From Caldicellulosiruptor changbaiensis (GTDB taxonomy: Bacteria; Bacillota; Thermoanaerobacteria; Caldicellulosiruptorales; Caldicellulosiruptoraceae), in contig NZ_CP034791.1 in the NCBI RefSeq assembly GCF_003999255.1, forward strand, positions 462,501 through 510,000: a stretch of DNA of 47,500 nt, read 5' to 3'. A model generated the notes under the pieces. That model was not told where the DNA came from. It did no database searches and saw only the letters and a program-made list of their open reading frames with translations. Below are positions 1-47,500 of the stretch, in pieces; within the stretch, counting starts at the first letter, position 1; every line of letters begins with the position of its first letter. The position numbers were made by a program, and so were the translations under genes.

Positions 1-800
<800 letters not shown>

Positions 801-883
801 GAAAAAAACCAGTCTTACCCTATTCACTTGCGAGGCTGCTGATAAAAAGGAAGAAAGGAAAGGAAGAAAGAAGAGGTAACAAA

Positions 884-1000
<117 letters not shown>

Positions 1001-1204
1001 TTTTTATTTTATTCTCTATCGTTAAATAATTAACAAACACTTATACATTAGATGGTGGTTCTTGCTTTTTCAGAATTCTCTAACATCCTTTCTGACAAAA
1101 GCCACTTATTTTGACTTATTCCCATCGCTGGTCATTTCGTTTTCTTTGACAAAACCAACCTTATCTGAATCACTACTTCCAATTAGGAAATGTAAAAGTC
1201 CTCT
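1001..1204. other. Intergenic gap after the rRNA operon
   Basis: About 200 bases between the 5S gene and the promoter cluster of the sugar locus. No gene, tRNA or convincing hairpin is visible beyond the T-rich end of the rRNA operon at 1000-1012. Confidence 0.6.
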
Positions 1205-1255
1205 TCGAAAATAATCGAAAACAATATTGAAAACAATTCGAAAAAAATTTATAAT
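1205..1255 (+). promoter_or_regulatory. Promoter with clustered LacI-type half sites, pgmB-kojP
   Basis: A TTGAAA (1227-1232), 17-base spacer and TATAAT (1250-1255) form a near-consensus housekeeping promoter. The stretch 1205-1245 carries TCGAAAA repeated at 1205 and 1215 and TTCGAA at 1237. These resemble the operator arms seen at 4306, 4439 and 11220. Binding by the LacI regulator at 7644 is inferred from this similarity. The -35 begins with TTG, so a TTG start at 1227 for the following gene would lie in its own promoter and is rejected. Confidence 0.7.
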
Positions 1256-1295
1256 AACTTTAGGAGACAACTTTAGTAAAGGGGCTTGCTACTTT

Positions 1296-1967
1296 ATGGG
1301 AAAAATTAAAGCAGCAATTTTCGATATGGACGGAGTTTTGACTGACACTGTAAAGCTTCATTTCAAAGCGTGGAAAAGAATGTTCAACAATCATGGATAC
1401 AAATTTGAATATGAAGATTACAAACAAAAAGTAGATGGGAAGCCCAGGATGGATGGAATAAAAAGTATTGTTGGAGATCTCCCAGAAGACCAGCTTATTC
1501 AGATGGCAGAGAAAAAGCAAAGATATTTTTTAGAACTTGTTGAAACTGATAGTTTAAAAGCCTTTGATGATGCAATTTGGATTTTGCAGTACTTTAGACA
1601 AAACTCAGTAAAACTTGCTGTTGCATCGTCAAGCAAAAATACAGGTAAAATCTTAACAAAACTTGGTATTGATAGAATGTTTGATACAATTGTAACAGGT
1701 TATGATTTTAAAAAAGGCAAACCTGACCCCGAGATATTCTTGACTGCTGCAGTAAGGCTGAATGTAAATCCAAGAGAATGTGTTGTTTTTGAAGATGCTA
1801 TAGATGGCATCAAGGCAGGAATTTCTGCTGGAATGCTTACAATTGGGGTTTGCAGAGATGGTCAGTTTGAAAGACTGAAAAACGCTCATTTTATAGTTGA
1901 GAGGTTGGACAAGGTTACAATAGAACTTCTTGAAAATCTTCACGAAAAGGTTTTTAAAATAGTTTAG
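1296..1967 (+). CDS. pgmB: Beta-phosphoglucomutase (HAD family)
   Basis: A 223-residue HAD-superfamily protein. The N-terminal motif FDMDGVLTDT holds the nucleophile Asp and the acid/base Asp typical of beta-phosphoglucomutase. The cap domain follows, then the Ser motif (AVASSSKN), the Lys motif (KKGKPDPEIF) and the acidic motif (VVFEDAIDGI). The enzyme interconverts beta-glucose-1-phosphate and glucose-6-phosphate in the cytoplasm. That is what is needed downstream of inverting phosphorylases, and its neighbour is one. The ATG at 1296 lies after an A/G-rich ribosome site (AAAGGGG). A longer TTG start at 1227 falls inside the promoter. The stop codon overlaps the ribosome site of kojP, suggesting translational coupling. 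Confidence 0.93.
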   Translation: MGKIKAAIFDMDGVLTDTVKLHFKAWKRMFNNHGYKFEYEDYKQKVDGKPRMDGIKSIVGDLPEDQLIQMAEKKQRYFLELVETDSLKAFDDAIWILQYFRQNSVKLAVASSSKNTGKILTKLGIDRMFDTIVTGYDFKKGKPDPEIFLTAAVRLNVNPRECVVFEDAIDGIKAGISAGMLTIGVCRDGQFERLKNAHFIVERLDKVTIELLENLHEKVFKIV

Positions 1968-1980
1968 GAGGTTTTTGTAC

Positions 1981-4251
1981 ATGAAATTATCAGAACGCGA
2001 ATGGCTGATTGAACAGGATAAATTTGAAGTTTCTGGCAAGTTTGAAACATGTTTTGCTCTTACAAATGGTTATATAGGGATAAGAGGAATTAACGAGGAA
2101 GTTTTTTGCGATGAAACTCCGGGAACTTACATTGCTGGTGTCTTTGATAAATCTACTGCACAAGTCACAGAGCTTGTTAACCTTCCAAATCCGATTGGTC
2201 TTAGGATATATATCAATAGAGAGTATTTGAATCCCTTGAAATGTGAGATACTTGAATTCAAAAGAGTTTTAGACTTAAAACAAGGTGTTTTGTATAGAAA
2301 GTTGAGACTAAAAGATAACAAAGGCAGAATTACAGCTATAGAAGGATTCCGCTTTGTAAGTATGAATAATAAGAATCTAATTGTTCAGAAGTACAATGTT
2401 GTGTGCGAAAACTATTCGGCAGTTTTAAATATTGAAAGCTTTATTGACGCAACTACTGTGAATTCTAAGGATGTTCCGAATGACAGGGTGAAGCATTATG
2501 AGATAGATAAAAAGAAGGACTTTGCAGATGGTATATATCTTGGTATTACTACAAAGGACAAAAAGTATAAAGTAGGAATAGCAAGCTCGACAAAGGCTTT
2601 CTTGAATAACCAAAGATGTCATTTTAATAGGTTTACAAAAGATTTAGGATGCATTATTACAGAAAACTTTGAGGTTGAAGCAAAACAAGGAGAACGTTAT
2701 GAGATAGAAAAACTAAGTGTTTTGGTGTCCTCAAGAGAAAAAAATGTTGGAGATGTTTTTGAAACTTGTACTAATAAATTGAAAGAATTCAAAACAAAAA
2801 GTGCTGAGAAGCTACTTTTTGAGCATATAGAGGAATATAAAAAACTTTGGGATGTTGCCAATATTGAGATAGTTGGAGATGAAGTTGCCAACAAAAGTGT
2901 AAAGTTCAATATCTATCATCTTATCAGCATGGCAAATCTAGAGGATGAACATGTAAGCCTTGGTGCAAAAGGACTTCATGGTGAAGGTTACAAAGGACAT
3001 GTTTTTTGGGACACTGAAATATTTATGCTTCCGTTTTATATCTACACAAACCCTGCAGCAGCTAAAGCGATGCTTATGTACAGATACAACTTGCTTGATG
3101 CGGCAAGAGAAAATGCAAAGAAAAATGGCTACAAAGGTGCTCAGTTCCCGTGGGAGAGTGCAGATACAGGCGAAGAAGAAACTCCAAAGTGGGGATATGA
3201 CTATCTCGGAAATCCAGTTAGGATATGGACTGGTGATATAGAATATCACATCTCTGCGGATATTGCATATGCAGTTATGAACTATGTCCGCGCAACTGAT
3301 GATATAGATTTCCTTTTAAATTACGGTTCAGAAATTGTAATTGAGACCGCGAGGTTTTGGACATCAATTTGTAAATATAACAAAGAAAAAGATAGGTATG
3401 AGATAAACGACGTTATAGGCCCTGATGAATTCCACGAACACTGCAACAACAACGCATACACAAACTATCTTGCTAAGTGGAATTTACTCAAAGCATCAGA
3501 ACTCTGCAATCTGCTTTTGGAAAAATATCCAAAGTATTTTGAGAAGTTATCCAAAAAGATAAACCTATCTGATGAAGAACCTTCTGTATGGCAAGAGATA
3601 GCTTCAAAGATTTATATACCATACTATCCCGACAAAAAACTAATTGAACAGTTTGAAGGGTATTTCAACCTAAAAGATTTTGTTATAAAAGAATATGACC
3701 AGAATAATATGCCAGTCTGGCCAGAAGGTGTAGAACTCGACAAGCTGAATAGCTACCAGCTAATAAAACAGGCAGATGTTGTAATGCTTCTTTACCTGCT
3801 TGGTGAAGAATTTGATGACCAAACAAAGAAAGTAAATTATGACTACTATGAAAAGAGAACTATGCACAAATCATCTTTGAGTCCGAGCATATATGCTTTG
3901 ATGGGTGTCAGGGTTGGTGAGACGAACAGAGCATATATTAACTTTATGCGAACAGCTCTTACAGATCTTGAAGACAACCAAGGGAATACTCATTTAGGTA
4001 TTCATGCCGCATCACTTGGTGGTACATGGCAAGCTTTAGTATTTGGGTTTGGTGGCATTAGCATAGAAAAAGATGACATCCTAAATGTCAATCCATGGCT
4101 TCCTGAAAAATGGGAAAGCTTGAAGTTTAGTATTTGGTGGAAAGGAAACCTTTTTGACTTTACAATTACAAAAGATAATGTTGAGGTCAAAAAAAGGGTT
4201 GAAAAGGGAAGTGTAAAGCTAAAAATTAAAGGGCAAGAAGTTACCATATAA
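1981..4251 (+). CDS. kojP: Glycoside hydrolase family 65 phosphorylase, probably kojibiose phosphorylase
   Basis: A 756-residue GH65 protein. The family catalytic acid is Glu483 in IGPDEFHEH, followed by NNNAYTNY. The family uses inorganic phosphate to split an alpha-glucoside with inversion, giving beta-glucose-1-phosphate and a sugar. The acceptor-site loop after AQFPWES (about residues 390-425) contains ADTGEEETPKWG and a GNPVRIWTGDIEYH stretch. As I know the family, this long loop is characteristic of kojibiose phosphorylases rather than maltose or trehalose phosphorylases. Start: AGGAGG at 1966-1971 is 9 bases before ATG 1981, while an upstream TTG at 1975 is too close. Partner enzyme is the mutase just upstream. 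Nigerose or other kojibiose-like specificity cannot be excluded by eye. Confidence 0.88.
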   Translation: MKLSEREWLIEQDKFEVSGKFETCFALTNGYIGIRGINEEVFCDETPGTYIAGVFDKSTAQVTELVNLPNPIGLRIYINREYLNPLKCEILEFKRVLDLKQGVLYRKLRLKDNKGRITAIEGFRFVSMNNKNLIVQKYNVVCENYSAVLNIESFIDATTVNSKDVPNDRVKHYEIDKKKDFADGIYLGITTKDKKYKVGIASSTKAFLNNQRCHFNRFTKDLGCIITENFEVEAKQGERYEIEKLSVLVSSREKNVGDVFETCTNKLKEFKTKSAEKLLFEHIEEYKKLWDVANIEIVGDEVANKSVKFNIYHLISMANLEDEHVSLGAKGLHGEGYKGHVFWDTEIFMLPFYIYTNPAAAKAMLMYRYNLLDAARENAKKNGYKGAQFPWESADTGEEETPKWGYDYLGNPVRIWTGDIEYHISADIAYAVMNYVRATDDIDFLLNYGSEIVIETARFWTSICKYNKEKDRYEINDVIGPDEFHEHCNNNAYTNYLAKWNLLKASELCNLLLEKYPKYFEKLSKKINLSDEEPSVWQEIASKIYIPYYPDKKLIEQFEGYFNLKDFVIKEYDQNNMPVWPEGVELDKLNSYQLIKQADVVMLLYLLGEEFDDQTKKVNYDYYEKRTMHKSSLSPSIYALMGVRVGETNRAYINFMRTALTDLEDNQGNTHLGIHAASLGGTWQALVFGFGGISIEKDDILNVNPWLPEKWESLKFSIWWKGNLFDFTITKDNVEVKKRVEKGSVKLKIKGQEVTI

Positions 4252-4259
4252 ACAGTTTT

Positions 4260-4304
4260 CCCTGTGAAAAGCAAAAATGAGCGCTTTTCACAGGGGATTT
4301 GTTT
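4260..4304 (+). terminator. Hairpin between kojP and the sugar-binding protein gene
   Basis: CCCTGTGAAAAGC (4260-4272) pairs perfectly with GCTTTTCACAGGG (4283-4295) around a short loop, followed by GATTTGTTTTT. It separates the phosphorylase operon from the transporter promoter at 4403. Confidence 0.8.
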
Positions 4305-4305
4305 T

Positions 4306-4321
4306 TCGAAAATAGTTTCGA
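4306..4321. promoter_or_regulatory. Palindromic operator, TCGAAA-N4-TTTCGA
   Basis: TCGAAAATAGTTTCGA is a perfect 6-base inverted repeat with a 4-base centre, the size expected for a LacI-family operator. It lies about 80 bases upstream of the transporter -35. A near copy lies at the transporter start site (4439) and another upstream of trehalose phosphorylase (11220). Confidence 0.65.
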
Positions 4322-4402
4322 TGAAGGTTAAGGCTATCTTGGGACTATGGCAAAATAGTTTATGATATATAAACAAAAAACAAAAATTTTTTAAGATAAG
4401 TA

Positions 4403-4431
4403 TGGACAAAAATAATAACTTGTTGTATAAT
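4403..4431 (+). promoter_or_regulatory. Promoter of the sugar-transport operon
   Basis: TGGACA (4403-4408), 17-base spacer, TATAAT (4426-4431). The predicted start site falls at or just before the operator-like sequence at 4439-4454, so a bound repressor would block initiation. Confidence 0.75.
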
Positions 4432-4438
4432 AAAATTG

Positions 4439-4454
4439 TCGAAAACATTTCCGA
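4439..4454. promoter_or_regulatory. Operator-like site at the transport promoter start
   Basis: TCGAAAACATTTCCGA matches the palindrome at 4306 in length and arms, with one mismatch in the right arm. Its place over the start site fits LacI-type repression. The regulator at 7644 is the obvious candidate, by inference. Confidence 0.6.
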
Positions 4455-4489
4455 AAATATTTAAGTAATCTCAAAGGAGGTTTGGTTTT

Positions 4490-5716
4490 ATGAAAAGGTT
4501 GTTAGCAGGTTTACTTATTTTAGTGTTTATTATCTCCTTGAGTATTGGGATTGCAGTTTCACAAAAGAGTGCTTATGCTACATCAAAAATTACATTAAGG
4601 CTTGGTGCGTGGGCATCTTCTCCTGCTGAGAAGAAGATTGTCCAAAACCAAATTGCAGCGTTCAAAAAGCTATATCCCAATGTTGATATTAAATTAGTTG
4701 AGATTGTCGGTGACTATAACCAAAAGATGCAGCTACTTATGGCATCAAAGACAGAGCCTGATATCTTTTACATGGATTCAATGCCAGCATGGCAGTATAT
4801 TGCAAAAGGTGTTTTAGAACCGCTTGACTATTGGATGAAGAAATACAATGTAAAGACAATTGGATATGAATCATCACTTTTACAGCCATTTATCTACAAG
4901 GGTAAAGTATATGGTCTTCCAAAAGACTACAATACATTGGTCTTGTTCTACAACAAAGAGATGTTCAAACAAGCAGGTTTAACTCGTCCTCCAAGGACAT
5001 GGCAGGAGCTAAAGGATTATGCTAAGAAACTTACAACAGGCAAGGTTGTAGGTCTTACAATGAATCTTGAGCTTGCAAGAATTCAACCTTTTGCATATCA
5101 AAACGGTGGTAAGGTATTTGACAGTAGCAAGCCAGTTTTTACTGACCCGAAAGCTCTGGAAGGCTTTAAATTTGCACTTGACCTTTTCAAAGAAGGAATT
5201 TGTAAAACTCCAAAGGACTTAGGTGCTGGCTGGGTAGGAGATGCATTTGCGGACAAAAAAGCTGCTATGACAATTGAAGGTGGCTGGATGATTCCATTCT
5301 TGAACGAAAGAAAGATTCCAAAAGACTCATATGGTATTGCAGAACTTCCCGCAGGGCCAGCTGGCAAGTCAACAATGGCATTCACCGTTGCATATGTGAT
5401 GAGCAAAAATTCAAAGCACAAGCCGGAAGCGTTCAAGCTTATAAGATTTTTGACTGGTGAGGGCGGACAGAAGTTTGTTGTTGAAGCAGGTTTGGCGCTT
5501 CCTTCATTAAAGAGCGCAGGTGTGAACTTTGCTAAAACTTATCCAGAGAGAAAAGCGCTTGTTGATGGTGCAAAGTATGCACAAGTTTACTTCTATGGTC
5601 TGGATGGCACAAAAGTTGTGGACGTCTTCAACAAAGCATTTGAAGATTACGTTATTGGTAAAAAGTATGACCTAAAAAAGAACATAGAAGAGAGAGTAAA
5701 GCAAATTATGAAATAA
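4490..5716 (+). CDS. ABC transporter sugar-binding protein (family 1)
   Basis: A 408-residue extracellular solute-binding protein. Residues 1-30 form a Sec signal peptide (basic MKRL, long hydrophobic core, AYA end). The body has the family features: LGAWASSPAEKK at the mature start, EPDIFYMDSMPAW, and a C-terminal EAFKLIRFLTGEGGQKF. No lipobox cysteine is seen in the signal peptide, which is unusual for a Gram-positive binding protein. Retention must be by an uncleaved N-terminus or another route. AAAGGAGG sits 9 bases before the ATG. Neighbouring phosphorylases and mutase suggest an alpha-glucoside such as kojibiose or trehalose as ligand. The exact ligand is not readable from sequence. Confidence 0.92.
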   Translation: MKRLLAGLLILVFIISLSIGIAVSQKSAYATSKITLRLGAWASSPAEKKIVQNQIAAFKKLYPNVDIKLVEIVGDYNQKMQLLMASKTEPDIFYMDSMPAWQYIAKGVLEPLDYWMKKYNVKTIGYESSLLQPFIYKGKVYGLPKDYNTLVLFYNKEMFKQAGLTRPPRTWQELKDYAKKLTTGKVVGLTMNLELARIQPFAYQNGGKVFDSSKPVFTDPKALEGFKFALDLFKEGICKTPKDLGAGWVGDAFADKKAAMTIEGGWMIPFLNERKIPKDSYGIAELPAGPAGKSTMAFTVAYVMSKNSKHKPEAFKLIRFLTGEGGQKFVVEAGLALPSLKSAGVNFAKTYPERKALVDGAKYAQVYFYGLDGTKVVDVFNKAFEDYVIGKKYDLKKNIEERVKQIMK

Positions 5717-5740
5717 AAAAGCTTCAAAGAGTGACATATG

Positions 5741-5768
5741 GTAAGGCAGGCTTTAGTCCCTGCCTTAC
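5741..5768 (+). terminator. Hairpin between binding protein and permease genes
   Basis: GTAAGGCAGG (5741-5750) pairs with CCTGCCTTAC (5759-5768) around an 8-base loop. The following run is only TTTATAAAAG, so partial termination or mRNA 3'-end protection is likely. Such a hairpin commonly makes the binding protein more abundant than its permeases. Confidence 0.7.
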
Positions 5769-5813
5769 TTTATAAAAGTATAATTGTAAGTTATAGGGGG
5801 ATGTGAATAAAAA

Positions 5814-6701
5814 ATGAAAAATAAAACAAAAGTTCAAGAGTATTTCACTGCATTTGTGATGCTTCTGCCATACATTATATCATTTTTCATGTTTTTTGCT
5901 TATCCCTTGGCAAAAGCGTTTATAATAAGCTTTCAGGAATTTTCGTTTTTGGGAGATACACCGCCCAAATTTGTTGGACTTTTAAATTACAAAGAAGCCT
6001 TGACAAGTAAGATGTTTTTGGACTCGATTGTAAACACTTTTTACTATTCAATTTTGGTGGTTCCAACTCAGCTAATTATCGCTTTAATTTTAGCTGTGAT
6101 AGTAAATGACAAGGTAAAGTTCAAAGACTTTTTCAGAACCACCTACTATCTTCCAACAGTTACCTCTCCTGTTGCTGTGTCAATAATATTCTTGTTTTTA
6201 TACAAGACAGATGGTTTGGTAAATCAGATTTTAAGCCATATAGGTATAACACCACGAAACTGGTTCAATGAGCCTTCATTTGTAATGCCTGCAATTGTCA
6301 GTGTAGCTGTGTGGGGTTCTGTCGGTTTTTACATGGTTACATTTTTATCAGGACTTTCTACAATTCCTGACCAGCTTTACGAAGCTGCTGAGGTTGAAGG
6401 TGCTGGAGAGTCTACAAAGCTAATTAAAATCACAATACCACTTTTAAAGCCTATGATATTTTTCAACACAGTTGTGTCTTTTATAAGCACACTGCAGATG
6501 TTTGACCTCTCTTACATCATTGGTGGTTCTGATGGAGGACCGATGGGGAAAGCAATGACAATGGTTGTTATGATTTATAGAACAGCTTTCAAAGAGTTTA
6601 ACATGGGCGTTGCATCAGCAATGGCGTTTATTGTGTTTGGAATTATTTTTATTCTAACATTGATTCAAAGGAAATTCTTTGGTGAAGAGATGTCATATTA
6701 A
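5814..6701 (+). CDS. ABC sugar transporter permease 1 (MalF/UgpA type)
   Basis: A 295-residue membrane protein with about six hydrophobic spans. The cytoplasmic EAA loop near residues 192-212 (YEAAEVEGAGESTKLIKIT) docks the ATPase. It begins with a hydrophobic span soon after a basic N-terminus (MKNKTKVQEYF). GGGGG at 5796-5800 precedes the ATG by 13 bases, slightly long. It pairs with the permease at 6723 and takes substrate from the binding protein at 4490. No ATPase gene is in the cluster. CUT1 importers of Firmicutes often share an MsmX-type ATPase encoded elsewhere, which I infer here. Confidence 0.92.
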   Translation: MKNKTKVQEYFTAFVMLLPYIISFFMFFAYPLAKAFIISFQEFSFLGDTPPKFVGLLNYKEALTSKMFLDSIVNTFYYSILVVPTQLIIALILAVIVNDKVKFKDFFRTTYYLPTVTSPVAVSIIFLFLYKTDGLVNQILSHIGITPRNWFNEPSFVMPAIVSVAVWGSVGFYMVTFLSGLSTIPDQLYEAAEVEGAGESTKLIKITIPLLKPMIFFNTVVSFISTLQMFDLSYIIGGSDGGPMGKAMTMVVMIYRTAFKEFNMGVASAMAFIVFGIIFILTLIQRKFFGEEMSY

Positions 6702-6722
6702 AAAGTGAAGGGGCTGAAAAAG

Positions 6723-7556
6723 ATGTGGGGCAGAAAAACCACATATGGGATTGGAGTAAAAATGATTTTTTATTCCATATGCATACTCTGGGCATTGGTA
6801 ACTCTAATTCCTTACCTTATAGCAGTCATTACATCATTAAAGCCAGTTGAAGATGTTACAAAATTTTCTATTGATTTTAACAAACTTACTTTTGATTCAT
6901 ATAGATATATCACACATGAATTTCCATTTTTAAGATGGCTTTTTAACAGTTTTGTTGTAGCAGTGGCTGTAACAGCCGGGAATATCTTGTTTAACTCAAT
7001 GGCAGCATATGCTCTTGCAAGACTAGATTTTCCTTTTAAAAAGGTTGTGTTTTACGTGATAATCGGCACAATGATGATACCAGGTCAGGTTCTTTTAATA
7101 CCAATTTACCTTATATTAAATAGACTTGGGTGGATTGATTCATACAAAGGATTAATTATCCCGTGGCTTGTCAGTGCGTTTTATATATTCTTTATGAGAC
7201 AATATTTCTTGACAATACCAAAAGACTTAGAAGAAGCAGCACTTATTGATGGACTGTCTCGCTTTGGGATATTCTTTAAAATATTTTTGCCACTTTCTCT
7301 ACCTGCCTTGGCTACTCAAGCAATATTTATTTTTGTTGGTAATTGGAACAGCTTTATGTGGCCAAGTATTATAGCATCTTCAGAAGAGCTCTACACCTTG
7401 CCTGTTGGGCTTAACTCTTTCTATGGTCAGTATTATCAATTTTGGAACCAAGTTTTGGCTGGCGCAATTTTGCTATCTTTGCCCACTATAATAGTTTTTG
7501 TGCTTTTTCAGAAATATTTCGTAAAAGGTATTGTAACATCAGGGTTAAAAGAGTAA
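6723..7556 (+). CDS. ABC sugar transporter permease 2 (MalG/UgpE type)
   Basis: A 277-residue permease with six hydrophobic segments and the EAA loop EEAALIDGLSRFGIFFKIFL near residues 175-195. The ATG at 6723 is preceded at 9 bases by AAGGGG (6708-6713). An upstream GTG at 6705 lies before that ribosome site and is therefore not preferred. The gene follows permease 1 by 21 bases and is the last gene before the regulator promoter. The C-terminal FVKGIVTSGLKE is typical of CUT1 permeases. Confidence 0.92.
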   Translation: MWGRKTTYGIGVKMIFYSICILWALVTLIPYLIAVITSLKPVEDVTKFSIDFNKLTFDSYRYITHEFPFLRWLFNSFVVAVAVTAGNILFNSMAAYALARLDFPFKKVVFYVIIGTMMIPGQVLLIPIYLILNRLGWIDSYKGLIIPWLVSAFYIFFMRQYFLTIPKDLEEAALIDGLSRFGIFFKIFLPLSLPALATQAIFIFVGNWNSFMWPSIIASSEELYTLPVGLNSFYGQYYQFWNQVLAGAILLSLPTIIVFVLFQKYFVKGIVTSGLKE

Positions 7557-7564
7557 CAAAGATA

Positions 7565-7594
7565 TTGAATTTATCAAGAAGAACAGTGTATAAT
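7565..7594 (+). promoter_or_regulatory. Promoter of the LacI-type regulator gene
   Basis: TTGAAT (7565-7570), 18-base spacer, TATAAT (7589-7594), starting just after the permease stop. The regulator can be expressed independently of the transport operon. No clear TCGAAA palindrome is seen here. Confidence 0.6.
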
Positions 7595-7643
7595 TTATTT
7601 TAAGGTTTTAGTAAAACATTTCAAAAACAGAGGGAGAAAAGTA

Positions 7644-8663
7644 ATGAGAAAGAGCAAGAATGTGACAATAAAAGATATTGCAAAGGCTTTGGGTATTTCA
7701 CCAAGTACTGTATCAAGAGCTCTTAATAACTATTCAGATATAAATCCGGAAACAAGAGACAAAGTTATTGAAATGGCAAAAAAATTAAACTATGTTCCAA
7801 ATATCTTTGCAAAAGGTCTTGTGACAAACAAGACAAAGCGAGTAGGACTTTTCATAGAGGATTTAGAAAGAGAAGGAATATATGGAGTGTTTTATTATGA
7901 GATACTTACAAGTTTTAGGAAAGCTGCTATGGACAATGGTTATGAGGTCGTGCTCTTGTCAACTACTTCAGAAGAGCAAAAGAGAGTTCACTTTGACACA
8001 GTTATGCAAGAAAAGCAACTTGAGGGTGCTTTTGTAATGGGACTAAAAACTGATGATGAATATCTAAATGAAATACAAAAAAGTACCTATCCAGTTGTTC
8101 TGCTTGATATTCCTATTAAAAACTCAAATATTGGGTATGTGACTACTAATAACCTCAAAGGTGCACAAATTGCAACAGAACACCTTATCCATCTTGGACA
8201 CAGAAAGATAGGATTTTTAAACGGCCATAAGAAAGCATATGTAAGCCAGGAAAGACTGAATGGCTATATTTTGGCCTTGAGCAAAAATGGGATTAGCATA
8301 GACAATGAACTCATTGTCGAAGGTGATTTTACAGAAGAAAGTGGATATAAAGCAGCGGATTACTTTTTAGAAAAAGGTGTCACTGCAGTTTTTGCTGCAT
8401 CTGATATGATGGCAATAGGGCTTATAAAGAGGTTTAAGGACCTTGGAGTTGATGTGCCTGCAAAAGTATCCATTGTTGGATTTGATGATATTTCTATTGC
8501 AAGGTATATAACACCTACACTTACAACAATAAGGCAGAATAAATCCGAGATGGGTAAGTCAGCTTTCTATTTGCTTTTGAATCTAATTTCGAAACAGCCC
8601 ATAAATCATATTGTTTTAGAACCAGAGCTTGTCAAAAGAGAGTCAACTGCAAGGCTGCGCTAA
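7644..8663 (+). CDS. LacI-family transcriptional regulator
   Basis: A 339-residue protein with an N-terminal helix-turn-helix (VTIKDIAKALGISPSTVSRA, residues 7-26) and the hinge-helix region NYVPNIFAKGL. A periplasmic-binding-type effector domain follows (RVGLFIEDLER, HLGHRKIGFLNG, AVFAASDMMAIG, VSIVGFDDISIARY, TTIRQNKSEMG). It most likely binds a sugar or sugar phosphate and controls the adjacent phosphorylase and transport genes through the TCGAAA palindromes at 4306, 4439 and 11220. That assignment rests on proximity and motif symmetry. The ribosome site AGGGAG precedes the ATG by about 8 bases. Confidence 0.92.
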   Translation: MRKSKNVTIKDIAKALGISPSTVSRALNNYSDINPETRDKVIEMAKKLNYVPNIFAKGLVTNKTKRVGLFIEDLEREGIYGVFYYEILTSFRKAAMDNGYEVVLLSTTSEEQKRVHFDTVMQEKQLEGAFVMGLKTDDEYLNEIQKSTYPVVLLDIPIKNSNIGYVTTNNLKGAQIATEHLIHLGHRKIGFLNGHKKAYVSQERLNGYILALSKNGISIDNELIVEGDFTEESGYKAADYFLEKGVTAVFAASDMMAIGLIKRFKDLGVDVPAKVSIVGFDDISIARYITPTLTTIRQNKSEMGKSAFYLLLNLISKQPINHIVLEPELVKRESTARLR

Positions 8664-8694
8664 CTGTGTGTTGTATTTTGGTTTCTAAAAACAT

Positions 8695-8738
8695 TAAGGC
8701 TGTATGGGTTTTTTTGAGTATGCCCCAAACAGCCTTAA
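8695..8738. terminator. Bidirectional terminator between lacI gene and treP
   Basis: TTAAGGCTGT (8695-8704) and ACAGCCTTAA (8729-8738) are a perfect 10-base inverted repeat, with an inner GGG/CCC pairing. It lies between convergent genes. Read on the minus strand, the stem is followed by a T run (TTAATGTTTTT), so it should also stop treP. Confidence 0.75.
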
Positions 8739-8766
8739 GTTGTTTGTAAAGGCAATTTTTTAATTC

Positions 8767-11112
8767 CTATGTCTCAATTACAAATTCCTTTGCTTGCCCA
8801 CTTTTAAGCTCAAAACTTTGAGAATAATGAGAAAGTAGGATAGCTTCACCAGCCAAGAGTGTATAAATTGCCTTATTTTTGGTTATTTCTACTTTTATAG
8901 TACATCCCTTGTATTTAACCTTAAATGAGATATAATCAATGTCTTTAGGAAGCCTTGGGGAAAACGAAAGTAAATCCTTTCCTGTTCTCATGCCACCAAA
9001 GCCAAATACAATAGCCTGCCAAGTACCGCCCATACAAGCTGCATGAATTCCGTCTTTTGTATTGTCATTCAAATCATCAAGATCCATTCTTGCAGTGTAT
9101 CTAAAGTATTCATAGGCTTTTTCTAAGAGGTTCAACTCTACAGCGAGTATACTAAAGATTGCTGGTGAGAGAGAAGAATCATGTGTGGTTATTGGTTCAT
9201 AGTATTCATAGTTGTTTTTCAGATCTTCATAACTGAACTTTTCTCTCAAAAGGTATATGAGTAGCAATACATCTGGCTGTTTGCAAACCTGATACCTGTA
9301 AATGTCCAAATAATGCCAGTGTAAAAGTAAAGGAAACTGCTCTTCTGGTATTTTAGACAAATCAAGCCTCTTTTTGTATATAAATGAATCATCCTGAGGA
9401 ATTACTTTAAGCTTAGCATTGTACGGCAGGTACATGTTATCAGCTATCTTTTTCCAAAGTTCAATTTCTTGTTCTGACAGTTTAAGCTTATTACAGAGTC
9501 TTTCAAAGGCTTCTTTATCTGCTTCTTTCAGTAGATTATATAACCTTACCGCAAATTCCAAATTCATTTGAACCATGTAGTTTGTATAAGCATTATTGTC
9601 AACAAGCGCTGTATATTCATCAGGACCTGTTACACAAAAGATGCAAAACTTCCCATCCTTTTCTTCACTAAAGTGCACTAAATCTGCATAAAATCTTGCT
9701 GATTCAAATACAATTTCTGCACCGTAGTTTTTAATAAAGTCAAGGTCATCTGTTGCTTCAAAGTACTTTTTAATGGCATAGACAATATCAGCATTTATAT
9801 GATATTGCGCAGTTCCGGCTGGAAAGTAAGCTGAACACTCTTTACCAGCAATTGTTCGCCAAGGATAAAGGGCACCACGATGATGAAGTTCTTTTGCTCT
9901 TTGTCTTGCTGCATCTAATAAATTGTAGCGGTGTATTAGAAGCATTCTTGCAATTTCTGAATGCGTGAAAATAAAGAACGGCATTATATAAATTTCAGAA
10001 TCCCAAAAATAATGTCCTCCGTAGCCTTCACCTGTAAGACCTTTTGCGGCAATATTTGAAATACCGTTTCTACCTGTTGATTGAAGCAACGAAAATAGGC
10101 TAAATCTTATAGCTTGCTGGATTTTAGGATCTCCTTTTACTACAACATCAGCGTTTTCCCAAAATGTTTCCAAAAATTTTCTTTGCTCTTTCAAAAGGTT
10201 TTCAAATCCAATCTTTTTTGCCTCAAGTATTTCAGCAGCACAGCCCTCTTCAATCAAATCTTCTTCAACATCTCTTTGTGTGAAGTATGAAAAATATTTT
10301 GTCAAGCTATATTCCATATCTTGTTTAGCATCAAATTCAATTTCAAATATGACAAGATTTTTCCCTTTGTCAGCAAAAGATTTGTAGAAAAATTCTTTGA
10401 TGCTCAAAACATGATCTACCATGCAGCCATACGAGAGTCTACTCTTTTTAGTTTTCTGCATTAAAAAACCATTAAGTTCATCACAGTAAGCTTTAATTGT
10501 CTCAAAAGGAAATTTTTCTATTCCAGATCCAACCCTCACATCTTCTGTCTCAAGCAGATTTGAAGAGTTTCCATCTATTTTGCTTACAATTTTTATTCTG
10601 CCAGAAAAATTGAGAGGTTTTATTCTAATATTGATTGCTCCCAAATGCTGTCTTTTAAAACATGCAAGCCGCTCAAATATGATATAAATTTTCTTGCCGC
10701 TGTTAGATTCCCAGATTACTTCGCGCACTAACGTTCCGTTTCTCATATCAAGTTTTCTCACATATTTGTCAATTTTTCCACTGAATAGATTAAATTTTTC
10801 ACCATCAATTGTTATTTCAAATGTCTTTACATCAGCTACATTTACCATTGCCTCGCCACACTTTGCAAATCCATATCCACCCTCTGGATAAGTTATATCA
10901 TACTCTTCATAAAAGCCGTTGATATATGTTGCTTTAAAGCTCTGGCTTTTGTCAGGAAAATCTTCATCCAAGTTTCCCCTCAGGCCCAGATATCCATTTG
11001 CAACTGTAAATATGGTCTCAAGCATAAAATTCTTTTCAGGATGAAATCCATCTTCTATTATGTTCCACTCATCTGGCAAAAATATAGCTTGCTTTTTGGG
11101 AAGCTTTCTCAA
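8767..11112 (-). CDS. treP: Glycoside hydrolase family 65 phosphorylase, probably trehalose phosphorylase
   Basis: A 781-residue GH65 enzyme. The catalytic acid is Glu499 in VTGPDEYTALVDNNAYTNY. The acceptor-site loop after ALYPWRT is short and reads GKECSAYFPAGTAQYHINAD (about residues 420-440). This is the signature I associate with inverting trehalose phosphorylases, unlike the long loop in the enzyme at 1981. Reaction: trehalose plus phosphate gives beta-glucose-1-phosphate and glucose in the cytoplasm. The start is TTG: AAAGGAG lies 8 bases upstream and no in-frame ATG is closer. It converges on the LacI gene but has its own promoter with an operator-like site upstream. Its first codons and promoter are duplicated near 14036. 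Confidence 0.9.
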   Translation of the reverse strand: MRKLPKKQAIFLPDEWNIIEDGFHPEKNFMLETIFTVANGYLGLRGNLDEDFPDKSQSFKATYINGFYEEYDITYPEGGYGFAKCGEAMVNVADVKTFEITIDGEKFNLFSGKIDKYVRKLDMRNGTLVREVIWESNSGKKIYIIFERLACFKRQHLGAINIRIKPLNFSGRIKIVSKIDGNSSNLLETEDVRVGSGIEKFPFETIKAYCDELNGFLMQKTKKSRLSYGCMVDHVLSIKEFFYKSFADKGKNLVIFEIEFDAKQDMEYSLTKYFSYFTQRDVEEDLIEEGCAAEILEAKKIGFENLLKEQRKFLETFWENADVVVKGDPKIQQAIRFSLFSLLQSTGRNGISNIAAKGLTGEGYGGHYFWDSEIYIMPFFIFTHSEIARMLLIHRYNLLDAARQRAKELHHRGALYPWRTIAGKECSAYFPAGTAQYHINADIVYAIKKYFEATDDLDFIKNYGAEIVFESARFYADLVHFSEEKDGKFCIFCVTGPDEYTALVDNNAYTNYMVQMNLEFAVRLYNLLKEADKEAFERLCNKLKLSEQEIELWKKIADNMYLPYNAKLKVIPQDDSFIYKKRLDLSKIPEEQFPLLLHWHYLDIYRYQVCKQPDVLLLIYLLREKFSYEDLKNNYEYYEPITTHDSSLSPAIFSILAVELNLLEKAYEYFRYTARMDLDDLNDNTKDGIHAACMGGTWQAIVFGFGGMRTGKDLLSFSPRLPKDIDYISFKVKYKGCTIKVEITKNKAIYTLLAGEAILLSHYSQSFELKSGQAKEFVIET

Positions 11113-11218
11113 GCTGAATTCTCCTTTCGCAGCAAAATCTTTTTTATGTAATCATACCTTAATATAATTTTACAGTCAATGGCTGGAAGTTACTTTTTAA
11201 ATATGTTTTGGGAATGTT
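11063..11218. repeat. Direct repeat copy A: treP 5' end and promoter
   Basis: This stretch of about 156 bases holds the first 17 or so codons, ribosome site and promoter of treP. It recurs in the same orientation at 14036-14190 at roughly nine identities in ten by eye. Homology stops just before the operator on one side and after codon 17 on the other. The two copies bracket about 2.8 kb of broken genes. Confidence 0.88.
11151..11179 (-). promoter_or_regulatory. Promoter of trehalose phosphorylase gene
   Basis: On the minus strand TTGACT (complement of 11174-11179), 17-base spacer and TATGAT (complement of 11151-11156). It lies 39 bases before the TTG start. The same promoter survives in altered form at about 14120-14150. 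Confidence 0.72.
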
Positions 11219-11219
11219 A

Positions 11220-11235
11220 CCGAAATATTTTCGAT
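11220..11235. promoter_or_regulatory. Operator-like palindrome upstream of treP
   Basis: On the minus strand ATCGAAAATATTTCGG resembles the site at 4306 (TCGAAAATAGTTTCGA) but has a centre one base shorter. It lies about 40 bases upstream of the treP -35, so it could act through looping with other sites. Absent from the duplicated copy at 14190. Confidence 0.5.
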
Positions 11236-11651
11236 AAAATTGGGTTCAAATAAAGCACAGAGAGAATATTCTTGTTTGTGAGCTATTATGTTTGACATGA
11301 AAAATAATACAAAGGCTGACTTGGAAACTACCGAGGTTAGCTTTTGGTTATTATAAAAGCAAGAGAAAATTGAAGAAATTTTAAGATATTTAGAGAGATA
11401 AGAATTTTATATTGAAAAAATCAAAAAAATTAATTTAAAAAGAGAAAAAACGGGATTGACAATATAAAGATGCAAGGGATAAGATTTGCATATAAATTCC
11501 AGGGTATAGGTTAACAAAAAGAAAAGTTTTAGCATAAAGTTTCGTAAAAAAGATAACAACTCAATTAAAATCCTAATGAATCAATTGATGAGTGAAATGA
11601 TGAAATGCTCCTTTTATGTAAAGCAACGTAATAAAACATAGGAGGGTAAGG
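11236..11651. other. AT-rich gap without a gene
   Basis: No convincing gene. An imperfect hairpin lies at about 11310-11347 (GGCTGACTTGG against CCGAGGTTAGC). A possible promoter TTGACA (11456-11461), 18 bases, TAAGAT (11480-11485) points towards the small broken gene near 11665. Confidence 0.4.
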
Positions 11652-11955
11652 ATGAAAAATTAAGATGTGTGGCAAGGAAATAGAAATTGGTGGCAAGAAG
11701 TTAGTGGTTACGAATGAGATTTTAAAGAGTGCAGGGGGTAAGATATACTTTATTGTAGATTTTGAAACCAAGTTTGAAGAGCCTGACATATCTAAAATTC
11801 CTGTGAGAGCAGTTGAGATTAAGACAAATGAAGAGGAGTATCTTTTGAGGAGATACAATATTGTAGTAGGAGAGATAGAAAGGCAATGTTGAAAATAGGT
11901 TTTAATGGCAAGTATAAGGTATTACATTTTACCAATGAGATAGGTGGTTATATTA
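11652..11955 (+). pseudogene. Broken small gene of unknown function, cut by IS remnant
   Basis: GGAGGG at 11641-11646 precedes an ATG at 11652 that meets a stop after three codons. One frame over, an open stretch from 11665 encodes 75 residues (GGKKLVVTNEILKSAGGKIY and on). A further frame restarts at ATG 11886, overlapping the stop (ATGTTGA), and reads KIGFNGKYKVLHFTNEIGGY. It then runs into the transposase remnant near 11955. The residue pattern looks coding, but I do not recognise a family. Either a frameshifted single gene or two tiny coupled frames. Confidence 0.4.
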
Positions 11956-12273
11956 TAGGGAGACTTGTCAAGAATTTTGTGTTTCCAACTTATAACGTAA
12001 GTTGTAAAGTTGGGTTATGTTATTGATGCATTTTCTAATACTGGGAACTCCATTTTTCCATTTTGTACGGCGTAAGTTCTCTCGCTGTAAGTAAATATTA
12101 ATTTCTAAGACTTCAACAGACTGAAAGTATCCACCTGAATTTACTCTAATCTTTTCAATCATGCTATTTACACTTTCAACGGCGTTTGTGGGGAAGAATA
12201 TGCTTTCTTAATTCCTCAGGGTATTTCATATGGGCAAGATAAAACTCTGCTTTTTCTGATATTGCAGCAATAA
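11956..12273 (-). pseudogene. IS256-family (Mutator) transposase, C-terminal remnant
   Basis: On the minus strand from about 12273, the frame reads AEFYLAHMKYPEELRKHI. After a frameshift near 12195 it reads TNAVESVNSMIEKIR, GGYFQSVEVLEINIYLQ and KWKNGVP, ending at 11968. The (T/N)AVESVNS motif followed by these blocks is the classic C-terminal end of Mutator-type (IS256) transposases. About 100 of the usual 400 residues remain and the DDE catalytic core is gone. Sequence past the stop (ACACAAAATTCTTGACA on the minus strand) resembles a transposon end. Not active by itself. Confidence 0.82.
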
Positions 12274-12462
12274 AATCGAGGTGGTGATGCAATGCTCCAT
12301 TTAGAAGTTTATAAAGGTGACAGTAGTGGACCTCTTACTCAAAGAAATAACAAAACTTACAAATATGTTCCAGATGCGAATTATGAGCGCAGAAGCGATT
12401 TAATAAATCCAATGGATGTGCTAAGATTAAAAACAAAGAGTGAAAAGGATGTTAAAAAATGA
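12274..12462 (+). pseudogene. M23 peptidase C-terminal fragment
   Basis: In frame from the junction near 12274, the reading is NRGGDAMLHLEVYKG, then DSSGPLTQRNNKTYKYVPDA, ending in RRSDLINPMDVLRLK. HLEVYKG matches the HxHFE-type last zinc-site motif of M23 (LytM-like) peptidoglycan endopeptidases, and the tail is typical of that family's end. Everything upstream is missing and replaced by the IS256 remnant. A stop lies directly before the fragment, so it has no start of its own except ATG 12292. The next gene overlaps its stop (ATGA), implying a former operon. Confidence 0.68.
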
Positions 12463-13070
12463 GAAAAAAAGTATCTGTGCTTCTATCAATTTTTGTTGTA
12501 ATAACAATTATTGCTATGGGAATGTTTTTAATCTTTAAAGAGGATCTTTTTGTTTTTAGAAATAACAAGCCTGTTTATACAAAAGGTGAGCCAGTTTTGG
12601 TAGAATTAAAATATGAATTTACAGAGGAAGAATTGATAAAAAAAATAGGAAAACCCAAAAAGGTTAAGAAAGAATGGTGGGGTGCTTATGGTGATTATGT
12701 AGAATATTGTTACTATGATTGGGGTAGCATTTGGTTAGCGCCAGGTGTTAAAAAGAATTCATTTTATATAATATACGCAGAGATTAACAAGAGAGGAATA
12801 AAAGGACCGAGAGGAATTGAAGTTGGAGATAGTTATAAAAGAGTGATAAATAAATTTAGGTATAGTCCAGAAAAAATTGGTGGCGAAGAATATCTATACT
12901 ATATCAAGCCAAAAACAAAAGATGATACCACACGATTTGGTTGCATAATCTATAACGAAAAAGGTGAAATTGACAGCATTTATTACCAAGACAGTCTCTA
13001 TTATAAAATTGAATTTAAAATATCAAAAGGTAGAGTAAAGCAAATTGTGGCATATTATCATGATACTTAG
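12459..13070 (+). CDS. Membrane-anchored protein of unknown function
   Basis: A 203-residue protein with an N-terminal basic and hydrophobic segment (residues 1-26), probably an uncleaved anchor, and a mostly beta, Tyr- and Lys-rich outside domain (EFTEEELIKKIGKPKKVKKE, YVEYCYYDWGSIWL). I do not recognise the family. Pairing of a short helix with GKP and a repeated EVGDSYKRVINKF element resembles small secreted repeat domains, but only loosely. The ATG overlaps the stop of the M23 fragment and the gene is followed after 2 bases by the next one, so they form a unit. Confidence 0.6.
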   Translation: MRKKVSVLLSIFVVITIIAMGMFLIFKEDLFVFRNNKPVYTKGEPVLVELKYEFTEEELIKKIGKPKKVKKEWWGAYGDYVEYCYYDWGSIWLAPGVKKNSFYIIYAEINKRGIKGPRGIEVGDSYKRVINKFRYSPEKIGGEEYLYYIKPKTKDDTTRFGCIIYNEKGEIDSIYYQDSLYYKIEFKISKGRVKQIVAYYHDT

Positions 13071-13072
13071 AG

Positions 13073-13828
13073 GTGAAATCTTTGAAAGCCAGAAAAAGAA
13101 TTATTGTACTGTTGTCAATCATGATTTTAATTTTGAAAAGCACTTTTGTTTTAAGCAATGATAAAATTGAAAAAGGCTATTATGATTACAGTGGTAAAAA
13201 AGGAAACAACGATGTAGTAATGAGTATATACATCGACAATTCAAAAGTTAAAGGTCTATATGTTTGCAAAGGTGTAAGAAAGTATATAAAATTAAAAGGA
13301 ATAATTAAAGATGAGAAAATAAAATTGAATGAGTTCGACACAAAAGGTAATGTAGTTGGAACATTTAATGGCAATATAAGATCAGTAAATATAATTGAAG
13401 GGACTTGGAGTGATGGCAAAATTAAAATGCCTTTTAAACTGAAGCTTGTTGACACAATTTATGCAGATTATGGTAAAAGATTCGACTTGGTTGGTTTTTC
13501 AGATGAAGAGGTGGTAAAATTTGCTTCTAATGTTCAAAACTACTTAATCAAAAACAACAAAAAAGAACTTGCAAAACTAATAGCATATCCAATTAATGTC
13601 AAAATTGATGGTAAAAAGAAAATAATAAGAAATGAAAAAGAGTTTATCAATAATTTTGACAAGATATTTAATGGCAATTTAAAAAAAGCAGTTATCAATG
13701 CTGAGCCTTTGTTTATGTTGACGTCTCGATATGGAGCTATGTTAGGAGAAGGTGGATATAACGTTTGGTTTACAGGAATAGTAAGGAAGGGTAATGACTA
13801 TTTGTTAATTTATGCTATTAACAACTGA
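13073..13828 (+). CDS. Exported protein of unknown function
   Basis: A 251-residue protein with a signal-like N-terminus (KARKRIIVLLSIMILILKST). A beta-rich middle follows (KGYYDYSGKKGNNDVVMSIY, GTFNGNIRSVNIIEGTWSDG) and then a C-terminal part resembling NTF2-like folds (EKEFINNFDKIFNGNL, YNVWFTGIVRKGNDYLLIY). The GTG at 13073 or the TTG at 13082 could be the start. The AGAGGTG sequence favours the TTG. No family recognised. It forms a two-gene unit with the gene before it, and both lie between the two treP repeats. Confidence 0.6.
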   Translation: MKSLKARKRIIVLLSIMILILKSTFVLSNDKIEKGYYDYSGKKGNNDVVMSIYIDNSKVKGLYVCKGVRKYIKLKGIIKDEKIKLNEFDTKGNVVGTFNGNIRSVNIIEGTWSDGKIKMPFKLKLVDTIYADYGKRFDLVGFSDEEVVKFASNVQNYLIKNNKKELAKLIAYPINVKIDGKKKIIRNEKEFINNFDKIFNGNLKKAVINAEPLFMLTSRYGAMLGEGGYNVWFTGIVRKGNDYLLIYAINN

Positions 13829-14035
13829 TTATTCCTTGAAATTAAAAGAGTCATCTTGGCTTTAATTATATACCAAAAGATAGTTCATTTTGTGAGACTA
13901 TAAATAATTTTGTGAAAATATAAAGTCCTCCGTCTTGGCAAGAATCAGAATATAAACAAAAGTATCAGAGATGGAGGTTTTTTTATTTATTGAAAGTACT
14001 TTGACAAAAAAAGTGTTAGAATTAGCCCCTTTGTA
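13829..14035. other. Gap with a weak hairpin before repeat copy B
   Basis: No gene. CCTCC at about 13928 and GGAGG followed by seven T at about 13973-13986 can pair around a long loop, a weak candidate terminator for the two unknown genes upstream. Confidence 0.35.
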
Positions 14036-14190
14036 TTCCACTCATCTGGCAAAAATATAGCTTGCTTTTTGGGAAGCCTTCTCAGGCCGCATTCTTCTTT
14101 CACAGAAAAATCTTTTTTATGAATCATACCTTATTATAATTTGAAAGTAAATAGCTGGAAGTCACTTTTTAAATATGTTTTGGGAATGTT
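14036..14190. repeat. Direct repeat copy B: fossil of treP 5' end and promoter
   Basis: Same orientation as copy A at 11063-11218. On the minus strand it retains the start region (CTG instead of TTG at 14085-14083), RRLPKKQAIFLPDEWN, and a promoter resembling that of treP. The reading frame loses similarity after about 17 codons. The ribosome site is damaged and the operator-like palindrome is not conserved beyond 14190. It marks an old duplication or a replaced second copy of the phosphorylase. Confidence 0.87.
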
Positions 14191-14313
14191 TTCAAATCAC
14201 TTTCATAAAAAGAAAGAATTTGTTTACAATGTGTGTTTAATTCAAATAGTTTTTGGGTAAAAATGAAATAAAGTTTTTATTATAAGAATTAGGGTTTAAG
14301 GAGGAAATAAGTT

Positions 14314-14868
14314 ATGGCAGTCAACAATGAGATGACAGCAGGTTTTTTAAGAGCTGCATATGGTGGAGAGAGTATGGCTCACATGCGTTATATTCTATGG
14401 GGCGAAATTGCACAAAAAGAAGGATTTCCGAATATTGCAAGACTATTTAAAGCAATTTCATATGCAGAACAGGTCCATGCAAATAACCACTTTAGGGTAT
14501 TAGGCGAGAGAAAAGGCGGACATGCAGTTTCGGCTGACGCAATTTTTGGAGTAGGCAATACAGTAGAGAACCTGCAGGGTGCAATTGACGGCGAGCTTTT
14601 TGAAGTCAATCAGATGTACGATGTGTACCTCAATGCTGCAAAATATCAAAACGAGAAAGATGCTGAAAAAAGTTTTCACTTTGCAATTGAAGCAGAAAAG
14701 ATTCATGCACAGCTTTTCAAAATGGCTCAGGATAGCGCAAAAGAAGGAAAGGATATTGAGATCAAAAACATTTATATTTGTCCTGTTTGTGGACATACTG
14801 TTTTAGATGAGGCACCTGAATATTGCCCTATTTGCGGGACAAAAAGAGAGATGTACAAAGAGTTTTAA
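14314..14868 (+). CDS. rbr: Rubrerythrin
   Basis: A 184-residue cytoplasmic peroxide-reducing non-haem iron protein. The four-helix ferritin-like domain carries the di-iron ligands around Glu19, Glu52-His55 (AEQVH) and the C-terminal EAEKIHAQLF helix. A rubredoxin-like domain ends the protein with two CxxC pairs (CPVCGHTVLDEAPEYCPICG). The family reduces hydrogen peroxide to water with electrons from rubredoxin in anaerobes. The ribosome site AAGGAGG precedes the ATG by about 9 bases. It sits just downstream of the treP fossil repeat and is single-cistronic, ended by the hairpin at 14901. Confidence 0.96.
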   Translation: MAVNNEMTAGFLRAAYGGESMAHMRYILWGEIAQKEGFPNIARLFKAISYAEQVHANNHFRVLGERKGGHAVSADAIFGVGNTVENLQGAIDGELFEVNQMYDVYLNAAKYQNEKDAEKSFHFAIEAEKIHAQLFKMAQDSAKEGKDIEIKNIYICPVCGHTVLDEAPEYCPICGTKREMYKEF

Positions 14869-14900
14869 TAAGCATCAAAATAAATGAAAAGAATAAAAAA

Positions 14901-14940
14901 GGGGGCAACTCCCAAGCTCATTTATCCTTGGAGAACCCCC
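14901..14940. terminator. Bidirectional terminator, rubrerythrin / aldo-keto reductase
   Basis: GGGGG at 14901-14905 pairs with CCCCC at 14936-14940, with inner CTCCCAAG and CTTGGAG pairing. It is flanked by AAAAAA on the left and TTTC on the right, so it can act on both converging genes. Confidence 0.8.
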
Positions 14941-14953
14941 TTTCACTTTTTAG

Positions 14954-15943
14954 TTATGAATTTAGAATCTCATCGATCTCCTTCAATTCTTCTTCTGAAA
15001 ACTCAAGATTATTTATACAACCCACATTGTCTTCAATCTGAGATACCTTGCTTGCACCAACAATTACTGATGCTACAACTTTATTTCGCAAAATCCACGA
15101 AAGTGCAAGCTGCGAAACTGTCTGCCCACGCCTTTTTGCAATCTCAGATAGTTTTTTAACCTTTTCAATTCTCTCAGTAGTTATATCACTTTCTTTTAAG
15201 AATACGCCCGATTTTCTTACTCTTGAATCTTCAGGAATTCCATCCAAATAACGCTTTGTCAGAAGTCCTTGAGCAAGAGGAGAATATATCACAGCTCCCA
15301 TGCCAAGCTCATTTAATGTATCAAATAAACCATTTTCAACATCTCTTGCAAACATATTGTATCGAACTTGATTTACAATGAGTTTTAATCCCATTTGCTT
15401 GGCAGCTGAATGCGCCAGTTTGGTTTGCTCAGGATTATAATTTGATATCCCAGCGTATAAGGCTTTTCCACTATGGACTGCCTGGTACAAAGCCTCCATT
15501 GTCTCTTCAATTGGTGTTTCCGGATCAGGTCTGTGAGAGTAGAAGATATCAACATAGTCAAGGTTCATTCGTTTAAGGCTTTGGTCCAGGCTCGCAAGAA
15601 GATATTTTTTTGAGCCCCAGTCGCCATAAGGACCTTCCCACATTGTGTATCCTGCTTTTGTTGCAACAATTATTTGGTCTCTGTAAGGCTTTAAATCAAG
15701 CTTAAAAATCCTTCCAAAATTTTCTTCAGCTGCGCCTGGTGGAGGACCATAATTGTTTGCCAAATCAAAGTATGTAATTCCAAGGTCAAAAGCCTTTTGA
15801 ACTATTTTGCGCATGTTATCAAATTGATCACCATCTCCAAAGTTGTGCCAAAAGCCAAGAGATATGGCCGAAAGCTTTAGTCCACTTTTCCCACAGCGTA
15901 GGTATAGCATGTTATTGTATCTGTTTGGGTCAGCAGTATACAT
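14954..15943 (-). CDS. Aldo/keto reductase (YghZ / glyceraldehyde-3-phosphate reductase type)
   Basis: A 329-residue AKR with the usual barrel landmarks: FDLANNYGPPPGAAEENFGR (catalytic Asp and Tyr), LDYVDIFYSHRPDPETPIEE (His), YAGISNYNPEQ, NQVRYNMFARDVE and a C-terminal NADPH site (IVGASKVSQIEDN). The NYGPPPGAAE block and RYNNMLYLRCGKSGLKL start are typical of the YghZ group. The ATG at 15943 has AAAAGGAG 11 bases upstream. An ATG further out (16063) would add a non-conserved 40-residue tail. Substrate in this organism is not readable; an aldehyde or methylglyoxal is likely. Confidence 0.9.
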   Translation of the reverse strand: MYTADPNRYNNMLYLRCGKSGLKLSAISLGFWHNFGDGDQFDNMRKIVQKAFDLGITYFDLANNYGPPPGAAEENFGRIFKLDLKPYRDQIIVATKAGYTMWEGPYGDWGSKKYLLASLDQSLKRMNLDYVDIFYSHRPDPETPIEETMEALYQAVHSGKALYAGISNYNPEQTKLAHSAAKQMGLKLIVNQVRYNMFARDVENGLFDTLNELGMGAVIYSPLAQGLLTKRYLDGIPEDSRVRKSGVFLKESDITTERIEKVKKLSEIAKRRGQTVSQLALSWILRNKVVASVIVGASKVSQIEDNVGCINNLEFSEEELKEIDEILNS

Positions 15944-16261
15944 ATGTTTCCAAACTCCTTTTAAAGGTTTTAATGAATTGATTTTAACACCATGGGGTAA
16001 ATATTTCAACCATAAGAATATTTTTTGATAAATTTTTAAATCAATAGACTTGGTATCACACATAGCTATAACTTCTATTGCAATAAATATTTAACTCAAT
16101 GTTTCCTTTATTTCTCTCTCTTTTATTTTACTTCTTCATCTTGCTATGCCATGAAGGTATTTACCAAAACCTATTATTTCGTAAAACAAATAAAATCACC
16201 AATATTTAATCCATTTAAAGTAGATATTAATACTTTCTATCATCATTTATCATCTACCTTT
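15944..16261. other. AT-rich gap
   Basis: About 320 bases between the minus-strand reductase and glycosyltransferase genes. I see no gene, RNA or clear hairpin. It should contain the promoter of the reductase, but I cannot pick one with confidence. Confidence 0.4.
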
Positions 16262-17488
16262 TTATAATTTTTGAATCAATTCTAAAACTTTATTTACACC
16301 TGTAAAATTATATTCATTTAGTTTAGCATGCCAAAAGTGTAATCTTTCTTTAAAACTTGAGTTACTTAGAATCTCAGCAATTTCGGCTAATATATTTGCT
16401 TTTCCAATGTCTTCTCTTTTTATAAATTTAGAAACTCCCATTTTGGTACAAATTCTCGCATTATACTCACGTTCAGTATGAGTTGGTATAATCAATGAAG
16501 GAACCTCATACAAAAATTGACCTAAACAACTTCCATGGCCTCCATGATGGATAACAACATCAGAGTTTCCATAAGCAATTCCCATTGGAACCCAATCAAT
16601 AATGCTAAATTTCTCTTCATCAATTCCGTAAGAGTTTGAAATCTCTTTTGCTATTTTCCTGTCCGAATCACTCCCTGTAGAAAAAATAATGTTAGCATCA
16701 AATTCTTTTAATGCTGAAAGTAATGTTTTAAAAATAATAATTCCACTTTCACCTACATTATCATAAAATCTTGCTGTATAGCAAAAAATTGTAGGCTTAT
16801 TTTTATCTCTGTTAAACAATTTTATATACTCTTCTTTAGCCATGTCTAATGGATCCCATAATATGGGACCAACATAATGTGTGTTAAATTCTGAAGGATC
16901 ATTTATTGGATCAAATTCAGGAAAACTGGGAATTATGGTTAAACTACCAGTAAAAATTTCTTCAAAAGAATTTAATTGTGAAACACCTTTTTTCTTAAAA
17001 TAATTATTTAATTTTTCGGTTAATGTAAACTTTAAATTTTGCTCTTCTTCCCACCATCTTATTCTTCCAAAAGCAATATTAGGATGATAACAACTTTGAG
17101 TTATGGCTATCAAAGGTATATCCATTATTCTTGCAGCAATACAACTTAATATACCAAGGTCTGATATTATAAAATCAGGAGAAAAATCTCTTAAATATTC
17201 TATTAATTCTTCAACTTTTTTTTCTACCCATTCTATATTACCATATCCTATTATTTCCCAAAATTGTTCTGCGCAATACCAATTAGGAGTTTGCACTCCT
17301 TTTTTAATATCCTTGATATTAAAATTTTCTGATAACTCTTCAATTCCCATTTTATTCATATATGGTTTTGCATTTTCAAATCCAAAATACTTTACGATAT
17401 ATCCTTCTCTTTGTAACCCTTCTGCTATTGGAAGGGAACGAGACATGGGACCTAACCCAGAACCGAATTGCAAGAATACTTTTTTCAT
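16262..17488 (-). CDS. Glycosyltransferase family 1 (UGT/MGT type)
   Basis: A 408-residue cytoplasmic GT-B fold enzyme. The acceptor domain starts with FLQFGSGLGPMSRSLPIAEG. The donor domain contains VDWVPMG-like IIDWVPMGIAYGNSDVVIHH and the family HHGGHGSCLGQ motif followed by PSLIIPTHTEREYNA. The HGG.G.S segment binds the nucleotide sugar diphosphate. Members glycosylate small hydrophobic molecules, lipids or antibiotics, and the acceptor is unknown here. GGGGG lies 8 bases before the ATG. The gene is isolated between a reductase and a long gap, with AT-rich codon use like its surroundings. Confidence 0.85.
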   Translation of the reverse strand: MKKVFLQFGSGLGPMSRSLPIAEGLQREGYIVKYFGFENAKPYMNKMGIEELSENFNIKDIKKGVQTPNWYCAEQFWEIIGYGNIEWVEKKVEELIEYLRDFSPDFIISDLGILSCIAARIMDIPLIAITQSCYHPNIAFGRIRWWEEEQNLKFTLTEKLNNYFKKKGVSQLNSFEEIFTGSLTIIPSFPEFDPINDPSEFNTHYVGPILWDPLDMAKEEYIKLFNRDKNKPTIFCYTARFYDNVGESGIIIFKTLLSALKEFDANIIFSTGSDSDRKIAKEISNSYGIDEEKFSIIDWVPMGIAYGNSDVVIHHGGHGSCLGQFLYEVPSLIIPTHTEREYNARICTKMGVSKFIKREDIGKANILAEIAEILSNSSFKERLHFWHAKLNEYNFTGVNKVLELIQKL

Positions 17489-18542
17489 TAAGTTATACCC
17501 CCTTGAAAACTTTTTAATTTCATTCTTAAATTAAGTTAAGTCAAATCTTGAGGAGTCAACTTTTATTTTACAAAAACGTGGCATAAAAATAGTTTTTAAT
17601 ATAAATTTTATTTTTCCAAAGTTAAGTTCATAGAATAATGATTCAATATAGTAACTTTTATATTTACTCTCTCCATAATAGAATTCATTCATTATATAGT
17701 ATAATTTCTATTTTAAAAGTGTGAATTGAAATGATGTTTTGTGATAATTTTAAAATCTTATGGCAACCAATTTTATCATATTATTACCAAGCACCATCTT
17801 AGAGTAACATTATTTTTACAAATTTGTATTTTTCTTTACAACATAAACTTGGACAGTAAAAAGTTATAAAGATAATCGAATATTCTCTGCTGCTAAACCA
17901 CCGCTAAAACTATCCGGCAAGCATACCTTTGCTGTGAGGAAATCTATAGCTCTACCAATATATATTTTCGTTGTATATATATGCCTTGTAATAGTTATAA
18001 CCGCTATTTTCAGTAATTATATACCCACTTTAGCCCCATATTCCCTTTATTTCTATCTTTTTTCTTTTCAGAAGATACAAATTTTGGTGATAGAACATAG
18101 AATTGCCTGAAAATAAAATAATTATGAAAGCGGAATGTCTTATGCTCTATTGCAAATAGCAGAATAGATAATAAGAAGGATTAGTATTACTATTGAACAA
18201 ACAAACCAATTTTAGACTTAGTAATATTTTCAATGTCTCTCATCAGTCTTCATTTTAAATAATAAACAGATAAACTAACTTAATATAAAAGCAAAAGCCA
18301 ATGACGTTAACAACCCCTTTCTATGGATATTATGGAGTTGTTATTATAATAGCAAAAAAAAAATAAAAAAGCAATATTTGTTTTAACCAAACTTTGTTTT
18401 TCTATTTAGTGTATTTTACATACATACCTAAAGACGCTTTGAGATAGTGGAGCAAAAAAGAATTTAAGCTATTAATTTGATTAGATAAGCCTCAGAAAAA
18501 ACTATGTCCAGCCTCTTTATACTATCCTCTCTAAATTCTCAA
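17489..18542. other. Gene-poor gap of about 1 kb
   Basis: Very AT-rich. No intact gene, tRNA or rRNA piece is seen. Short open stretches on the minus strand around 17880-18010 look vaguely coding but change frame repeatedly and match nothing I know. The segment 18312-18350 has a weak ACAAC/GTTGT hairpin. Likely decayed sequence. Confidence 0.45.
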
Positions 18543-18571
18543 TTGCAATGAATATGAAAAAAAACTATAAT
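18543..18571 (+). promoter_or_regulatory. Promoter of zapA operon
   Basis: TTGCAA (18543-18548), 17-base spacer, TATAAT (18566-18571). The predicted transcript starts near 18578. That excludes the ATG at 18548 as a start and supports ATG 18614. Confidence 0.65.
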
Positions 18572-18613
18572 ATAGATAACAACACTTATAAAGCTTTTAA
18601 GGATGTATGGGGA

Positions 18614-19087
18614 ATGGATGAGAATATCAGAAGAGATGATAACTTAAAGCGAATAGAAGTAAAGATTGCGGGGATGAACTATGTACTAAAAACTGACGAA
18701 GATGAAGAGTACATAATGAAAATTGCAAATTTTATAAACAAAAAGATGTCTGAGGTTGTGGCAAATGAACCGCACCTTAGTACATCGCTTTCTGCTATGC
18801 TCACAGCATTTTTGATTACAGATGAGTATTTTAAACATCTTCAAGTTTGCGAAGAAAAGCTATCTGCTCAATCAAATGATACTGAGAAATATCAAAAAGA
18901 GATTGAGGAATACAAAGAAAAGCTGAAAGAGGCGGAAGAAAAGATAGCTGAGCAGACAGAACAGATTGAAAAGCTAAACGAAATTATTCTAAGTCTTAAT
19001 CAAGAGCTTGAGAACACAAAGCTTGAGCTTGAAAAGACAAAAAAAGAGCTTGACGATTTTATAAATACGTTTGATGGTGATAGATAA
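18614..19087 (+). CDS. zapA: Cell-division protein ZapA-like with long coiled coil
   Basis: A 157-residue protein. Residues 10-75 match the ZapA domain (RIEVKIAGMNYVLKTDEDEE, then YIMKIANFINKKM), including the conserved DEEYIMKIA helix. The rest is an almost pure Glu/Lys heptad coiled coil. ZapA bundles FtsZ filaments at the division ring. The coiled-coil tail is longer than in the about 85-105-residue Bacillus form. Start: the promoter TATAAT at 18566 lies inside the longer frame, so ATG 18614 with TAAGGA 10 bases upstream is chosen. It is first in a run of tightly spaced + genes. Confidence 0.82.
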   Translation: MDENIRRDDNLKRIEVKIAGMNYVLKTDEDEEYIMKIANFINKKMSEVVANEPHLSTSLSAMLTAFLITDEYFKHLQVCEEKLSAQSNDTEKYQKEIEEYKEKLKEAEEKIAEQTEQIEKLNEIILSLNQELENTKLELEKTKKELDDFINTFDGDR

Positions 19088-19088
19088 A

Positions 19089-19961
19089 ATGAAGCTGCTT
19101 TTTATATTCTTAGACGGTGTTGGAAAAGGGGAGAATAATGCACACAACCCCTTTTTTTATTATCATCCTAAATCATATGATGTATTCTTAGAAAAAGGAA
19201 TTGTAAGGTTTTTAGATGCAACATTAAAAGTTCCAGGCCTTCCCCAGAGTGCAACAGGCCAGGTTACAATTTACTCAGGGATAAACGCAGCAAAAGAGGT
19301 TGGTTTTCACATAAACGGCCAGATTACACCAAGCCTCAAGAGAATCATTGATAAGAAGAATATATTCAAAACCCTAAAACAAAATGGCTTTAAAGTTGAC
19401 TTTGCAAATGTTTACAGAGACGAATATTTGCAAAAGCTATTAAATGACAAAGACTTTAAGATGTCTGTCACAAGCTATATGGCCTTGACATCAGAAGTCA
19501 GGTTAAAAACCATAGACTACCTTTTGAAAGGTGAGGGTGTGTACTGCGATATCACAAATGAGATCTTAATAGAAAGTGGCTATGATGTTCCGCTTTTTTC
19601 ACCCGAAGAAGCAGCAGAAAATCTTTTAAATGTTTTGAAAAAGAGCCATTTTGTACTATTTGAGCACTTTAAGACAGACCTGGTAGGTCACTCTTGTGAT
19701 ATGGAAAAGGCAATAGAACTTGTAAAGACCTTGGATGAATTTTTGGTCAGCATAATTGAAAACCTTCCTGCTGATGTGTGCATAATTGTTACTTCTGACC
19801 ATGGTAATATTGAAGATTTGTCTGTCAAAACTCACACATATAACTTGGTTCCATTTTTGGCATACGGCAAAGGACAAGATATTTTTAGAGATATTGTATC
19901 AATTGAGCAGGTTTATGAGTATATTTTAAAATATTTTGAAATACCAGTAGAAGAGGGATGA
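19089..19961 (+). CDS. Alkaline-phosphatase-superfamily metalloenzyme (phosphomutase-like)
   Basis: A 290-residue cytoplasmic protein with the core motifs of the phosphopentomutase / cofactor-independent phosphoglycerate mutase superfamily. These are FLDGVGKG (metal Asp), LPQSATGQVTIYSG (Thr nucleophile region), DLVGHSCDMEKA (metal Asp and His) and TSDHGNIED (metal Asp-His), with a final HTYNLVPFLAYG. It is shorter than true phosphoglycerate mutase and lacks its transferase domain insert, so a hydrolase or phosphomutase of unknown substrate is most likely. ATG 19089 is preferred. An overlapping start at 19071 would add six residues. It follows zapA by 1 base and overlaps the next gene (ATGA). 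Confidence 0.75.
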   Translation: MKLLFIFLDGVGKGENNAHNPFFYYHPKSYDVFLEKGIVRFLDATLKVPGLPQSATGQVTIYSGINAAKEVGFHINGQITPSLKRIIDKKNIFKTLKQNGFKVDFANVYRDEYLQKLLNDKDFKMSVTSYMALTSEVRLKTIDYLLKGEGVYCDITNEILIESGYDVPLFSPEEAAENLLNVLKKSHFVLFEHFKTDLVGHSCDMEKAIELVKTLDEFLVSIIENLPADVCIIVTSDHGNIEDLSVKTHTYNLVPFLAYGKGQDIFRDIVSIEQVYEYILKYFEIPVEEG

Positions 19962-22276
19962 TAGTAAGTACCATGAAAAAAGTAGAGCTTTTATCACCTG
20001 CAGGTGGGTTTGAAGAGCTTGTGGCAGCAATAAATGCAGGAGCAGATGGTGTATACGTTGGTGCAAAGGAGTTTTCGGCAAGGGCGTATGCAAAAAACTT
20101 CTCAGAAGATGAACTAATCAGGGCCATAGATTACTGCCATGAAAGAGGGAAAAAGATTTATCTTGCCGTAAATACATTGATCTATGATGAGGAAATAGAC
20201 AGGGTACTAAAGCTTTTAGATATTGCTTACAAAGAAGGAATTGACGCTGTTATTGTACAAGATTTAGGCTTGCTTTCTATAATCAAAAAAGAGTTTGCAG
20301 ACCTTCCTATTCATGCAAGCACGCAGATGACAATTCACAACTTACTCGGTGCAAAAGTACTATCAAGACTTGGAGTAAAAAGTGTTGTTTTAGCAAGAGA
20401 GCTTGATTTTGAGGAGATAAAGAACATAAAAAGAAGTGCTGATATAGAAGTTGAAGTTTTTATCCACGGGGCACTTTGTATTTCGTATTCAGGGCAGTGT
20501 CTTTTTTCAAGCATACTTTTCAAAAGAAGCGGCAACAGAGGACAGTGCGCCCAGCCGTGTAGGCTTTATTATAAGCTTCTTAATAAAGACAAAAAGATTG
20601 TAGATAGAGGTTATCTTTTGTCACCAAGAGACATATGCCTTTTGGACTATATTCCAAATCTTATTGAAGCCGGCGTGGACTCTTTCAAAATAGAAGGAAG
20701 GCTAAAGGATAAATATTATGTGTACACAGTGACCTCTATTTATAGAAAGTATATAGATATGTACTATCAGACAGGGAAGATTGAGACAAACCAAGAGGAC
20801 AAAAACAAACTCTTTCTTGTTTTCAACAGAGGAAATTTTAGCAAAGGGTATTTAGGTAATCCTTCTTATGATAATCTTATTTTTAAATCAGCGCCAAACA
20901 ACACAGGGCTTTTAATTGGCAGCTTTTATTTTAAAGATAGCAAACTTTTTATAAGAACATCTTATGACCTTACAAATGGTGATGTAATTGCATTTAGGAG
21001 CGAAAAGTTTGAAGAAGTTTTGTTTGAGATAAACAACAATATTTCAAAGTACCAGGATGGTAGAGTTGAAGTTGATATTGATTTTGCAAGGAAAAAGGTT
21101 TTAAAAAATGCTTCAAATGGTCAAGTTTTCTTGGTCAAAAGTAAGCAACTTGAAGATGAGGTGGACCAAATTTTAAAGAAGGAAAAAAAGTTCAGAAAGG
21201 TAGATTTTGAGGTTACATTAAAAAGAGGAGAAAATATAAAAGCTGTTGCAAAGACAGAATTTTTTGAAGCACATGCAACAGGGCCTGTGCCAGAGGAGGC
21301 AAAGTCAAAGCCAACAACATACCAAAATGTTTTGGATAGCTTTTCAAAGCTTGGTAACACAGTATTCGATATGGGGGAGCTAAAGGCTTACCTTGATGAT
21401 AATGTTTTTGTCAAGCTTTCAGATTTGAATTCATTGCGAAAGGAACTAATTGAAAAGCTATCAAAGTCAATAACTTGCTCTTTTAAAAGAAGTGTTCAAA
21501 AGCCAGTTGAAATGCTATGTCATTCAAAAAAAGATCAAAATAGCAAAAAGAAAGCAGCTCACCAAAAATTCTCGTTTGTCATTGATTCATTTTCGCAGTA
21601 CCAAAAAGTAAAAGAAATTTTACACTCACGTAATATTGAAAACTTTAATATATATGTGCCATATACCTTGATTTTTAACCATAAATTTTCAGACAATGAT
21701 ATTGTATATTTTGACAGGATTACCCATGACAATGACCTTGAAAAGATAAATCTAAAGGCACTGAGAGAGAAAGGATTTAAAAAGGTTTTGATAAGAAACC
21801 TTGGACAATATGAGCTTTTAAAAGACCAGTTTGATCTTTGTTTTGACTTTAGCTTTAATGTTACAAATTCATTTGCAGCCGATTTGATAAGAAATCTTGG
21901 GGCAAAAAGACTTTGCCTTTCGGTTGAACTTTCAAAGCAGCAGATTGAAAGAATATGGGAACACAGTCCAAATGATCTTGAGATTGAAACTGTGGTCTTC
22001 TGGAAGATTCCACTTATGGTAAACAAGCTCAAGTTTTTTGAAAAAGGTTCATATCTGCAAGATAGGAAAGGAGAACTTTTGGAGCTTGTAAGTACGCAGA
22101 CTATGAAAAATGAAATTTTAAACCCTGCAGCACTTTATATTGACGACAAAGATGTACCAGCAGATGTCATAAGATTTGATTTTACAGCTTGTAGTGATAG
22201 CGAAATTGCCATGGTTTTTGAAAAATATTTTGATGGCAAAGTTGCAAAACTTAAACTTACAAAGGGGTATTATTAA
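19958..22276 (+). CDS. Peptidase U32 family protein with DUF3656-type C-terminus (RlhA-like)
   Basis: A 772-residue protein. The N-terminal U32 barrel reads ELLSPAGGFEELVAAINAGA, VYVGAKEFSARA and HASTQMTIHN. The family signature HGALCISYSGQC followed by GNRGQCAQPCR contains the conserved cysteines. The long C-terminal half has the layout of RlhA-type members. E. coli RlhA takes part in hydroxylation of a 23S rRNA cytidine, while other U32 proteins are called collagenase-like. I favour an rRNA-modification role by length and architecture, as inference. ATG 19958 overlaps the upstream stop, and an ATG at 19973 (MKKVELL) is an equal alternative. Confidence 0.85.
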   Translation: MIVSTMKKVELLSPAGGFEELVAAINAGADGVYVGAKEFSARAYAKNFSEDELIRAIDYCHERGKKIYLAVNTLIYDEEIDRVLKLLDIAYKEGIDAVIVQDLGLLSIIKKEFADLPIHASTQMTIHNLLGAKVLSRLGVKSVVLARELDFEEIKNIKRSADIEVEVFIHGALCISYSGQCLFSSILFKRSGNRGQCAQPCRLYYKLLNKDKKIVDRGYLLSPRDICLLDYIPNLIEAGVDSFKIEGRLKDKYYVYTVTSIYRKYIDMYYQTGKIETNQEDKNKLFLVFNRGNFSKGYLGNPSYDNLIFKSAPNNTGLLIGSFYFKDSKLFIRTSYDLTNGDVIAFRSEKFEEVLFEINNNISKYQDGRVEVDIDFARKKVLKNASNGQVFLVKSKQLEDEVDQILKKEKKFRKVDFEVTLKRGENIKAVAKTEFFEAHATGPVPEEAKSKPTTYQNVLDSFSKLGNTVFDMGELKAYLDDNVFVKLSDLNSLRKELIEKLSKSITCSFKRSVQKPVEMLCHSKKDQNSKKKAAHQKFSFVIDSFSQYQKVKEILHSRNIENFNIYVPYTLIFNHKFSDNDIVYFDRITHDNDLEKINLKALREKGFKKVLIRNLGQYELLKDQFDLCFDFSFNVTNSFAADLIRNLGAKRLCLSVELSKQQIERIWEHSPNDLEIETVVFWKIPLMVNKLKFFEKGSYLQDRKGELLELVSTQTMKNEILNPAALYIDDKDVPADVIRFDFTACSDSEIAMVFEKYFDGKVAKLKLTKGYY

Positions 22277-22279
22277 AAG

Positions 22280-23401
22280 ATGAGAGAGCTTACTAAAAAC
22301 AGGTTTGTAGTTGCAATGATTTATATTGTCCTATTTGCAGCATTTATATTTTCATGTGCGTACTTAATAAAAGCATTTGACCTTTTTATAAGGTTTATTT
22401 TAAAGGCGTTTATACCTGTGCTAATCGGGCTCTTTATCGCAACAGTATTTGAGCCAGTTCTAAAATACCTCGAAAAAAGAGGGATAAACAGAACAGTTTC
22501 TGCCATATTGATACTAGTAATTTTGAATGTATTATTAGCATTTATGCTGGCAGAGGGGATATATATACTTGTAAACGAATGCTTAGGGCTTGTTTCTAAC
22601 TTGCAAAACATTGACTATGACAAGATTTATGCTACTTTAAATCATTTATTTTCAAGCGTAAAAAGCATATACACCGATCTTCCACGGCCAATTGTGAGTT
22701 TTATTCAGTCAGGTGTAAACGAGATTACGAATATTCTAAACCAGGTAGCTACAATGAGTCTCAAGGTTATAAATGTCATACCTGCAACTTTAAAGGGAAT
22801 AACAATTTGGTTTTTCTCTGTGCTGTCAAGCTTTTTCTTTATGCGAGATAGGCACAAAATGCGGGCATGGCTTATTCAGAACTTTTCAGCTCAGGTTTAC
22901 AAAGAAATGTCAAGCGTCGCTTTTAGGGTAATTGACTCTGTTGTTGATTATGCAAAGTCTCAGATAATCTTAGCAATTTTGATGTTTTTGTCAGGACTTA
23001 TTGGTCTTTCTATAATAAAAGCACCCTATTTTTTAGTAATAAGCCTTCTTTTGGGACTTTTGAGCATTATTCCAATAATTGGATCTGGCATAATTCTTTT
23101 ACCATGGATAATAGGCAGTTTCATCGCTGGCAACACAAGCTTTGGTATAAAACTTTTAATTGTGTACCTAATAATCTTAGGTCTCAGAGAGTTTGCATCA
23201 ATTAAGATTGTTGCATCCCAGGTGGGTATTTCAACATTTACAACCCTTGTTTCTATCTATGCAGGTGTTGAGATTTTTGGTGCTTGGGGGTTTATAATCG
23301 GTCCTCTTTTGGTTGTGTTTTTGAAGGCAATCTTTGAAACAGGGGCAATCAAAAAAATAAGGGAGAATCTGTTTTTGCAAAAGAGGAGTGAACAAGCTTA
23401 A
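22280..23401 (+). CDS. AI-2E family permease (YtvI/UPF0118 type)
   Basis: A 373-residue membrane protein with about eight hydrophobic segments. The family blocks are LIGLFIATVFEPVLKYLEKR-like near residue 50, a long soluble loop (residues 110-160), IWFFSVLSSFFFMRDRHKMR, and a C-terminal IIGSGIILLPWIIG and GAWGFIIGPLLVVFLKAI. Members are thought to export small molecules or ions. The autoinducer-2 link is historical and not implied here. It begins 3 bases after the U32 gene and its end overlaps the ribosome site of the next gene. Confidence 0.88.
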   Translation: MRELTKNRFVVAMIYIVLFAAFIFSCAYLIKAFDLFIRFILKAFIPVLIGLFIATVFEPVLKYLEKRGINRTVSAILILVILNVLLAFMLAEGIYILVNECLGLVSNLQNIDYDKIYATLNHLFSSVKSIYTDLPRPIVSFIQSGVNEITNILNQVATMSLKVINVIPATLKGITIWFFSVLSSFFFMRDRHKMRAWLIQNFSAQVYKEMSSVAFRVIDSVVDYAKSQIILAILMFLSGLIGLSIIKAPYFLVISLLLGLLSIIPIIGSGIILLPWIIGSFIAGNTSFGIKLLIVYLIILGLREFASIKIVASQVGISTFTTLVSIYAGVEIFGAWGFIIGPLLVVFLKAIFETGAIKKIRENLFLQKRSEQA

Positions 23402-23402
23402 A

Positions 23403-25190
23403 ATGCCTAAAATTACTGTGTACACTGGTAAGAAAGTACTGCAAATAGATGCAAAAGAAGGTTCATCGCTTTTGGATATCTTAGCTGAAAATTCATTGTA
23501 TGTTGAAGCACCTTGCGGTGGTAAAGGGATTTGTGGAAAGTGCAAGGTAGCGGTGAAAAAAGACGGGAAGCCTTATTTAGAAAATGTAACCAAAGAGGAA
23601 AAAAGGCTTCTGACTTCAGATGAGCTTCAAAAAGGAATAAGGCTTTGTTGTAACCTTAAAGTTTTTGAAAGTCTTGAAGTTTTTTTGCCTCATTCAAAGA
23701 TAGGAGCAAAGATACTTTCTGACCTTTACACGAATGAGTTTGAAGTAAAAAGTGATATAATTATAAAGAAAGTGGTTTTAGAAAAACCAACATTAGAGGA
23801 TCAGAGAAGCTATTTTTCAAGACTAAAGTCTTTACTTGGAATAGGAGATTTAAAAATTTCGAATTCTGCCCTGAGAAAGCTTACAAATTACAAAGATAAA
23901 GAATTTTTTACAGTCTTGTACAACGGTGAAGTCATAGACATAAAACAAACTTCGGATGTATTTGGCTTGGCGGTTGACATTGGAACAACCACAGTGGTGT
24001 GCTATCTTGTTGACCTTTTAAAGGGCAAGGTTCTCGATTTTTACTCATTTGTAAATCCACAAAAGAAATTTGGTGCAGATGTGATATCCAGAATCGACTT
24101 TGCAAAGGCAAAGGAAGATGGAGTGTTTGTCCTTCAAAAAGAGATTATTAAAGGTATTAATGAAGCAATAGAGATTTTGACTGGTAGGTTTTCAATTTCT
24201 AAAAATGAGATTTATAAAGCTGTGTTTGTTGGAAATCCTACAATGCTACATTTTCTTTTAGGTATTGACCCACTAACTATTGCAACCTCGCCTTTTGTCC
24301 CAGTTTTTGCTGATAAAATAGAAGCAAGAGCACAAGATTTGGAACTTGAGATAAACAAGAATGCTGTTGTAAAAGTACTTGATAGTGTATCAGCATATGT
24401 TGGTGCAGACATAGTTGCTGGGATACTATCAACAAAGATGCACAAGAGCGAGAAGATATGTCTTCTTTTAGACCTTGGAACAAATGGCGAAATGGTTTTG
24501 GGAAACAAGCAATTTATGGTTGCAGCCTCAGCTGCGGCAGGGCCAGCTTTTGAAGGTGTAAATATAGCATGTGGAATGAACGCGTCGAGCGGTGCAATTG
24601 ATAGTATCAAAATCAAAGATGGAAAGGTTGAATTTACAACAATAGAAAATGGCCAGCCAAAAGGAATTTGTGGGTCTGGGATAGTTTTGGCTGTTGCTTA
24701 CATGCTCGAAGAAGGTATCATAGATGAGACAGGAAGGTTTTGTGAAGATGCTAAAGAAAGTTACAAGCACAATTTCGAGCAGGTAAATGGTCAAACAGCT
24801 TTTTTCATAACTGATTCTATTTACATTACACAGAAGGACATACGAGAGATTCAGCTTGCAAAGGCTGCAATCTGTGCAGGGATTAGGGCAATGCTAAAAC
24901 AATCAGGTATTTCAGAAGATGACATTGAGAATGTATTTCTGGCAGGTGGATTTGGAAATTACATCAATCCATGGGCAGCTGTCAGAATAGGATTGATTCC
25001 ACAGAGGCTAAAGGATAAAATAAAACCTGCCGGGAACACTGCCGGAAATGGTGCTATCTTGGCACTTCTGAGCAGCAAGTTGGAAAAGGAGTTTGAAGAG
25101 ATTAAAAATGGGGTAAGATACATTGAGCTATCGAGCTTTCCTGAATTTAATGAGCTATTTGTTGAGTGCATGGTATTTGAGCAAGGTTAA
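23403..25190 (+). CDS. RACo-like 2Fe-2S / ASKHA ATPase (DUF4445 family)
   Basis: A 595-residue protein. Residues 1-95 form a plant-type ferredoxin domain with EAPCGGKGICGKC and a later LCC, the four cysteines of a 2Fe-2S cluster. A linker follows, then an actin-like ATPase domain (LAVDIGTTTVVCYLVDL, LLLDLGTNGEMVLG, AGPAFEGVNIACGM, AGGFGNYINPWAA). Reductive activators of corrinoid proteins (RACo, RamA group) have this architecture and use ATP to drive electron transfer to cobalamin proteins. No corrinoid protein or methyltransferase gene lies nearby, so the partner is unknown. A GTG at 23388 overlaps the GAGGAG ribosome site, so ATG 23403 is preferred. Confidence 0.87.
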   Translation: MPKITVYTGKKVLQIDAKEGSSLLDILAENSLYVEAPCGGKGICGKCKVAVKKDGKPYLENVTKEEKRLLTSDELQKGIRLCCNLKVFESLEVFLPHSKIGAKILSDLYTNEFEVKSDIIIKKVVLEKPTLEDQRSYFSRLKSLLGIGDLKISNSALRKLTNYKDKEFFTVLYNGEVIDIKQTSDVFGLAVDIGTTTVVCYLVDLLKGKVLDFYSFVNPQKKFGADVISRIDFAKAKEDGVFVLQKEIIKGINEAIEILTGRFSISKNEIYKAVFVGNPTMLHFLLGIDPLTIATSPFVPVFADKIEARAQDLELEINKNAVVKVLDSVSAYVGADIVAGILSTKMHKSEKICLLLDLGTNGEMVLGNKQFMVAASAAAGPAFEGVNIACGMNASSGAIDSIKIKDGKVEFTTIENGQPKGICGSGIVLAVAYMLEEGIIDETGRFCEDAKESYKHNFEQVNGQTAFFITDSIYITQKDIREIQLAKAAICAGIRAMLKQSGISEDDIENVFLAGGFGNYINPWAAVRIGLIPQRLKDKIKPAGNTAGNGAILALLSSKLEKEFEEIKNGVRYIELSSFPEFNELFVECMVFEQG

Positions 25191-25208
25191 AAGGGGAAAG
25201 AAAGAAAA

Positions 25209-25913
25209 ATGGCAGAGGAAATTAAAATTAAGGATAGGATAAAGCTTTGGGTCTTTATTTTGATGATTGCTATATCAATATTTGCTTTGATATACGCAGA
25301 AAGAGAACACACTTTAAGTCCAAGGTATATAAAACAGTATATATCTCACTTTGGAGTATGGGCGCCTTTGGTGTTTTTGATTTTGTACTCTATAAAGTCG
25401 TTTATAATCTTCATCCCGGCAGGAATCTTTATGCTTGCAGCAGGTCTTTCGTTCGGGACATTTTTGGGTGCGCTAATTTTAATTGTAGGGACGCTACTAT
25501 CATCTACGGTTGGGTTTGTATTTGCAAGGTACTTTGGCAAAGACTATGTCCAAAAAAAGCTCCAAAACACAAAATTCTCAAATTTAGGCGGAAAGATTGC
25601 ACAAAAAGGATTTTTGATAATACTTCTTTTGCGGCTTGTGCCAATCCTACCTTACGATGCTATAAACTACATATGCGGTCTTTCTAAAATAAGATACAGA
25701 GATTTTATTCTTGCAACGCTAATTGGCACAGTTCCTGCATGTTTTCTATATGCCTACCTTGGTGAGAACATCTTAAAACCTTTTTCCAAAGGGTTTTACT
25801 TGAGTGTTGTATTGGTTGTTCTTATATCTCTCACACCTGTGCTATTTGCAAAGAATATAAGAGAGTTCTTGCAAGAAGAAAGAGAAGAAGACAAACCAAA
25901 AGAAAGAGAATAA
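25209..25913 (+). CDS. TVP38/TMEM64 (DedA-like) membrane protein
   Basis: A 234-residue integral membrane protein with about six hydrophobic segments. The SNARE-associated/DedA-superfamily block is recognisable: FIPAGIFMLAAGLSFGTFLG, FARYFGKDYVQKKL, and LLLRLVPILPYDAINYICGL with its conserved Arg and Pro. Relatives act in lipid scrambling or lipid-carrier recycling. The particular substrate is not known. The C-terminus is highly charged (EEREEDKPKERE). AAGGGG lies 11 bases before the ATG. Part of the same + strand run as its neighbours. Confidence 0.85.
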   Translation: MAEEIKIKDRIKLWVFILMIAISIFALIYAEREHTLSPRYIKQYISHFGVWAPLVFLILYSIKSFIIFIPAGIFMLAAGLSFGTFLGALILIVGTLLSSTVGFVFARYFGKDYVQKKLQNTKFSNLGGKIAQKGFLIILLLRLVPILPYDAINYICGLSKIRYRDFILATLIGTVPACFLYAYLGENILKPFSKGFYLSVVLVVLISLTPVLFAKNIREFLQEEREEDKPKERE

Positions 25914-25941
25914 CAAATATATTCAAGCATAAAATTTAACT

Positions 25942-26685
25942 ATGAAAAGCTGTTTGAGGCGGGTTTTAAAGAGCTTGAGAGTAGAAAGGAAGAAAATAGA
26001 GCTTTTTGTAATTCTCTTATTTATCATAACAAGTACTACTTTAGTATTTTTGAGAATTGAAAAAAATATTGAAACTTTAAGTGTTTTCAATAATAACCAG
26101 AGTGGGAAAACGAAACACTTAATAGTAATAGACCCTGGACATGGTGGCTTTGATCCTGGGGCTATGTCTGGCAATGTAAAAGAGTCAACTATAAATCTTG
26201 AGATAGCAATAAGGTTAAAAGAGTACTTTGAGATGTTTGGGTTTAAACCCATTCTTACAAGATATACTGAGGATGACTTGAGCGAAGATGACAGAAAAGT
26301 ACATGATTTGATAAAAAGGAAACAAATTATTTTAAAGAATGACCCAGAAATTTTTATCTCAATCCATCTAAATAGCTTTCCGGTTGGCAAATACTTTGGC
26401 GCTCAAGTTTTTTATGAAAACTCTAATGAGGAAGGGAAAAAACTTGCTTCTTTTGTCCAAAATGAGCTAAAATACATGCCAAACGGGATGATAAACAAAC
26501 GCTTGCCAAAGCCAATTGACGTGTATATACTCAGAAATTTAAAAATTCCTGCTATACTGGTTGAATGTGGGTTTATGTCAAACAAGATGGAACTTTCTCT
26601 TTTACAGACAAAAGAGTATCAAGATTGGCTTTCTTATTCTATATTAAAAGGAGTTTTAAATTACCTCAGTACAAAGGAGATGTAG
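25942..26685 (+). CDS. cwlD: N-acetylmuramoyl-L-alanine amidase, CwlD type
   Basis: A 247-residue amidase_3 enzyme. A single N-terminal membrane segment (residues 21-38) is followed by the zinc-amidase domain: VIDPGHGGFDPGAM (His), KESTINLEIAIRL (Glu), ISIHLNSFP (His) and ILVECGFMSN (catalytic Glu). Length and single-domain layout match CwlD, which cleaves the peptide from muramic acid in spore cortex so that muramic-delta-lactam can form, a need for germination. The link to sporulation is by homology only. The downstream gene starts 4 bases after its stop. Confidence 0.87.
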   Translation: MKSCLRRVLKSLRVERKKIELFVILLFIITSTTLVFLRIEKNIETLSVFNNNQSGKTKHLIVIDPGHGGFDPGAMSGNVKESTINLEIAIRLKEYFEMFGFKPILTRYTEDDLSEDDRKVHDLIKRKQIILKNDPEIFISIHLNSFPVGKYFGAQVFYENSNEEGKKLASFVQNELKYMPNGMINKRLPKPIDVYILRNLKIPAILVECGFMSNKMELSLLQTKEYQDWLSYSILKGVLNYLSTKEM

Positions 26686-26688
26686 AGA

Positions 26689-28083
26689 ATGGAAAATGTT
26701 AGAAAACTTATAAATGAGGAAATTGAAAATCTCAAGGAAGATATTATTGCTTCAACGGTTGCACTGATCAAGATAAAAAGTGTAGAAAGTACTGCTCAAG
26801 ATGGCATGCCATTTGGAAAAGGTGTAAATGATGCCTTAGTTTTTTGCGAAGACCTTTGTCAAAAACTTGGGTTTGAGACAAAAAATTTTGATGGGTACGC
26901 ACTCGAGGCAAGGTTTGGCGAACATAGTGAAGATGTGTGCGTAATTGGGCATTTGGATGTTGTACCAGAAGGCGATGGCTGGAGTGTGCCGCCATATGAA
27001 GGTGTAATTAAAGATGGTAAAATCTATGGTCGTGGCGCAATTGATGACAAAGGACCAACAGTTGCGGCACTTTATGGCATGTATGTTGTTAAAAAACTTG
27101 CTGAAGAGGGAAAAATCTCACTTGACAGAAGTCTGCGGTTTGTGTTTGGCACAAATGAAGAGAGTGGCTCAAAGTGTTTGCAGTATTACTTTAAAAAGGC
27201 AAAATACCCCACAGTTGGGTTTACACCAGATGCTGATTTCCCAGTAATTCAAGGCGAGAAAGGTTTTTTGGTGTTTGAGCTTTCTAAAAAGGTTGATGGC
27301 AATTTCTTTATTGAAGGTGGAGAAAGGCCCAATATGGTGCCTGACAGGTGTATCTTCAAGGGAATTTTTGATATTCAAAAGGCAAAAGATGTTATTTCAA
27401 AAAAGGGCTTGGAGAAAAAAGCAGAAGTCTATGAGGAAAATGGCATGGCTGTAATAAAGACAAAAGGTGTCTCTGCACACGGAAGCCTTCCTTTCAAAGG
27501 CGAAAATGCAATATCATATATGTTTGACATCTTGCAAGATCTTTACGAAAAAGAGGATGAGTTTAAGAGATTTGTTGAGTTTTATAATAAACACATTAGC
27601 TATGACGTATTTGGTAAGAATTTAAACATTGGATTTGAGGACCAAAAGTCAGGAAAACTTGTTTTGAACGTTGGCATGGTAAGAAAAGTGGATGATAGAA
27701 TTGTTCTTACAATTAACATTCGATATCCAGTTGATACGAAATATGAAGATATTGAGAGAGAGATTAAAAATATAATAAAGGAATACGAAATTGATTACAA
27801 ACTAATTACAGACATGCCACCACTTTACTTTGAAAAGGACCACTTTTTGATAAAAACATTACTTGATGTATATAAGGAATTTACAGGAGATGATACCCAG
27901 CCGCTTGTAATTGGTGGTGGCACGTATGCAAGGTGGGCAAGAAATGTGGTTGCATTTGGACCTAACATGCCAGGAGATGAAGAGGTTGCGCATCAAAAGG
28001 ATGAGTATATCAGTATAGAAAGGCTTTTGACGTGTGCAAAGATTTACGCAAACGCAATCTACAGGTTAGCCAAAAAAGAATAA
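26689..28083 (+). CDS. pepV: Dipeptidase PepV (M20 family)
   Basis: A 464-residue cytoplasmic zinc dipeptidase. Motifs in order: VIGHLDVVPEGDGW (zinc His and catalytic Asp), GRGAIDDKGPT (bridging Asp), FGTNEESGSKC (catalytic Glu then zinc Glu), GFTPDADFPV (zinc Asp), SAHGSLPFKGENA in the lid domain, and a final zinc His in VAHQKDEYIS. Family members release amino acids from dipeptides in peptide use. AAGGAGATGTAGAG before the ATG supplies a ribosome site within the end of cwlD. It is the last gene of the run and is followed by a strong terminator. Confidence 0.93.
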   Translation: MENVRKLINEEIENLKEDIIASTVALIKIKSVESTAQDGMPFGKGVNDALVFCEDLCQKLGFETKNFDGYALEARFGEHSEDVCVIGHLDVVPEGDGWSVPPYEGVIKDGKIYGRGAIDDKGPTVAALYGMYVVKKLAEEGKISLDRSLRFVFGTNEESGSKCLQYYFKKAKYPTVGFTPDADFPVIQGEKGFLVFELSKKVDGNFFIEGGERPNMVPDRCIFKGIFDIQKAKDVISKKGLEKKAEVYEENGMAVIKTKGVSAHGSLPFKGENAISYMFDILQDLYEKEDEFKRFVEFYNKHISYDVFGKNLNIGFEDQKSGKLVLNVGMVRKVDDRIVLTINIRYPVDTKYEDIEREIKNIIKEYEIDYKLITDMPPLYFEKDHFLIKTLLDVYKEFTGDDTQPLVIGGGTYARWARNVVAFGPNMPGDEEVAHQKDEYISIERLLTCAKIYANAIYRLAKKE

Positions 28084-28092
28084 GCAGGTGGC

Positions 28093-28148
28093 AAGAGAGA
28101 GGCTAATTTAAGTGGCTGTTTAAAAGCTGCTTTTAGCCTCTCTTTTTT
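28093..28148 (+). terminator. Terminator after pepV
   Basis: AAGAGAGAGGCTAA (28093-28106) pairs with TTAGCCTCTCTTTT, with a second inner pairing AGTGGCTGTTT / AAAGCTGCTT, followed by a T-rich run. It also lies close to the end of the convergent ytaF gene. Confidence 0.82.
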
Positions 28149-28155
28149 GTATTTT

Positions 28156-28854
28156 TTAAAAGAGAAGATTGTAAACACCAAGGAAAATCAGCACGATTCC
28201 TGGAATGTAGTTTGCAAACCCAAATTTTTTCAGATATTTTAGACTGTGTGCTAATACATTACCAACTGATATAGCAATAAACTGTACAATTGGAATCAAG
28301 AGTATTTCATATATATTTGCTAAGTTACTAAGTCCAAGTGAGAATGAGGCAGAAAGACTGTCAAAAGAAAGAGCAAGCGATACAAACAGTGCTTCAACCG
28401 GTTCAATAAAACCAGATTGATCTATATCTGATACTTGAGGTTCTTTAATAATTTTAATAGTAAGTCCGAGTGATTTTAATGAAAAATTGACAAGCGTCTT
28501 GGAAACATCTTCTCCATCTCCTTCAAAAAATGTCCTTATAATTAAAAATATTCCAATTACAATCATAAAAGCTGATCCTAAATGGTTTGAAACCTGGATG
28601 CTAAGATATTTTCCAAAATGCCTTCCGATTAAAAATGAGAGCATTGCCACTAAAAGTGATATACAAAATATTACAACCTTAGACTTAAACAGGATTTTGA
28701 TGCCTTTTGCGCCAAATGCAATTCCGAAGAAAAGTGCATCAAGGTTAAGGGCTATAGCTGCAGTCAAAACTTGGAAAAAGCTCATTTTAGATTGCTTCTT
28801 TGAGGTTTTATAAAGGTCTTTATTATTATACGAATATTCAGCCTTTTTTGACAT
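28156..28854 (-). CDS. ytaF: Sporulation membrane protein YtaF (MntP-like)
   Basis: A 232-residue membrane protein with two three-helix halves. The first is ALNLDALFFGIAFGAKGIKI and the second ALSFDSLSASFSLGLSNLAN, each with the Asp seen in YtaF/MntP-type proteins. They are separated by a hydrophilic loop with SDIDQSGFIEPVEA. YtaF is linked to sporulation in Bacilli and Clostridia and may move cations. Start is uncertain: ATG at 28854 adds a Lys- and Tyr-rich 23-residue leader, while an internal ATG near 28785 (MSFFQVLTAA) matches the usual length. Neither has a good ribosome site. Confidence 0.8.
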   Translation of the reverse strand: MSKKAEYSYNNKDLYKTSKKQSKMSFFQVLTAAIALNLDALFFGIAFGAKGIKILFKSKVVIFCISLLVAMLSFLIGRHFGKYLSIQVSNHLGSAFMIVIGIFLIIRTFFEGDGEDVSKTLVNFSLKSLGLTIKIIKEPQVSDIDQSGFIEPVEALFVSLALSFDSLSASFSLGLSNLANIYEILLIPIVQFIAISVGNVLAHSLKYLKKFGFANYIPGIVLIFLGVYNLLF

Positions 28855-28882
28855 TGAAACAAAATTCTACTTTCTTCGTTAT
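28855..28882 (+). promoter_or_regulatory. ECF-type promoter of the sigma factor gene
   Basis: TGAAAC (28855-28860), 16 bases, CGTTAT (28877-28882). This has the form of extracytoplasmic-function promoters such as Bacillus SigW (TGAAAC-N16-CGTA). ECF sigma genes usually read their own promoters, so autoregulation is inferred. A TATAAT at 28880 with the same TTGAAA would need a 20-base spacer, so a housekeeping promoter is less likely. Confidence 0.6.
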
Positions 28883-28949
28883 AATAGTTATAGTAAAATT
28901 TTAGGTGTGTGATAAAATTAAGTGTCAAAGAGAGGTTTACTTGTAGAAA

Positions 28950-29492
28950 ATGGATGAGAGAGAATTAGTTGAAAGGGCGAAGAAAGACAAGAGATATTTT
29001 GAAAAGTTATATGAGTTCTATTTTGACAAGATATACACTTACATATACTACAAAACATTCAATCATCCACTTACAGAGGATTTGACCAGTGAGACCTTTA
29101 TGAAGGTTTTGAAGTCATTGGACAAGTTCGAGTATAAAGAAAATCATTCCTTTTCAGCTTGGATATTCAAGATTGCTCAAAATGTTGTGAATGACTACTA
29201 CAGAGCTAAAAAAGAATATATAGACATAGAGAAAATAACAAACCACTCAAGTATAAAAACTCCTGAAGATGAGGTTTTTGATAAGATAGAAAAAGACACT
29301 CTAAAAAAGGCACTCTCAAAACTTACAAAAGACCAACAAGAGGTGGTAATTTTACGATATGGTGCGAATATGAAACTAAATGAGATAGCAAAGATGAAAA
29401 ATAAATCAGATGTTGCGATAAGAGCTTTGTTTTTCAGGGCAATCCATTCTTTAAAGGAAATGCTTTTAAAAGAGGTGCATGAAAGTGAATGA
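28950..29492 (+). CDS. ECF-type RNA polymerase sigma factor
   Basis: A 180-residue sigma-70 family protein with region 2 (FEKLYEFYFDKIYTYIYYKT, then LTEDLTSETFMKVLKSLDKF and the FSAWIFKIAQNVVNDYYRAK -10 recognition helix). Region 4 follows (ALSKLTKDQQEVVILRYGAN, LNEIAKMKNKSDVAIRALFF). Regions 1 and 3 are absent, as expected of ECF factors. Its stop overlaps the start of the anti-sigma gene at 29479, a typical co-regulated pair. Its promoter at 28855 has ECF form. The ATG is 14 bases after AGAGAGG. The stimulus is unknown. Confidence 0.9.
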   Translation: MDERELVERAKKDKRYFEKLYEFYFDKIYTYIYYKTFNHPLTEDLTSETFMKVLKSLDKFEYKENHSFSAWIFKIAQNVVNDYYRAKKEYIDIEKITNHSSIKTPEDEVFDKIEKDTLKKALSKLTKDQQEVVILRYGANMKLNEIAKMKNKSDVAIRALFFRAIHSLKEMLLKEVHESE

Positions 29493-30864
29493 TGAAAAGC
29501 TTGATAACTTGTTTGAAGAGGCGTTCAAAGTAGAGTACAGAAAAGAGTTTAAAGAAGATCTTAAAAGTATGCTTCTTAAAGAGTATGACAAAAGAAAAAA
29601 AAGTAGGTTTTATCTCAAGGTTTCAACAGCAGTTGTTGCATGCCTTGTTCTAAGCATTATTCTTTTTCTAAGTTTTAAGCTAAATATGGGAAATTTTAGA
29701 GTTTCAAACACCTCTTTTATGAGAAATGAGATAGAACAAGCACTGAACTTAGACCCGAGCGAAGAGTCCAAAATTCAAGAGCAGTACAGTGTATCAGTGA
29801 AGCAAAAAGAAGATACGAAAAGTGAAGCAGCTTTGCAAGAAGACAAAACTTCAAACCAGAATCAAGAGGAGAAAAATATTTCAGTAAGTTCACAAGAAGG
29901 TAGTAAGAAGATAGTTGAGAAAAAGGCAAGCACCCAAAAGCAACTTTCTCAAAAACAGGAAGAAAAGAGGTCTGCAACTGATAAGATAAGCGCAAAATCT
30001 AAGCTGAATATGAAGACAAAACAGGCGTCAAAAAGTAAGAGTTTGGAAAATCAGAGTACAAGAGTTAAAGCAAATTCACAGGCAAACAGTAAAATGGCAG
30101 AAAATTATAGTAATAAAAATGACAACAAGACATCTAAAAGTAGCACAGCCACAATTGCGACTTTGCCATCGAATGGAGGAACAAGTAACAAAAAGACAGA
30201 ACAAAAAGTTGTAATAAACGAGAAAAATGGAAATATTAATTCAGTTAAAAGTGTATTTACTTCAGTCTATGTTCTAAAAGAAGAAAAGATGAACTTGAAA
30301 GAAGATGACATTGTTATAATCATCAGTGACATTGTCGTTGGTGAGGTTTACAAAAGCTTTTTTGCAGAGAATGTACCAAATTCAGTTTACGTAAGCGTTT
30401 ACCAGGATTATTGCTATTTTGAAGTTCTAAATAAAGAGGATTTTAAACTTATGGCAGATGTGCAAGAAAGCGTAGAAGAGAAGGTTTATAAAGAAGCTAA
30501 GAGTATATTAGATAAACTTGGCCTTGAAGATTATAAAATTTTTGTGACAAGCCAAAACGATGTATACAGAGCAAATATAATATTCTATGTCCAAGGCTAT
30601 GAATTGTATGACTCTCAAGGTTATATTGAGTTTGATAGATTTGGGAAAGTAAAAAAAGGAAAAATCTATCTTAAGAAGTTTTCACCCCTTCAAAAAATGG
30701 AGATTTATGACATACAAACTGCTGCTGCAGAGTTTAAGAAAAGATATAATATCAAAGATATAGATATTTCAAAGATAAAAATTGTCTATAAAAAACAAGA
30801 GGATGTTTATGTTCCGCACCATATCTATGTTAGTGAAAACAAAATATATTGGTTGGAAAAGTAG
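29479..30864 (+). CDS. Membrane-spanning anti-sigma factor with long low-complexity linker
   Basis: A 461-residue protein. Residues 1-43 are a charged cytoplasmic part likely to bind the sigma factor. One membrane span follows (about 44-67). Residues about 90-240 are a Lys/Gln/Ser/Asn-rich low-complexity stretch of the kind that crosses a cell wall. The C-terminal 200 residues form an outside domain (VYVLKEEKMNLKEDD, VYKEAKSILDKLGLEDYKIF, KIVYKKQEDVYVPHHIYVSE) that I do not recognise. The ATG (with AGAGGTG just before) overlaps the sigma gene. Function is inferred from operon position and topology, and ligand sensing at the wall is plausible. Confidence 0.75.
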   Translation: MKVNDEKLDNLFEEAFKVEYRKEFKEDLKSMLLKEYDKRKKSRFYLKVSTAVVACLVLSIILFLSFKLNMGNFRVSNTSFMRNEIEQALNLDPSEESKIQEQYSVSVKQKEDTKSEAALQEDKTSNQNQEEKNISVSSQEGSKKIVEKKASTQKQLSQKQEEKRSATDKISAKSKLNMKTKQASKSKSLENQSTRVKANSQANSKMAENYSNKNDNKTSKSSTATIATLPSNGGTSNKKTEQKVVINEKNGNINSVKSVFTSVYVLKEEKMNLKEDDIVIIISDIVVGEVYKSFFAENVPNSVYVSVYQDYCYFEVLNKEDFKLMADVQESVEEKVYKEAKSILDKLGLEDYKIFVTSQNDVYRANIIFYVQGYELYDSQGYIEFDRFGKVKKGKIYLKKFSPLQKMEIYDIQTAAAEFKKRYNIKDIDISKIKIVYKKQEDVYVPHHIYVSENKIYWLEK

Positions 30865-30882
30865 AGTTTAAAATGATATAAT
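30853..30882 (+). promoter_or_regulatory. Possible promoter of the rsbV-rsbW-sigma module
   Basis: TTGGAA (30853-30858), 18-base spacer, TATAAT (30877-30882), lying over the stop of the anti-sigma gene. It would give the partner-switch genes expression separate from the ECF operon. Confidence 0.5.
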
Positions 30883-30916
30883 AAGATATACAAAAATGTT
30901 TACGGAGGTTTTAGTT

Positions 30917-31225
30917 ATGAACCTTGATTTGAAAGAGAAGGTTTCTGAAAATGGCATTGTGATTGAGCTTAAAGGAGAGCTTGACATATTTTCATCACCT
31001 ACTTTGAAGGACAAGCTTTACACATTGATAGATACATCCTCTTCAGATGTTATTGTTGACATGAACGAGGTTAGTTACATTGACTCAACAGGTCTTGGGG
31101 TGTTTGTTGGTGCACTCAAAAAATCAAAACAAAGGGGTACTAACATAGTTTTAAAAAACCTGAGACCCAATGTGAAAAAGGTATTTACAATAACAGGACT
31201 TGATAAGGTATTCAGAATCGAATGA
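30917..31225 (+). CDS. STAS-domain anti-sigma factor antagonist (RsbV/SpoIIAA-like)
   Basis: A 102-residue single STAS domain. It has IELKGELDIFSSPTLKDKL and the phosphorylation loop SYIDSTGLGVFVGALKKS with the conserved Ser in DSTGLG, which is the residue phosphorylated by RsbW/SpoIIAB kinases. The unphosphorylated form binds the anti-sigma factor and frees the sigma factor. ATG 30917 follows GGAGG (30904-30908) by 8 bases, and a longer frame from 30896 is rejected. First gene of a three-gene partner-switching module with the genes at 31243 and 31604. Confidence 0.9.
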   Translation: MNLDLKEKVSENGIVIELKGELDIFSSPTLKDKLYTLIDTSSSDVIVDMNEVSYIDSTGLGVFVGALKKSKQRGTNIVLKNLRPNVKKVFTITGLDKVFRIE

Positions 31226-31242
31226 GGAGGATTTTGTAAAGT

Positions 31243-31599
31243 ATGCACGAAATTATATTAACAATTCCATCCAAAGCTGAATATATTATGGTAGTGAGGC
31301 TTACTTTGTCTGGTATTGCAGCTCGCTGCGGATTTGATTTTGAAACAATTGAGGATTTGAAAATGGCAATCTCAGAAGTATTCAACCTCTTTGACATCGA
31401 AGAAATATCAGATTCAATTTCTATCAAATTTGAAGTTGACAGGAATTTCTTAGGGATTAATATAGATATGCCAACAAATGAGATAAACGAAAATGAACTG
31501 GCAGAAGTAATTCTAAAGACACTTATTGATGATGTAGAGTTTGAAAAATTACAAGACAAGTATAGGGTAAGACTCAAAAAATATCGTCAAGGGGTCTGA
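31243..31599 (+). CDS. RsbW-like anti-sigma factor, ATP-binding boxes lost
   Basis: A 118-residue protein. The first half aligns by eye with RsbW kinases (EYIMVVRLTLSGIAARCGF, then IEDLKMAISEVFNLF with the N-box Glu and Asn). The usual glycine boxes of the GHKL fold (DxGxG and GGLGL) are missing. In their place are INIDMPTNEINENELAEV and TLIDDVEFEKL. It is about 30-40 residues shorter than typical RsbW. It probably still binds the neighbouring sigma factor but may be unable to phosphorylate the STAS partner. Ribosome site GAGGAGG lies 13 bases before the ATG. Confidence 0.75.
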   Translation: MHEIILTIPSKAEYIMVVRLTLSGIAARCGFDFETIEDLKMAISEVFNLFDIEEISDSISIKFEVDRNFLGINIDMPTNEINENELAEVILKTLIDDVEFEKLQDKYRVRLKKYRQGV

Positions 31600-31603
31600 T
31601 TTG

Positions 31604-32377
31604 ATGGTTGATGAGAAAAAGACTATAAATCTTGATGATGCTGAAATAGATAGACTCTTCGAAGAGTATCGAAAGACAAAAGATATAAACCTGAGAAATG
31701 AGCTTGTCAACAGGCATTTGTATATAGCTGAAATTGTTGCCAAAAAGTTTGTAAACAGGGGAATAGAATATGATGATTTATATCAAGTTGCATGTATGGC
31801 GCTAATAAATGCAGTTGAGAGGTTTGAACCCAACAAAGGTTATAAATTTACAAGCTTTGCAACGCCTACAATTATGGGTGAAATTAAGCGCTATTTTAGA
31901 GACAGGGCATCATTAATCAGGCTTCCACGAAGGATTTATGAGACATCAGCTAAAATAAAACTTGCGACCGAGATACTTTCTACAAAGCTAAAGCGGCCAC
32001 CAAAGATAGAAGAGATAGCTCAGCATATAGGCATTACACCTGAAGAAGTCTTAGAAGTAATGGAGGCATCGAACAACTATCTTCCACAGTCACTTGACCA
32101 GACAATGTACGAGGATGAAGAGATGACCTTAGGAGATGTTCTTGGAAAGAGTGATGAAAACCTTGTTCAGATAGAGAACACTGAAGCAGTAAAAAAGGCA
32201 ATAGACAAGTTAAGTCCTTTGGAAAGAGAATTTGTTCAAAAGCGCTTTTTTGAGGAAAAGACCCAAAGAGAGATTGCTGAAGAGATGAAGGTATCGCAGA
32301 TGTACATTTCGAGGCTTGAAAAGAAGGTTTTAAAAAAGCTAAAAGATTTTATTGATGGAACAAAGGCACCTATTTGA
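31604..32377 (+). CDS. SigB/SigF/SigG-family RNA polymerase sigma factor
   Basis: A 257-residue group 3 sigma factor. Region 2 reads NELVNRHLYIAEIVAKKF, DLYQVACMALINAVERF and GYKFTSFATPTIMGEIKRYF. Region 3 contains IRLPRRIYETSAKIK and RPPKIEEIAQHIGIT. Region 4 has LSPLEREFVQKRFFEEKTQ and the recognition helix REIAEEMKVSQMYISRLEKK. It is controlled, by inference, by the two preceding genes as in Bacillus SigB or SigF. Because those genes are not typical spoIIAA-spoIIAB, I read it as a general or stress sigma rather than sporulation SigF. ATG 31604 follows AAGGGG by 9 bases. Confidence 0.88.
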   Translation: MVDEKKTINLDDAEIDRLFEEYRKTKDINLRNELVNRHLYIAEIVAKKFVNRGIEYDDLYQVACMALINAVERFEPNKGYKFTSFATPTIMGEIKRYFRDRASLIRLPRRIYETSAKIKLATEILSTKLKRPPKIEEIAQHIGITPEEVLEVMEASNNYLPQSLDQTMYEDEEMTLGDVLGKSDENLVQIENTEAVKKAIDKLSPLEREFVQKRFFEEKTQREIAEEMKVSQMYISRLEKKVLKKLKDFIDGTKAPI

Positions 32378-32402
32378 CAACCCAAAAAATTTGTGTTATA
32401 CT
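32374..32402 (+). promoter_or_regulatory. Strong promoter of tRNA-Leu
   Basis: TTGACA (32374-32379), 17-base spacer, TATACT (32397-32402). The -35 overlaps the last codon and stop of the sigma factor gene. No terminator separates that gene from the tRNA. Confidence 0.8.
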
Positions 32403-32433
32403 ATTCTTGCTTAAAATTTTAAATATAAAGTGT

Positions 32434-32521
32434 GCCGAAGTGGTGGAACTGGCAGACGCGCCGGACTCAAAATCCGGTGGCCGCTGAGGCCGTGCGGGTT
32501 CGACTCCCGCCTTCGGCACCA
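32434..32521 (+). tRNA. tRNA-Leu (anticodon CAA), CCA encoded
   Basis: Acceptor strands GCCGAAG and CTTCGGC pair perfectly, followed by A and encoded CCA. The anticodon stem CCGGA/TCCGG holds loop CTCAAAA, giving CAA, which reads UUG. A long variable arm (GGCCGCTGAGGCC) marks a class II tRNA, and the T arm contains GGTTCGACTCC. With the encoded CCA it is 88 bases. Confidence 0.96.
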
Positions 32522-32539
32522 AAAGTGCTCGCAGATAAT

Positions 32540-32580
32540 CCCCTTTTTAAACCTGAAAAGGTTTGAAAAGGGGTTTTTAT
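32540..32580 (+). terminator. Terminator after tRNA-Leu
   Basis: CCCCTTTTTAAACCT pairs with AGGTTTGAAAAGGGG around GAAA, followed by TTTTTATTTTTG. A strong intrinsic terminator. Confidence 0.88.
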
Positions 32581-32726
32581 TTTTGCTTTTTTAAAGTTAA
32601 TAATAATTGTGCAAAATATTGAGCAAAGCAAGGAAAAAAAGATTATTAAGAAGATATGTTAAGAGTACTAATCAAAAGGGTATAAATTATTTTGAAAAAT
32701 CATTTGAAGTGGAAAGGAGTGAAAAA

Positions 32727-33143
32727 ATGCCGCAAATTGAATGGCTTGACCAGTACTCTGTAGGAGTTGAGTCAATAGACAATCAGCACAAAGAGCTGTT
32801 TGCAAGGATAAATAAGCTCTTAGATGCTTGTTCTCAAGGGGAAGGGAAAAAGGTGTTGCCAGAGGTTTTGGATTTTTTAGGTGATTATGTAGTATTTCAT
32901 TTCTCCACAGAAGAAAAGTACATGAAAGAGTATTTATACCCCCACTATGCTGCTCACAAAAATGAACATGATAACTTTGTTGAAACATACAAAAAGTTTC
33001 GAGAGGAGATAGAGAAAGAGGGAGCAGGAGTTGCAGCAGTTATAAAGACAAACAGACTTGTTGTTGACTGGCTCAAAAATCATATCCTTGGAACAGATAG
33101 AAAACTTGGAGCGTTTTTGAAAGAAAAGATGCAATCAAAGTAG
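32727..33143 (+). CDS. Bacteriohemerythrin
   Basis: A 138-residue four-helix oxygen-binding di-iron protein. The ligand set is His21 (NQHKELF), His58 and Glu62 (HFSTEEKYM), His77 and His81 (HKNEHDNF), and His119 and Asp124 (HILGTD), complete for hemerythrin. It binds oxygen reversibly and may store or sense it. In this anaerobe it complements rubrerythrin. ATG 32727 has AAAGGAG 8 bases upstream and fits the domain edge. A longer frame from 32607 is not supported. Monocistronic, ended by the hairpin at 33167. Confidence 0.95.
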   Translation: MPQIEWLDQYSVGVESIDNQHKELFARINKLLDACSQGEGKKVLPEVLDFLGDYVVFHFSTEEKYMKEYLYPHYAAHKNEHDNFVETYKKFREEIEKEGAGVAAVIKTNRLVVDWLKNHILGTDRKLGAFLKEKMQSK

Positions 33144-33166
33144 ATGAATAGATTTCAAAAATTGCA

Positions 33167-33201
33167 AAAAGCTGTCCACCGCAAGGGTAGACAGCTTTTT
33201 T
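33167..33201. terminator. Bidirectional terminator, hemerythrin / ferritin-like gene
   Basis: AAAAGCTGTC (33168-33177) and GACAGCTTTT (33191-33200) form the stem around CACCGCAAGGGTA, in which ACC and GGT can add inner pairs. A run of T follows on + and a run of A precedes, so it serves both converging genes. Confidence 0.82.
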
Positions 33202-33204
33202 TGT

Positions 33205-34470
33205 TTATATACTAACAACTTTTTTCTGTTTTGACCTGCCAATTGAAGTATTATCTTCTTTTCTATTTCTCAAGCTTTCAACTGGGTGTGGCGCCAATTC
33301 AACTCTGTAATCTTCGCCTTTTAAAGTGTTGTGCTTATCAATCACCACATGGCTTGCAACGGAATTTATATCATGGTTCACTTTATTCTGGAACCAGAAA
33401 AACGTATGATTTTCTGGTAGATCATTTACATTTTTTAAATCCTCTTTGTCAGCTGTGATTTCAACCATCTGTGAAAGAACTTTGCGTACATATTCACGCG
33501 TGTCATGGAACAGCAAAAGATTTGGGAACTGTCCACCAGGGATGACCTCGCACCAAGATTTATTCTCATGTTTTTGCAAAAGTTCTGCAGCTTTGTGAAG
33601 ATGGGCAATTTCAGCATCAAGGTGCATCTCCCATATAGATTTTACATTTGAGTCAACCTCAGATTCATAGAATGAGTAATACAGATAGCATTCTGTGTAT
33701 TCATGCAAAAGAAGACTTTCGAACCATGTGAGTCTCGGGTCAATCAGTGAACCGTACTGTGTTACATGTTCTTCTTCCACCAAGGCTATTTCTAAGTAGA
33801 GCTGTCTGCCAAGGTCGTTATAATAAGTGTTGCCAATGTTGTTATAAAAATTCATTGTCTGCTGCTCACCGGCTGTTATAATGAAGATGTTTAACTTTGT
33901 TCTAATATCTGCTTTTTTGAAATCAACGCATCTGCTGACAGTATCATAAGGGTGTCTGTGATGGGCAATTGTCGGCCGACCTGGGATGATTTCGACGTAG
34001 TTTTTTACCAAATTGTTTGCTTGGATGTTTGAATCCATGTCAAGAAGATTTGCATAACGGTAAAGATGGTCAAAATCCTCAAGCAGAATAAAATCAAGTG
34101 TTTGTTTTACATAAGGGTCAGGTTCGTTTTGAGCAAGCCAAGCGGTAAGGTCTACAGCAACGTGTTCGTATCCAATTGTAGTTTCAAGGGGTGTTTCATC
34201 AATTGGCTTTAACCAGTTGATTTGCTTTTGTTGCATCTGCTCAATTCTTCTCATCATTGCTAAATCGCGTCTTACGTCGTTGTCTGTGCAGTGACGGTGG
34301 AACTGATGGGAAAACATCGAGGCTTCAGCTTCAATCCCGTTCATGAGGATTATTCTTGTTTTTGTATAAGGGTCAACTTCATTTTTGCAGTATGACTTGG
34401 GATATATTGTTTTCCAGTCCATGAGAAAATTTTCAATCGGCTTTGGCTTTTCTTCGAATGGGTTGAACAA
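33205..34470 (-). CDS. Large ferritin-like di-iron protein of unknown function
   Basis: A 421-residue soluble, mostly helical protein. It carries repeated carboxylate/histidine motifs: Glu47 and Glu49, Glu102-His103, Glu131 with His135 (LEDFDHLYR), Glu202, Glu232 to His235 (VEEEHVTQYG), Glu257 and Glu260 (LHEYTECYLYY), and Glu287 to His290 (DAEIAHLHKA). Two ExxH motifs with paired Glu are the pattern of ferritin-like four-helix iron sites, so one and perhaps two di-iron centres are possible. It is far longer than ferritin or rubrerythrin, and I know no named function. The start is TTG, with AAAGGAGG 10 bases upstream. It neighbours bacteriohemerythrin, suggesting oxygen or peroxide handling. 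Confidence 0.72.
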   Translation of the reverse strand: MFNPFEEKPKPIENFLMDWKTIYPKSYCKNEVDPYTKTRIILMNGIEAEASMFSHQFHRHCTDNDVRRDLAMMRRIEQMQQKQINWLKPIDETPLETTIGYEHVAVDLTAWLAQNEPDPYVKQTLDFILLEDFDHLYRYANLLDMDSNIQANNLVKNYVEIIPGRPTIAHHRHPYDTVSRCVDFKKADIRTKLNIFIITAGEQQTMNFYNNIGNTYYNDLGRQLYLEIALVEEEHVTQYGSLIDPRLTWFESLLLHEYTECYLYYSFYESEVDSNVKSIWEMHLDAEIAHLHKAAELLQKHENKSWCEVIPGGQFPNLLLFHDTREYVRKVLSQMVEITADKEDLKNVNDLPENHTFFWFQNKVNHDINSVASHVVIDKHNTLKGEDYRVELAPHPVESLRNRKEDNTSIGRSKQKKVVSI

Positions 34471-34629
34471 TTTTTTCAGACCTCCTTTTGATTGAATGTA
34501 GGATGAAGAGTAACTTTTGGATTTTTCAATATATATTTTCTCAAAGACTTTATGAAATTATTATTTTCTTGCTATTAAAAAATGGTGTAAAATATTAAAG
34601 CAAACAAAGAAATATCAGGGGGAAAAGAT

Positions 34630-35997
34630 GTGGTAAAAAAATCGCAAGAGTATATTGTAAAGATTGATACACTAAATCACCAGGCACAGGGTATTGCAAG
34701 AATTGATGGATTTGTAGTGTTTGTTGACAATGTTCTTATTGATGAGGTTGCAAAGATTAAAATCGAAGAGGTCAAAAAAGAGTATGCCAAAGCAAACTTA
34801 GTTGAAATTTTAGAAAAAAGCCCATATAGAAAAGACCCTGAATGCCCTTATTATGACTTTTGTGGCGGTTGTCATTTGATGCATGCAAAATACCAGCATC
34901 AGCTAAGCCTAAAAAAACTTCTTGTTGAAGATGCTTTTAAGCGAATAGGGAAGCTAAGTCCCAAAATAAATGATGTTATTGGAACGGAAAATCCATTTAG
35001 ATACAGAAACAAAACCGCACTTCCGGTAGGAGGAGATTATAAAAAACCCCAAATAGGATTTTATAAAAAGATGACACATGATATTGTTGATATAAATTAC
35101 TGTCTTATTCAGCATGAGTTTTGCGATAATGTGATAAAAGGTATGAAAGATCTAATACAAAAACACAAGATAGAGGTTTATGACGAAAAAAAGCATAAAG
35201 GTGTTTTGAGGCACATTGTTGTTAGAAATTCATTTGCATTTGATGAGATGATGATCATTCTTGTTTGCACAAAAGTACCTGAGAATTTAGAAGCTATCAA
35301 AAATGACATTTTAGACAAATTTCCCAAAATTAAATCACTCTATGTAAACTTGAATCCTAAAAGGACAAATGTAATACTTGGTGAGGAAGATATATTGATC
35401 TGGGGCAGTAGCACAATAAAAGATAAGATAGGGAATTTAACATTTGAAATTTCTCCAAAATCATTTTTTCAGGTAAATTCTATGCAAACAGAGGTGCTCT
35501 ACAGGCAAGTAGTAAAGTATCTAATGAATGTTGAAGCAGAAATTGTATTTGACATATACTCTGGAATAGGTACCATTTCAATGTTTGTAGCTCCGTTTTG
35601 CAAAAAGGTTTACGCCATAGAGTTAGTTAGAGATGCAGTTGAAGATGCTAAAAAAAGTAGCAAGAATAATGGTATTTCAAACATTGAATTTATATGTGGT
35701 CGTGCAGAGATTGAAATCCCAAAACTATTGAAAAGTGGAGTTATACCTCAGGCTGTAATTCTTGACCCACCGCGAACTGGATGTGAAAAACAGCTTTTAG
35801 AAAGCTTGGTAGAGCACAAAATTCCAAACATAATTTATGTATCCTGCAATCCTTCAACACTTGCAAGAGATAGCAGTATTCTTTTTTCAAATGGCTATGA
35901 AATTTTAGAAGTCCAGCCTGTTGATATGTTTCCACAGACATTTCACGTCGAGTGCGTGGTATTGATGACAAATGTAAAAAAACAAATAAGTGCCTGA
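34630..35997 (+). CDS. rumA: 23S rRNA (uracil-5-)-methyltransferase, RumA/RlmCD type
   Basis: A 455-residue SAM-dependent methyltransferase. It starts with a TRAM domain (residues 1-65). The iron-sulphur cysteines follow (CPYYDFCGGC at about 74-83, and a fourth in NYCLIQHEFC). The catalytic domain has IVFDIYSGIGTISMFVA (SAM site), VILDPPRTGC and YVSCNPSTLARD, with a C-terminal TFHVECVVLMT. The family makes 5-methyluridine in 23S rRNA. Start GTG 34630 has AGGGGG 8 bases upstream. The 3' end marks the left edge of the island that follows, and rum-type genes are known integration sites in streptococci. Confidence 0.93.
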   Translation: MVKKSQEYIVKIDTLNHQAQGIARIDGFVVFVDNVLIDEVAKIKIEEVKKEYAKANLVEILEKSPYRKDPECPYYDFCGGCHLMHAKYQHQLSLKKLLVEDAFKRIGKLSPKINDVIGTENPFRYRNKTALPVGGDYKKPQIGFYKKMTHDIVDINYCLIQHEFCDNVIKGMKDLIQKHKIEVYDEKKHKGVLRHIVVRNSFAFDEMMIILVCTKVPENLEAIKNDILDKFPKIKSLYVNLNPKRTNVILGEEDILIWGSSTIKDKIGNLTFEISPKSFFQVNSMQTEVLYRQVVKYLMNVEAEIVFDIYSGIGTISMFVAPFCKKVYAIELVRDAVEDAKKSSKNNGISNIEFICGRAEIEIPKLLKSGVIPQAVILDPPRTGCEKQLLESLVEHKIPNIIYVSCNPSTLARDSSILFSNGYEILEVQPVDMFPQTFHVECVVLMTNVKKQISA

Positions 35998-36319
35998 AAA
36001 ACGGCTTGAATACAGGGCTTTCAGGTGATATGCCGCCTGCCGAAAATGTGTTTTTTGGCGGCGGAGATGCCGGGAAGCCTTGTTTTTTTGTCTGTGCAAC
36101 TGTTCGTGGAAACACATCTACAGCTTCTTGGGGCGTCTTTTGGCGGGCAGGGTTGTGTAGACGGAAAAGACGGGGGTTGATTGTTCGAGGGAACATGTCA
36201 AAAATTTTAATGGTTTGAAAAGAGAAAAAATGTAAACCAATTTATCCATTATGGCTTGATATTATTCGTTTAGACTTATATAATATGAATTGCTAATAAT
36301 TGTATGTTTGGGTGAATAT
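35998..36319. other. GC-rich gap after rumA, probable left edge of island
   Basis: No gene is convincing here. From about 36030 to 36190 the sequence is visibly richer in G and C than everything before it (GGCGGCGGAGATGCCGGGAA, GGGGCGTCTTTTGGCGGGCA). It then turns AT-rich and carries the promoter at 36256. I read it as the end of foreign DNA inserted just after the methyltransferase gene. Confidence 0.5.
36256..36284 (+). promoter_or_regulatory. Promoter of the island regulatory operon
   Basis: TTGATA (36256-36261), 17-base spacer, TATAAT (36279-36284). A housekeeping-type promoter in front of the small DNA-binding protein and sigma/anti-sigma genes, so this operon does not need its own ECF factor. 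Confidence 0.72.
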
Positions 36320-36520
36320 ATGGTAACTGATTACATGTCTGTAAATGAAGCTTCAAAAAAGTGGGGCATTTCCGTCAGGCGCATACAAAAGCTGTGTGCG
36401 GAAAACAGAATAAACGGCGCTGTGCGTTTCAGCCGTGTATGGGCAATACCGAGAAACGCCCAAAAACCCATTGATGGCAGACTTAAGTCACAAAGAGAGA
36501 GGAAACAAAACAGAGCATGA
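36320..36520 (+). CDS. Small helix-turn-helix DNA-binding protein
   Basis: A 66-residue protein with a MerR/excisionase-like winged helix (DYMSVNEASKKWGISVRRIQ, KLCAENRINGAVRFSRVWAI, PRNAQKPIDGR) and a basic tail. Such proteins are common next to mobile-element genes as regulators or excision factors. The ATG follows GGGTGAAT by a short spacing. It lies 19 bases before the sigma factor gene, likely in one transcript. Confidence 0.75.
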   Translation: MVTDYMSVNEASKKWGISVRRIQKLCAENRINGAVRFSRVWAIPRNAQKPIDGRLKSQRERKQNRA

Positions 36521-36539
36521 AAATGCGGGAGGTGACAAA

Positions 36540-37082
36540 ATGCTTCCAATATATCTGGCGATGCTTGACGGCGAAGAGGATAAAAATAAATTTGAATTGC
36601 TTTATGTTACATACAGGAAGCTTATGTTCTATGTCGCCAACCGCATCCTAAATGATGAACGGTTCGCCGAGGACGCTGTACATCAGACGTTTTTGAAAAT
36701 TCTTGAGAATTTCGATAAAGTGGGAGAAATTTCCTGTCACAAAACTAAGAGCTACATTGTTACTATGGTTAGAAACACCGCCATCAATTTATATAACCAA
36801 AGAAAAAGGCATACAACAATTCCCCTTGAGGATGTGGAATACTGTATAACGACCGAACCAATAAGCGTTGCGGAGGATTTGGATCATCTTGCAAGGGCGG
36901 TATTGAAGCTGCCTGTTATATATAAAGATGTGCTGACACTGAAATATGTTCAAGAGTTTTCAAATGAAGAAATAGCAAAGATGTTGGATATATATGAGAC
37001 GACGGTTAGGAAGCGGCTTGAGCGCGCAAAACGCAGGCTTGAGGAAATTCTGGAAAGGGAGGAAAGCGCCGATGTCAATTAG
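36540..37082 (+). CDS. Sigma-70 family (ECF-like) sigma factor, island
   Basis: A 180-residue sigma factor with region 2 (FELLYVTYRKLMFYVANRIL, ERFAEDAVHQTFLKILENFD, KSYIVTMVRNTAINLYNQRK) and region 4 (LPVIYKDVLTLKYVQEFSNE, EIAKMLDIYETTVRKRLERA). No region 1 or 3. GGGAGGTGA lies 5 bases before ATG 36540. Its stop overlaps the start of a DUF4367-type anti-sigma gene, the usual pairing. Codon use is more GC-rich than in the host-type genes around it. Likely targets are the matching promoters at 37805 and 40863. Confidence 0.88.
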   Translation: MLPIYLAMLDGEEDKNKFELLYVTYRKLMFYVANRILNDERFAEDAVHQTFLKILENFDKVGEISCHKTKSYIVTMVRNTAINLYNQRKRHTTIPLEDVEYCITTEPISVAEDLDHLARAVLKLPVIYKDVLTLKYVQEFSNEEIAKMLDIYETTVRKRLERAKRRLEEILEREESADVN

Positions 37083-37767
37083 TTTTACGGAAGACATGCT
37101 TAAAGAAGCCGTCATTAAAGCGGACATATATGAGATAGAAACCCTGCCTACAGACGATGAAATAGAGTATGAGTTCTCAAATGAGTTTGAACGAAAGATG
37201 GAAAGGCTTATACGCCGAAGCAAAACAAGAAACCTGATTGGAGGAATGGCATTTTTGCGCAGGCGTGTGGTTGCTTTGATTGCAGCAATAATTATCCTGT
37301 TTGCGTCCGCAATGAGCGTATCGGCTGTGCGTGCCGCGGTATTTGAATTCATAACCGAGGTGTACGAAAAATTCACTCATATATTCTTTAATGAAAGCCG
37401 GTCATCTCAGGATGCGGCCGATGGATTTGCCATATATGAACCAGCCTATATACCGGAAGGCTTTAAACTGGTCAATAAAAACACCGACGGCCTTGTTCTG
37501 CTGGAATATGAAAAGGAAAATGATTTTATATCCTACAGCCAACAGTGCCTTGAAAACGTTTCAATCAACATAAATACAGAAGGTGTAAAACTGGAAGAAC
37601 TTGAGTTCAAAGGTTTACCGGCCAAGTATTATTCCAATCAGGGCGTTCAAAACCTGGTCTGGTACGATGATAAGTATATGTATACGGTGTCATCAACACT
37701 GGATAGAGACATCGTGTTTAAGATTGCGGAAAGCGTTGAAATTACAGGCACGGACTTAAGTCCATAA
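37072..37767 (+). CDS. Anti-sigma factor with DUF4367-like outside domain
   Basis: A 231-residue protein. Residues 1-60 are an acidic and then basic cytoplasmic part. A membrane span (about 65-85, VVALIAAIIILFASAMSVSA) follows, with VRAAVFEFITEVYEKFTHIF after it. The C-terminal outside domain reads YIPEGFKLVNK, YSQQCLENVSININTEGVK, GLPAKYYSNQGVQNLVWYD and MYTVSSTLDRDIVFKIAESV, the pattern of DUF4367. Such proteins hold the co-encoded sigma factor at the membrane. ATG 37072 has GGGAGG about 9 bases upstream and overlaps the sigma gene by 11 bases. Confidence 0.82.
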   Translation: MSISFTEDMLKEAVIKADIYEIETLPTDDEIEYEFSNEFERKMERLIRRSKTRNLIGGMAFLRRRVVALIAAIIILFASAMSVSAVRAAVFEFITEVYEKFTHIFFNESRSSQDAADGFAIYEPAYIPEGFKLVNKNTDGLVLLEYEKENDFISYSQQCLENVSININTEGVKLEELEFKGLPAKYYSNQGVQNLVWYDDKYMYTVSSTLDRDIVFKIAESVEITGTDLSP

Positions 37768-37804
37768 AGTTCAGAAAAATTTTCTAAAAAATTTTTTTAT
37801 TTTC

Positions 37805-37834
37805 TGTCACAAAAGTCTCTTTTGATTTGTCTTA
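37805..37834 (+). promoter_or_regulatory. ECF-type promoter 1 of the island
   Basis: TGTCACAAAA (37805-37814), 14 bases, GTCTTA (37829-37834), 35 bases before the ATG of an exported-protein gene. The same two boxes at the same spacing recur at 40863. They do not look like housekeeping promoters and probably answer to the sigma factor at 36540. Confidence 0.62.
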
Positions 37835-37868
37835 TTTTATGAAGACAAAAAACAAAGGAGGTTTTTCA

Positions 37869-38299
37869 ATGATCAAAAAGAGTTTTTTATCTTTTGCATT
37901 AAGTATCCTGCTTATTTTGTCTGTATTAACATCGACAGCATTGGCCGCAGGAGAAACAAGTGCAACGCCGAAGTCAGTGGTGTCCATTCAGTATGTTTAC
38001 ATCAACCAGGCAAGCACCTCGCTTACTATTTCAGCAAGCGGAACGGCCACTGTGTATGGGTATGTGCAAAAAACACCGGCCGGAAAAACATTTATCTCAC
38101 ATCTACTTTGCAGCGTTATTCTAACGGATCATGGTCAAACGTGAAAAGCTGGTCTAAATCATCAACATCTTCGTCGGCATCCATACTGGAAACATATCAA
38201 GTAAGCAGTGGGACTTACAGGGTTGAGACATATTACTATGTATCCGGCGACGGCGGCTATGAATCAGATACGATTTACAGTAAAACTGTAACTTATTAG
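37869..38299 (+). pseudogene. Exported beta-rich protein (DUF6147-like), frameshifted
   Basis: ATG 37869 follows AAAGGAGG. The first frame gives a clear signal peptide (MIKKSFLSFALSILLILSVL then TSTALA) and a mature part (VVSIQYVYINQASTSLTISA, SGTATVYGYVQK). The reading continues only in the +2 frame as LQRYSNGSWSNVKSWSKSST, then YRVETYYYVSGDGGYESDT, ending at 38299. The switch falls at the A6 run 38068-38073, where one extra A would restore a 144-residue protein. The C-terminal pattern resembles small secreted Firmicutes proteins of the DUF6147 kind. Decay, a sequencing error or slippage are all possible. Confidence 0.72.
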
Positions 38300-38357
38300 T
38301 ACAGTGATATCGTTTTACTGGAAAAAATTAAAACAAAAACGGAGAGGAGAATAATTT

Positions 38358-39941
38358 ATGAAAAAAATTATTTCGGTTCTTGTCTCAATAGCTTTAATCT
38401 TTTCCTTGTCAGGTTTTGCTTTAGCAGAAAAGAATAATGCAGTTATAAAGCCTGTCAGTTCTTTAAATGAGGAAGAGAAAGCAGTGAAAAGCACGATAGA
38501 GCAATTCCTTAATAGATCTTTCCAGTCCTTTGTATCTCTAGAAGAAGGAAACATCAATGATATAACTGAAGATAATGACAGTACATATACATACAAAATG
38601 TTTAATAAACAACAAATAGAATTATATAAAGAATTCGGAATTAGCTATCAATGGTTTAAATTGAATCCTTGCTACAGATCAATTTCTATAAAAAATAACC
38701 AAGCTGATGTGAAATTAATCTTGGATGTAAATTATCAGCTTACAGGGGTTGATGTCGAATCGGGATGTACGGTATTAATTTTGATTTTGTTTTGAACAAT
38801 AAAAACGGAATATGGACTATAAGTAAAATTGATTCGGATTATGATCTGTTTAATAAATTTAAGGAAAATATAAAAAATGAAGCTAAACAACTAATATCTG
38901 GTAGTTCGATTAAAGAAGCAGTAAACAAGGCTTACCAAAAGAAAATAGATGATTTTCAGACCATGAAAGTTCAGATATCCGATGCCAAAACAGAAAAAAT
39001 TAGCAAAGAGCCTTCAAGTGATGTTATTATTACTGCAACCTATCCTTATAATAGTTCTAATGGAGTAGCATATGCTACAAGATTTGTAGGCGGTGATTCA
39101 ACTAGTGTAGGTGATTCATACACTTTAGAAAGCGCCCATCCATATACCAACAATTATACTAATACATGGACAATAAGTAAAACAGGTGCAGTAAGTATTC
39201 GTGTCCATTTTTTAAAGAATTAGTACAGAGGATGGTTGGGATTATGTGACAACTGATGCAGGAGATGAATTCACAGGTTCTTACGATAGTGGTGTTTGGA
39301 GTAGTTGGAAACAGGGTTCCAGCATAAAAGTTACACTTAATACAGATTCCTCTGTTACTGATTGGGGGTTTAAAATTGATAGAATTGACTATCGTTACTT
39401 TTATAATACTGAACTTACGAGTCCGGGCACTTGGGATTGCACAAATTTTGTAAGTCAATGTATATGGGCCGCATACGGAGGGTATGTTTCAGGAAATGAT
39501 ACTCAAACAAGAACCAATATTTCTAATAAAGTTAGAATGGTTAATGGAACGTATACTACAGGATGGTTTGGGGGTACAGGAGGAGGTTCGGGTCCTTGGG
39601 AAAATGTTGGAAGTTTATGGACTTTTGCTACAAATTCATCAAAGACTTACGGACCAAATGCCACAGGTATAAATAATAATGCATATTATAATAATATAAG
39701 TCCAAGCAGCGTATTATTAGGAGACGTGTTGCAATTTTACGACTATGATATAAGTGACTATCACCATTCAGTATATGTAACATATAAACCGTCAAGTGGT
39801 GTAACTTGGGATAATTTGTTAGTTTGTCAGCATTCAAGCGATGTGAAAAATAGACCTGTTATTGAACTTATCAATGCCTTTGGAGGCTCTTCTTGTAAAA
39901 TGAGACGGATGACGTTTTCAAGTGCATCATTTAGCAGCTAA
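38358..39941 (+). pseudogene. Secreted amidase-domain (Amidase_6) protein, two frameshifts
   Basis: ATG 38358 follows GAGAGGAG and a signal peptide is clear (MKKIISVLVSIALIFSLSGF then ALAE). Three successive frames make up one protein. Frame 1 runs to DVES (about 38760). Frame 2 runs from GMYGINFDFVLNNKNG to KTGAVSIRVHF (about 39210). Frame 3 runs from ISTEDGWDYVTTDAGDEF to the end. The last part has the amidase signature GTWDCTNFVSQCIWAAYGG and LLGDVLQFYDYDISDYHHS. A CUB-like beta segment precedes it. The shifts sit at a GGG run near 38762 and an AAA run near 39214. Intact relatives are thought to cleave amide bonds in cell-wall material. Confidence 0.8.
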
Positions 39942-40028
39942 TTTCAAAATGTACTAAAGATTCGGTAATAGACAATTAAATTAAGTCTTACGTTAATGGT
40001 ATATAATGGGAATTAAAAAGGTAGGGCA

Positions 40029-40058
40029 TTGGAAATAAGACTCATGTTCTATTTCCAA
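40029..40058 (+). terminator. Hairpin after the amidase gene
   Basis: TTGGAAATA (40029-40037) pairs with TATTTCCAA (40050-40058), followed by CCCCCTTTATTTT. A plausible but weak intrinsic terminator. Confidence 0.5.
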
Positions 40059-40129
40059 CCCCCTTTATTTTAAATAATACTATTAATGTGATTTTATATA
40101 ATTAAAATTGTTTTGATTGGAGAACCCAA

Positions 40130-40795
40130 ATGAAAAAATATCTTTTTTTTCTGTTGATAATAGTATTTTTAAGTACTTCAGCTTGTAGCACTATAAGTGA
40201 AAATGATTCTAAAAAACATTCATCACTAAATAGCAAACCTATACAGGTGAATGATAGTGAAAATGAAACAATTAAAGATGCCTTAAAAAAAGCAATAATT
40301 GATACATACAGCATAATTAAGGGAAATACTGAGATTTTAAAAATAAAAAAATATGCGCAAGGTTACCTGGTTTTAGTGCTACGTCAAGGTGAAAGTGGGG
40401 GTATTGCGATTTATTACGTTGAAGAAAAGGAAGGCAGAAATTTCATTGCAAACGGCGTAGCAGGAGGCGATGCAGCAATGAGCATGGGATTTGGAGTAAA
40501 CAGGCTTGTTCTTGGAAATGACACAATTTTCTTTTGTAATCTTAACGACTCAACTTGGATACCTGAAAACGATACAAGGAAAGAAACGAATTATGCCAGG
40601 ATAGTTTTTGATTTTGATGATGGCAATACAATAGAAGAAAAGGTAGAAAACGATAAGGGGTATATATTAATTTATAATGGCGTTGTGAATGTTAAAGACA
40701 TGAAACTGTACAATGCCGATAATGAACTTGTGAATGTTTATAAAGATGTCGGCGCTACTAAAGAGGTAGACTACCGTCTTTTAAATAGCCAATGA
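40130..40795 (+). CDS. Lipoprotein of unknown function
   Basis: A 221-residue protein with a lipoprotein signal peptide (KKYLFFLLIIVFLSTSAC, Cys19 as the lipidation site). A Ser/Asn/Lys-rich linker and a C-terminal beta domain follow (ILKIKKYAQGYLVLVLRQGE, MGFGVNRLVLGNDTIFFCNL, YILIYNGVVNVKDMKLYNAD). I do not recognise the family. TGGAGA lies 7 bases before the ATG. It is intact, in contrast to the two broken exported-protein genes before it, and is probably anchored to the outer face of the membrane. Confidence 0.72.
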   Translation: MKKYLFFLLIIVFLSTSACSTISENDSKKHSSLNSKPIQVNDSENETIKDALKKAIIDTYSIIKGNTEILKIKKYAQGYLVLVLRQGESGGIAIYYVEEKEGRNFIANGVAGGDAAMSMGFGVNRLVLGNDTIFFCNLNDSTWIPENDTRKETNYARIVFDFDDGNTIEEKVENDKGYILIYNGVVNVKDMKLYNADNELVNVYKDVGATKEVDYRLLNSQ

Positions 40796-40862
40796 ATCTG
40801 AAAGATTGAATGGCTTCTTCGAGTTTCCATAAATTACATCGTAACGATTAAGTGATGATAAT

Positions 40863-40892
40863 TGTCACAAAAACCTCCCTTGTTTTGTCTTA
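40863..40892 (+). promoter_or_regulatory. ECF-type promoter 2 of the island, orphaned
   Basis: TGTCACAAAA (40863-40872), 14 bases, GTCTTA (40887-40892), identical boxes and spacing to 37805. A GGCGGAGGTTTTTATTTTG ribosome-site segment follows, as at 37854-37868. But the TTG there opens only five codons before a stop and no gene follows. Confidence 0.6.
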
Positions 40893-40924
40893 ATTGATAG
40901 AGACACACAGGCGGAGGTTTTTAT

Positions 40925-41299
40925 TTTGAGAAAAATGAACAGTTAATAGTACTTTTAATTTTATTCAAATCGCCTTGGATCAACAAAAGCCGGTTCAAGG
41001 CTTCTACAATAGATAGTTCTATAATATGCAACATCACCGGGCAAATAGAAGGGCGGTAATAACATTGCACTGCATATCCCAAAGAGAAAAAATTGAAGCA
41101 TTCTTTATGAACAACGAAAAGAAAAATTCGGCATGACAACACCTGCCGAACTTAAATAGAGGCTGAGCGTATGGCGGGTGCTGCCGTGTAGGTTGGAGCT
41201 GACGAGGTTGATATTGTATGGTCTGGACTTCATACAATATCAAGCGGTTCTCTGCCAATATACATAAGGCAAAAGCTATACGCCGGAAAAGATTCCATC
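40925..41299. other. Decayed DNA between orphan promoter and IS21 element
   Basis: No intact gene. On + around 41162-41299 a stretch reads ADEVDIVWSGLHTISSGSLP and IYIRQKLYAGKDS after an in-frame stop, and looks like a broken coding sequence. I could not name it. The IS element cuts it off at 41300. Confidence 0.4.
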
Positions 41300-41426
41300 T
41301 GTTAATGATAAAATAAAATCATCAGAAATGACATCAAAAATTCCCCACCTGCTACTTAAAAAGAAGCCTTCTGTAGTGTAGAATGGAAAGTATGGGAAAA
41401 CTACAGGAGGAGAAGATAATAAGAAA

Positions 41427-42848
41427 ATGTTGGGGGTTGCAATGCACACAACAATCTACACTCTTTTCAAACAGGGATACAACAAAAGTCAAATAGCAAG
41501 GTTGTTAAACGTGGATAGAAAAACTGTTAGAAAAGTAATCCAAGACATTGAACAGAAAGGAGAAGTTGAGAGAAAATCAAAAAATTCAGTATTGGATAAT
41601 TACAGGCAATTCATTGAGGCAAAAGTTAACAAAGGACTTTCAGCAAAGAAAATATATCAAGCTCTACAAGCAGAATTTGGTTTTGAAGGAAGCTACTCGA
41701 ATGTAAGAAGATATGTCCAAAAGATAAAACAAAAGATAGCAAATTCAAAGGTGTACATGGTTTTAACAACGCTACCTGCAGAAGAAGCACAAGTTGATTT
41801 TGGATATATAGGTAAGATAAAAGTTGATGGGAAATTCAAAAAAGCATGGGTATTTACAATGGTTTTAAGTTATTCAAGATATATGTATGCAGAGATAGTA
41901 TTTGACCAGACAGTTGAAACATTTATACAGTGTCATAAGAACGCATTTAAGTATTTTGGTGGAGTAGTAGAAGTTGTGAAGATAGACAATTTAAAAGCAG
42001 GTGTATTGAATGTTGATTTTTATGAAGCGCAAATACAAAAGGATTATGCAAGTTTTGCAAGCCACTATGGATTTTTACCTCATCCTTGCAGGGTATACAC
42101 ACCGACTGATAAAGGCAAGGTAGAATCGACAGTTAAGTATGTTAAGCAAAACTGTTTTTCTGGGGAAGAATTTAAGGATATTGATGAGGCGAGGGAGCAT
42201 TTAAAAAACTGGCTTGATGATGTAGCAAATGTGAGAGTACATGGCACAACCAAGAAAGTTCCCAAAGAAGTTTTCCTCTCAGAAGAGAAAGAAAAGTTAA
42301 TAGCTCTTCCTATTGAGGAATACCACATATCAAAAAGTTCAATTCATAAAGTAACTACTAACTGTCATCTCATATACAAAGGGAACTATTATTCAGTGCC
42401 ATATGAGTATGCAGGATATGAAGTAGAGGTAGTTGAGATGGGCAAATACGTAACCAACAAAGAACACTATCCCTCGTCTAAGAATATAACAACTGAGGAT
42501 ATATTGTCAAGGCAGAGGGATAAAATATCAGAAATTGGTAATTGGGCGCTGAAGTTTTTTGAGGAATTTATTAAGCAGGAAGGATTTAAAAAGTATGATT
42601 ACAGAAGCATAAGTGGGATAATAGCCTTGAAAGAAAGATATGGAGCGGAGGCAGTGGACAATGCGTGTAAAAGAGCTTTAAGTTTTAGAGGATTGAGTTA
42701 TAAGGTTGTCAAGAACATATGCGAAAAAGGGATAAGCGATTTGCCTGTATATGAAGATGAGAGTTACATTAATGAGGGTACAACAGAGCTTTACAGGGAT
42801 ATCAAGGAATATAACAAATTGCTTGAGATGGGAGAATTGCAAAGATGA
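41427..42848 (+). CDS. istA: IS21-family transposase IstA
   Basis: A 473-residue transposase. An N-terminal helix-turn-helix (YNKSQIARLLNVDRKTVRKV) is followed by an rve integrase core. Its Asp-Asp-Glu residues are in EEAQVDFGYIGK, VVKIDNLKAGVL and DKGKVESTVKYVKQN. The C-terminal Mu-type region ends in LPVYEDESYINEG. It works with the IstB ATPase to cut and join the element. AGGAG lies 15 bases before ATG 41427. An ATG at 41442 (MHTTIYTLF) after GGGGGTT is an alternative. The stop overlaps the istB start (ATGA). Confidence 0.93.
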   Translation: MLGVAMHTTIYTLFKQGYNKSQIARLLNVDRKTVRKVIQDIEQKGEVERKSKNSVLDNYRQFIEAKVNKGLSAKKIYQALQAEFGFEGSYSNVRRYVQKIKQKIANSKVYMVLTTLPAEEAQVDFGYIGKIKVDGKFKKAWVFTMVLSYSRYMYAEIVFDQTVETFIQCHKNAFKYFGGVVEVVKIDNLKAGVLNVDFYEAQIQKDYASFASHYGFLPHPCRVYTPTDKGKVESTVKYVKQNCFSGEEFKDIDEAREHLKNWLDDVANVRVHGTTKKVPKEVFLSEEKEKLIALPIEEYHISKSSIHKVTTNCHLIYKGNYYSVPYEYAGYEVEVVEMGKYVTNKEHYPSSKNITTEDILSRQRDKISEIGNWALKFFEEFIKQEGFKKYDYRSISGIIALKERYGAEAVDNACKRALSFRGLSYKVVKNICEKGISDLPVYEDESYINEGTTELYRDIKEYNKLLEMGELQR

Positions 42849-43637
42849 ATGATCTTTTGTTGGGAAAACTAAAAGATTTGAAATTATCTGGGATAATAAA
42901 GAGTTTTGATTTAAGAGTAGAGGAAGCTATTAAGAATAACTTTTCTTATCAAGAGTTTTTTGAGATATTGATAAATGATGAAGTGAGTAACAGGAGAATA
43001 AACAGTAATCAAAAGAGGATAAGCAAAGCGAGGTTTCCATGGCACAAGACATTAGAAGAATACAATTTTAGTTATCAGCCTTCAATTAATAAGAGGTTTA
43101 TATACAATTTGGCGACCTGTGAATTTGTCCGCAAGAAAGAGAATGTGTGCATCAATAGGACCGCCAGGGACAGGAAAAACACACCTTGCAATAGCAATAG
43201 GACTAAAAGCTGTAGCACTTGGATATAGAGTTTTGTTTACCACAGCAAACGAGATGTTAGAAGAGCTGTATATTTCAAGAGCTGATAATTCGTATCAACA
43301 AAAGTTAAAAAACTATGTTAATGTGGACCTGTTGATAATAGATAAGCTAAGCTTAAGGAAATTTAACCAAAGCAGTGTAGATGATTTTTATGAGATAATA
43401 TCGAAGAGGTACGAGAGAGGATCAATAATAATAACTACAAACAAGGTATTTGAAGAGTGGCCGAGGATATTTTATGACCCAGTCTTAGCAACGGCAATTT
43501 TAGATAGATTTGTACATCACTGTCATTTTGTAGTTATCAAGGGTGAAAGTTATAGGATGAAACAACGGGAAGGGGCTATAAAAGCTTTAACAGATGATTC
43601 CAAGAATGAGTCAAATCAGTTAGATAATGATAATTAA
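42845..43637 (+). pseudogene. istB: IS21 helper ATPase IstB, frameshifted
   Basis: The first frame gives the N-terminal domain (MNDLLLGKLKDLKLSGIIKS, FPWHKTLEEYNFSYQPSINK) up to RKKENVCI. The Walker A (IGPPGTGKTHLAIAIGL) and the rest are in the next frame. One extra base near 43150 (ATCAATAGG for ATCATAGG) accounts for it. The Walker B region reads LLIIDKLSL, while relatives have IDELG, so the catalytic Glu is also lost. With both faults the protein cannot be an active IstB. Total intact length would be about 263 residues. Confidence 0.85.
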
Positions 43638-43702
43638 ATTTTTTTGAAAACAGGTGGGGAAAAAATATTATCAAAAGTGGGGAAAAGGTATTGACAATAA
43701 CA

Positions 43703-43836
43703 CTGAAAAGCAGATTGATGCATTCGATAGAAAAATATTTGAGGATTTTATTGAAGAAATCATTGTGTTTTCACAAGAAGAAATAAGTTTCAAAATGAAA
43801 TGCGGGTTGAACTTAAGAGAAAGGCTGGTGAAATGA
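43703..43836 (+). pseudogene. Serine recombinase, C-terminal stub cut by IS21
   Basis: Directly after the IS end the frame reads TEKQIDAFDRKIFEDFIEEI and IVFSQEEISFKMKCGLNLRE, ending TGA at 43836. This is the usual end of large serine recombinases (compare [20 protein letters not shown] in the gene at 44254). The rest of the protein is missing, and the sequence to the left of the IS does not supply it. The stop overlaps the ATGATG start of the next gene, as in a three-gene recombinase operon. Confidence 0.72.
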
Positions 43837-44291
43837 TGAGCCATATACCTTTTGGATATAACATTCAAAACGGCAGGGCTGTCGTTAATGAAGAGGAAGC
43901 AGTTAAGATTGAGAAACTATTTGAGGCTTATCTTTCCGGGCTTTCTTTAAGCAAAGCGGCACAAAAAGCAGGTATTAAGCGCTGCCATACATCTATTGCA
44001 AGAATGCTGGCAGATAAACGGTATGTTAAGGATAAATTCTATCCGCCAATTATCAGCAAGGACACATTCGAAAAAGCACAACTGGAAAGACGCAGGCGAG
44101 CTGAGGCACTTGGCAGGATTTATGAACATAAAGGAAATGAAAAGAAATGCCTAAATTTTAGGTTTCATGCTTCAATGCCAGATAATCTATATGATGATCC
44201 ATTTCAGCCGGCAGAGTATGCTTATAGTCTTATTAAGAGCGAGGTGATTTTAGATGATAACCAGGAATGTTACGGTAATCCCTGTCCGTAA
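43833..44291 (+). CDS. Small recombinase-domain protein lacking the catalytic domain
   Basis: A 152-residue protein. It matches only the middle recombinase domain of large serine recombinases ([60 protein letters not shown] and [12 protein letters not shown]). The N-terminal resolvase domain with the nucleophile Ser is absent. Such short proteins occur between two full recombinases in some conjugative or mobilisable elements and presumably help bind the att site. ATG 43833 overlaps the preceding stop and its 3' end overlaps the next gene by 38 bases, so three products are coupled. Confidence 0.8.
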
Positions 44292-45822
44292 GCGAATTGG
44301 GAATAGTGCAAATGCAGAGGAATTACCTAAGCTTCGGGTAGCAGCTTACTGTCGTGTTTCTACGGACAGCGAGGAGCAGGCAACCAGTTATGAAGCACAG
44401 ATTGAGCACTACACAAACTACATCAAAAGCAATTCAGAATGGGAGTTAGCCGGTATATTTGCAGATGAAGGTATTACCGGAACTAACACGAAAAAGCGTG
44501 AAGAATTTAACCGGATGATAGAAGAATGTATGCAGGGCAAAATCGATATGATAATTACGAAATCTATCAGCCGGTTTGCAAGAAATACGCTGGACTGCCT
44601 AAAGTACATAAGGCAGCTTAAAGAAAAAAATATTCCAGTTTACTTTGAAAAGGAAAATATAAACACATTGGATTCCAAAGGGGAAATCCTGCTGACCATT
44701 ATGGCTTCTTTGGCGCAGCAAGAAAGCCAATCGTTAAGCCAGAATGTAAAACTGGGTATTCAGTACCGATATCAGCAAGGAAAAATCCACATTAATCACA
44801 ACCGGTTTCTTGGCTATACAAAGGATAAGGATGGCAATTTAGTTATCGTACCTGAAGAAGCAGAGATCGTTAAACGCATTTACAGAGAATACCTTGAAGG
44901 TTCTAGTATGCTACAGATAGCTAGGGGTTTGGAGGCTGACGGAATTCTGACAGGTGCAGGTAATCACAGATGGCATACCAGCACCATCAATAAGATTTTG
45001 AGGAATGAAAAATATATCGGTGATGCGCTGTTGCAGAAAACCTATACAGTAGATTTTTTATCGAAGAAAAGGGTGGCCAATAACGGCATAGTTCCTCAAT
45101 ACTATGTAGAAAACAGCCATGAGCCCATAATCCCGCGTGAAATTTATATGCAGGTTCAGGAAGAGCTTGTCCGCAGAAGATGTGTGCATATAAGTAAGAA
45201 CGGAAAGAAGAGAAACTACAGCAATAATCATCCCTTATCCCAAATGGTGTTCTGCGGCAATTGTCATGAGATATTCCGCAGGGTTCATTGGAATAACCGA
45301 GGGAAAAAATCCATCGTTTGGAGATGCGTCAGCAGATTGGAAAACACCGGTTTGTTTTGTACCGCTTCCACTATACTTGAAGATACGCTTAAAGAGAAAA
45401 TTGTAGAAGCCATCAATGTAGCGGTCAGTGGAAAAAACTCTTTTCTGGCCATACTGAAGAAGAATATTGAAACCGTATTAAGCGTGGATTTGGATGAGAC
45501 TACAGCAGATATTGATAAAAGGCTGGAAGAACTCCAAACCGAGTTGATCCAAAAAGCAAATTTAAAGGAAGAATACAATAATATTGTAAATGAGATTTAT
45601 AGGTTGCGAGATTTAAGGCAAGAAACACTATCAAGAAACGCTCTCCGTCAAGATAAGCGGGATCGGATAGCTGAAATGACTGACTTTCTTAACACGCAAA
45701 CCGGTGATATAACGGAGTTTGATGATAAACTGGTTAGAAAACTTGTTGAAAAAGCAATTGTATATGATGACAGGCTAGTGGTAGAGTTTAAGTCAGGGTT
45801 AGAAATAGAAGTAAACCTATAA
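44254..45822 (+). CDS. Large serine site-specific recombinase
   Basis: A 522-residue recombinase. The N-terminal resolvase domain has [20 protein letters not shown] with the catalytic Ser, then [40 protein letters not shown] and [20 protein letters not shown]. The recombinase domain follows ([40 protein letters not shown]), then a zinc ribbon ([14 protein letters not shown] and [14 protein letters not shown]) and a coiled-coil C-terminus. It appears complete and could still be active. It is the last gene of the coupled recombinase module. Codon use is more GC-rich than that of the IS21 genes. Confidence 0.93.
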
Positions 45823-46136
45823 GCTCGTATTAAGATAGCCGCCAGTAGGGGAAGAGTACTTATACTATTATAAATAACTACAGGAGACATAATTGGATTA
45901 CCGATTGCGGGAGCAGAAGCAAAATGCGCTGGTTAAAAATGCAGAGCGTGAAGGAAGAAGCAGCGAATAGCCGAAATGACAGACGTGAACTCGTTTCAGC
46001 AAGCTGAAACATCGGGGAATCAGATGGAGAGTCTACTCCACCTGATTAAAACCCACCTACGCTGCGCTTAGAGGTGGCGGTCTTGACCGTAAAGCTAAAA
46101 GATAAACACACTTGAACAATTACTCATATGTTTTTA
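45823..46136. other. Structured non-coding stretch right of the recombinases
   Basis: No proven gene. A 25-codon frame at 45893-45970 (TTG start after AGGAGA, DYRLREQKQNALVKNAEREG) may be a remnant or a tiny peptide. Four hairpins follow at 45993-46089. A CACTTGAA inverted copy of the cadC operator half lies near 46109. Confidence 0.5.
45993..46089. repeat. Cluster of four hairpins
   Basis: GTTTCAG/CTGAAAC with loop CAAG (45993-46010). AATCAGATGGAG/CTCCACCTGATT with loop AGTCTA and one G-T pair (46018-46047). CCACCT/AGGTGG with a further inner ACGCTGCGCTTAG (46053-46077). CGGTC/GACCG with loop TT (46078-46089). No T run follows, so it is not a simple terminator. It may be a transposon end of the single-strand type, an attachment-site arm or a structured RNA. 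Confidence 0.7.
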
Positions 46137-46165
46137 TTGACAAACGGAGAATTGAGGTTTATAAT
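46137..46165 (+). promoter_or_regulatory. Promoter of cadC-cadA
   Basis: TTGACA (46137-46142), 17-base spacer, TATAAT (46160-46165), a near-perfect housekeeping promoter, as expected for a gene pair normally held off by a repressor. Confidence 0.85.
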
Positions 46166-46179
46166 ATATATGAAAACTT

Positions 46180-46199
46180 ATTCAAGTGTTCAATTGAAT
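46180..46199. promoter_or_regulatory. CadC/ArsR-type operator
   Basis: ATTCAA (46180-46185), 8 bases, TTGAAT (46194-46199). An inverted repeat of this shape just after the start site is typical for CadC/SmtB regulators, whose sites contain ATTCAA and TTGAAT arms. Binding of the product of the next gene is inferred. Confidence 0.65.
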
Positions 46200-46219
46200 G
46201 ATAAAGAGGTGATATAAAT

Positions 46220-46594
46220 ATGGCAAAAAAAATTCAACCAATTGAAAGATGCGACTGTGATGTAATACATGAGGAAATTGTAAATAAAGTGCGAGAAAAA
46301 ATGCCTCAAGAAGAAACTCTATATGATCTAGCAGAACTATTTAAAGTTTTTGGAGATTCAACAAGAATTAAGATACTCTGGGCATTAGGTGAATCAGAGA
46401 TGTGCGTTTGCGATATTGCATTCTTATTAAATATGACCCAATCAGCAATTTCACATCAGCTAAGAGTCTTAAAGCAGGCTGGACTAGTAAAGAGCAGAAG
46501 AGAAGGAAAGATTGTATTCTACTCTCTTGAAGATGAACATGTAAAGCAAATATTTGACCAGGGATTAATTCATATTTCAGAAGAAAGTAAGTAA
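46220..46594 (+). CDS. cadC: CadC-type metal-sensing repressor (ArsR/SmtB family)
   Basis: A 124-residue winged-helix repressor. It has an N-terminal Cys pair (RCDCDV), the dimer and HTH region (YDLAELFKVFGDSTRIKILW, SEMCVCDIAFLLNMTQSAIS, HQLRVLKQAGLVKSRREGKI) and a C-terminal YSLEDEHVKQIFDQGL. The Cys residues near the N-terminus and in the MCVCD helix form the cadmium/lead/zinc sensor of CadC. Histidines in the last helix could be a second zinc site. It precedes a cation-ATPase gene by 13 bases and has a promoter and operator upstream, so metal-induced derepression of both is expected. Confidence 0.93.
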   Translation: MAKKIQPIERCDCDVIHEEIVNKVREKMPQEETLYDLAELFKVFGDSTRIKILWALGESEMCVCDIAFLLNMTQSAISHQLRVLKQAGLVKSRREGKIVFYSLEDEHVKQIFDQGLIHISEESK

Positions 46595-46607
46595 AGGAGG
46601 GTCAGTA

Positions 46608-47500
46608 ATGTTAAAGAAGGAAGTAATTTTAGAAGGTTTAGATTGCGCAAATTGTGCAGCTAAAATTGAAGAAGAGGTTAATAAATTAAATGGAGTCAAA
46701 GCCTATATGAACTTCATGAACAAGACATTGACTTTAGAAATTGAATCAGAGCAAGAGTATAAGAATATATTACAGCAAGTTAAAACCATAGTGCACAAGC
46801 ACGAACCGGATGTGGTAGTGAAAGAAAAATCCGTTAACAAGAGCAATAAAAAGGTGAACAAAAGCATAGTAATACTTGAAGGACTTGGCTGCGCGAATTG
46901 TGCAGCTAAAATAGAAAAAGAAATAAGCGGTCTAGAAGGAGTTGAATTTGCTGCAGTAGATTTTGTTTCGAAGAAACTAACACTGGAAATAAGTCCGAAA
47001 GTCAACCGCTCTGAGTTAAATGAGAAGATTGAAGGCATAGTAAAGAAAATAGAGCCAGATGTAAAGGTCATTTTTGAGGAGAATACATCTAAGGCCAACG
47101 TAAAAGAAAATAATGAAGAGGAAGAAGAAGGTGTCAACAAAAAAGAAATCATAAGACTTGTGGTCGGTGGAGCAATATTTGCCGTGGGAATCATCTTTAA
47201 TTTCCAAAATTGGCTTGAGCTTACCTTGTTTATTATTAGTTATATCATAGTTGGTGGAGAGGTTGTCTTAAGAGCAATAAAAGGTATTGCCCGCGGTCAG
47301 GTATTCAGTGAGCATTTTTTGATGAGTATTGCTACCATTGGTGCTTTCTTCATTGGAGAGTATCCAGAAGGTGTAGCAGTTATGCTGTTCTATCTGGTAG
47401 GTGAATTGTTTCAGGATATAGCTGTAGGTCACTCCAGAAAATCAATAAGTGCTTTGATGGATATTCGTCCTGACTATGCAAATCTTAAAGTTGGCGATGA
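46608..47500 (+). CDS. cadA: Cadmium/zinc/lead-transporting P-type ATPase, 5' part
   Basis: The visible 297 codons start at ATG 46608, with AAAGGAGGG 6 bases upstream, and run off the window. Two heavy-metal-associated domains with CANC come first (LEGLDCANCAAKIEEEV and LEGLGCANCAAKIEKEI). An acidic linker follows (ENNEEEEEGVNKKE), then the first membrane helices (LVVGGAIFAVGIIF, TLFIISYIIVGGEVVLRAIK, HFLMSIATIGAFFIGEYPEG) and VGELFQDIAVGHSRKSISAL. These are typical of ZntA/CadA pumps. The CPC motif and ATPase domains lie outside. The cadC neighbour supports Cd/Zn/Pb over copper. Confidence 0.93.
   Translation, partial: MLKKEVILEGLDCANCAAKIEEEVNKLNGVKAYMNFMNKTLTLEIESEQEYKNILQQVKTIVHKHEPDVVVKEKSVNKSNKKVNKSIVILEGLGCANCAAKIEKEISGLEGVEFAAVDFVSKKLTLEISPKVNRSELNEKIEGIVKKIEPDVKVIFEENTSKANVKENNEEEEEGVNKKEIIRLVVGGAIFAVGIIFNFQNWLELTLFIISYIIVGGEVVLRAIKGIARGQVFSEHFLMSIATIGAFFIGEYPEGVAVMLFYLVGELFQDIAVGHSRKSISALMDIRPDYANLKVGD

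What the first reader, a model, noticed from the sequence alone, without database searches (positions are those of the whole stretch)
31243..31599. RsbW-like protein that has lost its ATP-binding glycine boxes
The STAS partner keeps its phosphorylatable DSTGLG and the sigma factor is intact, yet the switch protein between them keeps only the N-terminal half of the kinase fold. It may be a pseudokinase anti-sigma, giving a partner switch that works without phosphorylation or with a kinase from elsewhere.
Basis: partly seen in the sequence, partly recalled or inferred. Interest (0 to 1): 0.6.

Follow-up and report, generated by a model that had tools for sequence, protein, structure and literature searches.

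The report
Kinase-dead RsbW anti-sigma, separate kinase
In this heat-loving bacterium (and, separately, in many other clostridia) the protein that normally both holds back a stress sigma factor and phosphorylates its own release factor has lost its whole ATP pocket but kept its partner-binding surface, and a stand-alone kinase plus a sensor phosphatase found elsewhere in the same genomes most likely took over the lost job.

Summary
The 118-aa protein at 31243-31599 is an RsbW homologue without an ATP site. It lies between an RsbV-type STAS protein (Ser57 in DSTGLG) and an intact SigB/F-type sigma factor. It is not "only the N-terminal half": a confident model (pLDDT 93) matches B. subtilis RsbW end to end (Z 18.4, 1.6 Å), with the ATP lid, G1 and G2 deleted and the N box ruined. 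The loss is fixed in 13/13 Caldicellulosiruptoraceae-type genomes under purifying selection. An independent, recurrent loss runs through a large clostridial order (Tissierella, Soehngenia, small Peptoniphilaceae-like genomes). The residues that contact RsbV (R19, D38, K40, E45) are kept almost without exception.

46 of 47 genomes with a pocketless RsbW carry a stand-alone GHKL kinase with intact N/G1/G2. The exception also lacks RsbV. A PAS-PP2C phosphatase came with the kinase in nearly every genome tested for both. In 26 small genomes RsbV is the only STAS protein. Best reading: a split partner switch with a nucleotide-free anti-sigma and kinase and phosphatase acting in trans, as shown biochemically in Mycobacterium smegmatis (RsbW1/RsbW2). 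I found no clostridial report. New variant of a known kind; no biochemistry yet.

The parts
30853..30882 (+). Likely sigma-A type promoter TTGGAA-N18-TATAAT of the three-gene operon
   Evidence: Hexamers and spacing kept in the 12 Caldicellulosiruptor-type upstream regions aligned; read by eye; the -35 part overlaps coding sequence of the upstream gene.
30917..31225 (+). RsbV-type STAS anti-anti-sigma protein, 102 aa; phospho-acceptor Ser57 (31085-31087) in YIDSTGLG
   Evidence: Pfam STAS 9e-24, TIGR00377 anti-anti-sigma over cut-off; DS[TSC]G present in 202 of 204 operon STAS proteins, the other two reading DSTA.
31243..31599 (+). RsbW*: RsbW-like anti-sigma without N/G1/G2 boxes or ATP lid, 118 aa; keeps R19, D38, K40, S44, E45
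31604..32377 (+). SigB/SigF/SigG-family sigma factor, 257 aa, regions 2, 3 and 4 intact
   Evidence: TIGR02980 2e-76 over curated cut-off; Pfam regions 2, 3, 4 over cut-off.

Best explanation
The protein is a catalytically dead, probably nucleotide-free RsbW that acts only as anti-sigma factor and RsbV receptor. Its dimer sequesters the SigB-like sigma factor. Unphosphorylated RsbV displaces the sigma factor by binding the same alpha1/alpha2 surface. Phosphorylation of RsbV Ser57 blocks this, because Ser57 would sit against the invariant Glu45. Phosphate is put on by a stand-alone GHKL serine kinase encoded elsewhere (G000:C1:359610-360035, 150 aa, next to tadA) and taken off by a PAS-PP2C phosphatase (G000:C1:2886712-2887791), which is the likely sensor input. 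Shown here: loss of the pocket, compact RsbW fold, retention of the RsbV-contact residues, purifying selection, co-occurrence of the kinase and phosphatase. Inferred: sigma binding, the kinase-substrate and phosphatase-substrate links, the direction of the switch, and nucleotide independence.
For: Model pLDDT 93.4 with a short loop (77-84) where the lid should be; best PDB match B. subtilis RsbW 6m37_C, Z 18.4, 1.6 A over 111 residues, and SpoIIAB at Z about 16. Published RsbV contacts of RsbW (R23, D42, K44, S48, E49; PMC7340262) are R19, D38, K40, S44, E45 here, all invariant in the family. Over 207 operon loci R and E are 207/207, while the N53, G1 and G2 set is degenerate in 136 and kept in 71. 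Kinase: E<1e-25 in 46/47 pocketless-RsbW loci against 8/42 full-RsbW loci; N, G1, G2 residues invariant in its alignment, and no conserved Arg at the R19 position. PAS-PP2C: 46 of 80 genomes at E<1e-95, the same 46 that hold the kinase, apart from one outlier for the kinase. Within the class, 8/8 tested genomes with the operon have both and 0/12 without it. 26/26 genomes of family f30 have exactly one STAS protein over the curated cut-off, the RsbV of this operon. The one pocketless case without the kinase (G321) also lacks RsbV and PAS-PP2C. M. smegmatis RsbW1 (anti-sigma, no kinase activity) and RsbW2 (kinase, does not bind SigF) show that such a split works (PMC7693655).
Against: No biochemistry. 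The kinase and phosphatase genes are not linked to the operon. The kinase also occurs in 8 of 42 full-RsbW loci, so its presence does not require the loss. Correcting for kinship leaves only 3 independent contrasts on supported branches, too few for significance. G000 also has SpoIIAB and another HATPase (L003) that could act on RsbV. The N-box Glu, the presumed catalytic residue, is retained.
Confidence: 0.72

Rival explanations
1. Phosphorylation-free switch: RsbV is not phosphorylated, and sigma activity is set by the RsbV:RsbW* ratio or by another signal on RsbW* or RsbV.
For: RsbW* itself cannot plausibly phosphorylate RsbV. One lineage (G321) keeps a degenerate RsbW and the sigma factor after losing RsbV, kinase and phosphatase, so RsbW* can persist without a phospho-cycle.
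Against: The phospho-acceptor Ser motif is kept in 202/204 operon STAS proteins, and a kinase and a PP2C accompany the system. In small genomes RsbV is the only STAS substrate they could have.
Confidence: 0.09
2. The kinase for RsbV is SpoIIAB from the sporulation operon (or L003), and the stand-alone GHKL protein does something else.
For: G000 has a canonical SpoIIAA-SpoIIAB-SigF operon with intact motifs.
Against: Family f30 genomes have a single STAS protein, and so no SpoIIAA-type protein, yet keep RsbW*, RsbV and the stand-alone kinase. Other members of the class tested lack the operon and lack the stand-alone kinase and PAS-PP2C.
Confidence: 0.06
3. The stand-alone GHKL protein is RsbT-like: it activates the PAS-PP2C by binding, or phosphorylates an RsbS-like scaffold, rather than phosphorylating RsbV.
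For: It co-occurs with the PP2C as tightly as with RsbW*; in B. subtilis the GHKL protein RsbT activates RsbU by binding (established knowledge).
Against: No RsbS or RsbR-type STAS protein was found in the 26 f30 genomes. Best family models are RsbW/SpoIIAB. Something must phosphorylate RsbV for a PP2C to be useful.
Confidence: 0.09
4. RsbW* still binds nucleotide or has a cryptic kinase activity by an unusual site.
For: The N-box Glu is invariant, and kinases lacking standard motifs exist in other folds.
Against: Lid, G1 and G2 are physically deleted; the loop that replaces them is short and variable and lies in the fastest-evolving region (dN 0.10-0.36 in residues 51-82 against 0.01-0.04 in residues 1-50). 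The invariant Glu has another explanation: it contacts the acceptor Ser in the RsbV-RsbW structure.
Confidence: 0.04

Closest known systems
RsbW / SpoIIAB anti-sigma kinases (B. subtilis, GHKL HATPase_c_2)
   Same: rsbV-rsbW-sigB gene order, RsbV-contact residues, whole fold apart from the lid (Z 18.4 to 6m37_C).
   Different: No N, G1 or G2 boxes and no ATP lid; 118 aa instead of 140-160; below the curated cut-offs of RsbW, SpoIIAB and HATPase_c_2 models.
Mycobacterium smegmatis SigF partner switch: RsbW1 (anti-sigma, no kinase activity) with RsbW2 (kinase, no SigF binding) (PMC7693655)
   Same: Anti-sigma and kinase functions divided between two GHKL proteins; STAS Ser as the switch; PP2C phosphatase proposed.
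   Different: Different phylum. Here the pocket segment is physically deleted, the loss is recurrent within Clostridia, the partner kinase is a small stand-alone family with another genomic place, and the phosphatase is a PAS-PP2C.
M. tuberculosis UsfX (8ih8, 8jzt) and Rv1364c RsbW domain (3ke6)
   Same: RsbW-fold anti-sigma proteins outside the canonical kinases, matched by the model at Z 14.5-16.8; a paper title cited in PMC7693655 reports loss of kinase activity for Rv1364c.
   Different: Longer chains (about 130 residues in the structures), distant sequences (15-16% identity) from actinobacteria.
Clostridioides difficile RsbV-RsbW-SigB with PP2C RsbZ (PMC10210984)
   Same: Clostridial SigB partner switch with a separate PP2C.
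   Different: The Clostridioides-type RsbW read here (L156) has intact N/G1/G2, and that genome shows no stand-alone kinase of this family.

Membership tests
RsbW equivalog (TIGR01924 / NF003144) | Whole-protein score over the curated cut-off | tested here: not met
   58.5 of 155 and 65.6 of 145 bits, matching mainly residues 3-72.
RsbW equivalog (TIGR01924 / NF003144) | Gene order rsbV-rsbW-sigB | tested here: met
   STAS, RsbW* and SigB/F sigma adjacent in the window and in relatives.
RsbW equivalog (TIGR01924 / NF003144) | Serine kinase activity on RsbV (ATP pocket: N box, G1, G2, lid) | tested here: not met
   All boxes lost, 52 aa instead of 65-79 between N-box Glu and TLxDE; lid absent in model. 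Activity itself not assayed.
RsbW equivalog (TIGR01924 / NF003144) | RsbW fold | tested here: met
   6m37_C Z 18.4, rmsd 1.6 A, 111 residues, model 2-116.
RsbW equivalog (TIGR01924 / NF003144) | RsbV-binding residues R23, D42, K44, S48, E49 | tested here: met
   R19, D38, K40, S44, E45, invariant in 13 genomes.
RsbW equivalog (TIGR01924 / NF003144) | Binds and inhibits its sigma factor | not testable with these tools
   No complex prediction or binding assay available; only the operon link and the invariant Arg support it.
Pfam HATPase_c_2 (PF13581) | Score over gathering cut-off | tested here: not met
   20.3 bits against 27.4, matching positions 1-41 of 127.
Split partner switch as in M. smegmatis RsbW1/RsbW2 | Anti-sigma protein without kinase motifs | tested here: met
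Split partner switch as in M. smegmatis RsbW1/RsbW2 | Second GHKL protein with intact N, G1, G2 in the same genome | tested here: met
   G000:C1:359610-360035, Pfam HATPase_c_2 4e-17 over cut-off, motif residues invariant in A4.
Split partner switch as in M. smegmatis RsbW1/RsbW2 | The second protein phosphorylates the STAS protein and does not bind sigma | not testable with these tools
   Only indirect: co-occurrence, RsbV as sole STAS protein in 26 genomes, no conserved Arg at the R19 position.
SpoIIAB (TIGR01925) | Score over the curated cut-off | tested here: not met
   17.7 of 135 bits; the genome's real SpoIIAB is elsewhere (200.8 bits).

The most novel reading that the evidence does not exclude
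RsbW* works in a switch with no phosphorylation of RsbV at all: a nucleotide-free anti-sigma controlled only by how much RsbV is present or by a ligand, with the stand-alone kinase and PAS-PP2C serving another purpose. The G321 lineage, which keeps a degenerate RsbW and sigma after losing RsbV, kinase and phosphatase, shows that such a protein can outlive the phospho-cycle.
Probability: 0.09. Interest if true: 0.75.

Novelty: new variant of a known kind. Interest (0 to 1): 0.57.

Why it matters
RsbW-type proteins are usually described as one molecule that is both the sigma trap and the kinase of its own antagonist, and kinase activity is generally assumed from the name. Here a large part of the clostridia with this operon cannot follow that rule. 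The kinase function probably sits in a separate small protein, and the anti-sigma protein has shed its ATP site in at least two lineages. This gives a natural experiment on what the ATP site is for in partner switching, names a specific kinase and PAS-PP2C phosphatase for many uncharacterised SigB systems, and offers a reason why the N-box Glu is kept when everything else of the active site is gone (it contacts the acceptor serine). All of it is testable with purified proteins from harmless thermophiles.

Tried and rejected
Sequencing error or decaying pseudogene: rejected, 13/13 genomes, dN/dS about 0.1. N-terminal fragment of RsbW: rejected by the model. One shared loss for all pocketless RsbW proteins: rejected on the sigma-factor tree (p-AU 0.0025), with the window's family as its own clade (100*) outside the clostridial clade (96*); midpoint root and quick trees, so the exact number of losses (the tree counts 8 changes of state) is unsure. 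First genome-contig scan with the single protein found nothing. Kinship-corrected association test: underpowered, 3 pairs. SigB-type autoregulatory promoter upstream of rsbV: not seen; only a sigma-A-like promoter is conserved. Literature: searches for RsbW with pseudokinase, Caldicellulosiruptor partner switch, Tissierellales SigB and anti-sigma lacking kinase gave no report of this in clostridia; only open-licence papers were searched.

Full report
What is there. The window (G000:C1:462501-510000 of a 2.9 Mb genome; from its relatives and genome size I take it to be a Caldicellulosiruptor, but no tool named it) carries a three-gene unit. It consists of an RsbV-type STAS protein (30917-31225), the 118-aa protein of the finding (31243-31599) and a SigB/SigF/SigG-family sigma factor (31604-32377). 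The genes are 17 and 4 bases apart, and a sigma-A-like promoter ahead of the STAS gene is conserved. The middle protein is an RsbW homologue by sequence (NCBIfam RsbW 3e-18; B. subtilis RsbW 1.8e-11), yet it falls well under the curated cut-offs.

The ATP site is gone; the fold is not. In an alignment with full-length RsbW and SpoIIAB the N box reads ISEVFNLF instead of SEACTNAV, and G1 and G2 are missing. The stretch between the N-box Glu and the TLxDE motif is 52 residues, against 65-79 in full RsbW. AlphaFold2 gives a confident compact model (pLDDT 93.4, pTM 0.86) whose strands and C-terminal helix are all present, with a short loop at 77-84 in place of the lid. Its best PDB match is B. subtilis RsbW (6m37_C, Z 18.4, 1.6 Å, 111 residues, model 2-116), followed by M. 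tuberculosis UsfX and SpoIIAB.

It is a functional gene. All 13 genomes of the family held have it, 54-97% identical to the window's copy, with 43 invariant columns concentrated in residues 4-50. dN/dS is 0.08-0.17 within the genus (0.28 to the sister genus); the region that replaces the pocket is the fastest-evolving part. Other members of the same class lack both this protein and the sigma factor.

What was kept. The published B. subtilis RsbV-RsbW structure lists Arg23, Asp42, Lys44/Ser48 and Glu49 of RsbW among the contacts to RsbV, with Glu49 touching the acceptor Ser56 (PMC7340262). By the ungapped alignment these are R19, D38, K40, S44 and E45 here, all invariant in the family. Over 207 operon loci, Arg and Glu are present in 207/207 and Asp/Lys nearly always, whereas the N53/G1/G2 set is intact in 71 and degenerate in 136. 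The partner-binding face is under selection and the ATP face is free to decay. The invariant Glu is then best read as the contact that senses whether the serine is phosphorylated (inference).

It is not a curiosity of one genus. A profile search reached the same kind of protein in a large order of clostridia (139 of 150 genomes with a homologue, most 112-143 aa). Named members include Tissierella, Schnuerera, Tepidimicrobium, Anaerosalibacter, Soehngenia, Gudongella, Caloranaerobacter and Thermohalobacter. Clostridioides, Terrisporobacter, Peptostreptococcus, Alkaliphilus, Natronincola, Anaeromonas and Bacilli have intact RsbW. On a sigma-factor tree the window's family is its own clade outside the clostridial clade that contains both intact and degenerate forms, and a single clade of all degenerate forms is rejected (p-AU 0.0025). 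The loss happened at least twice.

Where the kinase went. All 50 genomes of a first survey contain SpoIIE-domain phosphatases and HATPase_c_2 proteins. Following these up gave two specific families: a 130-150 aa stand-alone GHKL protein with invariant N, G1 and G2 residues (alignment A4; in G000 next to tadA, in the clostridial order near lon and typA), and a 365-390 aa PAS-PP2C (A5; Pfam PAS plus SpoIIE). In 80 chosen genomes the PAS-PP2C is present at E<1e-95 in 46, and the stand-alone kinase at E<1e-25 in the same 46 plus one outlier (G063). They occur in 8/8 genomes tested of the window's family and 0/12 of its class relatives without the operon. With named genomes added, 46 of 47 pocketless-RsbW loci have the kinase against 8 of 42 intact-RsbW loci. 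The eight show that the kinase can coexist with an intact RsbW, which fits acquisition first and decay later. This association is strong in raw counts (Fisher 8e-16) but rests on few independent events: only three independent contrasts on supported branches, not significant.

Who is the substrate. In 26 small genomes of one family (1.3-2.3 Mb, probably Peptoniphilaceae, inferred) exactly one STAS protein passes the curated cut-off: the RsbV beside the pocketless RsbW. Several of these genomes have the stand-alone kinase as their only HATPase_c_2 match and the PAS-PP2C as their only SpoIIE-domain protein. The kinase and phosphatase have no other STAS partner that this search can see. The single exception to co-occurrence, G321, has lost RsbV too: gyrA, then a degenerate RsbW, then the sigma factor, with no STAS protein, no stand-alone kinase and no PAS-PP2C found in the genome.

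Mechanism. Best reading (0.72): RsbW* is a nucleotide-free sigma trap, the stand-alone kinase phosphorylates RsbV Ser57 and keeps the sigma factor off, and the PAS-PP2C removes the phosphate in response to a signal, so that RsbV docks on RsbW* and frees the sigma factor. The stand-alone kinase lacks a conserved Arg at the R19 position, and its model keeps a long flexible lid (residues 85-114, low confidence there) with closest matches RsbW and SpoIIAB. The complementary losses fit a division of labour. Steps not shown: sigma binding, phosphorylation of RsbV, and the direction of the switch.

Known or new. A split of this kind is established in M. smegmatis, where RsbW1 binds SigF but has no kinase activity and RsbW2 phosphorylates RsfB but does not bind SigF (PMC7693655). 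I found no description of it in clostridia or Caldicellulosiruptor (open-licence papers only). I therefore call it a new variant of a known kind: an independent and recurrent evolution of the same arrangement, carried to physical deletion of the pocket, with a specific kinase and PAS-PP2C partner. It is not filed as an RsbW equivalog, because a defining feature (kinase motifs) was tested and not met; it works like the anti-sigma half of RsbW.

Noticed in passing
window 28950-30864: ECF sigma factor (28950-29492) overlapping a 461-aa protein with one apparent transmembrane stretch and no Pfam match (29479-30864), directly upstream of the rsbV promoter: apparently a second sigma/anti-sigma module back to back with this one.
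   Followed up: partly
window 36435-37767: A third sigma module: ECF sigma factor (36435-37082) overlapping a DUF4367 protein (36994-37767).
   Followed up: partly
L026 (G321): gyrA, degenerate RsbW, sigma factor with rsbV lost, in a genome without any detected STAS protein, stand-alone kinase or PAS-PP2C: an anti-sigma/sigma pair stripped of its switch.
   Followed up: partly
L090:5710-6804 (G000 PAS-PP2C) and alignment A5: The PAS domain of the phosphatase carries a Cys pattern (CY, then CxxCI) in the window's family and several clostridial proteins, absent in others: possible metal or redox sensing.
   Followed up: no
L003 (G000:C1:1438249-1438599): Another small HATPase_c_2 protein beside a gene for a hydrogenase-like 4Fe-4S protein, conserved in the family; role unknown.
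   Followed up: no
L210 (G457), L198 (G434), L148, L160: Intermediate RsbW proteins in which only some ATP-site residues have changed (for example N-box Asn to Ser with G1 and G2 intact): a graded series of pocket loss.
   Followed up: partly
window 32434-34470: tRNA-Leu (32434-32521), a haemerythrin-domain protein (32607-33143) and, on the other strand, a 421-aa protein without Pfam match (33205-34470) just downstream of the operon.
   Followed up: no
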